This document shows positions 1 to 29,814 of a stretch of 29,814 bases of DNA, one piece after another. A model generated the notes under the pieces. It had not been told where the DNA came from. It did no database searches and worked only from the letters and a program-made list of their open reading frames with translations. The stretch comes from a virus. The number at the start of each line of letters is the position of its first letter. The first letter of the stretch is position 1. The position numbers and the translations under genes are program-made. Location of the stretch: IMG/VR virus record IMGVR_UViG_3300025674_000252, positions 1 through 29,814 of that record; one strand, written 5' to 3'.

Positions 1-1072
1 ACGCTCTGATTCTAAGGCCGCAGGTCGGTGGAGTACAGGTAGTGGGGGCGAGTATTTTGCGATTGGTGTTGGCGGTGCAGTTACAGGTAAAGGTGCTGAC
101 CTTTTAATCATTGATGACCCCCATTCCGAGCAAGAAGGCCAGAGCGGTGATCCCTCAGTCTTTGATAAGACCTATGAGTGGTACACATCAGGGCCAAGAC
201 AGCGTTTACAGCCGGGCGGTGCGATCATTATTGTAATGACCCGCTGGCACAAAAGAGACCTGACAGGGCAGATTATCAAGTCCTCTACTCAGCGTGTAGG
301 TTCAGATGAGTGGGAGGTGATTGAGTTTCCAGCGATCATGCCGTCAGAAAAGCCGTTATGGCCTGAGTTTTGGCCTATGGCTGAACTGGTGGCGCTAAGG
401 GAGGAACTGCCCTCAGCTAAGTGGAACGCCCAGTATCAGCAAAATCCGACCTCTGAAGAGGGGGCGCTAATCAAGCGTAACTGGTGGCGCATATGGGAGC
501 ATCAACACCCGCCTCCATGTGAGTTTATTATCCAGTCATGGGACACGGCGTTCCTAAAGACACAGAGATCAGATTACTCTGCCTGCACAACATGGGGAGT
601 GTTTTACGCCCCAGATGATGAGGGCATGACTGTAGCGAATATTATTCTACTAGACGCACTAAAAGAGCGACTAGAGTTTCCTGAGCTTAAAAAGGCCGCT
701 CAGGAGCTTTACACGGACTGGCAACCCGATGCATGTATTATCGAAGCAAAGGCCGCAGGAACGCCTTTAATCTTTGAATTAAGGGCTATGGGCATCCCAG
801 TATCGGATTACACCCCGTCCCGTGGTAACGACAAGATATCGAGAGTGAATGCAGTATCTGATTTATTCGCCTCTGGCATAGTGTGGCGACCTGAGAGAAG
901 GTTTGCAGAAGAGGTTGTTGAGGAGTTCGCGGCATTTCCTGCGGGAGAGCATGATGACCTTGTTGACTCATCAACTCAGGCGCTGTTGAGGTTTAGGCAG
1001 GGCGGGTTCTTAAAGTTAAGCTCTGACGAAGAAGAAGAGCCTTTACGCAACAGAACAGCGGCCTACTACTAA
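1..1072 (+). CDS. terL: Terminase large subunit (3' part, 5' end outside window)
   Basis: This is the ATPase/nuclease motor that cuts concatemeric DNA and pumps it through the portal. The reading frame is open from base 2, so the true start lies upstream; an internal ATG at 236 is not the start. Visible motifs are a Walker B-like LLIIDDP at about 101-121, the coupling segment IIIVMTRWHKRDL at about 227-262, and the C-terminal RNase H-like nuclease. The nuclease acidic residues lie in QSWDTAF (about 533-553), CIIEAKAAGTP (about 734-766) and GEHDDLVD (about 944-967). The segment QYQQNPTSEEGALIK joins the two domains, as is usual in this family. The Walker A part is outside the window and no small terminase subunit is visible. 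The stop overlaps the next start by one base (TAATG). The family call is secure; the packaging strategy (headful or cos) cannot be read from it. Confidence 0.95.
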   Translation, partial: RSDSKAAGRWSTGSGGEYFAIGVGGAVTGKGADLLIIDDPHSEQEGQSGDPSVFDKTYEWYTSGPRQRLQPGGAIIIVMTRWHKRDLTGQIIKSSTQRVGSDEWEVIEFPAIMPSEKPLWPEFWPMAELVALREELPSAKWNAQYQQNPTSEEGALIKRNWWRIWEHQHPPPCEFIIQSWDTAFLKTQRSDYSACTTWGVFYAPDDEGMTVANIILLDALKERLEFPELKKAAQELYTDWQPDACIIEAKAAGTPLIFELRAMGIPVSDYTPSRGNDKISRVNAVSDLFASGIVWRPERRFAEEVVEEFAAFPAGEHDDLVDSSTQALLRFRQGGFLKLSSDEEEEPLRNRTAAYY

Positions 1073-1794
1073 TGGAAGGCATAGAAGTAAAGGGTTGGCT
1101 GATTAATAGACTTGTTAGACCCATCTTTAGGAGGTTCTCTAAGGTTGGGGATCATGTGTATTTTGACAACAAAGACTTCCCTATTACTGAAGAGATTGAG
1201 TTTCATTTCCCTATAATACTCGCGGAGTTGCGAAGGGTTATGTTGAGGTCTAAGGAGCTTACCCCGTTTCAGGATATAAGCCCAGACCAGATATACATAT
1301 CAAATGATGACAAATGGAAGATGTTTTTCCTCAAGGCTGGCACTGTAAGGTTCGATAGGAACTGTCAAGAATGCCCCAACACAATGGCATTTCTAGATAA
1401 GCACAGAAATATAGTCTCTGCTTATTTTTCTATTTTAGGGCCAAACAAAATGCTTATGCCGCATGAAGGGCCGTGGTGTGGGATAATAAGGATTCATTTA
1501 GGATTAATCATCCCAAAGCAAGGGAATGGCTGTACACTGGTAGTTGATGGCAAGCCCTACAAGTGGGAAGAGGGTAAGTGCGTGGTGTTTGATGACACTT
1601 ACGAGCATATTGCAGTAAACGAAACAGATCATGAGAGAGTTGTTCTTTTTCTGGACTACATGAGACCCTTGCCGTTTTGGTTGTCTTGGGCTAACTGGTT
1701 AATGATAAGAACAGCTAGATACTTAAAATATTTCAAAGTTCCAATCACTCGACACAAAGAGTGGGAGCGCACCTTCTATAAAGAGGCTGAGTAA
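1072..1794 (+). CDS. Aspartyl/asparaginyl beta-hydroxylase family (AspH/LpxO-type) Fe(II)/2-oxoglutarate oxygenase
   Basis: The 240-residue product matches the Asp_Arg_Hydrox family, which uses Fe(II) and 2-oxoglutarate. Visible residues are H131 in MPHEGP, the strand IIRIHLGL (about 138-145), H179 in DDTYEH and R189 in ERVVLFLD. The spacings H131-H179 (48) and H179-R189 (10) are close to those of the two iron-binding histidines and the 2-oxoglutarate arginine of human AspH. The HxG pattern (H131-E-G133) replaces the usual third acidic iron ligand, as in AspH. Known members hydroxylate Asp/Asn in proteins or, as LpxO, the acyl chain of lipid A; which applies here is unknown. The aromatic C-terminal stretch (about 198-222) could be a membrane-associating helix. 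The gene overlaps terL and the next gene by one base each. Five 60-base lines counted by hand average about 39% GC, lower than its neighbours, which suggests acquisition as an accessory gene. Confidence 0.9.
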   Translation: MEGIEVKGWLINRLVRPIFRRFSKVGDHVYFDNKDFPITEEIEFHFPIILAELRRVMLRSKELTPFQDISPDQIYISNDDKWKMFFLKAGTVRFDRNCQECPNTMAFLDKHRNIVSAYFSILGPNKMLMPHEGPWCGIIRIHLGLIIPKQGNGCTLVVDGKPYKWEEGKCVVFDDTYEHIAVNETDHERVVLFLDYMRPLPFWLSWANWLMIRTARYLKYFKVPITRHKEWERTFYKEAE

Positions 1795-2198
1795 TGAAAA
1801 CAACAGGTTCAAGAGTTAGGTCTGAAGCGCCAAGAGCGGCACTCAAAGGCAAGTCAAAGAAAACTACAAGAGGCAATACTTCTGTCGAGAAGATAGAAGA
1901 AGCAAAGCCCAAAAAAATGATGGGCGGAGGAAAGCCACGCGACAAGATGTCTTACGCAGATGGCGGTAAGATGAAGATGGTTAAGAACAATAAAGGCGAG
2001 ATGGTTCCTGATTTTGCGGCTGATGGCATAGGTCGAATGATGGGTGGCGGCAAGACTGTTCTGGCGCAAGATGGCATGAACAAGATTAGCGGCTATGCAA
2101 AAGGCAAGAAGGTTATGCACTACCGTGATGGCGGTGTAACCATGTCGGCTCGCGGTTGCGGTGCGGCCAGAAAGCAAAAGTTCGGCAAAAACGGCTAG
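1794..2198 (+). CDS. Small Gly/Lys-rich protein with MMGGGK repeats and an RGCGAA C-terminal motif
   Basis: This 134-residue basic protein has no recognised enzymatic domain. The first 40 residues are Lys/Arg/Ser-rich. Then come two copies of MMGGGK, several Asp-Gly-Gly units (YADGGKMKM, YRDGGVTM), and the C-terminal ending ARGCGAARKQKFGKNG. I recall similar endings on small proteins beside portal genes in uncultured marine phages, but could not search. The composition suggests an unstructured, nucleic-acid- or partner-binding protein. It is translationally coupled to the hydroxylase (TAATG) and lies 9 bases before the portal start, so it is probably made with the packaging proteins. Function unknown. 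Confidence 0.75.
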   Translation: MKTTGSRVRSEAPRAALKGKSKKTTRGNTSVEKIEEAKPKKMMGGGKPRDKMSYADGGKMKMVKNNKGEMVPDFAADGIGRMMGGGKTVLAQDGMNKISGYAKGKKVMHYRDGGVTMSARGCGAARKQKFGKNG

Positions 2199-2207
2199 GA
2201 ACTTCTT

Positions 2208-4688
2208 ATGGCAATGGAAAAACCTCTTGTTACTCCAGATCAGCTAACGCCTGAAGAGATGTCTGGCGCTATGGAGATAGAGATCGTTAACCCAGAGTCG
2301 GTTTCAATAGAGACTGAAGATGGCGGTCTAATGTTCGACTTTGACCCAGAATCTGAAATGTCTGGCGAAGTCGCATTCGATGCAAACCTAGCTGAGTATC
2401 TTGAAGAGCAGGACTTGGCAATGCTTGCCAGTGAGCTTGTAGGTCTGTTCAGGTCAGATAAAGAAAGCCGATCAGACTGGGAAAGGGTCTACATTGAAGG
2501 CTTAGACCTCTTAGGCTTGAAGCATGAGGATAGAACAACTCCTTGGGATGGCGCTTGTGGCGTATTCCACCCTCTGCTCACAGAGTCTGTTATTAAGTTT
2601 CAGTCTCAGTCGATTCAGGAACTGTTCCCAGCCAGTGGCCCAGTAAAGACCACTGTTGTTGGCGTTATTGATGAGATGAAAGAGAAGCAAGCTCATCGAG
2701 TACAAGATTATTTAAACTACCTTGTCACTGAAAAGATGACAGAGTATCGCTCTGAGACAGAAAAACTACTGTTCTCACTGCCTCTAGCGGGTTCCGCATT
2801 CAGAAAAGTGTACTTTGATCCCACTATGGGCCGTCCTTGCAGTATGTTTGTACCTGCTGAGGACTTTGTTGTTAGTTATGGTGCTTCTGACCTCACTACC
2901 TGCGAAAGAGCCACCCACATAATGAAGAAAACCAGCAACGAAGTACGCAAGTTGCAGGTCTCTGGGTTCTATGCAGACGTAGATTTAGGTCAGGCAAGCG
3001 ACAACACGGACGAAATAGAGCATAAATATCAAGAACTTACGGGTAATTCATCAACTTACGACAACGATTCTCGTCATACGATACTTGAAATGCAGGTTGA
3101 CCTCGACCTTATTGGCTTTGAGGACATGCAGGACGGAGAAATCACTGGAATACAGCTTCCATACGTTGTCAGCATTGATCTAAGCTCACGACAGGTGTTG
3201 TCTATCCGTAGAAACTACTACGAAGATGACGCTCAGAAGATGAAGCGAGAGCATTTCGTGCATTATCAGTATATGCCCGGCCTCGGCTTCTATGGATTCG
3301 GTCTGATTCACATGATTGGCGGCTTGGCTAAGTCTGCAACTTCACTTTTGAGACAGCTTGTAGACGCTGGAACGCTTTCAAATCTTCCCGGCGGCTTAAA
3401 ATCTAGAGGGTTAAGAATAAAGGGTGACGATACCCCCATCATGCCCGGCGAGTTCCGAGATGTGGACGTTCCGGGCGGTTCTATCCGTGAAAATATTAGC
3501 TTTTTGCCTTATAAAGAGCCAAGTAATGTTCTTTATCAGCTTATGGGCGATATTGTAGAGGAAGGCAGGCGATTTGCCTCAGCCGCAGACGTAAAAGCGG
3601 CTGATATGAACTCAGAAGCCCCTGTTGGAACGACTCTAGCCATACTAGAGCGATCCATGAAGGTGATGAGTGCTGTTCAGGCAAGGCTACACGCCTCAAT
3701 GCGTAAAGAATTGCGTATTTTATCCAAGATTGTTTATGACTTTGGCCCTACAGAATATCCATATCAGACTGAAGAGAACAAGGTCATATCTGAGGACTTT
3801 GATGGACGAATAGATGTTATTGCGGTAAGCGATCCCAACTCTGGCACTATGGCACAGCGAATCATGCAGTATCAAGCGGCATTGCAGTTATCTCAGCAGA
3901 ACCCTGATATGTACGATCTGCCTTTATTGCACCGTCAGATGCTAGATGTCCTTAACATCCGTGACGCAGATAAGATCGTTCCTCTTGATGAAGACATTAA
4001 GCCGACTAACCCAGTCAGTGAGAACATGAACATCATCAACAACAAGCCAGTCAAGGCGTTTATGTATCAGGATCATGAGGCACACATTCAGGCTCACATG
4101 GCCTTTATGGAAGACCCCAAGATTATGGAAATCGCTGGGAAAAGTCCTATGGCAAAAGCTATGGCGGCGGCTATGGCGGCACACGTTCAAGAGCATTTGG
4201 CGTTTGCTTATCGTCAACAGGTTGAGGATGAGCTTGGTGTTGAGTTGCCAGCAAACAACGAAGACCTACCTGAGAGCGTTGAACTTAAACTTTCAAGACT
4301 TGTTGCCCCTGCGGCAGAACAGCTTAAAGGCAAGAATCAGCAAGAGGCTCAACAGAAGAAAGCGCAAGAGCAGGCTAAAGACCCAGTTGTCCAGATGGCA
4401 CAGCGTGAGCTTCAAATTAAAGAGCAGTCTGCTATGGCTAAGGCTCAGATTGATCAGGCCAAGATGCAACTTGAAATCGCTAAGGCTAGAAGCAAGGCTG
4501 ATTACGATATGCAGAAGCTTGATCAAGAGGCTGAGATCGCTAAAGCCGAGCTTGCTGTCAAGATTGCTGAGGATAGGGCTAGAGAGGAGATGGATTCTCG
4601 CAAGCAGTCAACTAAAGAGCAGATTCAGGGTATCGAGATTGGCAAGGATTTAGCGGAGAGCCTATTCAATGTCAAGAGCGCAGAATAA
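2208..4688 (+). CDS. Portal protein
   Basis: This is the dodecameric ring at the head vertex through which DNA enters and leaves and to which the tail adaptors attach. The 826-residue product sits in the expected place after terL. It has the long portal layout: an acidic N-terminus, a wing/stem region, the helical segment NSEAPVGTTLAILERSMK (about 468-485), and a Gln/Lys/Glu/Ala-rich helical C-terminus (about 705-826) that would form a long coiled-coil barrel. AGGA lies 7 bases before the chosen ATG at 2208, which favours it over the second in-frame ATG at 2214. The size is large compared with T7 gp8 (536 residues) but close to that of P22-like and marine podovirus portals. The 3' end overlaps the next gene by 20 bases. 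The family call rests on position, length and remembered sequence likeness. Confidence 0.88.
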   Translation: MAMEKPLVTPDQLTPEEMSGAMEIEIVNPESVSIETEDGGLMFDFDPESEMSGEVAFDANLAEYLEEQDLAMLASELVGLFRSDKESRSDWERVYIEGLDLLGLKHEDRTTPWDGACGVFHPLLTESVIKFQSQSIQELFPASGPVKTTVVGVIDEMKEKQAHRVQDYLNYLVTEKMTEYRSETEKLLFSLPLAGSAFRKVYFDPTMGRPCSMFVPAEDFVVSYGASDLTTCERATHIMKKTSNEVRKLQVSGFYADVDLGQASDNTDEIEHKYQELTGNSSTYDNDSRHTILEMQVDLDLIGFEDMQDGEITGIQLPYVVSIDLSSRQVLSIRRNYYEDDAQKMKREHFVHYQYMPGLGFYGFGLIHMIGGLAKSATSLLRQLVDAGTLSNLPGGLKSRGLRIKGDDTPIMPGEFRDVDVPGGSIRENISFLPYKEPSNVLYQLMGDIVEEGRRFASAADVKAADMNSEAPVGTTLAILERSMKVMSAVQARLHASMRKELRILSKIVYDFGPTEYPYQTEENKVISEDFDGRIDVIAVSDPNSGTMAQRIMQYQAALQLSQQNPDMYDLPLLHRQMLDVLNIRDADKIVPLDEDIKPTNPVSENMNIINNKPVKAFMYQDHEAHIQAHMAFMEDPKIMEIAGKSPMAKAMAAAMAAHVQEHLAFAYRQQVEDELGVELPANNEDLPESVELKLSRLVAPAAEQLKGKNQQEAQQKKAQEQAKDPVVQMAQRELQIKEQSAMAKAQIDQAKMQLEIAKARSKADYDMQKLDQEAEIAKAELAVKIAEDRAREEMDSRKQSTKEQIQGIEIGKDLAESLFNVKSAE

Positions 4689-4866
4689 TTCTTGGGAGTA
4701 TCTTAGAGAGAAGATACGCGCCCAAATGAATGATATGAGCGACCATGTTAGTGGTGGCGCATGTAAAGAATTTTCCGACTACCAAAAGTGTTGCGGAATA
4801 ATCGAGGGTTTAGCCCTTGCAGAGAGAGAACTTCTAGACTTGCAGGCCAAGCTAGAAAGCGACTAA
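4669..4866 (+). CDS. Small conserved phage protein downstream of portal
   Basis: The 65-residue product is predicted to be helical. Its central KCCGIIEGLALAERELLDL segment resembles the helical Gly-x-Ile-x-Gly-Leu pattern of small proteins found after the portal gene in other marine phages. There is no signal peptide and no membrane segment. It starts inside the portal gene (20-base overlap), which suggests coupled translation, and ends just before the hairpin at 4869. It could assist portal or procapsid assembly, but that comes only from position. Function unknown. Confidence 0.65.
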   Translation: MSRAQNNSWEYLREKIRAQMNDMSDHVSGGACKEFSDYQKCCGIIEGLALAERELLDLQAKLESD

Positions 4867-4868
4867 TT

Positions 4869-4885
4869 CGTTACATCCAGTAACG
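4869..4885 (+). other. Perfect 6-bp inverted repeat (hairpin) after the portal block
   Basis: CGTTAC and GTAACG flank the 5-base loop ATCCA, starting two bases after the preceding stop codon. A run of seven T (4903-4909) lies 17 bases further on, too far for a classical rho-independent terminator. It may be an RNA stability or processing element before the co-chaperonin gene. Confidence 0.4.
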
Positions 4886-4930
4886 CACAACGACTCTGGA
4901 CGTTTTTTTCCAGTGCAGAAGGTCAGACTA

Positions 4931-5317
4931 ATGACAGATTTGTCTAAACCGTCAAAAAAAGACGAGAAAGAAACTTCTCGCAAGGCTAATCAGTTGCCTA
5001 AGCCGCAGGGCTATAAAATATTGATTGCTTTACCTGAGCCAGATGAAAAGACGGAAGGCGGAATTATTAAATCCGCTAGGTCGTTGCAAGACGAAGAGGT
5101 TGGTTCGATTGTAGGAATGGTGCTTAAACTTGGCCCAGACACTTACAGCGATCCTCAACGATTCCCGTCTGGCGCTTTTTGCAAAGAGGGAGATTGGGTT
5201 TTGATGCGATCTTACTCAGGCACTAGATTCAAAGTGCAAGGCAAAGAGTTCCGGTTAATCAACGATGACAGTGTTGAAGCTGTAGTCGAAGACCCAAGAG
5301 GCATAGTTAAAGTATGA
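4931..5317 (+). CDS. GroES-like co-chaperonin (phage Cpn10)
   Basis: This protein would cap the host GroEL folding chamber, as GroES or T4 gp31 do, probably to fold the capsid protein made from 7458. The 128-residue product has a charged extension (1-22) and then a Cpn10-like domain: PKPQGYKILIALPEPDE (about 24-39), a mobile-loop region with GGII at 43-46 corresponding to the hydrophobic GroEL-binding tripeptide of GroES, VGSIVGMVLKLGP (57-69), CKEGDWVLM (84-92) and the closing strands VQGKEFRLINDDSVEAVVE. An upstream GTG at 4913 is in frame, but AGAAGG at 4917-4922 lies at good distance before ATG 4931, so I take the latter. The stop overlaps the scaffold start (ATGA). No GroEL gene is seen here. 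Confidence 0.88.
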   Translation: MTDLSKPSKKDEKETSRKANQLPKPQGYKILIALPEPDEKTEGGIIKSARSLQDEEVGSIVGMVLKLGPDTYSDPQRFPSGAFCKEGDWVLMRSYSGTRFKVQGKEFRLINDDSVEAVVEDPRGIVKV

Positions 5318-6354
5318 GTGAATCTAATGAAGCAGTAGACGTTGAAAGCAGTGCCGAAGATAAATTCTTTGGCGTTAAAACTACAATAGTTAAGAGCAGT
5401 GCCAAGAAGACTGAAGACGAGTCTTCTGACATTGAGATCGAGACTATAGATGATCGTCCCGTTGAAGACAGACGAGCGCCCAAAGCGGAAGCCTCTGATG
5501 AAAGCGAAGATGACGATGAACTATCTGGCTATAGCGATAAGGTTCAGAAAAGAATCAACAAGCTTCGCTATGAGCAGAATGAGGAACGCCGACAGCGAGA
5601 AGCGGCTGAAAGGATGCGTGAAGAGGCAGTTCGTGTAGCTCAAACTCTTAGCAACAAGAACAAAGAGTACGAGAGCATTATTACGCGAGGGGAAGCCGCA
5701 CTTGTTCAGCAGATAAAGGGTAAGGCAGAACTATCTCTAGAGCAGGCCAAGAATAGATATAGAAAGGCGTATGACGAGGGAGACACTGACAACGTCATTG
5801 AATCTCAAGAAGCCTTAAATAGAGCGCAGGCCGAGATGGCAGAAGCGGTTAAGTATGAGCAGAACCTTGCGGCTCAAGCTCAACGACAGCAGTTTCAGCC
5901 TCAAGCTCAAGAGCAGTTTCAGCGACAACCCCAGCAACAACCACAGCAGGCTCCGCTTCCTGTAGACCCAGAAGCAAAGGAGTGGGCTGAAAAGAACGAT
6001 TGGTTTATGTCTCCAAGCAACAAGCGAATGACTGCAACAGCTTATGGTTTGCACGAAGAAGCTATTGTTGATAATAAGATTAAACCTAATACGTCTGAGT
6101 ATTTTGAGTTTATTGACTCAGGAATGCGTGAGGCGTATCCCACATTTGATTGGCAGGATAAAAGCGATTCTGATGGACGTACCGCGACTTCGACTGCTAA
6201 TCAACGCTCCACGGTAGTGGCATCATCAAGCAGGAATAATGGTGCAAAACCGCGCAAAGTGAAGCTAACGTCCACTCAAATCTCTCTCGCCAAGAGAATT
6301 GGGCTTACCCCAGAACAGTATGCCAGACAACTCGCTAAGGAGAACCTGAAATGA
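5314..6354 (+). CDS. Capsid scaffolding protein
   Basis: The 346-residue product has the make-up of a phage scaffold. The N-terminus is acidic and disordered (about 1-72), followed by a long charged coiled coil (about 75-190), a Gln/Pro-rich linker (about 190-217), a short conserved segment around KEWAEKNDWFMSP (222-234), and a basic C-terminal helix pair (about 308-346) ending in LTPEQYARQLAKENLK. In scaffolds the basic C-terminus usually binds the capsid protein. It lies between the co-chaperonin and the capsid gene, which fits procapsid assembly. Both ends overlap neighbours by ATGA. There is no protease domain, so scaffold release is probably not by self-cleavage, though a protease elsewhere cannot be excluded. 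Confidence 0.82.
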   Translation: MSESNEAVDVESSAEDKFFGVKTTIVKSSAKKTEDESSDIEIETIDDRPVEDRRAPKAEASDESEDDDELSGYSDKVQKRINKLRYEQNEERRQREAAERMREEAVRVAQTLSNKNKEYESIITRGEAALVQQIKGKAELSLEQAKNRYRKAYDEGDTDNVIESQEALNRAQAEMAEAVKYEQNLAAQAQRQQFQPQAQEQFQRQPQQQPQQAPLPVDPEAKEWAEKNDWFMSPSNKRMTATAYGLHEEAIVDNKIKPNTSEYFEFIDSGMREAYPTFDWQDKSDSDGRTATSTANQRSTVVASSSRNNGAKPRKVKLTSTQISLAKRIGLTPEQYARQLAKENLK

Positions 6355-6803
6355 CTGAAGAGCGCAAACCCAGAGAAAAGTCTTCACGCAATGAAGAAGC
6401 TAGAGCTAACGATTCATGGATGCCAGCATCTATCCTTCCAGACCCAACCCCGCAAGACGGTTGGCTGTTTCGGTGGGTACGAACGTCCACGATGGGAGAG
6501 TCAGATAATACACACGTTTCTCGCATGTTTAGAGAAGGTTGGGAGCCTTGTAAGGCCGAAGATCACCCTGAGTTAATGCTTGAGTCTGATATCAACTCTA
6601 GATGGGCAGGCAACATTGAGGTTGGTGGACTGCTTTTATGTAAAGCGCCATCAGGCAAAATGGAATCGCGTACACAGCACTTCCAGAAAGTTGCTCAGAA
6701 TCAAATGGATTCTGTAGACCAAAACTATTTGCGTGAAAATGATCCTAGAATGCCTCTGTTAAATCCAGAGCGCAGTTCTAAGACAACTTTTGGAAGGAGC
6801 TAA
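6351..6803 (+). CDS. Conserved phage protein between scaffold and capsid genes
   Basis: The 150-residue product has a polar, disordered N-terminus (about 1-22), a compact Trp/aromatic-rich core (DGWLFRWVRTSTMGESDNTHVSRMF, about 36-60, then GWEPCKAEDHPEL), a beta-like IEVGGLLLCKAP segment, and a polar tail. I have seen similar proteins at this place in marine phage genomes without assigned function. It starts with an ATGA overlap to the scaffold stop. The 3' end takes part in the hairpin at 6795-6822. It could be a procapsid assembly factor or a minor head protein. Confidence 0.65.
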   Translation: MTEERKPREKSSRNEEARANDSWMPASILPDPTPQDGWLFRWVRTSTMGESDNTHVSRMFREGWEPCKAEDHPELMLESDINSRWAGNIEVGGLLLCKAPSGKMESRTQHFQKVAQNQMDSVDQNYLRENDPRMPLLNPERSSKTTFGRS

Positions 6804-6822
6804 ACCTTTTGGTAAGGCTCCT
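6795..6822 (+). other. Bulged hairpin at the end of the pre-capsid gene
   Basis: AGGAG (6795-6799) can pair with CTCCT (6818-6822), and CCTT (6805-6808) with AAGG (6814-6817), leaving a 5-base bulge and a TTGGT loop. It spans the stop codon. The T5 run at 6841-6845 is too far for a clear terminator. It may mark an RNA processing or attenuation point before the two highly expressed head genes. Confidence 0.3.
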
Positions 6823-6845
6823 AAACTAAGTAATTAACTATTTTT

Positions 6846-6851
6846 AGGAGG
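6846..6851 (+). promoter_or_regulatory. Strong Shine-Dalgarno (AGGAGG) for the decoration-type gene
   Basis: AGGAGG lies 5 bases before ATG 6857 after an AT-rich stretch. Most genes here rely on overlap coupling, so an independent strong ribosome site indicates high expression. Confidence 0.75.
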
Positions 6852-6856
6852 CCATC

Positions 6857-7444
6857 ATGGCTACTACTGCAACTCCAACAGGTGCAGAACCAGTTGATAC
6901 TCTTAGTGCGAGCGGCTCTTTTTCAGGAAAAGTTCGACACATTAGTATCGCAAGTAACTACGGAACCGCTATTTTTTATGGCGATTTCGTTAAGTTGGTT
7001 GCCGCTGGTACTGTAGAGAAAGCCGCCGTGACAACAGCAGTTGTTGCTGGCACTGTCGGCATTTTCATGGGATGCTCATTCACTGATCCTACTACAAACC
7101 AAATGACATTTAGCCAGCACTATCCAGCGTCTACTGTCGCTAGCGATATCATGGCGTATGTTTGTGATGATCCAAAACTGTTATTCCGTATGCAAGGTGA
7201 CGAGGCTATCGCTCAAACTGGGCTTGGCAACAATATCTCTGCGGTTAGCACAGCGGGTTCAACCTCGATTGGTCGAAGCAAGAACGCTCTAGATGGCGGC
7301 TCTATCGCTACGACTAACTCGTTACCTCTTCGTGTCGTTGACTTCGTAGATGGCCCAACCAGCACTGTAGGCGATGCCTTCACTGACTGTATTGTGACCT
7401 ATCTACCACTGAGTCACGCTTACGAAACCAAACTTGGCGTTTAA
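6857..7444 (+). CDS. Probable capsid decoration / minor head protein
   Basis: The 195-residue product is rich in Ala, Gly, Thr and Val with alternating hydrophobic residues, indicating a beta-structured virion protein. The N-terminal region GKVRHISIASNYGTAIFYGDFV and the C-terminal LRVVDFVDGPTSTVGDAFTD resemble a family I associate with genes directly upstream of the capsid gene in marine phages. It has its own AGGAGG ribosome site and sits 13 bases before the capsid gene, so the two were probably made in matched amounts. Decoration is inferred from this placement; no catalytic motif is visible. A minor capsid or head-completion role is the alternative. Confidence 0.65.
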   Translation: MATTATPTGAEPVDTLSASGSFSGKVRHISIASNYGTAIFYGDFVKLVAAGTVEKAAVTTAVVAGTVGIFMGCSFTDPTTNQMTFSQHYPASTVASDIMAYVCDDPKLLFRMQGDEAIAQTGLGNNISAVSTAGSTSIGRSKNALDGGSIATTNSLPLRVVDFVDGPTSTVGDAFTDCIVTYLPLSHAYETKLGV

Positions 7445-7457
7445 GGAGATTTAGGAA
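7443..7457 (+). promoter_or_regulatory. Double Shine-Dalgarno before the major capsid gene
   Basis: AAGGAG (7443-7448) and AGGA (7453-7456) both precede ATG 7458. The first has optimal spacing of 9 bases and overlaps the stop region of the preceding gene, consistent with strong translation of the capsid protein. Confidence 0.7.
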
Positions 7458-8393
7458 ATGGCTATTTCACGCGCACAAATGCTCAAAGAGCTACTCCCCG
7501 GCCTTAATGCCTTATTTGGTCTTGAGTACGAGAAGTATGATGATGAACACACTCTTATTTATGAAACAGAGAGTTCTGATCGCTCGTTTGAGGAAGAAGT
7601 TAAGTTAAGCGGCTTTGCGGCGGCTCCAGTAAAGAACGAAGGTTCTTCAATCTCTTATGATTCAGCACAAGAGTCCTTTACTGCCCGTTACAACCACGAA
7701 ACTATCGCTACTGGGTTTTCTATAACCGAGGAAGCTATGGAAGATAACTTGTATGACTCACTGTCTGCTCGTTACACCAAAGCTCTTGCTCGCGCTATGG
7801 CATACACCAAGCAAGTTAAAGCGGCTTCTCCCCTAAACAACGGTTTCACTAATGCTTATCAGTCTGGTGACGGCGTAAACCTGTTCACTGCTGTTGGTGA
7901 TGGTGTTGCTGGCGGTGGCGGTCACCCAACTGTAGGTGGTGGCTTCAACAGCAACCGTCCTGCCACTGGTGCTGACTTAAACGAAACATCTCTGGAGAAT
8001 GCGATCATTACGATTGCAGGATACACAGATGAGCGCGGCCTGCTTATTGCGGCTCGTCCTACTCGTTTGATTGTTCCGCCTAACCTGATGTTCGTTGCGG
8101 ATCGCTTGCTGGAAACTACTCAGCGAGTTGGAACTGCCGATAACGACCTCAATGCTATTCGTAACATGGGTGCTGTACCTGAAGGCTACTCTGTCAATCA
8201 CTACCTGACTGACACTAACGCTTTCTTCGTAATGACCGATATTCCAAACGGTCTGAAGCACTTTGAGCGTACTGCTCTAGAGACTAGCATGGACGGAGAT
8301 TTCGACACAGGTAACGTGCGCTATAAAGCGCGTGAGCGTTACTCGTTCGGTGTATCCGATCCGCTGGGCATCTACGGATCGCCCGGAGCGTAA
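7458..8393 (+). CDS. Major capsid protein (HK97-fold type)
   Basis: The 311-residue product is the main shell protein. It shows a conserved N-terminus (ELLPGLNALFGLEYEKYDDEH, about 11-31), the segment SSDRSFEEEVKLSGFAAAP (about 39-57) preceding the E-loop-like region, helical ITEEAMEDNLYDSLSARYTKALARAM (the spine helix, about 89-114), a glycine-rich loop (GVAGGGGHP, about 149-157), and the C-terminal RYKARERYSFGVSDPLGIYG. These match my recollection of marine podovirus capsid proteins of about 310-330 residues related to Mu gpT. No separate delta domain or N-terminal prohead protease substrate is evident. The first 20 bases are identical to those of the gene at 10347. A rho-independent terminator follows. 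Confidence 0.93.
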   Translation: MAISRAQMLKELLPGLNALFGLEYEKYDDEHTLIYETESSDRSFEEEVKLSGFAAAPVKNEGSSISYDSAQESFTARYNHETIATGFSITEEAMEDNLYDSLSARYTKALARAMAYTKQVKAASPLNNGFTNAYQSGDGVNLFTAVGDGVAGGGGHPTVGGGFNSNRPATGADLNETSLENAIITIAGYTDERGLLIAARPTRLIVPPNLMFVADRLLETTQRVGTADNDLNAIRNMGAVPEGYSVNHYLTDTNAFFVMTDIPNGLKHFERTALETSMDGDFDTGNVRYKARERYSFGVSDPLGIYGSPGA

Positions 8394-8401
8394 CAATGCT
8401 A

Positions 8402-8429
8402 TTGACCTGTTAAGGTTTAATGGTATGGT
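8402..8429 (+). promoter_or_regulatory. Candidate sigma70-like promoter overlapping the approach to the terminator
   Basis: TTGACC (8402-8407) and TATGGT (8424-8429) are separated by 16 bases; 5/6 and 4/6 bases match the consensus. The predicted start (about 8436) would fall inside the 5' arm of the terminator hairpin. Seen by eye only, and such matches occur by chance. Confidence 0.3.
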
Positions 8430-8432
8430 TAT

Positions 8433-8459
8433 AGGGGGGAAGACTTTCTTCCCCCTTTT
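8433..8459 (+). terminator. Rho-independent terminator after the major capsid gene
   Basis: GGGGGAAGA (8435-8443) and TCTTCCCCC (8447-8455) form a perfect 9-bp stem around a CTT loop. The stem is extended by a G-U and an A-U pair and followed by TTTT (8456-8459). It lies 40 bases after the capsid stop and is the only convincing intrinsic terminator I see in the window. Confidence 0.9.
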
Positions 8460-8505
8460 AATCCTGACTGCTTTATAGCAGACTCACCCACGACAGGAGA
8501 ATGAC

Positions 8506-9012
8506 ATGGGTAATACTACATTTACTGGAGCAGTACGCTCCGAAAGCACATTCAAGACAGTAAGCAAAAACACCACCACAGGCGCTATTACCGAAGTAGT
8601 CACTGTAGGTGATGCCCCCGTTAGCCTTGCTGATGCAAACGTAACTCTCACCAACGCGACCCACAGCGGCAGGGTTATCCTTGTTCCAGATGGCGGTCAA
8701 GATAATACATACACATTGCCAGCACCTGTGGCAGGCTCTATGTTCCGTTTTGTTTATGCAGGCGGAGCGGCTGATGCAACTGATGCAATTATCGTTACTC
8801 CCGCGAATGCTAACTTTTTCGTTGGCGGAGTAACATTCCTTGATACTGACAATGAAGTTAGTGCGGTTTTCTCTGATGGTAACTCAAACAGCAAGATACA
8901 GATCAATGTACCCGCTGGCTTTGATGTAACTATTATGGGTATAGACGCGACTAATTATCAGATATTTGGTAGCGTGACTGGCGCAACTGCTCCAGCGTTC
9001 GGTGATCAGTAA
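8506..9012 (+). CDS. Beta-rich structural protein, probable head decoration or head fibre
   Basis: The 168-residue product begins MGNTTFTGAVRSESTFKT, an N-terminus I recall from small virion proteins after the capsid gene in cyanophages and other marine phages. The rest alternates hydrophobic and Thr/Asn/Asp residues (VILVPDGG, TYTLPAPVAGSMFRFVYAGG, VTIMGIDATNYQIFG), indicating a beta-sandwich-like fold. A clear AGGAGA (8495-8500) precedes the start. It is the first gene after the terminator. No enzymatic motif is visible. Its surface role is inferred from family memory and location. Confidence 0.65.
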   Translation: MGNTTFTGAVRSESTFKTVSKNTTTGAITEVVTVGDAPVSLADANVTLTNATHSGRVILVPDGGQDNTYTLPAPVAGSMFRFVYAGGAADATDAIIVTPANANFFVGGVTFLDTDNEVSAVFSDGNSNSKIQINVPAGFDVTIMGIDATNYQIFGSVTGATAPAFGDQ

Positions 9013-9073
9013 AATTAACATGAGGAGGCTGGCTCAGGTCAGCCATCCCACCAATTACAGTGAGGACGGTTAA

Positions 9074-9481
9074 ATGGCTGATGCAGTTGCAACGCAGACG
9101 ATCAGTGATGGCGCACAGTTTGCGACATTTAAGTTTACAAATGCTAGTGACGGTACTGGCGAAAACGCGGTTAAGAAGATTGATGTCTCTGCTCTTGGCG
9201 TGAACCCTGTTACAAAGCAGTCGTGTAGTAGCGTATCGATCTATGGCATATGGTATAGCACTATAGGGATGAGTGTTAAGATCGACTTTGATGCTAGTAC
9301 CAATGTTCTTGCTTGGAATCTTATCGCTGACTACTCAGACAACTTAGACTTTTCTGACTTCTCCGGTATACCCAACAATGCGGGTGGCGGAGTTACTGGT
9401 GATATCGACTTCACTACGGTAGGTCATTCTTCTGGTGACAGCTACACTATTGTAATGAAAGTTCTAAAGCACTATGGCTAG
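9074..9481 (+). CDS. Conserved virion structural protein
   Basis: The 135-residue product is beta-rich with an N-terminal pattern (DGAQFATFKFTNASDGTGENAVKKIDVSALG, about 12-42) that I recall from structural proteins of marine T7-like and T4-like phages. The Trp/Tyr-rich middle (IYGIWYSTIGMSVKIDFD) and a Gly-rich loop (NNAGGGVTGDID) follow. GAGGA at 9062-9066 serves as ribosome site. Its 3' end overlaps the next gene by 8 bases. It probably belongs to the head surface or neck; exact role unknown. Confidence 0.6.
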   Translation: MADAVATQTISDGAQFATFKFTNASDGTGENAVKKIDVSALGVNPVTKQSCSSVSIYGIWYSTIGMSVKIDFDASTNVLAWNLIADYSDNLDFSDFSGIPNNAGGGVTGDIDFTTVGHSSGDSYTIVMKVLKHYG

Positions 9482-9710
9482 AAACTATAAGCTAGAGTAC
9501 AAGAATTATCACTCAAAGCCTGAGCAGAAAAAGCGCAGGGCTAACCGCAATGCGGCCAGAGATATCATGGAAAAGAAAGGTCTCGTCAAAAAAGGTGATA
9601 AGAAAGATGTTGATCACAAGGATCGTAACACCAAGAACAACAAGTCTAGCAATCTTAGAGTAACTTCTAGAGCCAAGAATAGGTCTAGAAACGGCACTAA
9701 AAAGAAGTGA
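9474..9710 (+). CDS. Small HNH-motif protein
   Basis: This 78-residue, very basic product carries the second half of an HNH-like motif: DVDH (45-48), an Asn pair (N55-N56), the NL of SSNLRV (N60-L61) and N69. This matches the H...NN...NL...N signature of small phage HNH nucleases. The N-terminal third is Lys/Arg-rich and helical (EQKKRRANRNAARDIMEKKG). Small HNH proteins often work with terminase in DNA cleavage; whether this one is catalytic is uncertain because the beta-hairpin half is very short. It starts within the preceding gene and opens a row of six tiny basic proteins. Confidence 0.65.
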   Translation: MARNYKLEYKNYHSKPEQKKRRANRNAARDIMEKKGLVKKGDKKDVDHKDRNTKNNKSSNLRVTSRAKNRSRNGTKKK

Positions 9711-9719
9711 GATATTGAT

Positions 9720-9989
9720 ATGGATGATAAAACCAAAAATATACTGTCTGCTTTAAGCCCAGCATATGCCATTTCTCAGGGCAAAAGTTTAGGCGTTATG
9801 GGTCTTATCGGTAACGAAAGAAGCCGAAGAAAGAATAAAAAAGAAGAGGCAAAGCAAAAGCTCATTGATGAATCCGCTAAAGCGCCTGTTACACCCCCTA
9901 TGCCGGAGCCGCAGATGATGCGTAAAGGCGGGAAGGTTCGCGGTGCAGGGAAGGCAAGGCAGGGAGTTCGTCCCTGTAAGATGCGCTAA
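9720..9989 (+). CDS. Small basic protein with C-terminal KGGKVRGAGKA motif
   Basis: The 89-residue product has a helical or weakly hydrophobic N-terminus (about 1-31), a Lys/Glu-rich helix (RSRRKNKKEEAKQKLIDE), a Pro-rich linker (PVTPPMPEPQ) and the ending MRKGGKVRGAGKARQGVRPCKMR. The ending resembles that of the protein from 1794 (ARGCGAARKQKF), pointing to a shared C-terminal tag. Its stop overlaps the next start (TAATG). No known function. Confidence 0.65.
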   Translation: MDDKTKNILSALSPAYAISQGKSLGVMGLIGNERSRRKNKKEEAKQKLIDESAKAPVTPPMPEPQMMRKGGKVRGAGKARQGVRPCKMR

Positions 9990-10177
9990 TGCCAGCCAAG
10001 AAGAAGGCAAAGTCTAAGGTAAACGCGGCAGGCAACTATACAAAGCCTGAGATGCGTAAGCGACAGTTTAACCGCATCAAGGCTGGAACCAAGGGTGGAA
10101 AGGCTGGTCAGTGGAGCGCAAGAAAGGCTCAGATGCTAGCAAAAGCTTATAAAGACGCGGGTGGAGGTTACAAATGA
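9989..10177 (+). CDS. Small lysine-rich conserved phage protein
   Basis: The 62-residue product has a Lys/Ala-rich start (MPAKKKAKSKVNAAGNYTKP) followed by MRKRQFNRIKAGTKGGKAGQWSARKAQ and an aromatic end GGGYK. I recall near-identical small proteins in many marine phages, annotated as hypothetical. The charge and the GTKGGKAGQWSARKAQ core suggest DNA binding, but no defined fold is evident. It is coupled to both neighbours by TAATG and ATGA overlaps. Confidence 0.65.
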   Translation: MPAKKKAKSKVNAAGNYTKPEMRKRQFNRIKAGTKGGKAGQWSARKAQMLAKAYKDAGGGYK

Positions 10178-10347
10178 AGGGCGTAAAGCACTACAAAAGA
10201 GACGGAACTGAGCATAAAGGCTCTACCCACAAGATGCCTGACGGAACCTTACATAGTAATAAGTCTCACACTAAGACAAGCGTAAAGCTGTTTCACCTTA
10301 AAGACTTGTCGGCTAAAGCCAAGGCAAGGGCGAAAGGCAAAAAGTAA
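10174..10347 (+). CDS. 57-residue His/Lys-rich protein
   Basis: The gene lies between two overlapping neighbours: an ATGA start at 10174 and a TAATG end at 10347. It fills the gap exactly, which strongly supports it. The product begins MKGVKHYKRDGTEHKGSTHK, continues with MPDGTLHSNKSHTKTSVKLF and ends in an Ala/Lys-rich helix (LSAKAKARAKGKK). It contains six His among 57 residues in spaced HK/HT pairs. I recall relatives with the pattern MKGV-HY in marine phages. It may bind nucleic acid or metal, but nothing proves either. Confidence 0.75.
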   Translation: MKGVKHYKRDGTEHKGSTHKMPDGTLHSNKSHTKTSVKLFHLKDLSAKAKARAKGKK

Positions 10348-10643
10348 TGGCTATTTCACGCGCACAGGCTGGAAAGCAGACCAAAAGCGGTAGCGCAAAG
10401 AAAAAATCCCAGAAGTCTTTAGATAAGTGGACTAAAGAGAAGTGGGGGACAAAGTCAGGAAAGAACAGCACCCAAGGCAAAAAAGCTACGGGCGAAAGAT
10501 ATCTCCCCAAGAAGGCAAGGGAGGCTCTAACAGACAAAGAGTATGCGGCTACATCGAGAAAGAAGAGAGCCGATACGAAAAAAGGCAAACAGCACAGTAA
10601 GCAACCCAAGAAGATTGCTAAGAAAACCGCGAGGCACAGGTAA
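10347..10643 (+). CDS. Lysine-rich protein with SLDKWTKEKWGTKSG motif
   Basis: About a third of this 98-residue product is Lys/Arg. The core SLDKWTKEKWGTKSGK (about 27-42) and the ATGERYLPKKAREALTDKEY segment (about 50-69) recall a small basic protein family shared by cyanophages and, in related form, large eukaryotic DNA viruses. The start is identical over 20 bases to the capsid gene start (both encode MAISRAQ). It is joined to both neighbours by TAATG overlaps. Possible DNA condensation or virion DNA-binding role; function not established. Confidence 0.65.
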   Translation: MAISRAQAGKQTKSGSAKKKSQKSLDKWTKEKWGTKSGKNSTQGKKATGERYLPKKAREALTDKEYAATSRKKRADTKKGKQHSKQPKKIAKKTARHR

Positions 10644-10900
10644 TGGCTACGCCACGAAAAGGTAAGGCAAAGGTTAAGGTAACCTCTTCAGGGAAAAAGG
10701 TTAGCTATGGTCAGGCTGGCAAAGCAAAGGGCGGTGGTGCGAGGGTAAAGCCGGGAACATCCAAGGGAGACAGCTATTGCGCTAGGAGTCTGGGGATTAA
10801 AAAACGCCTTCCAAAGAAAAAGCAAAACGACCCTAACACTCCAAACAATCTATCCCGTAAGCGATGGAAATGCTCTGGGGCTAAATCCAGAAGGAAATAG
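10643..10900 (+). CDS. Small basic protein with SYCAR...RKRWKC motif
   Basis: The 85-residue product has a Lys/Gly-rich N-terminal half (KVKVTSSGKKVSYGQAGKAK, then GGGARVKPG) and a C-terminal motif KGDSYCARSLGIKKR...NLSRKRWKC. Cys at 47 and 77 with surrounding basic residues could form a small metal- or disulfide-stabilised module. I recall this S(Y/F)CAR...RKRWKC signature in small proteins of marine phages. It closes the run of six basic genes and lies 2 bases before the adaptor gene. Function unknown; nucleic acid binding is plausible. Confidence 0.65.
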   Translation: MATPRKGKAKVKVTSSGKKVSYGQAGKAKGGGARVKPGTSKGDSYCARSLGIKKRLPKKKQNDPNTPNNLSRKRWKCSGAKSRRK

Positions 10901-10902
10901 AC

Positions 10903-11595
10903 ATGGCTACAAGCGGAACATATGCATTTGACTTAGACCTAGGAGACGCTATAGAAGAGGCGTTTGAGCTTGCTGGTCTTGAGTTAAGAAGCGGCTATGA
11001 CTATCGAACCGCAAGGCGTAGCATCAACCTGATAATGCTTGAGTGGCAGAACCGAGGTTTAAACCTATGGACTGTAGACTTTGCTTCGGAGACGATGACC
11101 GCAGGCGACTCAACGTACCCATTATCCGCTGATAAGCTAGATATAGTTGAAGCGTTTGTGAGAACAAACAGCGGGAATACATCTAGCCAGTTCGATCAGA
11201 CTCTGACAAGAATATCAGGAAGTCAGTATGCTCATCTTTCTAACAAGTTAACAACAGGAAAGCCGTTGCAATTTTGGTTGGAAAAAAAGCCGACAGGAAT
11301 AACATTCAATCTGTGGCCTGTTCCTGATAGCCAAGAAACGTATCATCTTTCCTATTATTATCTTCGCAGGGTTGAAGATGCAGGATCGCCAGCATCACTT
11401 AACATGAGCATACCTGCTAGGTATCTTCCTTGTCTTGTTGCTGGCTTGGCTTATCAGCTTTGCCTGAAGTATGCAGAGGCGGGAGCAAAGGCTTCTGTCA
11501 TGAAGGCGGAGTATGAGGCACAGTGGACGCTTGCGGCTGATGCGGATAGAGAGAAAGCATCTATCTTTGTTTCTCCCGGTGGTTACCAGTTTTGA
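10903..11595 (+). CDS. Probable head-tail adaptor (P22 gp4-like tail accessory factor)
   Basis: The 230-residue product contains GDAIEEAFELAGLELRSGYDYRTARRSINLIMLEWQNRGLNLWTVD (about 14-59). This helical pattern is shared by portal-binding adaptors such as P22 gp4, where the helices bind between portal subunits. The C-terminal half has a second helical region (PARYLPCLVAGLAYQLCLKYAEAGAKASVMKAEYEAQW) preceded by beta strands with FNLWPVPDSQETYHLSYYYLR. Position between head proteins and the SU10-type adaptor fits. The assignment to gp4 rests on pattern recognition; a T7 gp11-like tail tube protein is the alternative. The stop overlaps the TTG start of the next gene. Confidence 0.65.
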   Translation: MATSGTYAFDLDLGDAIEEAFELAGLELRSGYDYRTARRSINLIMLEWQNRGLNLWTVDFASETMTAGDSTYPLSADKLDIVEAFVRTNSGNTSSQFDQTLTRISGSQYAHLSNKLTTGKPLQFWLEKKPTGITFNLWPVPDSQETYHLSYYYLRRVEDAGSPASLNMSIPARYLPCLVAGLAYQLCLKYAEAGAKASVMKAEYEAQWTLAADADREKASIFVSPGGYQF

Positions 11596-11933
11596 GCAGA
11601 ACTCAAGGTAAAAGAGCTTTTGGGTTTTGTGACCTGACAGGCTTCCGATATCCACTGAAAGACTTGGTTCCACAGATAGTCAATCAGCGCCCTACAGGAT
11701 TGTTGGTTGGCAAAGACGTTTTGGATGTTGATCAGCCGCAACTTCAGTTGGGTAGAGTCAGAACAAATGATGATCAGTCTCTCAGGAATCCTCGACCAGA
11801 TAGAGCGCAGGCAGAAAGTCGAGAGTTATATGCATTTGATCCTGTTGGTGGAGGTGTAACTGAGCTTGGCAGTAGAACTGTAGGCTTAGATATATCTGCT
11901 CACGCAGGAAAAGTTACGGTGGAAATAACCTAA
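11592..11933 (+). CDS. Conserved structural/connector-associated protein (TTG start)
   Basis: The 113-residue product begins MSRTQGKRAFGFCDLTGFRYPLKDLVPQ if translation starts at TTG 11592, which overlaps the preceding stop. This exact N-terminal pattern (GFCD-TGFRYPLKDLVPQ) is one I recall from marine podovirus head-tail genes. The single Cys motif is like half of a zinc ribbon but no second half is visible. The middle (QPQLQLGRVRTNDDQSLRNPRPDRAQ) is polar and the C-terminus beta-like. It lies between the two adaptors, so it is probably part of the connector; function unknown. Confidence 0.65.
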   Translation: MSRTQGKRAFGFCDLTGFRYPLKDLVPQIVNQRPTGLLVGKDVLDVDQPQLQLGRVRTNDDQSLRNPRPDRAQAESRELYAFDPVGGGVTELGSRTVGLDISAHAGKVTVEIT

Positions 11934-12574
11934 TGGCGTGGACATTTACAACACTAAAGTCTTCTATACAAGACTATCTTGAGACTACAGAGTCTACCTT
12001 CGTAAGTGAGCTTCCGAACATAATCACTCGCGCAGAGGAAAGAATACTCAAGTCTGTACAGCTTCCAAACTTCAGGAAGAATGTTACAGGTGCCTGCACA
12101 TCCGGTAATCAGTATCTTCAGACCCCTAGTGATTTTCTGGCGCTGTACTCCATAGCTCTAGATAATAGTGGCTATGAGTATCTGCTCAATAAAGATGTTA
12201 ACTTTATACGGGAAGCATACCCAGTTAGCACCGTAACAGGCGTTCCGAAGTATTACGCTCTGTTTAATGATCAGACATTTATAATGGCTCCAACACCAAA
12301 TGCGGCATTTACGTTTGAGCTACATTACTTCTACAAGCCTATATCGATTACTCAGTCGTCTGACGGGACTAGCTGGCTTGGTGACAACGCTGAGAATGCA
12401 TTGTTGTATGGCTGTCTTGTTGAAGGTTACACGTTCCTTAAAGGAGATGCTGATCTTATGGCTCAGTATCAATCAAAGTACCAAGAGTCTCTCGACAAGC
12501 TAGAGATACTGGGTGAAGGCTACGACACTACAGACAGTTACAGGTCTGGCGCGGTAAGAAAGGCCAGATCATAA
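11933..12574 (+). CDS. SU10-type phage head-tail adaptor protein
   Basis: The 213-residue product is like the adaptor family named after phage SU10, in which it joins portal and nozzle. Visible features are helical TLKSSIQDYLETTESTFVSELPNIITRAEERILKSVQLPNFRK (about 7-49), the strand pair around YLQTPSDFLALYSIAL, FIREAYPVSTVTGVPKYYALFNDQTFIMAPTP (about 90-121), ELHYFYKPISIT, and the C-terminal helix DNAENALLYGCLVEGYTFLKGDADLMAQYQSKYQESLDKL. Length and order of segments agree well with the family as I know it. It is coupled to both neighbours by TAATG. This gene is one reason for suggesting a podovirus-like tail. Confidence 0.82.
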   Translation: MAWTFTTLKSSIQDYLETTESTFVSELPNIITRAEERILKSVQLPNFRKNVTGACTSGNQYLQTPSDFLALYSIALDNSGYEYLLNKDVNFIREAYPVSTVTGVPKYYALFNDQTFIMAPTPNAAFTFELHYFYKPISITQSSDGTSWLGDNAENALLYGCLVEGYTFLKGDADLMAQYQSKYQESLDKLEILGEGYDTTDSYRSGAVRKARS

Positions 12575-12858
12575 TGCTAATGGAGCTTCCATCAACCCCG
12601 ATAGTAGAGGTTGCTACAACGTCAGGCAAAGGTCACGATGTAGAGTTTTGGGCTGAAAAAGCAACAAACAAGATCGTATCTGTTGGTAAGACTAGCCACC
12701 CCGCTGTAAGGGAGCAGGCTGAGGCATTTAGAGATCAGGTTTACACTGTCGTGTTGCACTTCATGAAGGAAGCGATAAAAAGCGATAGAACCACGCTCAC
12801 GGGCGTTTTTGAATCAAACCAACAGAAAGAAATGGCAGAAATAATTAGGAGATTGTAA
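12574..12858 (+). CDS. Small conserved phage protein
   Basis: The 94-residue product has a beta-like first half (STPIVEVATTSGKGHDVEFWAEKATNKIVSVGKTSHPAVRE) and a helical second half (EQAEAFRDQVYTVVLHFMKEAIKSDRTT) with a helical tail (SNQQKEMAEIIRRL). I associate it with the adaptor neighbourhood of marine podoviruses, where it has no assigned role. TAATG overlaps on both sides place it in the same translational unit as the adaptors. Function unknown. Confidence 0.6.
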   Translation: MLMELPSTPIVEVATTSGKGHDVEFWAEKATNKIVSVGKTSHPAVREQAEAFRDQVYTVVLHFMKEAIKSDRTTLTGVFESNQQKEMAEIIRRL

Positions 12859-13286
12859 TGGCGATATCGCAGGCAGTTTGCTCCAGCTTTAAATCAGAGC
12901 TTTTGCAGGGGCTACACAACTTTACTAACAGCAGTGGAAATACGTTCAAGCTAGCCCTATATACAAGCAGTGCTAGCTTGGGGGCCACTACTACGGCGTA
13001 TAGTTCAACTAATGAAGCTAGCGGCACTAATTACACCGCTGGAGGCGGCGCGTTAACAAATGTTACCCCCTCACTTTCAGGAACTACAGCGATTACTGAC
13101 TTTGCTGACCTGACGTTCTCAAACGCGACAGTAACTGCAAATGGCGCATTGATATACAACGACACAAACGCTGATCGGGCTGTTGTGGTTCTGGCCTTTG
13201 GATCAGACAAAACATCAACAGAGGGTGATTTTACGATAGCCTTCCCTACGGCGGATGCTAGCAACGCGATAATAAGGATTGCCTAG
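12858..13286 (+). CDS. Beta-rich structural protein
   Basis: The 142-residue product begins MAISQAVCSSFKSELLQGLHNF and continues with NTFKLALYTSSASLGATTTAYSSTNEASGTNYTAGG, then DFADLTFSNATVTANGALIYND and a C-terminal strand. The Thr/Ser/Asn-rich alternating pattern indicates a beta-sandwich. Similar proteins occur in many marine and freshwater phages next to tail genes. It is most likely part of the tail or neck surface. The stop overlaps the next GTG start (TAGTG). Confidence 0.6.
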   Translation: MAISQAVCSSFKSELLQGLHNFTNSSGNTFKLALYTSSASLGATTTAYSSTNEASGTNYTAGGGALTNVTPSLSGTTAITDFADLTFSNATVTANGALIYNDTNADRAVVVLAFGSDKTSTEGDFTIAFPTADASNAIIRIA

Positions 13287-13594
13287 TGGCTGAAATAACC
13301 GGATGGGGTCGGTCTGGCTGGGGTACTGACGGCTGGGGGACTCCTGATGATATAAATGTTACGGGAAATCAGGTAGCGGCTTCTGTTGGTAGCGTTACGG
13401 TCACAGCGCGTAAACCAGAATTGGTTAATGTAACTGGCGCACAGGTATCATTAGCAACATCATCGGTAACGGCTTCTGCGGGTGCAGACATTACGATAAC
13501 AACTACCGACCCACTAACAGTAAGTGAAGGCACAAGTAACGTGTACGGGCTGATTGTGACGGGTCAAACTACAGATTGGCGAGAGGTAGCTTAA
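13286..13594 (+). CDS. Small tail-associated protein with Trp-Gly repeats (GTG start)
   Basis: The 102-residue product starts MAEITGWGRSGWGTDGWG, giving Trp-Gly units at roughly 4-6 residue spacing. It then has two similar segments, NVTGNQVAASVGSVTV and NVTGAQVSLATSSVTA. The rest is Thr-rich and beta-like, ending in WREVA. GTG 13286 overlaps the preceding TAG stop; no better ATG exists. The Trp-Gly start and paired VTG repeats are known to me from marine phage tail regions without a stated function. It sits directly before the fibre (no gap), so a tail attachment role is possible. Confidence 0.55.
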   Translation: MAEITGWGRSGWGTDGWGTPDDINVTGNQVAASVGSVTVTARKPELVNVTGAQVSLATSSVTASAGADITITTTDPLTVSEGTSNVYGLIVTGQTTDWREVA

Positions 13595-14923
13595 ATGGCA
13601 ACTTATGTAAATGATCTCAGACTGAAGGAGATCGCAACAGGTGACTCTTCTGGTACATGGGGTACTGAGACGAATGTTAACCTAGAGTTAATCGGTGAGG
13701 CTATGGGCTATGCGACTAAGGCAGTCGCTGACGCATCATCCTCCACAATCACAATGCCCGATGGAACTGCTACGAATGGAGAGCTTAGGTCTTTATATCT
13801 GAAGCTAACTGGGGGCGGTCAAGCATCAACGATAACCCTAGCGCCAAACACCATATCTAAGGTTTGGTTTATTGAAAACGCTACAAGCTATACGCTTACA
13901 TTTACACAGGGTTCTGGTGCTAATGTTGCTGTAGCGGCTGGGCAGACCAAGGTAATAGCTTCAGACGGTGCTGGAAGCGGCGCTGTCTTGTATGACGTTA
14001 TGACTGACCTGTCAGTAGCAGGAGATTTGTTTGTGGCTGACACCGTACAGCCATCAGGCGACACGGCATCAGGTGATGCGGCGGCAATAGGCTATACAGC
14101 CGCAGAAGGCATCATTGTTACAGGGCAAGGCTCAACGTCCGATGTCACCATCAAAAATGATGCTGACGGGACTGTTCTTACTGTCCCTACAGGCACAACT
14201 AACGTGGATATTGTCGGTGTGGCTACAGCGGCAACTTTTGAGCCTGACGGAGACACCGCCGCTGGTGATAACGCCGCTATAGGTTACACCGCCGCAGAAG
14301 GTCTTATCCTTACAGGTCAAGGCTCTACCAATGACGTAACTATTAAGAACGATGCTGACGCTGATGTTATTGAGGTGCCAACAGGCACTGTCAATGTCAC
14401 TATGGCAGGTACTGTTACAGCGGCAAGCACAATAGTGGGTAACGCTGGACTACACGTTAAGAATGGCGCTACCGGAGCAGGCTTTGTACAGTTTTTTGAG
14501 GACTCCGATAATGGCTCTAATAAGGTTACTCTAGCTGGGCCAGCCTCTACAGCGGATATTACATTAACCCTGCCAAGCTCAGTTGGTACTAGCGGTCAGG
14601 CTCTGGTTACTAACGGTAGTGGCGTTTTATCCTTTGCGGCAGTAGGCGGCTTGTATAACGACTGGCTGATCAAGACAGCCAATTACACGATGGTTTCTGG
14701 AGATCAAATAATTGTAAACAAAACTACCGCACTAACAATGACTCTCCCAGCAAGCCCTTCCGCAGGCGATGTAGTTACAGTAAAAGCTACAGGCGGTGGT
14801 ACAGTTACAATTGGGCGCAACTCTTCAAACATCAATTCTACAGCGGCGGATGGAACTCTAAACAACGGCTTTAGTACTCAGCTTGTGTATGTTGACGGAA
14901 CAATCGGCTGGCTACAGCTATAA
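13595..14923 (+). CDS. Tail fibre protein with internal duplication
   Basis: The 442-residue product is Thr/Ser/Gly/Ala-rich and beta-patterned. The N-terminus (NDLRLKEIATGDSSGTWGTETNVNLELIGEAMGYAT, about 6-41) is a common start of marine phage fibres and probably anchors it to the tail. Two 58-residue repeats at 151-208 and 215-272 share IGYTAAEG(I/L)I(V/L)TGQGST and DVTIKNDAD. The C-terminus (about 350-442) with TANYTMVSGDQIIVNKTTA, TVTIGRNSSNIN and LVYVDGTIGWLQL looks like a fibre tip or trimerisation head. It is expected to bind host surface structures together with the next gene's product. There is no intramolecular chaperone or peptidase motif. Confidence 0.8.
   Translation: MATYVNDLRLKEIATGDSSGTWGTETNVNLELIGEAMGYATKAVADASSSTITMPDGTATNGELRSLYLKLTGGGQASTITLAPNTISKVWFIENATSYTLTFTQGSGANVAVAAGQTKVIASDGAGSGAVLYDVMTDLSVAGDLFVADTVQPSGDTASGDAAAIGYTAAEGIIVTGQGSTSDVTIKNDADGTVLTVPTGTTNVDIVGVATAATFEPDGDTAAGDNAAIGYTAAEGLILTGQGSTNDVTIKNDADADVIEVPTGTVNVTMAGTVTAASTIVGNAGLHVKNGATGAGFVQFFEDSDNGSNKVTLAGPASTADITLTLPSSVGTSGQALVTNGSGVLSFAAVGGLYNDWLIKTANYTMVSGDQIIVNKTTALTMTLPASPSAGDVVTVKATGGGTVTIGRNSSNINSTAADGTLNNGFSTQLVYVDGTIGWLQL
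14045..14218 (+). repeat. First copy of a 58-codon duplication in the fibre gene
   Basis: This encodes residues 151-208 of the fibre, matching 215-272 (14237-14410) at 64-residue offset. Protein identity is high in the core, while many third codon bases differ, so the duplication is not recent. Confidence 0.85.
14237..14410 (+). repeat. Second copy of a 58-codon duplication in the fibre gene
   Basis: This encodes fibre residues 215-272, pairing with 14045-14218. Core matches include GDTA-GD-AAIGYTAAEG and GQGST-DVTIKNDAD. Confidence 0.85.
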
Positions 14924-14935
14924 GAGGATTTAAAA

Positions 14936-16141
14936 ATGGCAGTATTATTAGGTAATGTAAATCAAGGTCTTTATGGCGGCGTTATTATGGAGATACCGCT
15001 TACACGTTCACAAACTTTTGTTCCCCCGCGTAACGGAACAGTAAACATTATATGCGTTGGTGCTGGTGGCGGTGGCGCTTATACACACGGTACTGGAGGA
15101 ACTATTGCTACAGGCGGCGGGGCTGGCGGTCTTTGCATAAAAGAAGGTCTGGACGTTACCACAAGCGGTTCTTTCACTATAACCATTGGTTCTGGCGGAG
15201 CAGGAAAAGCGTCAAACAGTCAAGTAAATGGAAGCGATGGTGGCAACACGACTGTTTCTGGGACGGGTTTGTCATCTACTTTAACTGCTAATGGTGGTGG
15301 AGGTGGTCGAAGTATAACCACGACTGAAAGCGGGGCGGCAGGAGGAACAGGCGGTACAGCATCAAACGGTAATTTTAATCGTGCAGGAGGCGCTGGAGGC
15401 TCAGTAGGTTCAGGTATCGTTACTTCTGGTAATAGAGCTTACCTTGATCTTTCTACTGGAGGCGGTGCCGTTGCTATATTAACTTCAACAGGCTATGCGG
15501 GTGGTAGTTTTACGCTTGCAGGCGGTGGCACTCAAGTTACTAACGACCATTACTTCTCGTCAGGCGGCGCTGGTATTGGCGGTCGCGGGGGCGGTGTACA
15601 CGCGTGGAGCGGCAACTTAGGTGCGAGCTTATTAGGTTTTAACGGCGGCGGCTCAAACTATGCTGGTTACGACCATGTTGATCAGTACGACTGGGCCACC
15701 TCTGTTAGTTCGGCAGGGCGAGGCGAAGCGTTTGCTTTTCCGTACATAGGCGCGTCTCTTATTGGTCGAACAACCGCAGTAGGCGGTGCTGGTGCCCACG
15801 GCAGTCAGGCTCCTACTAATGGAGGCGGTATAAGACAGTCAAGAAACAATGCTGACAGCAATTATTTTACTTTTGAAGGTCACACTAATCCTGTGGGCGC
15901 TGGCGGTGGTGGATATACCGGAAACACCGATACTGTTCGTAGTGCTTACGGCGGCGCTTTTGCAGGAGGAGGCGGCACTACTCATTATGCTAATAGCTCC
16001 CTTCAAGGTCAACGTTCTGGTGATGGCGGAGTAGGTGGAGGTGGAGGCGGGTTTGTTAGTTTCGCATCCTCTGCTCAATACGGACTTTCTGGATATGGCG
16101 GCCCCGGAATGGTCTTTATTCACTACACGGCTTACGCATAA
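14936..16141 (+). CDS. Glycine-rich tail fibre tip adhesin
   Basis: The 401-residue product has a short N-terminal part with TRSQTFVPPRNGTVNIICVGAGGGG (about 23-47), then many runs of 3-6 Gly alternating with variable loops (about 43-392), and ends GGPGMVFIHYTAYA. The opening (TF-VP-NGTVNI--VGAGGGG) and closing (GG-GMVFIHY) strands match a glycine-rich domain found in phage fibre tips. By analogy with the polyglycine-II adhesin of phage S16 (gp38), Gly runs would pack as a sandwich and present loops for receptor binding. The gene follows the fibre, as gp38 follows gp37. AGAGGA lies shortly before the start. Receptor-binding role is inferred; the Gly runs and terminal strands are directly visible. 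Confidence 0.75.
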   Translation: MAVLLGNVNQGLYGGVIMEIPLTRSQTFVPPRNGTVNIICVGAGGGGAYTHGTGGTIATGGGAGGLCIKEGLDVTTSGSFTITIGSGGAGKASNSQVNGSDGGNTTVSGTGLSSTLTANGGGGGRSITTTESGAAGGTGGTASNGNFNRAGGAGGSVGSGIVTSGNRAYLDLSTGGGAVAILTSTGYAGGSFTLAGGGTQVTNDHYFSSGGAGIGGRGGGVHAWSGNLGASLLGFNGGGSNYAGYDHVDQYDWATSVSSAGRGEAFAFPYIGASLIGRTTAVGGAGAHGSQAPTNGGGIRQSRNNADSNYFTFEGHTNPVGAGGGGYTGNTDTVRSAYGGAFAGGGGTTHYANSSLQGQRSGDGGVGGGGGGFVSFASSAQYGLSGYGGPGMVFIHYTAYA

Positions 16142-16152
16142 GGAGAATTACA

Positions 16153-16467
16153 ATGCCTACTTACAAAATTTTAAATTCTGATGGGGATGTCGTAAACACC
16201 ATAGAGGCTGACAAAGCCTTTGTGGATGAACACCACTCTGGAAAATACGAGCTTGTTGTTCCACCAGCGCCTACAGAGGAGCAACTAACGGAAATCGCAC
16301 ACCGCGAGGCGCGTGAATGGAGAGACAGTGAGCTTGTGGCTACAGACAAAGCTTCGCAAACCCCAGACTGGCCCAACCGTGATAACATCCTGACTTATAG
16401 GACTGCTTTGCGTGACTGGCCTGCTACTGATGACTTCCCAGATACCAAGCCTAATATAGGGGGCTAG
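16153..16467 (+). CDS. Probable tail fibre assembly chaperone
   Basis: The 104-residue product has a beta-like N-terminus (PTYKILNSDGDVVNTIEADKAF) and a C-terminal domain EWRDSELVATDKASQTPDWPNRDNILTYRTALRDWPATDDFPDTKP (about 55-100). That ending matches the phage tail assembly chaperone pattern R--R(N/D)-LL--TD-------PN-----YR-ALRD-P----FP. Such proteins help the fibre or its tip fold and trimerise. The gene follows the glycine-rich adhesin with a good AAGGAG ribosome site, a normal place for such a chaperone. Domain recognition is fairly good; the exact client is inferred. Confidence 0.7.
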   Translation: MPTYKILNSDGDVVNTIEADKAFVDEHHSGKYELVVPPAPTEEQLTEIAHREAREWRDSELVATDKASQTPDWPNRDNILTYRTALRDWPATDDFPDTKPNIGG

Positions 16468-16470
16468 TAA

Positions 16471-16755
16471 GTGGAAATTAAGACGCTTAATTTGTTAAGT
16501 CTACTGCCTGTTGCAGTTGTTGCTACAGGCGCTATCTTTAGCTATGCCAGCTTAGAGGCTTCTGCGTCTGAGAATGCTGAGGACATTGAAGAGGTGGCAG
16601 AGAAGATTGAGGAGATCGAAGAAGACGTTTCTGAGTTACAGCAACAGATGACTCGTACTGAGATTCAGATTGATAACGCTGTTCAGGACTTGTCAGAGGT
16701 AAGGTCTGACACCAAGGCTATTCTCAATCTTCTGCAACGCAAACCCACGGAGTAG
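16471..16755 (+). CDS. N-terminally anchored coiled-coil membrane protein (possible inner-membrane spanin-like)
   Basis: The 94-residue product, starting at GTG 16471, has one hydrophobic segment (about 7-27, LLSLLPVAVVATGAIFSYASL) followed by an acidic, heptad-like coiled coil (about 34-92) with EDIEEVAEKIEEIEEDVSELQQQM. This N-in/C-out layout is like i-spanins (Rz), which bridge membranes at lysis, but no overlapping o-spanin lipoprotein gene was found. It opens the lysis cassette. The alternative is a holin partner. Confidence 0.55.
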   Translation: MEIKTLNLLSLLPVAVVATGAIFSYASLEASASENAEDIEEVAEKIEEIEEDVSELQQQMTRTEIQIDNAVQDLSEVRSDTKAILNLLQRKPTE

Positions 16756-16759
16756 TATC

Positions 16760-16948
16760 TTGCCTACAGTAAAAGACACCATTGCGAAGCTTGAGGCGCA
16801 CGAAAAAGAATGCAGTCTAAGGTATGAGAATATAGAGAGGCGCTTAGAGTCTGGAGCCAAAAGGTTTGATCGACTTGAAATGATAATGTTCAGCATGTAT
16901 CCGTTTATTATAAGCGCGATAGCTTTGTTTAAGTGGATGCCTGCGTAG
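16760..16948 (+). CDS. Small XhlA-like membrane protein (TTG start)
   Basis: The 62-residue product has an N-terminal charged helix (VKDTIAKLEAHEKECSLRYENIERRLESGAKRFDRLE) and a C-terminal hydrophobic segment (MIMFSMYPFIISAIALFKWM, about 41-60). The layout and the RLESGAKRFDRLE-like helix resemble haemolysin XhlA-type proteins that accompany holins. TTG at 16760 is the only sensible start, 5 bases after the preceding stop. It probably anchors at the inner membrane with the coil in the cytoplasm. The family assignment is tentative. Confidence 0.55.
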   Translation: MPTVKDTIAKLEAHEKECSLRYENIERRLESGAKRFDRLEMIMFSMYPFIISAIALFKWMPA

Positions 16949-16956
16949 GAGCTTAA

Positions 16957-17424
16957 ATGATCGCAGAAATTTCCGCCGTAGTTGGGATACTCAAGGCGCT
17001 TAATGAGGGAATATCTACAGTAAAAGAGAGCGGCAGTCACCTTACAGGTTTGACTGGTGTTTTTGACGGCCTGACGAAAAGCAAGGCGGCTGTGGAGCAG
17101 ATAGAGTCCGAAGTAAATGAAGGGAACCACCTCATCACTCAGGAGGAGGCTCTTCAGCTTGCTTGGGCTAAAAACGATATCCGAGAGAAAGAAAAAGAAC
17201 TCAAGAAAATCACTCCACGGCAAGTATGGCGAGACATGCTGGCTATCCAGCACAAATCCCTTATGGAAGACAAACAACGCAGAGAGAAGGCTCGTTTAGC
17301 TAAAAACAGAGCTATTACCAAGCGAGACGAGATGGTTAAGAATGTCGTGGGGGTTTTGTTTATTGCCGTCCTTGGCGGAGCGTCTTGGTACGCTATTGAG
17401 GTTATGAAGGTGCTGGGTGAGTAA
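16957..17424 (+). CDS. Coiled-coil protein with C-terminal membrane segment
   Basis: The 155-residue product has a mildly amphipathic N-terminal half (ISAVVGILKALNEGISTVKESGS, GLTGVFDGLTKSKAAVEQIES), a long charged helix (about 67-130) with NDIREKEKELKKITPRQVWRDMLAIQHKSLMEDKQRREKARLAKNR, and a C-terminal hydrophobic stretch (about 129-150, VVGVLFIAVLGGASWYAIEVM). I recall similar proteins beside lysis genes in marine phages. The cytoplasmic coil and C-terminal anchor suggest a holin regulator, but function is unknown. It overlaps the EF-hand gene by TAATG. Confidence 0.6.
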   Translation: MIAEISAVVGILKALNEGISTVKESGSHLTGLTGVFDGLTKSKAAVEQIESEVNEGNHLITQEEALQLAWAKNDIREKEKELKKITPRQVWRDMLAIQHKSLMEDKQRREKARLAKNRAITKRDEMVKNVVGVLFIAVLGGASWYAIEVMKVLGE

Positions 17425-17744
17425 TGGCTCCAAAAAAATTAGAGAAAGAAAGCAAATACTCAGAGTTTGATTTAGATCACGATGGCATTGTTACTGATGA
17501 AGAGATATCCCGTCACACGGAAATGGTCGATCAAACTATCCGAGAAGAAAAAGCCGACTCTCAGAGAAAGATGGCATGGGTGGCTATGGTTAGCATGTGC
17601 GTCTACGCGCTTCTTCCTATTATGCCATTTATACCAGAATCCAGATTAGACACTATAGCGTCTCTGAGCGATATGCTATTTCTCAGCCAAGCATCTGTAA
17701 TTGGAATGTTTTTTGGCGCAACAGCCTACATGACGAGGAAGTAG
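17424..17744 (+). CDS. EF-hand membrane protein of the lysis cassette
   Basis: The 106-residue product carries a textbook EF-hand loop at 16-27: D16-L-D18-H-D20-G21-I-V23-T-D-E-E27, flanked by short helices. Then come two hydrophobic segments at about 50-71 and 80-103. A calcium-binding loop joined to two membrane helices and sitting next to a holin suggests a holin or holin regulator that may sense divalent cations. All coordinating positions (1, 3, 5, 12) are Asp/Asp/Asp/Glu, so metal binding is likely. It is coupled to the previous gene and lies 2 bases before the holin. A single EF-hand would probably need to dimerise. The role is inferred from context. Confidence 0.65.
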   Translation: MAPKKLEKESKYSEFDLDHDGIVTDEEISRHTEMVDQTIREEKADSQRKMAWVAMVSMCVYALLPIMPFIPESRLDTIASLSDMLFLSQASVIGMFFGATAYMTRK

Positions 17745-17746
17745 AT

Positions 17747-18145
17747 ATGCTAGAAGCACTAATCGGCCCAGTTTCGGGTCTTCTTGACAAGTTTATCGAA
17801 GATAAAGATACCAAAAACGCCTTGGCACATGAGATAGCTACAATGTCTGAGCGCCACGCTCAAGAACTCGCTAAGGGGCAGTTGGAGGTCAATAAGGTCG
17901 AGGCGGCATCAAAATCAATGTTTGTTGCTGGCTGGAGACCTGCTGTGGGCTGGGTAACTGTAATCGGCATGGCCTCAAATTATATACTGATTCCAATGGG
18001 CAACTTTGCCTTGGCGGTTGCTGGAAGCGAGATAACCATACCTCTGCTACAGATGTCTGAGATGATGCCTGTGCTTTTAGGTATGCTTGGTCTTGGCGGT
18101 ATGCGTACCGTTGAAAAAATTCAGAAAGTATCACGGGAGAAATAA
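17747..18145 (+). CDS. 3-TM holin (GTA-type)
   Basis: The 132-residue product carries KSMFVAGWRPAVGWVTVIGMASNYIL (about 56-81), containing the family signature S-FVAGWRPA-GW. Further hydrophobic segments lie at about 83-95 and 98-120, preceded by a charged helix (HAQELAKGQLEVNKVEAAS). This matches the 3-TM holins of gene transfer agents and related phages, which form inner-membrane lesions to let the lysozyme through. I choose ATG 17747, just after the preceding stop; an upstream in-frame start at 17597 would lie inside the EF-hand gene and add an unrelated Arg/Tyr-rich leader. Confidence 0.82.
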   Translation: MLEALIGPVSGLLDKFIEDKDTKNALAHEIATMSERHAQELAKGQLEVNKVEAASKSMFVAGWRPAVGWVTVIGMASNYILIPMGNFALAVAGSEITIPLLQMSEMMPVLLGMLGLGGMRTVEKIQKVSREK

Positions 18146-18146
18146 A

Positions 18147-18317
18147 ATGGGATTATTTACTTGGGTAGCCTCACTGTTCTCAACCAGTCAAGAGGAAGAT
18201 AAACACGCCCCGGAAGACGAGTTGGTTCGTGCAAGAGACAAGAGGGGCCGTTTTGTTGGCGACAACCCTAATACAAAAAAGAACGAGGCTTACACGAAGA
18301 AGGCCGCAAAGAAGTGA
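18147..18317 (+). CDS. Small lysis-cassette protein with RDKRGRF motif
   Basis: The 56-residue product begins with a short amphipathic/hydrophobic helix (MGLFTWVASLFSTS) and continues with the polar motif RARDKRGRFVGDNPNTKKNEAYTKK. I recall the RDK-G-F--D-P-T---NEAY pattern from many marine phages. Start at ATG 18147 (with GGGAG upstream) is preferred over 18087, which would run inside the holin. The stop overlaps the lysozyme GTG start (GTGA). Function unknown; perhaps peripheral membrane association. Confidence 0.65.
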   Translation: MGLFTWVASLFSTSQEEDKHAPEDELVRARDKRGRFVGDNPNTKKNEAYTKKAAKK

Positions 18318-18748
18318 GTCAGTCTAGATTCAATAGGCTTATAATAATGCTAAAGCGTCATGAAGGCGTTAAACGGCATGTATATAAGTGTTCTGCTGGC
18401 TATGAAACGATAGGAGTTGGCAGAAACATCTCCGATTCTGGGTTAGGTCTTTCTGATTCTGAGGTTTTGTCACTGTTAACGAACGATATCTATAGGGTTA
18501 TTGATGAGTTATCATCAGAGTATGATTGGTTTGATGGGCTTGATCCTGTAAGAAAAGATGCGATGGTTGACCTGTCCTTTAATGTAGGTCAAACATCATT
18601 AAGAAAGTTTAAGAATGCATTGCAGGCTATGTCTGAGAAAGACTATAGCAGGGCGGCAGATGAGTTTATGGACTCTAGGTGGAGCCAGCAGGTCGGTAAC
18701 AGGGCTGTTGAGGTCACTAACATGATAAGAACCGGAGAGTATCAATAA
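18314..18748 (+). CDS. Endolysin, GH24 (T4 lysozyme-like), with Cys in the catalytic Asp place
   Basis: This is a muramidase cutting the glycan strands of peptidoglycan. The 144-residue product shows H16-E17-G18 (catalytic Glu), Y24-K25-C26 and Y30-E31-T32-I-G-V-G. The spacing E17-8-C26-5-T32 equals the E11/D20/T26 triad of T4 lysozyme, so Cys26 stands where Asp20 normally does. That replacement is known to be tolerated in T4 lysozyme and occurs in natural endolysins. The C-terminal lobe includes RKDAMVDLSFNVGQTSLRKFKNALQAM and EFMDSRWSQQVGNRAVEVTNMI, as in the family. No signal peptide or signal-anchor helix is present, so release depends on the holin. Start is GTG 18314, overlapping the previous stop. 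Confidence 0.92.
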   Translation: MSQSRFNRLIIMLKRHEGVKRHVYKCSAGYETIGVGRNISDSGLGLSDSEVLSLLTNDIYRVIDELSSEYDWFDGLDPVRKDAMVDLSFNVGQTSLRKFKNALQAMSEKDYSRAADEFMDSRWSQQVGNRAVEVTNMIRTGEYQ

Positions 18749-19731
18749 TGGGAATGGGTAGCAGACAGCCAATGAGAGGCCAGAACGAAGCGTTTGGGCG
18801 TAATCAAATAAACCCTAGAGGAATGGGCTTCATGCCAGCTTCCCAGCCTAGAATGAGTGGTGGCAAGGGAGGTGTTACCACTACGGCTGATCTAGCCAAT
18901 AGCACTTCCCAGTTTCCTATATCAGAAAGTAGCTATACTCCTTCGTACAGAACGTCCCAGTTTCCTACGGACGGATATAGATATGTTCCCCCGGCCTCTA
19001 CGGGCGTTCCATCGACACAGCGTCAAGGACAGCAACAAGTAGATCGGATGATGCAGACACCTCGCATGGGTGGCGGCAAGGGTGGTTATAACCCTATCGC
19101 AGGGCCAATAAGGTTTGATCCTAATGCAGGTCAGGAACCAGTTGATCCTAGTTTTGGCGTAGTTGGCCCGATAGACCCTGATGATATTGACACCAGAACC
19201 GCTGAAGAGCTTAATCGGCCTATTGATAACTTTGATCCTCCATTAGAAGACCCAGTGATGGAAGACCCTGCGCCAGCACCTGAGCCTTACGTTCCTTATG
19301 CAAGACCTAGACCTCCTAGTGGATTATTTTCTGATCAGTCAGGAATAGCTAGCTTGCGTGGACAGTATCGCGCACCGTCTATGAGTAATCCTCAGTTTCG
19401 GCCATATCGTCCTGTTCAGAGGTATCAGCCTCCTCAGCGTATGCCTATGCCTAATCCTCCTCGAAGGATGCCTCGGCCTCCTTACGAGCAAAGACCTCCT
19501 AGAGACCCTAGAGACCCAATTTTTCCTAGCGGCCCATCTAAGGGCGGAAGACCTCCCGCTCAACCGCCAAGAAGAGTGCCTCCACCTTTTATGCCTAGTC
19601 CTCGGATGCCTAGCCCGTATGGTCGGCCACCAATGAGCGGCCCATCTAAGGGCGGAAGGATGCCAAGCGGCCCATCTAAGGGCGGAAGACCAATGCCTCA
19701 GATTCCATTTAATCCTCCCTATGGTGGTTAA
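18748..19731 (+). CDS. Proline-rich, low-complexity protein with KGGR repeats
   Basis: The 327-residue product is largely disordered: Pro, Arg, Gly, Ser and Met dominate. It has SGGKGG and MGGGKGGYNP in the first third, an acidic Asp/Pro-rich middle (about 125-180), and an Arg/Pro-rich C-terminal third with many PPR/RPP and MP units and three copies of GPSKGGR. The repeats are exact 23-bp copies in the DNA (19528-19550, 19636-19658, 19666-19688). The Arg/Pro-rich parts could bind nucleic acid or partner domains. It lies between lysozyme and nozzle with tight overlaps, so it is probably a late virion or assembly protein. The motif GKGGYNP also occurs in the 767-residue protein from 22110. Confidence 0.65.
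   Translation: MGMGSRQPMRGQNEAFGRNQINPRGMGFMPASQPRMSGGKGGVTTTADLANSTSQFPISESSYTPSYRTSQFPTDGYRYVPPASTGVPSTQRQGQQQVDRMMQTPRMGGGKGGYNPIAGPIRFDPNAGQEPVDPSFGVVGPIDPDDIDTRTAEELNRPIDNFDPPLEDPVMEDPAPAPEPYVPYARPRPPSGLFSDQSGIASLRGQYRAPSMSNPQFRPYRPVQRYQPPQRMPMPNPPRRMPRPPYEQRPPRDPRDPIFPSGPSKGGRPPAQPPRRVPPPFMPSPRMPSPYGRPPMSGPSKGGRMPSGPSKGGRPMPQIPFNPPYGG
19528..19688 (+). repeat. Three exact 23-bp direct repeats in the proline-rich gene
   Basis: Copies are at 19528-19550, 19636-19658 and 19666-19688, with starts 108 and 30 bases apart (both multiples of three). Each encodes SGPSKGGR. They suit slippage or recombination that would add or remove whole codons. Confidence 0.9.
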
Positions 19732-19733
19732 TT

Positions 19734-21590
19734 ATGCCCTTACAGAAGATTCAGTTTGCCGCTGGAATTAGCAAAGAAGGGACAGACTATACTGCCGATC
19801 AGGGGTGGACTGATTCTGACAAAATACGCTTTAGGAAAGGTCGCCCTGAAAAAATAGGCGGTTGGACTAAGTTTTCTCTAAATACTTTTCAGGGTGTTTG
19901 CAGGTCTCTCTACACATGGGCCACACTGGGTGCTACCAAGCACACTGGTGTTGGGACAAACCTAAAGTTCTACATCACTGAGGGAGTAAACTTCAATGAT
20001 GTCACGCCACTAAGGGCTACTACATCAGCGGGTGATGTTACGTTTTCAGCGTCCAATGAAAGTTCCACGATTACTGTGTCAGATACGTCTCACGGTGCAG
20101 TTGTTAATGATTTTGTAACATTCTCTGGCGCGGCTAGCCTTGGTGGAACCGTTATTGCTAGCGTCCTTAATCAGGAATATCAGATAGCATCTATAATAAA
20201 TTCCAATAGCTATACTGTTATTGCAAAAGATACCTCTGGCAACACCGTAACCGCCAACGCTAGCGACTCTGGGAATGGCGGCAGTAGCACTGTTGGTGCG
20301 TATCAGATAAACACAGGATTGAATACGTTTGTTCAAAGCACGGGTTGGGGCGTTAACACTTGGGGTAGTGGAGGATTTGGTTCTGTAACAGCAATAACAG
20401 CATCAAGTCAGCTAAGACTATATAGTCAAGATAATTTTGGCGAAGACCTTGTGTTCAATCCAAGGGGCGGAGGTATATATTACTATGACATTTCCGCAGG
20501 TCTAGCAAACAGAGCTTTGGACATTACCGATGCCTCACTTGGAGGATCAAACCCCCCAACAGCGGCCTTGCAGGTAATGGTATCCGATGTTGATCAGCAT
20601 GTTATTGCTTTTGGCGTAAATCCTATTGGGTCATCAACCATAGACCCTTTGTTTATACGATTCTCTGATCAGGGTAGCTTAACCGACTGGACACCCACCG
20701 CGACCAATACTTCAGGCGGAGCGAGAATAAACTCTGGCTCACTTATCGTTGGCGCTGTTCAGACAAGGCAAGAGATACTTGTATTCACAGATGAAAGCCT
20801 GCATTCAATGAGATTCGTGGGCGGCCCTTTTGTATTTGACTTTTCGACAGTTAGCACAGATGTTTCGATGGTTTCCCCTAGAGCGGCAATCAATGCGAGA
20901 GGCTCCGTGTACTTTATGGATGAGGGTAGTTTTTACGCCTATAACGGTTCAGTTCAGCCTCTCCCATGCTCCGTTAAGGACTATGTGTTCTCCAACTTAA
21001 ATGTCGGCCAATCTTACAAGGTATTTGCGGCTGAAAACTCTGCATACTCCGAGGTTACTTGGTATTATCCTATAGGAACTGGAGATACAGAGATAACCAA
21101 CTATGTGACGTACAACTACGAGGAAAACCTGTGGTCTGTAGGGACGTTAGATAGAGGCGCATGGTTTGATTCAGGAATGGGAGATAGCCCCATAGCAACG
21201 AGCGTTGATACAGATACAGCCGCAACCTACAACTACCTCTATAGCCATGAGACCGGCTTTGATGCTGACGGCTCCGCTATGACGGCTTATGTGGAGTCTG
21301 GAGACCTTGAGATAGGTGACGGTGAAGGGTTCATGTTTATGAGCAAGGTTATACCCGACTTCTCGTTTGACGGAGCCGACCCTTCAGTTGATATTACAGT
21401 AAAAGGCAGAAACTATCCGCTTGAAGATGCAACAGAGCTTTCGTCAGTTACTGTTAACCAGTCAACAACAGAGTCATACCTGCGAGCGCGGGCTAGACAC
21501 CCAGTGATCAGGGTGGAAAGCACAGGCTCTGGATACGGCTGGAGACTTGGAACGCTTAGATTTCAGATTAGACAGGATGGCAGAAGATAA
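19734..21590 (+). CDS. Tail nozzle/hub protein (P22 gp10 / T7 gp12-like)
   Basis: The 618-residue product is beta-rich throughout with repeated short strands, as expected of the beta-propeller-type nozzle of short-tailed phages. Recognisable parts are the N-terminal GISKEGTDYTADQGWTDSDKIRFRKGRPEKIGGWTKF (about 10-46) and the middle DVDQHVIAFGVNP...DPLFIRFSDQGSLTDWTPT. Then follow GGARINSGSLIVGAVQTRQEILVFTDESLHSMRFVGGPFVF and a C-terminal RARARHPVIRVESTGSGYGWRLGTLRFQIRQDGRR. The Arg/Trp pattern at both ends is typical of marine podovirus proteins of this kind. An inserted domain at about 95-190 is Ser/Thr/Asn-rich. It would bind the adaptor ring and form the lower tail. No depolymerase motif is seen. 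Confidence 0.75.
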   Translation: MPLQKIQFAAGISKEGTDYTADQGWTDSDKIRFRKGRPEKIGGWTKFSLNTFQGVCRSLYTWATLGATKHTGVGTNLKFYITEGVNFNDVTPLRATTSAGDVTFSASNESSTITVSDTSHGAVVNDFVTFSGAASLGGTVIASVLNQEYQIASIINSNSYTVIAKDTSGNTVTANASDSGNGGSSTVGAYQINTGLNTFVQSTGWGVNTWGSGGFGSVTAITASSQLRLYSQDNFGEDLVFNPRGGGIYYYDISAGLANRALDITDASLGGSNPPTAALQVMVSDVDQHVIAFGVNPIGSSTIDPLFIRFSDQGSLTDWTPTATNTSGGARINSGSLIVGAVQTRQEILVFTDESLHSMRFVGGPFVFDFSTVSTDVSMVSPRAAINARGSVYFMDEGSFYAYNGSVQPLPCSVKDYVFSNLNVGQSYKVFAAENSAYSEVTWYYPIGTGDTEITNYVTYNYEENLWSVGTLDRGAWFDSGMGDSPIATSVDTDTAATYNYLYSHETGFDADGSAMTAYVESGDLEIGDGEGFMFMSKVIPDFSFDGADPSVDITVKGRNYPLEDATELSSVTVNQSTTESYLRARARHPVIRVESTGSGYGWRLGTLRFQIRQDGRR

Positions 21591-21784
21591 TGGCTATCAA
21601 GAAAACACCCCTGCCCATCGCTCAAGCTCAATACGACATGCTTAATGAATCTATAACTCGGAAAACCGTTGAGGATGCATTAAATCAACATCAAGTTGAA
21701 ATAACTGCGGCAAAAACCCAAGGCGACAAAGAAGGTTCTTTAGCTATGCGTAGATTTCAGTTCCTATTGATGGGTGCATCATGA
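21590..21784 (+). CDS. Small helical phage protein
   Basis: The 64-residue product is mostly helical: TPLPIAQAQYDMLNESITRKTVEDALNQHQVEITAAKTQ followed by MRRFQFLLMGAS. Neither signal peptide nor transmembrane segment is clear. It is coupled on both sides (TAATG at its start, ATGA at its end) between the nozzle and a beta-structured protein, so it is likely virion-associated or an assembly factor. I recall similar proteins at this site in marine phages without known function. Confidence 0.6.
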   Translation: MAIKKTPLPIAQAQYDMLNESITRKTVEDALNQHQVEITAAKTQGDKEGSLAMRRFQFLLMGAS

Positions 21785-22110
21785 CTGACGTTATTAAGGT
21801 ATTGGGTCAGCTTGATCCAGCGGCCACAACAACAACCACTTTATACACTGTACCTGATTTAACTCAAACAACAGTAAGCTCTTTAGTTATTTGCAACAGA
21901 ACAGGCTCTAGCATCACCTTCAGGGTCAGCGTACATGTTGCAGGGGCTGGTGCAGACGATAAGCAGTTTTTATTCTACGATCAAGCCCTTGCGGCTAACA
22001 CAACTCAAACTGTAGTAATTGGTATATGCCTCGGACAGACCGATGTCATCAAGGTGTACGCCAGTGCTGTAGATGTAAGTTTTAACCTATTCGGTGTGGA
22101 GACAAGTTAA
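21781..22110 (+). CDS. Small beta-sandwich structural protein
   Basis: The 109-residue product shows KVLGQLDPAATTTTTLYTVPDLTQTTVSSLVICNRTGSSITFRVSVHVAGAG (about 6-57), a YDQALAANTTQTVVIGICLGQTDVIKVYASA section, and VSFNLFGVETS at the end. This pattern occurs in many tailed phages as a small virion protein with an immunoglobulin-like or jelly-roll type fold. It may decorate the tail or support fibres. Length and motif order agree with the family as I know it; the exact place in the particle is unknown. Confidence 0.65.
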   Translation: MTDVIKVLGQLDPAATTTTTLYTVPDLTQTTVSSLVICNRTGSSITFRVSVHVAGAGADDKQFLFYDQALAANTTQTVVIGICLGQTDVIKVYASAVDVSFNLFGVETS

Positions 22111-24413
22111 TGAACAACCCTAACGCGCAATATGCAAACCAACGCCCAATGCAGGGGGTTGCCGACCAAATGGCTACTCACGGACGTTATGGCGATAGCA
22201 TGATGGTTCACATGAACCCTGTCGAGGTTGCAGGACTTGCTTCTCTGTCTCCTACAGGCTCTTTGACCACTAACCCTGTGACAGGTCAGCCAGAGGCGTT
22301 CCTGCCCTTTTTAGCGCCATTGCTTGGAGGTATGCTTGGATCGGCAGGATTTACCGCTCTTGGTGGTGCGCTTGGGACAGGGGTTTTAGGTTCTGCCGCA
22401 ACTGCTCTAGGAGCTAATGCGGCTCTCGCGAGTGCTGTAGGCTCCGGTCTGGCTACAACCGCAGTGACTGGAGACTTAAAGCAGGGGATTATGTCTGGGT
22501 TAACTGGTTATGGTATTGGTCAAGCATTAGGGGGTGCGTCAGACCTTATAGCTGGAGTTCCAGAAGCCACAACAGCACTGACGGGGGCAGAGCAGGCACT
22601 TGCCCAAGGAACTCAAGACCTTAGTCAGCAGGCTTTGTCTCAAGGGGTAGAGGCATCTGCGCTGGCAAGCCCTGAGCTAACAAATCTTCAAGGAAATGTG
22701 TTTGACGCAAAAGAAGGGCTTATGCAGGCCAATGTTGATTCGATGAATGTAAGCACCGGAGATATTCTTAAAGACGGAAAGGTGGATTTTGCAAAGAACC
22801 TAATGTCAAAGCAGTCAATTCTTCCCATAGCGATTGGCGAAGGCGCAAGAGCAGGCGAGATGCTTTCAGATGACATGAGGGCGGCTGGGCGTAAGAGGCA
22901 GGCTGAGAAAGATGCGGAGTTGGCAGATGCTTATGCGCGGAGAGACTATGCGGTAGAGATGGCTCGGAAGGACTCTGCTCTTAACAACCCATACACAGGA
23001 GCATACGGGTACAATCAGGGCGGTTTAACTTCGATTAACCCTCAAGATTACATGCGCCAGCGCAATAACCTAGAGAATATGGGCAGAGCGCCTGTTCAGA
23101 TGTTTGAGGGGGGTGGAATCCCCTCTGATATTCGTATGTTCAACGTCAATAGAGGCAATGCTGTAGATACGCAACGCTCAATTAGACCCCCCAGAATTGT
23201 CACAGGTGCGGAGTTAGAGGCTGAGTCAGCGGCTATGGTAGCTGAAGGTCGAGACCCTCGCGCAGGATTCGGCGCAGAGAAAGTTTACTTTAGAGAGCCT
23301 CTGCCAGACCCAGTAGACCCAGTAGACCCAGCAGACCCCCCTGCCGATAGCAATCCTCCATATGAGCTTCCGCCAAATTTCCCAACATTCCCCGGAAAAG
23401 GCGGTTACAACCCAAGCGCAAACATGGATATGGGAACCACTGAAGTAGAGAGCGCGATGAGGGCTAATGCTTTAAGAACTGGTCGCGGTGCGTTTGATGC
23501 AAATGATGCAGAAAGAGCCTTGAGGGACAGTTCCGCAAGAGAGGCTGGCGCTTTGGTAACTGGAATTGGCAGTGAAGACCTTCGCAGGAGCTTTGCTAGC
23601 GATTACGGAGACTTGACCGTACCGATATACAACAGAAACGAAATGGCTAGTGGAGGCATTGTGTCTTTAGCTGAAGGGCAGGGCGTTCCGTCTATGGCTC
23701 CAGCAATGGGTGCAGAAGGCATGGAAATGACCACCTATCCCGATCAGTCCACAATGCAGATGGACGCACCTCAGATGGAGCCTAACGAGATTCTTTCGGT
23801 TATTCAGGAGGTCAAGCAGATTATTCAGGTAGACCCTGATGGCACAAGAGGAGATCAGCAAAGATATAATATGCTTAAACAAAAGCTAAAAGCTATTACC
23901 GCTCAGATTGGTGAGGAAGCGTTGATGGAGCTTATGGGTACAAACACTGACCCTGTGTCTTTGGCTAATGGTGGAATGACCCCTCAAAACAAAGAAACTC
24001 AGTTGCTAGAGCAAACAACTCAAGCGATCCTAGGCCAGTTGCCCTCCGATCAAGCTGAGGTTGTTATTAACATGTTCGTAGATACCTACGGCAGTGAAGT
24101 CTTCGCTCAGTTGCGCGATACAGTGCTACAATCGGTAGTGCCAAACGCCCAAACAGAAGGTAAGATAGAAGGTCAAGGTGGAGGCATGGATGACGAGGTT
24201 ATGGGCATGATTGGCAATCAACAGCCAGTCGCAGTAAGCCCTGACGAGTACATTGTTCCCGCTGATGTAGTTTCTGGCATTGGTGACGGAAGCTCAAGTG
24301 CTGGCGCAGAACAATTAGATGAGATGCTAGATAGGGTTCGGTCAACAAGAACCGGAACAACTAGACAGCCTGCTCCAATTCAAGCTAAACAAGGTGGGGT
24401 ATTGCCTGCATGA
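22110..24413 (+). CDS. Large internal/ejection-type virion protein with Gly-Gly motifs
   Basis: The 767-residue product begins with a conserved head (MMVHMNPVEVAGLASLSPTG, about 31-50, then QPEAFLPFLAPLLGG). A long Gly/Ala-rich hydrophobic stretch (about 64-143) follows that could insert into membranes, as ejection proteins do. The middle is helical and charged (about 250-290) and a Pro/Asp linker comes at about 400-425. The C-terminal part has VSPDEYIVPADVVSGIGDGSSSAGAEQLDEMLDRVR (about 710-745), a motif I recall from marine phage virion proteins. Short GG units recur: NQGGLTSI, FEGGGIPSDI, GKGGYNP, ASGGIVSL, ANGGMTPQ and KQGGVLPA. Membrane-penetrating ejection protein is an inference from composition and place. 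Confidence 0.65.
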   Translation: MNNPNAQYANQRPMQGVADQMATHGRYGDSMMVHMNPVEVAGLASLSPTGSLTTNPVTGQPEAFLPFLAPLLGGMLGSAGFTALGGALGTGVLGSAATALGANAALASAVGSGLATTAVTGDLKQGIMSGLTGYGIGQALGGASDLIAGVPEATTALTGAEQALAQGTQDLSQQALSQGVEASALASPELTNLQGNVFDAKEGLMQANVDSMNVSTGDILKDGKVDFAKNLMSKQSILPIAIGEGARAGEMLSDDMRAAGRKRQAEKDAELADAYARRDYAVEMARKDSALNNPYTGAYGYNQGGLTSINPQDYMRQRNNLENMGRAPVQMFEGGGIPSDIRMFNVNRGNAVDTQRSIRPPRIVTGAELEAESAAMVAEGRDPRAGFGAEKVYFREPLPDPVDPVDPADPPADSNPPYELPPNFPTFPGKGGYNPSANMDMGTTEVESAMRANALRTGRGAFDANDAERALRDSSAREAGALVTGIGSEDLRRSFASDYGDLTVPIYNRNEMASGGIVSLAEGQGVPSMAPAMGAEGMEMTTYPDQSTMQMDAPQMEPNEILSVIQEVKQIIQVDPDGTRGDQQRYNMLKQKLKAITAQIGEEALMELMGTNTDPVSLANGGMTPQNKETQLLEQTTQAILGQLPSDQAEVVINMFVDTYGSEVFAQLRDTVLQSVVPNAQTEGKIEGQGGGMDDEVMGMIGNQQPVAVSPDEYIVPADVVSGIGDGSSSAGAEQLDEMLDRVRSTRTGTTRQPAPIQAKQGGVLPA
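23306..23332 (+). repeat. 9-bp tandem repeat coding for a Pro-Asp linker
   Basis: Three units of AGACCCAGT, the third with C as its last base, encode a PVD-type linker in the 767-residue protein. Slippage would change linker length by three residues without shifting the frame. Confidence 0.8.
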
Positions 24414-24919
24414 GTAGCGTAGCCGAAAAGAAAGAGGTTAAAAGAGACCTTTCTAGAGAACCACGGGTAAAGAACAAGAACGCCCCCAGAAAGATCACAC
24501 ACACCATCACAATAGCCCCTACAACGTATTTAAATGCATTGTGGCCTGACGTAGAGGATCAGCTTAAACGCGCTGTAATACGCTCTAATGGGCGCTGGAC
24601 GATGGAAGTCCTTTTTCAGGTCATCTCTAGCGGTCAGCAACATCTTTGGTTGGCGTTTAATGAAGATAAAGAGATTGAGGGCGTAGGCACTACAGAGTTT
24701 ATAGATTATCCAAACAAAAGGATGCTTGCCATTCAGTTCCTTGGAGGAGACAACTTCAACGACTGGGTGTGGGATATGCTTGAAAAGTTCAACGGCTTCG
24801 CAAAAGATTCAGGTTGTGACGGAATAGAGGCCACTGCAAGGCAGGGATTCTGGAAATGGCTAAAGCAAGATGACTTTGAACAGTCATATGTTGTTTATGA
24901 GAAGAGGATTGAGAAATGA
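24410..24919 (+). CDS. GNAT-fold virion protein (T7 gp13-like)
   Basis: The 169-residue product has a basic disordered start (about 1-28) and a GNAT-like core: TMEVLFQVISSGQQHLWLAFNEDKEIEGVGTTEFIDYPNKRMLAIQFLGG (about 64-113), a helix with DWVWDMLEKFNGFAKDSGCDGIEATARQGFWKWLK, and a last strand SYVVYEKRIE. The clear acetyl-CoA pyrophosphate loop (Q/RxxGxG/A) is not seen. T7 gp13 and relatives keep the fold and act in virion assembly, which is the likely role. Position between two large internal proteins agrees. ATGA overlaps join it to both neighbours. An active acetyltransferase is less likely. Confidence 0.72.
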   Translation: MSSVAEKKEVKRDLSREPRVKNKNAPRKITHTITIAPTTYLNALWPDVEDQLKRAVIRSNGRWTMEVLFQVISSGQQHLWLAFNEDKEIEGVGTTEFIDYPNKRMLAIQFLGGDNFNDWVWDMLEKFNGFAKDSGCDGIEATARQGFWKWLKQDDFEQSYVVYEKRIEK

Positions 24920-27030
24920 GCAAAGGTGGCGGCGGCGGTGGCGTACAAGAAGTCGAGCAAACAACAACCAACTTGCCCGAATACGCAAGACCGTTCTATG
25001 AAAACCTCTTAGGTAGAGCAACGTATGAAAGCGAAAGAAGATATGAGGGCTACCCGGCTCCTCGTCTTGCCGATTTTGACCCGTATGAAATGGACGCTAT
25101 GGGCGGTATCGCTGATATGGCGTATCGTGGCGATCCAATGCAACTACAGCAGGCTTCTGAGTTGGCGGCAGGAGTTGGCTATCAAGACCCAAATCAAGCA
25201 ATGCAAGTCGCTAATGCCTATCGGCCTGATGCTCAGTATTCAGGCTATTTTGCTGGAGACATTAACTCTGGTTATGGCGCAGGAAATTTAGGTCAAGGCT
25301 TTCAAGCAGGCCAGAGAGATTCTGGCTATATGGCTCAGGACGTTGACTCTGGCTATCAGGCGGGGGACATAGGCAGTGATTATCAGGCTATGTATCGCGG
25401 TACTGGCTATCAGCCAATGCAATTTGATGCAGGCTACGATCCAAGCGCAAGAGGCTCTCAGTTTATAGCTGAAGACCTTTTATCCCAGTACGCACCTCAG
25501 CAGTACGAAACTGGCTATCAAGGAAGAGAATTTGATGCAGGGTATGTTGCCAGAGAGCTTGGGCAGGATTACACGGCAAGAGACCTTGAAAGTGGATTTG
25601 AGGCGGGAAGCATAACAGATCAAGGCGTTCTTGATCAGTACATGAACCCTTATCAGCAACTTGTTACTGATGTTCAGAAGCGAGAAGCGAGACGAGAAGC
25701 CGATAAGAGCGCGGCAGATATCGGCCTTCAAGCGGCTGGTTCTGGTGCTTTTGGCGGCTACCGTGAGGGTGTTTTGCTTGCCGAGCAGGACAGAAACCTA
25801 CAGCAACAGTTGTCTGACATACAGGCTACGGGCGATCAGGCGGCATTTAATCAGGCTTTACAGGCGTTTGAGGCTGATCGATCCGCTAGAGGTCAAGAGG
25901 AGACGTTTAGACAGTCTGCCTTTGGCACTACTGAGCAGGCGCGACAAGCTCAACAGCAGATGGCGATATCATCCTTTGAAGCGGGTGAAAGGGCTAAACA
26001 GCAAGCCGCTACGCTAGGCATGACAGCCCAGCAAGCAGAAGATGCCGCGCAACAGGCGAGAGAGCAATTTGGTCAGTCTGCATTCGGGATGAATGAAGAG
26101 GCTCAACGAGCGGCAGAACAGTTCCGTCAGTCGGCTTACGGGCAGACTATGGACGCAAGGGCGCAACAAGAGCAGTTTGCACAAGCGGCTTTTAATGCTG
26201 GAGAACAGGCAAGACAACAGGCGGCACAGTTAGGTCTAACAGCCCAACAAGCAACTGATGCGGCTAATCAGGCTAGAGAGAACTTTGAGGTCAATGCGTT
26301 TAATCAGTTTGATCAGGCTAGGCAACAGCAACAGCAGTTTGAGTTTGCGGCGTTTAACGCAGGCGAGCAGGCAAGACAGCAAGCCGCTCAGTTAGGGTTA
26401 ACTGCTCAACAGCAAGAAGAGTCGGCCCGTCAAGCTCAGGAGCAGTTCTCTCAGACAGCATTCTCTGAAAACGAACAGCTTAGAATGGCTCAACAGCAAG
26501 AAGACAGAGCGGTGTTTGAAGCACAGCAACGTGCCGAGCAAGAAGGTGCTAGGCTTGGTCTTTCTGCTCAAGAGATACAGGAGCGCGTTAATCAGGCTCA
26601 GAACGATGCCAGAATGGCCGCTAGAGACGCAAATAATCAGTACATGCTAAACCAGTCCAATCTAGCAATGCAGGCGTTAGACTCAGATAGAGCAAACAGG
26701 GATCAGATACTGCGATCCTCTGAGCTTCTTGGTAGCCTTGGCGGTCAAGATCAGCGTATGGAGCTTGAGCGATTGCAGAACTTGCAGGCGGCAGGCCAGA
26801 ATATGCGAGACTTGGAGCAACGTAGCCTTGATATGGGATATCAGGACTTCTTGCGCCAGCAAGCATTTCCTCGCGAACAGCTTGGATTCTTCAGTAACAT
26901 CCTTCAGGGTATTCCGGTTACGCCCGGAACCACTAGAACAGCATTTGGCGAAGGGCCATCCTCTTACCAGCAGGCTCTTGGTGCAGGTATTGGTGGTGTT
27001 GGGTTGTATAATGCCCTTGGTCGCGGTTAA
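24916..27030 (+). CDS. Repeat-rich internal virion protein (9- and 18-residue periodic)
   Basis: The 704-residue product has four parts. After MSKGGGGGGV and a conserved N-terminal region (NLPEYARPFYENLLGRATYESERRYEGYPAPRLADFDPYE, about 19-58) comes a tract at 102-228 in which Tyr or Phe occurs every ninth residue, 15 times without a miss, typically as (S/T)GY. Residues 235-310 are a conserved helical hinge (YMNPYQQLVTDVQKREARREADKS, GSGAFGGYREGVLLAEQD). Then 311-580 holds 15 tandem 18-residue modules, consensus near EQF-Q-AF--GEQARQQA, probably one long straight helix or coiled coil. The C-terminus (about 580-704) ends with Gly-rich segments. Similar layouts are familiar to me from marine phage virion proteins. 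A tape-measure-like rod or DNA-ejection conduit is a reasonable inference. Confidence 0.7.
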   Translation: MSKGGGGGGVQEVEQTTTNLPEYARPFYENLLGRATYESERRYEGYPAPRLADFDPYEMDAMGGIADMAYRGDPMQLQQASELAAGVGYQDPNQAMQVANAYRPDAQYSGYFAGDINSGYGAGNLGQGFQAGQRDSGYMAQDVDSGYQAGDIGSDYQAMYRGTGYQPMQFDAGYDPSARGSQFIAEDLLSQYAPQQYETGYQGREFDAGYVARELGQDYTARDLESGFEAGSITDQGVLDQYMNPYQQLVTDVQKREARREADKSAADIGLQAAGSGAFGGYREGVLLAEQDRNLQQQLSDIQATGDQAAFNQALQAFEADRSARGQEETFRQSAFGTTEQARQAQQQMAISSFEAGERAKQQAATLGMTAQQAEDAAQQAREQFGQSAFGMNEEAQRAAEQFRQSAYGQTMDARAQQEQFAQAAFNAGEQARQQAAQLGLTAQQATDAANQARENFEVNAFNQFDQARQQQQQFEFAAFNAGEQARQQAAQLGLTAQQQEESARQAQEQFSQTAFSENEQLRMAQQQEDRAVFEAQQRAEQEGARLGLSAQEIQERVNQAQNDARMAARDANNQYMLNQSNLAMQALDSDRANRDQILRSSELLGSLGGQDQRMELERLQNLQAAGQNMRDLEQRSLDMGYQDFLRQQAFPREQLGFFSNILQGIPVTPGTTRTAFGEGPSSYQQALGAGIGGVGLYNALGRG
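25219..25599 (+). repeat. 15 aromatic residues at exact 9-residue spacing
   Basis: In the protein from 24916, Y102, Y111, Y120, F129, Y138, Y147, Y156, Y165, Y174, F183, Y192, Y201, Y210, Y219 and F228 form one unbroken register. The residue before is usually Gly (or Asp/Gln), and the unit often ends in D/E plus a hydrophobic residue. No insertion or deletion disturbs the spacing. Confidence 0.9.
25846..26655 (+). repeat. 15 tandem 18-residue helical modules
   Basis: Modules start at residues 311, 329, 347, 365, 383, 401, 419, 437, 455, 473, 491, 509, 527, 545 and 563 with no gaps. Phe/Tyr is at module position 8 in ten of them. Four (starting 365, 437, 491, 545) are of an LGLTAQQ variant type, the last three spaced by 54 residues. 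The DNA copies differ in many codons, so this is an old array. Confidence 0.88.
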
Positions 27031-27055
27031 TTATTAAGAGGTTGATGGCAATATA

Positions 27056-28861
27056 ATGAATAACATACAGCAACAAATCGACATTGTTAGCCGACTTCCT
27101 GATGATGTGCTTTTGATGAAAGCGCAGAAGGGAGACCCATCAATTCCTCAGTGGGCTTTTGTCTCTGAGATTGATGACCGTACCCGTATGCGTAAAAACA
27201 GTGAAGCCTCACAGCAAGCACAGCCCAAAGTTGCACAACGTGTTGTTCAGGAAGGTATTGCCGCATTACAGCCCATGCAACAACCCATGCAACAGCCTCA
27301 AGGAATGTACGCTGGCGGCACTATTCGTATGCAACGCGGGGGCTTTTTGAACCAGCGCGACTTTAACTTCTTAGGCGCAGAACCTCAATCTAGAGGCGCA
27401 TATATTGACGATGGAAAGCGTATTGATGCTTCCTTACTTGACCCTGCCAAACTTTTTATCGACAACATAGCGAGAGCGCGTGAAATGGGAGTGCCTGAGA
27501 GCCGATTGGTGGATACCATACGCTCTCAGTTTGGAGATACTGCGGGAGACCAAGCCGCTCAAATCTATTCTAGCCTGAACGATGTGCAAAAAGTGAGACC
27601 TGTAATAGACGATATGACATCCGATGCTATTCCGCTATCAACTATAGTGCCAGAAGGAAGAAGACTTTCAGATCGAAAAACCCCTCTAGGCGCTATTGCC
27701 AGAGCAGTTTCATCGCCGTTTGAGAATGCTCCTCAAGATTTTGATGACACTACCGCTGTTGATCAGATTTTTGCAGACGCAAAAAATGCCAAAAAGCCAA
27801 TCTCAGAAGAAGAGTTTTTGGCGGCTGGGGGAATGCCCACATCCATGCAGTCGGACTTGCTAGCGGTAGTGTCTCCTACCAATATCAGGTTGCCAACAAA
27901 GGTAGATGAAGATGGAGAGAAAATCGATGATCCTTCAGGCGCACTGGTAGAGGATGCTAGTAAGCACCTCGTCCGTCCCCCTACAAAAGAAGAGACTGAT
28001 GTTCAAACAGGATATTTTGCTGGTTTAGGCGATGTAGCAACAGGTATTGGTAAATTTTTTACGCTTCCAGACGGGATGAACGGCAACAATACGACAGCCA
28101 GCACGAACAGCAACAATACGGCAGACAGCACTGGAGCATTGCTGGGCGCTTCTACTGCTAACGCTAGCAATTCCGGGCAGGGCGGCGCAAGTGATGACAT
28201 TGACACTCAGCGTGAAGATCAGCTTAATCGGTTAATAGCATCGGCAAGTACACGCACAGGTACAGGTACAGGTACAGGTACAGGTACAGGTGTAGAGGAT
28301 CCGTTTACTGGATTAACAGCCGAAACCCAAGATTCTGTTAGACAGCAGGCTGAGGGTTTCGCGCAGTCTATAGCCTCACAGGCTGGCAATGACAGCAAAA
28401 TAGATCAGCAAATGCTTTCTACTGCACTAATGTACATAGGTGCTGGCCTTATGAAGAATGACCTCGGAGGAGGCATTGAAAATGCGGCTAAGGCGGTTAC
28501 AGGCATACGAGAGAAAGAAGCCGATAGAGCCTTACAGAAGGAATATTACGATACTCGAAGGGCTGAAGCCTTAAGAGATCAAGCCTTTAGGTCAAGTTCC
28601 GCAGATCAGGCTGATCAGATAAAGCTGGCAACTGAGGTGCGAAGAGAGCTAATAGATTGGGAGAAGTCTGATCCTGCTTTGGCAGGGTTGAAGATATCCA
28701 GCCCCAACGAGTACGCAAGAAGACGCGCCGCTAAGAGAGCAGAGCTTGGGCGTAGCATCGGTTCAGACCTGAGAGTGCCGAAAAGAATAGTTGATGCTTA
28801 TATTGGCTCTGAGTCAGGTTCTTTGACTTCTGGGAAGTATTCTATAACCGAGGTTAAATAG
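27056..28861 (+). CDS. Large internal virion protein with N-terminal MYAGG/QRGG motif
   Basis: The 601-residue product begins with a conserved block: DIVSRLPDDVLLMKAQKGDPSIPQWAFVSEIDDRTRMRK (about 9-47), a QAQPKVAQRVVQEGIAAL helix, a Met/Gln/Pro linker and MYAGGTIRMQRGGFLNQ (about 84-100). I recall this block from marine phage virion proteins. The middle is acidic and Asn/Ser/Thr-rich, with a Thr-Gly tract from a hexanucleotide repeat. The C-terminal third is helical (MYIGAGLMKNDLGGGIENAAKAVTGIREKEADRALQKEYYDTRRAEALRDQAFR). It is probably an internal or ejected protein working with the genes on either side. No enzymatic motif visible. A weak GAGGT lies upstream of ATG 27056. Confidence 0.68.
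   Translation: MNNIQQQIDIVSRLPDDVLLMKAQKGDPSIPQWAFVSEIDDRTRMRKNSEASQQAQPKVAQRVVQEGIAALQPMQQPMQQPQGMYAGGTIRMQRGGFLNQRDFNFLGAEPQSRGAYIDDGKRIDASLLDPAKLFIDNIARAREMGVPESRLVDTIRSQFGDTAGDQAAQIYSSLNDVQKVRPVIDDMTSDAIPLSTIVPEGRRLSDRKTPLGAIARAVSSPFENAPQDFDDTTAVDQIFADAKNAKKPISEEEFLAAGGMPTSMQSDLLAVVSPTNIRLPTKVDEDGEKIDDPSGALVEDASKHLVRPPTKEETDVQTGYFAGLGDVATGIGKFFTLPDGMNGNNTTASTNSNNTADSTGALLGASTANASNSGQGGASDDIDTQREDQLNRLIASASTRTGTGTGTGTGTGVEDPFTGLTAETQDSVRQQAEGFAQSIASQAGNDSKIDQQMLSTALMYIGAGLMKNDLGGGIENAAKAVTGIREKEADRALQKEYYDTRRAEALRDQAFRSSSADQADQIKLATEVRRELIDWEKSDPALAGLKISSPNEYARRRAAKRAELGRSIGSDLRVPKRIVDAYIGSESGSLTSGKYSITEVK
28256..28291 (+). repeat. (ACAGGT)6 hexanucleotide microsatellite
   Basis: Six perfect ACAGGT units lie inside the gene at 27056 and encode alternating Thr and Gly. 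Length changes would add or remove Thr-Gly pairs without a frameshift. Confidence 0.95.
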
Positions 28862-28865
28862 CCTA

Positions 28866-29814
28866 ATGCCAGTATATGAAGTAGTTGACCCGAATGGCCG
28901 AAAGCTAAGGATAGAGGGCGATCAACCTCCGTCAGATATGGAGCTTGATCAGATTTTTGCCCAGCAAGAGTATCCTGTATTTGGGACAACAAGCCAAACT
29001 CCTCAAGAGGAGCTAGACCCTTACGCTGACAAAAGAACAGCGTTGGGACAGGCTGGTGAGTTTGGTAAGGGTGCTGTAAGGGGCTTTGCTGGATCATTCT
29101 TGACTGCCGCAGAAGGTCTCGCTGAACTGGCTGACGCTGGTACTAATGCCCTTGGCTTTGAAGACTTAATAGATAGTGGCGATGAGAATGCGCTTGTGTC
29201 TGCCGCAAAGGCAGGTCAAGAGGTTATACAAGATAATCTTGGCGCTAGCGATGCTTACAGGGATCAGTGGCTCACTAAATTCGGTGAGGGAGTTGGCTCG
29301 TTTGCTTCATTCTTTACCCCTGCGGGTGCTGTTAAGGGGCTAGGTCTTACAGGTAAGCTTGCTTCACGCAGTCAGTTAGGAGCGGCAGGAACCTTGGCTG
29401 GTGGCGTAGGTGCTGGTGAGCAAGCTCAAAGAATACAAAGAGCCAGAGATCAGGGCATTGAGGTGTCCGAGGCTCAGGAAGACCTTGCCATATTTGGCGG
29501 CACAGCGGTAGGATTTACAGAATTAGCGTCTGTGGGCAGTATTTTAAGGCGTATCAGCAAGAACGCCAAGCCTGAGTTTGTTAACAGCATTAAAGAAAGG
29601 CTTAAATCAGCGTCAAAGTCTGGCCTTGAGGAAGGAACGCAGGAAGTTGTCGCCAACATCATGCAGGATGCCATTGAGCGTGGCGTGTATAACGAGAACC
29701 TTGAGAGCGATATGTCTCTTGGGAGCCTTCTCACCTCAGATGAATTTACAGTTGGTGGCGCTAGCGGTTTTGCCGCAGACCTTATACTTAACTCTGTGGC
29801 AAACAGAAGGGGAA
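28866..29814 (+). CDS. Large virion protein, N-terminal part (3' end outside window)
   Basis: The frame is open from ATG 28866, 4 bases after the preceding stop, to the end of the window (316 codons). The first 35 residues (MPVYEVVDPNGRKLRIEGDQ, then PPSDMELDQIFAQQ) form a small conserved start. The next part has GEFGKGAVRGFAGSFLTAAEGLAELADAGTNALG, YRDQWLTKFGEGVGSFASFFTP, GGVGAGEQAQRIQRARDQGIEVSEAQEDLAIFGG and LEEGTQEVVANIMQDAIERGVYNENLE. These Gly/Ala-rich amphipathic helices resemble the N-terminus of very large marine phage proteins, some of which continue into lytic or polyvalent enzyme domains. It could be a membrane-spanning ejection protein. What follows downstream cannot be known from here. 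Confidence 0.72.
   Translation, partial: MPVYEVVDPNGRKLRIEGDQPPSDMELDQIFAQQEYPVFGTTSQTPQEELDPYADKRTALGQAGEFGKGAVRGFAGSFLTAAEGLAELADAGTNALGFEDLIDSGDENALVSAAKAGQEVIQDNLGASDAYRDQWLTKFGEGVGSFASFFTPAGAVKGLGLTGKLASRSQLGAAGTLAGGVGAGEQAQRIQRARDQGIEVSEAQEDLAIFGGTAVGFTELASVGSILRRISKNAKPEFVNSIKERLKSASKSGLEEGTQEVVANIMQDAIERGVYNENLESDMSLGSLLTSDEFTVGGASGFAADLILNSVANRRG

Follow-up and report, generated by a model that had tools for sequence, protein, structure and literature searches.

Gene neighbourhood and family of the 704-residue protein

The window, a 29,814-nt (29.8-kb) stretch of viral DNA, carries a podovirus structural module that includes the terminase large subunit, the portal, a GroES-like protein, a major head/protease-like protein, fibres, holin, endolysin and the stabilisation protein. 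The GroES-like co-chaperonin gene (4913-5317; phrog_3188, E 5.5e-14) adjoins the portal gene. By portal and stabilisation protein, the cultured relatives are Pelagibacter phages HTVC023P and HTVC027P, Roseobacter phages CRP-901 and CRP-902, DSL-LC04 and Planktothrix phages. Metagenome contigs make up the main material of this study. No host could be read from the MAG contigs, whose bins belong to unrelated taxa.

The protein of interest is encoded by an open reading frame of 704 codons (24916-27030, plus strand). The gene directly upstream encodes a 169-residue protein, and a gene of similar length is present in most homologous loci. In the next gene downstream, the hexamer GTACAG is repeated seven times (28248-28291), encoding a Thr-Gly run; the length of this gene also varies among relatives.

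The 704-residue protein had no match in Pfam, and a PDB sequence search with the profile A2 gave no significant match. It matched the PHROG family phrog_4287, "DNA ejection protein", weakly and over its C-terminal part only (E 0.0023). Its short homologues matched the same family at 4.5e-15 (L063), 9e-12 (L073) and 2e-11 (L125), and among isolates Ochrobactrum phage OH did so at 2e-40 and Planktothrix phage Pag-Yong1 at 2e-19. In OH, ctvy9321 and CRP-901/902, the gene follows the stabilisation and acetyltransferase genes and precedes annotated internal-virion and injection proteins, and the gene order of the window agrees with this. On the basis of family and gene position, we conclude that the protein is probably a podovirus DNA-ejection protein of the PHROG 4287 family, delivered into the host before the DNA enters.

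Members of this family from OH (p40), Pag-Yong1 and Caulobacter phage RW (gp65) share with the window protein a linker motif, which reads YMNP...GAFGGSR in these phages and YMNPYQQ...GAFGGYREG in the window. The OH gene likewise lies after tail and acetyltransferase genes, and that of ctvy9321 before internal virion and DNA injection proteins. Unlike the window protein, however, OH p40, Pag-Yong1 and RW gp65 lack the 9-residue array described below and have only a short helical part. The relatives in OH (L227:8998-10137) and ctvy9321 (L230:8998-10236) also carry a C-terminal Peptidase_S74 domain, which is missing from the window protein; Pfam searches of the relatives found it in distant ones only. 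This chaperone domain probably explains why these relatives were annotated as tail fibres or endosialidases.

Two tandem arrays separated by a linker of fixed length

A first-pass annotation of the window had described 15 consecutive Tyr or Phe residues, one every nine residues, from Y102 (codon 25219-25221) to F228 (codon 25597-25599), and a recount confirmed it. Because residue 237 is Gly, with Tyr returning at 246, the run ends at F228 as claimed. When residues 95-240 (146 residues, of which 21 are aromatic) were shuffled 2000 times and all periods from 3 to 30 were considered, the longest run was 6, and usually 3-4. Self-identity within the same region peaked at lags of 9, 18, 27 and 36. 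Tandem Repeats Finder, run on the DNA, did not list the aromatic array; at the nucleotide level the copies have diverged too far for this program, and the 9-residue register is thus kept at the level of the protein. An assembly artefact is an unlikely source of such a register.

The same protein contains a second array, which the first-pass annotation had missed. It consists of 18-residue units with the pattern A-F-x-x-x-E-x-A-R-Q... in a region rich in Gln and Ala. Eighteen residues correspond to five α-helical turns. Aromatic pairs at a lag of 18 occur 212 times in the helical array as compared with 39 expected, and a helical wheel compiled from 544 units of 88 homologues has a hydrophobic face (A1/F2/A8/L15) and a Q/R/K face (positions 3/7/10/14). 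Between the two arrays lies the linker, in which the distance from YM to GAFGG is 35 residues in every homologue measured (38 by a second set of landmarks).

Table 1. Features in and around the gene for the 704-residue protein (window coordinates).
Feature	Position	Strand	Basis
Tail stabilisation structural protein (P22 gp10-like position), phrog_3287, marker of the podovirus tail module	19734..21590	+	E 1e-68; annotated stabilization proteins among its matches
169-aa protein of the preceding gene, where OH and CRP-901/902 have an annotated acetyltransferase/GNAT gene	24410..24919	+	gene order
Conserved N-terminal part, aa 1-93 (GGG..., TTTNLPEYARPFYE...)	24916..25194	+	alignments
9-residue aromatic array Y102-F228, proposed extended tape	25219..25599	+	consensus Y-Q-A-G-x-[LYFIV]-G-S-G; AF2: essentially without helix or strand
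Fixed-length conserved linker, proposed helical hairpin tip, Y242-MNPY...GAFGGYREG-285	25639..25770	+	landmark distances
Helical array, 18-residue units, aa about 335-598	25918..26709	+	autocorrelation at 18 and 36; AF2 helix
Conserved C-terminal part (LDMGYQDFLRQQ..., Gly-rich tail GAGIGGVGLYNALG)	26710..27030	+	alignments

AlphaFold2 (AF2) predicted, at low confidence, a helix from 245 to 661 with short breaks and none in the 9-residue units, as well as helices at 25-40, 56-71 and 75-88 in the N-terminal part; the mean pLDDT was 47 for the window protein and 54 for a 475-residue homologue. Structure prediction had been suggested as a check on the aromatic repeat; AF2 gave the array no periodic fold, but did so at a pLDDT of about 28, too low to count for or against one.

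Coupled lengths and mirrored inserts

Homologues were taken from IMG/VR as distinct sequences only, of which 130 were collected and 125 entered the contrast analysis. By profile landmarks, we measured the length x from the N-terminal part to the linker and the length y from the linker to the C-terminal part; the values can be slightly negative because they are relative to the ends of the models. Within one clade, y takes the values 63, 81, 99, 117, 135, 153, 171, 189, 207 and 261, and x the values 51, 60, 69, 78, 87, 96, 105, 113, 123 and 150. Two simple motif-based measures of length gave the same pattern. The number of units in the two arrays is nearly equal (15/14, 11/10 and 18/17 in tape and helix, for example), and open frames reach 842 codons in L262 and 868 in L342, the largest found. 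The stabilisation and acetyltransferase genes are nearly constant in length, and two variable neighbours showed no trend against the arrays that was visible by eye.

Independent contrasts on a tree built from the conserved parts only (124 contrasts from 125 distinct homologues) gave a correlation of 0.965 and a reduced-major-axis slope of 2.00. Among the 153 pairs at a tree distance below 0.1, 63 differ in length, and all 63 lie within 4 residues of a 2:1 ratio; a change in one array alone was seen in none of the 153. Non-overlapping sister comparisons, picked among pairs that differ in both arrays (the close pairs above being the unselected set), gave a ratio of exactly 2.00 in 19 of 22 cases, with 9n residues of array set against 18n of helix. 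The pair L103/L095, with a difference of 30/90, is an exception. One could envision that the co-variation is only apparent and stems from shared ancestry, a few long-long and short-short alleles having been spread by recombination; many contigs are indeed near-identical, and phage modules recombine. The use of distinct sequences only, the 22 non-overlapping tree-path comparisons and the contrasts speak against this, as does a second lineage, whose units differ in size (see below) and which follows the rule too. Given that the contrasts already contradict it, we regard this explanation as extremely improbable.

Two further observations concern register. The super-period of array and helix peaks at three units for both in L026 and at four units for both in L027, an agreement that is absent from some homologues and suggestive only. 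Comparison of L027 with L040 shows a gain of 4 residues in the tape matched by 7 in the helix, near the proposed hairpin tip, and the coupling may therefore hold for part-units as well.

A further homologue search added 45 distinct sequences. In Roseobacter phages CRP-901/902, an independent lineage, the protein at the same gene position has a tape unit of 12 residues (YQGASREELLGQ) and a helix unit of 18 (RFGAEDVMRGQFMEDRQA). The lengths in the relatives of CRP-901/902 are related with a slope of 1.51 (r 0.985), which, with 12-residue units, again means one tape unit per helix unit. CRP-902 gp34 itself (L234:13329-14771) breaks the rule by one unit, at 62/119 where 74/119 is expected: it is at least 96% identical to L237:3001-4473 and has the same helix, but one 12-residue tape unit fewer. 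This mismatch could be either natural or a repeat collapsed in assembly.

The first-pass annotation had reasoned that strict spacing means a structure that repeats and gives every aromatic side chain an equivalent place, and had looked to homologues in which the number of units would vary while the spacing held. This view is upheld, as aromatic runs range from 4 to 18 with the spacing of nine kept wherever the array is present. The spacing is not universal, however: the unit is 12 in the CRP-901/902 lineage, and in some homologues the array is missing or replaced by a non-periodic insert. Proteins without the periodicity serve as a control for the coupling. With a tape run of at least 5, array and helix lengths correlate at r 0.986, as compared with r 0.64 below 5, and in proteins with a non-periodic or Pro-rich insert the coupling weakens or vanishes (112/12, 150/16, 109/27 and 144/27, for example). 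L059:5950-7299, L298, L313 and L316 have a Pro-rich or otherwise non-periodic insert in place of the 9-residue units and a very short helix.

Not only the lengths but also the places of the inserts correspond. The distances of inserts from the linker in array and helix correlate with a Pearson coefficient of 0.90 and a slope of 1.70 in the 22 non-overlapping comparisons, and their fractional positions with a coefficient of 0.80. Inserts are mirrored about the linker also in those pairs of the CRP-901/902 lineage that were checked. Since the sign would be the opposite if the arrays ran parallel, these results show an antiparallel order of the two arrays. A single duplication cannot yield both inserts, because the conserved linker of fixed length separates them. 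The similarity of unit types between the two arms peaked, with a score of 0.188, at the antiparallel offset that was expected (+1), but one parallel offset scored nearly as high (0.175), and we, therefore, leave unit-type matching out of the argument.

These observations bear on several other explanations. One scenario is that the arrays never touch and that each is separately fitted to a third ruler, such as the head, the tail channel or the length of a tunnel. This would account for equal total lengths, and ejection proteins have to fit both head and envelope. However, it offers no reason for mirrored local inserts, for the exact matching of units or for the exemption of non-periodic inserts, and we think that it is unlikely. 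Another scenario, a free-standing solenoid, was among the structures named in the first-pass annotation, as was a wrap around DNA. Neither is supported. A self-contained solenoid gives no reason why a non-adjacent segment should gain 18 residues per 9, in mirrored positions. In a solenoid, the 9-residue units would form a β-solenoid or β-roll of their own with the helix as a separate element. The strict short period, the single aromatic per unit and the Gly/Ser-rich turns fit such a fold, and nonapeptide β-rolls do exist in RTX proteins, where the repeat of consensus GGxGxDxUx binds calcium. The array shares with them a tandem repeat of nine residues, but its consensus (Y-Q-A-G-x-hydrophobic-G-S-G), its aromatics and the lack of a Pfam match led us to reject an RTX identity, and we know of no RTX β-roll that is coupled to a helix. 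A β-solenoid does not predict that a distant part of the chain should be coupled to it at 2:1, and AF2 placed no strands in the array, at the low confidence given above. A β-solenoid is thus very unlikely.

An antiparallel hairpin model and its relation to known systems

The explanation that we favour, with a probability of about 0.75, is that this probable DNA-ejection protein of a marine podovirus forms an antiparallel hairpin with a tape arm and a helix arm. The correlated lengths and the mirrored inserts suggest, from sequence alone, that the two arrays lie side by side as the arms of a rod of variable length. The chain would leave the conserved N-terminal base, run outward in an extended, polyproline-like conformation as the tape, docking an aromatic side chain every 27 Å, turn at the fixed helical tip (YMNPY...GGYRE) and return to the conserved C-terminal base as a long α-helix with a surface repeat of 18 residues. 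If the arms must keep equal length and register, then units are tolerated as matched pairs only (9 or 12 residues of tape with 18 of helix). An α-helix rises 1.5 Å per residue, and a polyproline II helix about 3.0-3.1 Å. Eighteen helical residues span 27 Å; nine tape residues would therefore rise 3.0 Å each, a value near that of polyproline II, and under the hairpin model the tape of the window protein would be about 40 nm long. A 12-residue unit could also span about 27 Å as a 7-residue helical turn plus 5 extended residues, although this is arithmetic and not evidence. The tape was not seen placed on the helix in either AF2 model, both of low confidence; the proposed contact may join the two arms of a single chain or those of chains that lie next to each other.

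A distance of 27 Å also equals about 8 bp of B-DNA, and one could imagine that the tape binds or wraps the virion DNA by aromatic stacking, one unit per DNA step, with the helix lining the other side of the DNA. Ejection proteins do sit near DNA, and the Q/R face of the helix resembles the lumen of the phiX174 H tube (PMC7354561). However, the tape is almost without Lys (0.1%) and has little Arg (4%), and its coupling to helix length points to packing of protein against protein, which makes a DNA wrap highly improbable.

Returning to the hairpin, several copies might assemble into a rod or tube bearing the Q/R-rich helix face. Such a rod could be stored in the head and ejected as part of the path of the DNA across the host envelope, and the number of units would set its length in steps of 27 Å. 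We also consider it fairly probable, if less so than the hairpin as a whole, that the two arrays constitute a two-track ruler: unlike tandem arrays in one chain, locked unit for unit in antiparallel order and changing only in matched pairs, with a tape unit of 9 residues in one lineage and 12 in another, both set against one 18-residue helix unit. If this is true, phages can adjust how long an ejection rod is by steps of 27 Å. Little is understood of the ejection proteins of podoviruses, and a disorder-like array defeats structure prediction; here coupled gains of repeats report the rise per residue, the chain direction and the register without a structure. Co-variation of unit number could serve as a way of reading contacts between repeat arrays. 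The analysis brings to light, in marine phages, a family of probable ejection proteins that are tunable in length, and makes an exact prediction for cryo-EM, namely a 27-Å repeat with the tape antiparallel to the helix. Once hosts are known, the number of units can be set against the depth of the envelope or the size of the head.

A search of open-access papers found none on 9- or 18-residue phage repeats, an absence that is not proof. Three known systems invite comparison. The pilot protein H of phiX174 forms a helical tube for DNA delivery with a lumen lined by amide and guanidinium groups, a chemistry like that of the Q/R/K-rich helix face; H is an unrelated microvirus protein, and the accessible part of the source describes no tape for it (PMC7354561). 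Tape measure proteins of siphophages contain aromatic repeats of 11 and 11-11-18 residues in variable copy number and act as rulers (PMC3271669). The helix of the window protein shares this trait, with aromatics strongly enriched at lag 18 and mildly at lag 11, but tape measure proteins have a single array and belong to long-tailed phages, whereas the window protein has a second, matched array of 9-residue units and lies among portal, stabilisation and ejection genes of podovirus type. In T7, residues 157-228 of gp16 form an extended "molecular tape" that cements the helical ejection tunnel of gp15 (PMC8954989). No homology to gp15 or gp16 was found by any search made (the profile against PDB; T7 was absent among the phage matches). 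Nevertheless, an extended stretch runs along a helical tunnel in T7 much as we propose for the window protein, with the difference that in T7 the tape is one protein and the tunnel another, with neither repeats nor length coupling described for them, whereas in the window protein both arms belong to one chain.

Follow-up and report, generated by a model that had tools for sequence, protein, structure and literature searches.

Two length-matched repeat arrays in a probable internal ejection protein of a podovirus-like marine phage

The window – the whole stretch of 29,814 nucleotides analysed here – comes from a marine virus of bacteria and represents the structural half of a podovirus-like genome (Table 1). 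Relatives of its portal protein are found in the Pelagibacter phages HTVC023P and HTVC027P, the roseophages CRP-901 and CRP-902, the cyanophages MinM2 and Pag-Yong1 and Caulobacter phages such as GB2A. These portal relatives belong to podoviruses, as exemplified by HTVC023P, whose type is placed in the Podoviridae in the available part of PMC9599517. In HTVC023P and CRP-902, a GroES gene is likewise annotated between the portal and capsid genes.

The gene under study lies in a run of genes whose order – 13-like, 14-like, 15-like and 16-like, after the numbering of phage T7 – is shared by the window, by relatives of the gene and by CRP-902, as judged from position and size rather than homology. 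An ORF of 135–173 aa is located just upstream in 101 of the 103 distinct relatives discussed below; in the window, this 169-aa neighbour has no Pfam match. In CRP-902, gp35 is an Acetyltransf_1 protein (3.4e-8), and the order runs from this GNAT protein through the relative of the window protein to two larger proteins. The next ORF downstream measures 293–892 aa in relatives where it is complete, the 601-aa version in the window matching no family in PHROG or Pfam, and the giant ORF that follows reaches 2290–2815 aa in complete relatives (20 loci). Two genes downstream of the relative in GB2A there is a transglycosylase domain (SLT, 9.9e-18), and the ORF two genes after the relative in MinM2, 8412 bases long, is annotated as RelA/SpoT.

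Some of the surrounding genes carry repeats at the DNA level. A 767-aa gene further upstream, which has no family match in PHROG or Pfam, contains AGACCCAGT repeated 3.7 times (23306-23338), and the family found at this position ranges from 656 to 1230 aa in relatives. The 601-aa downstream gene contains GTACAG repeated 7.3 times (28248-28291), which encodes a Thr–Gly run (TGTGTGTG) and is adjoined by a 27-base duplication at 28078-28131.

Table 1. Features of the window, in nucleotide positions, with residue numbers for the parts of the protein under study
Feature	Position	Strand	Basis or remark
Large terminase	236-1072		phrog_38
Portal	2208-4688		phrog_1216
GroES-like co-chaperonin, phage-borne	4913-5317		phrog_3188 (5.5e-14)
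Major head protein	7458-8393		phrog_371
Endolysin-like ORF	18314-18748		
Virion structural protein	19734-21590		phrog_3287
Upstream neighbour, 169 aa, GNAT-like by synteny	24410-24919	+	phrog_7642; positional counterpart of T7 gene 13
Gene under study, ORF, 704 aa	24916-27030	+	
N-terminal part, residues 1-99: conserved helices (LPEYARPFYENLLGRA) after a poly-Gly start	24916-25212	+	ORF; relatives; AlphaFold2
Tape array, residues 100-234: 15 x 9 residues, S-G-Y-Q-A-G-x-x-x	25213-25617	+	autocorrelation; logo
Core separating both arrays, residues 235-310: YMNPYQQ...GGYRE...	25618-25845	+	constant length in relatives
Helical (stave) array, residues 311-580: 15 x 18 residues	25846-26655	+	autocorrelation; relatives; AlphaFold2
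Predicted helix break 1, LGMT, residues 367-370	26014-26025	+	AlphaFold2
Predicted helix break 2, LGLT, residues 439-442	26230-26241	+	AlphaFold2
Predicted helix break 3, LGLT, residues 493-496	26392-26403	+	AlphaFold2
Predicted helix break 4, LGLS, residues 547-550	26554-26565	+	AlphaFold2
C-terminal part, residues 581-704: helix to 662, LDMGYQDF, Gly-rich tail (GAGIGGVGLYNALG)	26656-27030	+	relatives; AlphaFold2
Downstream neighbour, 601 aa	27056-28861	+	positional counterpart of T7 gene 15
Start of giant ORF, runs off the window	28866-29814	+	positional counterpart of T7 gene 16

The two repeat arrays of the protein are flanked and separated by conserved segments. Across 33 relatives, P21, P26, R34, E38, R50 and P74 of the N-terminal part are invariant, as are the columns of LDMGYQDF (residues 638–645) in the C-terminal helix, and the AlphaFold2 model places N-terminal helices at residues 25–40, 56–71 and 75–89. 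The core is rigid in length: from its M(x)P motif to G..GG and from there to the anchor F, the spacings are 34 + 34 residues in all 103 distinct relatives, and 28 of 28 additional loci share the value of 34 for the first of them.

The first-pass annotation of this DNA had described the stave region as a gapless series of fifteen 18-residue modules, and this series stands far above chance: compared with shuffles of the same region, its self-identity reaches z = 7.9, 8.2 and 13.4 at lags of 18, 36 and 54 residues. The logo of the 18-residue units has Phe at positions 3 and 8. Variant modules, reading LGMTAQQ, LGLTAQQ or LGLSAQE, start at residues 365, 437, 491 and 545 and are thus 72, 54 and 54 residues apart, the last two spacings confirming the 54-residue recurrence that had been noticed near the end of the array. 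The tape array has a self-identity of z = 9.5 at lag 9 and z = 11.3 at lag 36, with further signals at lags 18 and 27, and Tyr occurs at position 3 of its unit with a frequency of 0.78 (logo of 329 units). Since Tandem Repeats Finder detects no DNA repeat in this gene, neither array is a DNA repeat and the periodicity is kept at the level of the protein.

Two remarks in the same annotation on how the arrays relate to each other fared less evenly. The common 9-residue register of F318 and F228 exists in the window protein but is not a general feature, the register of the helix anchor relative to the tape tyrosine taking seven different values in 35 clusters and differing between clades. The annotation also pointed out that the longer unit has double the length of the shorter one, yet it overlooked what matters most, namely that each 18-mer is matched by one 9-mer, with which it is gained and lost: the arrays match in their number of units, not in a 9-residue register.

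This matching emerged from a comparison of relatives, which were collected in four scans and comprise 178 proteins with all anchors (103 distinct ones, in 45 clusters). In each, x was taken as the distance between the invariant proline motif near the N terminus and the M(N/S)P motif, which covers the tape region; y, the distance between the anchor F and LDMGYQDF, covers the stave region. Excluded at first were 64 of 260 loci without the motif pair and, of the 196 loci with both motifs, 18 without the anchor; many of the excluded loci were re-read with other anchors, namely 28 loci and a further 19 of the CRP clade, three of them mis-anchored and not counted.

The number of modules ranges from 0 to 21 across relatives and differs even between near-identical phages. 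While y varies from 54 to 381, 98 of the 103 distinct relatives keep y − 2x within the range of −125 to −99, with a constant value inside each clade – in other words, doubling the upstream span and adding an offset fixed for each clade gives the helical span. The correlation between x and y is r = 0.996 over the 41 clusters without exceptions and 0.906 over all 45. The rule is broken by five of the 103 (L059/L060, L143, L056 and L171) and also by L176, with L189 deviating mildly; those of the five that were read have non-repeat segments in the tape region. An out-of-sample relative on a contig from a metagenome-assembled genome (L337), with 21 modules, has a y − 2x of −119, within the expected band.

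Individual relatives depart from the common pattern in other ways. In L059, a Pro/Gly-rich stretch replaces the tape array and few stave units are left, and in L051 nearly all 18-mers are of the break type (FGSQQGMTAQQ...), compared with a one-in-three pattern in the window protein. The contigs of L337, L338, L339 and L340, labelled as Rickettsiales, Euryarchaeota, Maricaulis and Chloroflexi genomes, are probably not proviruses but sequences of phages that were placed in the bins of cellular genomes.

Close pairs, defined by a core identity of at least 0.8 and differing in length (n = 396), bring out the unit of change. The first-pass annotation had proposed a comparison of module number across relatives, and whole-unit changes are indeed the rule, y differing by a multiple of 18 in 382 pairs and x by a multiple of 9 in 372; the relation dy = 2dx holds exactly in 371. 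Its idea that 18 residues, or five helical turns, are a real structural quantum is upheld by these length differences and by helix prediction. A FastTree tree built on the conserved core yields 30 edge-disjoint – hence independent – pairs that differ in length; rounded to the nearest module, the changes in the two arrays agree in 26 of these pairs, and in 18 the agreement is exact. Moreover, in ten close pairs that lie one to five modules apart in both arrays, the intervening core DNA is 90–99% identical, so that two separate indels must have been kept each time. On these sequence comparisons, the length-matching of the arrays is well supported.

The clades themselves differ in the phase of y modulo 18, which takes values of 0, 3, 7, 11 and 14. 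Residues at these spacings come back to almost one face of an α-helix, which suggests that the stretch between the anchor F and LDMGYQDF preserves its helical phase, also in cases that break a whole-unit rule. Among 12 gene families within 10 kb, none has a length that follows the number of modules, the largest |r| (−0.77, n = 24) belonging to an ORF of 123–130 aa that varies by only 7 residues, and the length of the downstream gene yields r = 0.26 (n = 83).

The rule recurs where the repeats themselves have changed. In a third clade (L212–L235), whose repeat sequence is very different, x/y pairs of 119/126, 128/144 and 137/162 again correspond to 9 residues per 18. In the distant clade of CRP-902, the tape unit is 12 residues long (YQGATREELLGQ), with one unit per 18-mer, and 15 of the 16 usable loci fit y = 1.5x plus a constant of −8 to −11.5; the cultured CRP-902 itself has one tape unit too few. 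One 12-residue unit per 18-mer means that the invariant is the number of units and not the ratio of residues. Judging from its REELL motif, the 12-residue unit could include a helical turn and would then also fit a rise of 2.7 nm.

That distance follows from simple geometry: 18 residues of α-helix rise 2.7 nm, and 9 residues at 0.30 nm, typical of an extended chain, rise equally far. From this equality we infer that the tape, in extended form, lies beside the helical stave and runs in the opposite direction. A hairpin made of two such tracks predicts that units are gained or lost at mirrored positions, and this is what the indels of the two arrays display. Where two proteins of one clade differ by a single clean indel in each array, the paired indels lie at equal distances from the core in both arrays (r = 0.965 over 45 non-redundant events, which are not fully independent, being drawn from same-clade pairs), with a mean offset of 0.69 module and an sd of 0.67 module. 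Random placement gives an sd of 3.3, none of 20000 trials being equally tight, and a parallel register gives r = −0.40. The 213 pairs behind this test were chosen within a clade constant, which makes their unit numbers equal from the outset but leaves the positions free; the counts over the 396 close pairs and the 30 tree-based pairs carry no such condition. A further comparison, of mutual information between units of the tape and the modules with helix breaks, exceeds shuffles in antiparallel order at several offsets near zero (z of 4–8, fading at +4), but it does so in parallel order too, more weakly (z up to 5.4), and picks out no single register. As positional trends confound it, it was not used as evidence.

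Structure prediction gives a partial picture. For the window protein, AlphaFold2 with 33 sequences gives a model (mean pLDDT 63.6, pTM 0.30) in which residues 277–662 are almost wholly helical, in segments 277–366, 371–438, 443–492, 497–546 and 551–662, and the breaks between them fall exactly at the LG(L/M)(T/S) modules. The single straight, unbroken helix of 40 nm envisaged in the first-pass annotation is therefore not borne out, the helix being broken at four modules in the model. Such breaks could mean that the chain folds back, which makes the straight rise of 2.7 nm per module a putative value. In the monomer model, the tape array has no structure and is not docked on the helix (pLDDT about 30). 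A 5-module relative gave similar helices and an unplaced tape in a model too poor to use (pLDDT 47.9). Profile, sequence and fold searches returned no credible match among solved structures; Foldseek and VIA-align, applied to the model of the window protein, found only generic long-helix matches within chance for helical models, the best Foldseek E being 0.24 (the cyanophage A4 pre-ejectosome, 9k2v) and the best VIA-align Z 7.7.

As to function, 21 of 33 relatives match PHROG 4287, annotated as ‘DNA ejection protein’, at E ≤ 0.01 (best 4.8e-15), the short relatives over nearly their full length (4.8e-15 and 8e-13). Proteins of named phages match it as well (MinM2, 2.1e-19; HTVC023P gp81, 2.3e-10; Caulobacter phage GB2A gp064, 1.6e-9), and the window protein does so weakly, at 0.0023 – not at E ≤ 0.001 – and over residues 484–700 only. 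With these profile matches in hand, the trans-envelope conduit listed as an option in the first-pass annotation looks like a reasonable guess. At E ≤ 0.01, none of the 33 relatives matches phrog_805, the family of T7 gp14, and no tape measure PHROG appears among the matches of the 33; the Pfam matches of family members are limited to GCIP_N (two members) and SBSN_GxHH_rpt (one member). As T7 gp13, gp14 and gp15 and P22 gp7, gp20 and gp16 fall in PHROGs other than 4287 (805 and 1339 on the T7 side), we do not file the window protein as a gp14 homologue.

Our preferred reading, to which we assign a probability of about 0.6, is that the window protein is an internal ejection protein of a podovirus, with its length set by two matched arrays and its tape running antiparallel on its stave. 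Emerging from the N-terminal domain, the chain would first form an extended tape with a 9-residue unit for every module, then turn through the constant-length core and return as a helical stave with 18 residues, or five turns, per module; the N- and C-terminal domains would thus meet at one end, with the core at the opposite end. As both tracks rise by about 2.7 nm per unit, a gain or loss in one would have to be accompanied by the same in the other to keep the two aligned. In each module, the tyrosine of the tape probably docks on the aromatic and alanine face of the helices, whether of its own subunit or of an adjacent one.

During infection, the protein would leave the particle in several copies along with the other ejection proteins and would form, as a presumed oligomer, a rod or tube across the cell envelope. 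The number of modules would set its reach, up to about 57 nm for the 0 to 21 modules of relatives and about 40 nm for the 15 modules here. We infer that its most likely role is that of an ejection protein, internal to the virion, which builds a rod, or a tube through the envelope, whose length can be adjusted. More tentatively, and at slightly less than even odds, the protein could be a self-matched molecular ruler, in which two tracks of equal rise but different secondary structure, paired unit by unit in antiparallel order, set the length in steps of 2.7 nm, with a unit of each gained or lost per step, to suit the envelope crossed.

The length match might arise without docking if both arrays spanned the same distance in the particle or tunnel while tied only at their ends – for instance, with the tape lining the lumen, the helices in the wall, and the N- and C-terminal domains and the core as ties. 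Such an arrangement would explain the match in total length equally well and would agree with the undocked tape of the monomer model, yet end-tying would allow indels at any place, whereas those observed match in position too, which makes it unlikely, even considering that insertions may prefer certain spots and so partly confound the positional test. The helix breaks invite another reading, in which each LG(L/M)(T/S) module reverses the chain and the array folds into a spectrin-like bundle of helices of about 50 residues, giving a compact internal core and no rod. The four predicted breaks do fall exactly at these modules, usually 54 residues apart, but their spacing varies (36, 54 or 72 residues), changes by single 18s as well as by threes would swap up and down helices, and one tape unit per 18 residues across the breaks would require the tape to turn as well; we regard such hairpins as quite improbable.

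It is rather unlikely, but worth weighing, that the protein is a tail-side rod – a needle, a fibre shaft or the internal tape of an unusual tail – whose module number tracks an external length such as that of a surface polysaccharide. Phages that are almost identical differ in module number, a pace of change like that of a host-range trait, and the available part of PMC5099701 describes aromatic 18-residue repeats in the tape measure protein of TP901-1. The annotation of PHROG 4287, the gene order of an ejection cassette and the podoviral kinship of the portal nonetheless point to the interior of the virion, and some relatives have no modules at all, a state incompatible with a shaft. A neutral expansion of repeats, with arrays drifting by recombination and their agreement incidental or inherited, is highly improbable: repeats do expand and contract easily and many relatives share ancestry, but the independent pairs mostly agree, the near-identical core DNA between changed arrays leaves no explanation in single exchanges, and the modules have diverged at the DNA level, so that selection on the protein period must be acting.

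The ejection proteins of podoviruses are among the least understood parts of the virion because they refold during infection. The present family offers a natural length series with fixed ends, in which 0 to 21 modules are set on a constant core in marine phages, and which makes a trans-envelope conduit of defined, tunable length a testable idea. The geometric rule of one tape unit per five helical turns could help in modelling and in designing rigid rods to a desired length, and the strict covariation of two arrays supplies strong structural evidence from sequence alone where monomer prediction failed. We know of no family in which selection holds two arrays of different unit lengths in exact 1:1 register over 0 to 21 units, and a search of the literature found no description of such a coupled repeat, which is weak evidence of absence as subscription papers were mostly not covered. 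We regard the protein as a new architecture within a known functional class, the ejection proteins, for which the sequence evidence of length-matched arrays is strong and the evidence of function moderate.

Of the known counterparts, CRP-902 gp34, together with its relatives, shares the architecture and the 18-residue staves of the window protein and differs in its 12-residue tape unit; CRP-902 is a cultured roseophage, and its protein is one tape unit short. The named members of PHROG 4287 – HTVC023P gp81, GB2A gp064 and Synechococcus phage MinM2 gene 23 – occupy the same place in the gene order but have neither tape nor stave arrays, and the window protein exceeds double their length. In tape measure proteins (TP901-1 and others), 18-residue aromatic helical repeats and whole-unit changes in length recall the stave; according to the available parts of PMC5099701 and PMC3271669, however, their repeats with aromatic markers are a mix of 11 and 18 residues, while those of the present family are 18 throughout, in a podovirus presumably without a long tail, and no co-varying second, shorter array is described there.

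The gene order of the window and of relatives resembles the ejection cassette of T7, gp13 to gp16, and the T7 ejectosome of gp14, gp15 and gp16 is similar in its place in the cassette, in containing helical protein and in a tape that cements helical subunits: in the available part of PMC8954989, gp16 is an extended ‘molecular tape’ that cements gp15 in the periplasmic tunnel. T7 gp16 carries a transglycosylase domain, as does the second gene downstream of the GB2A relative. Relatives of the window protein range from about 295 to about 860 aa, outside the 181–240 aa given for gp14-like proteins in the same source, where size varies by under 30%. In T7, tape and helices reside in two proteins of fixed length; in the present family, they are carried by one chain and vary in length together.
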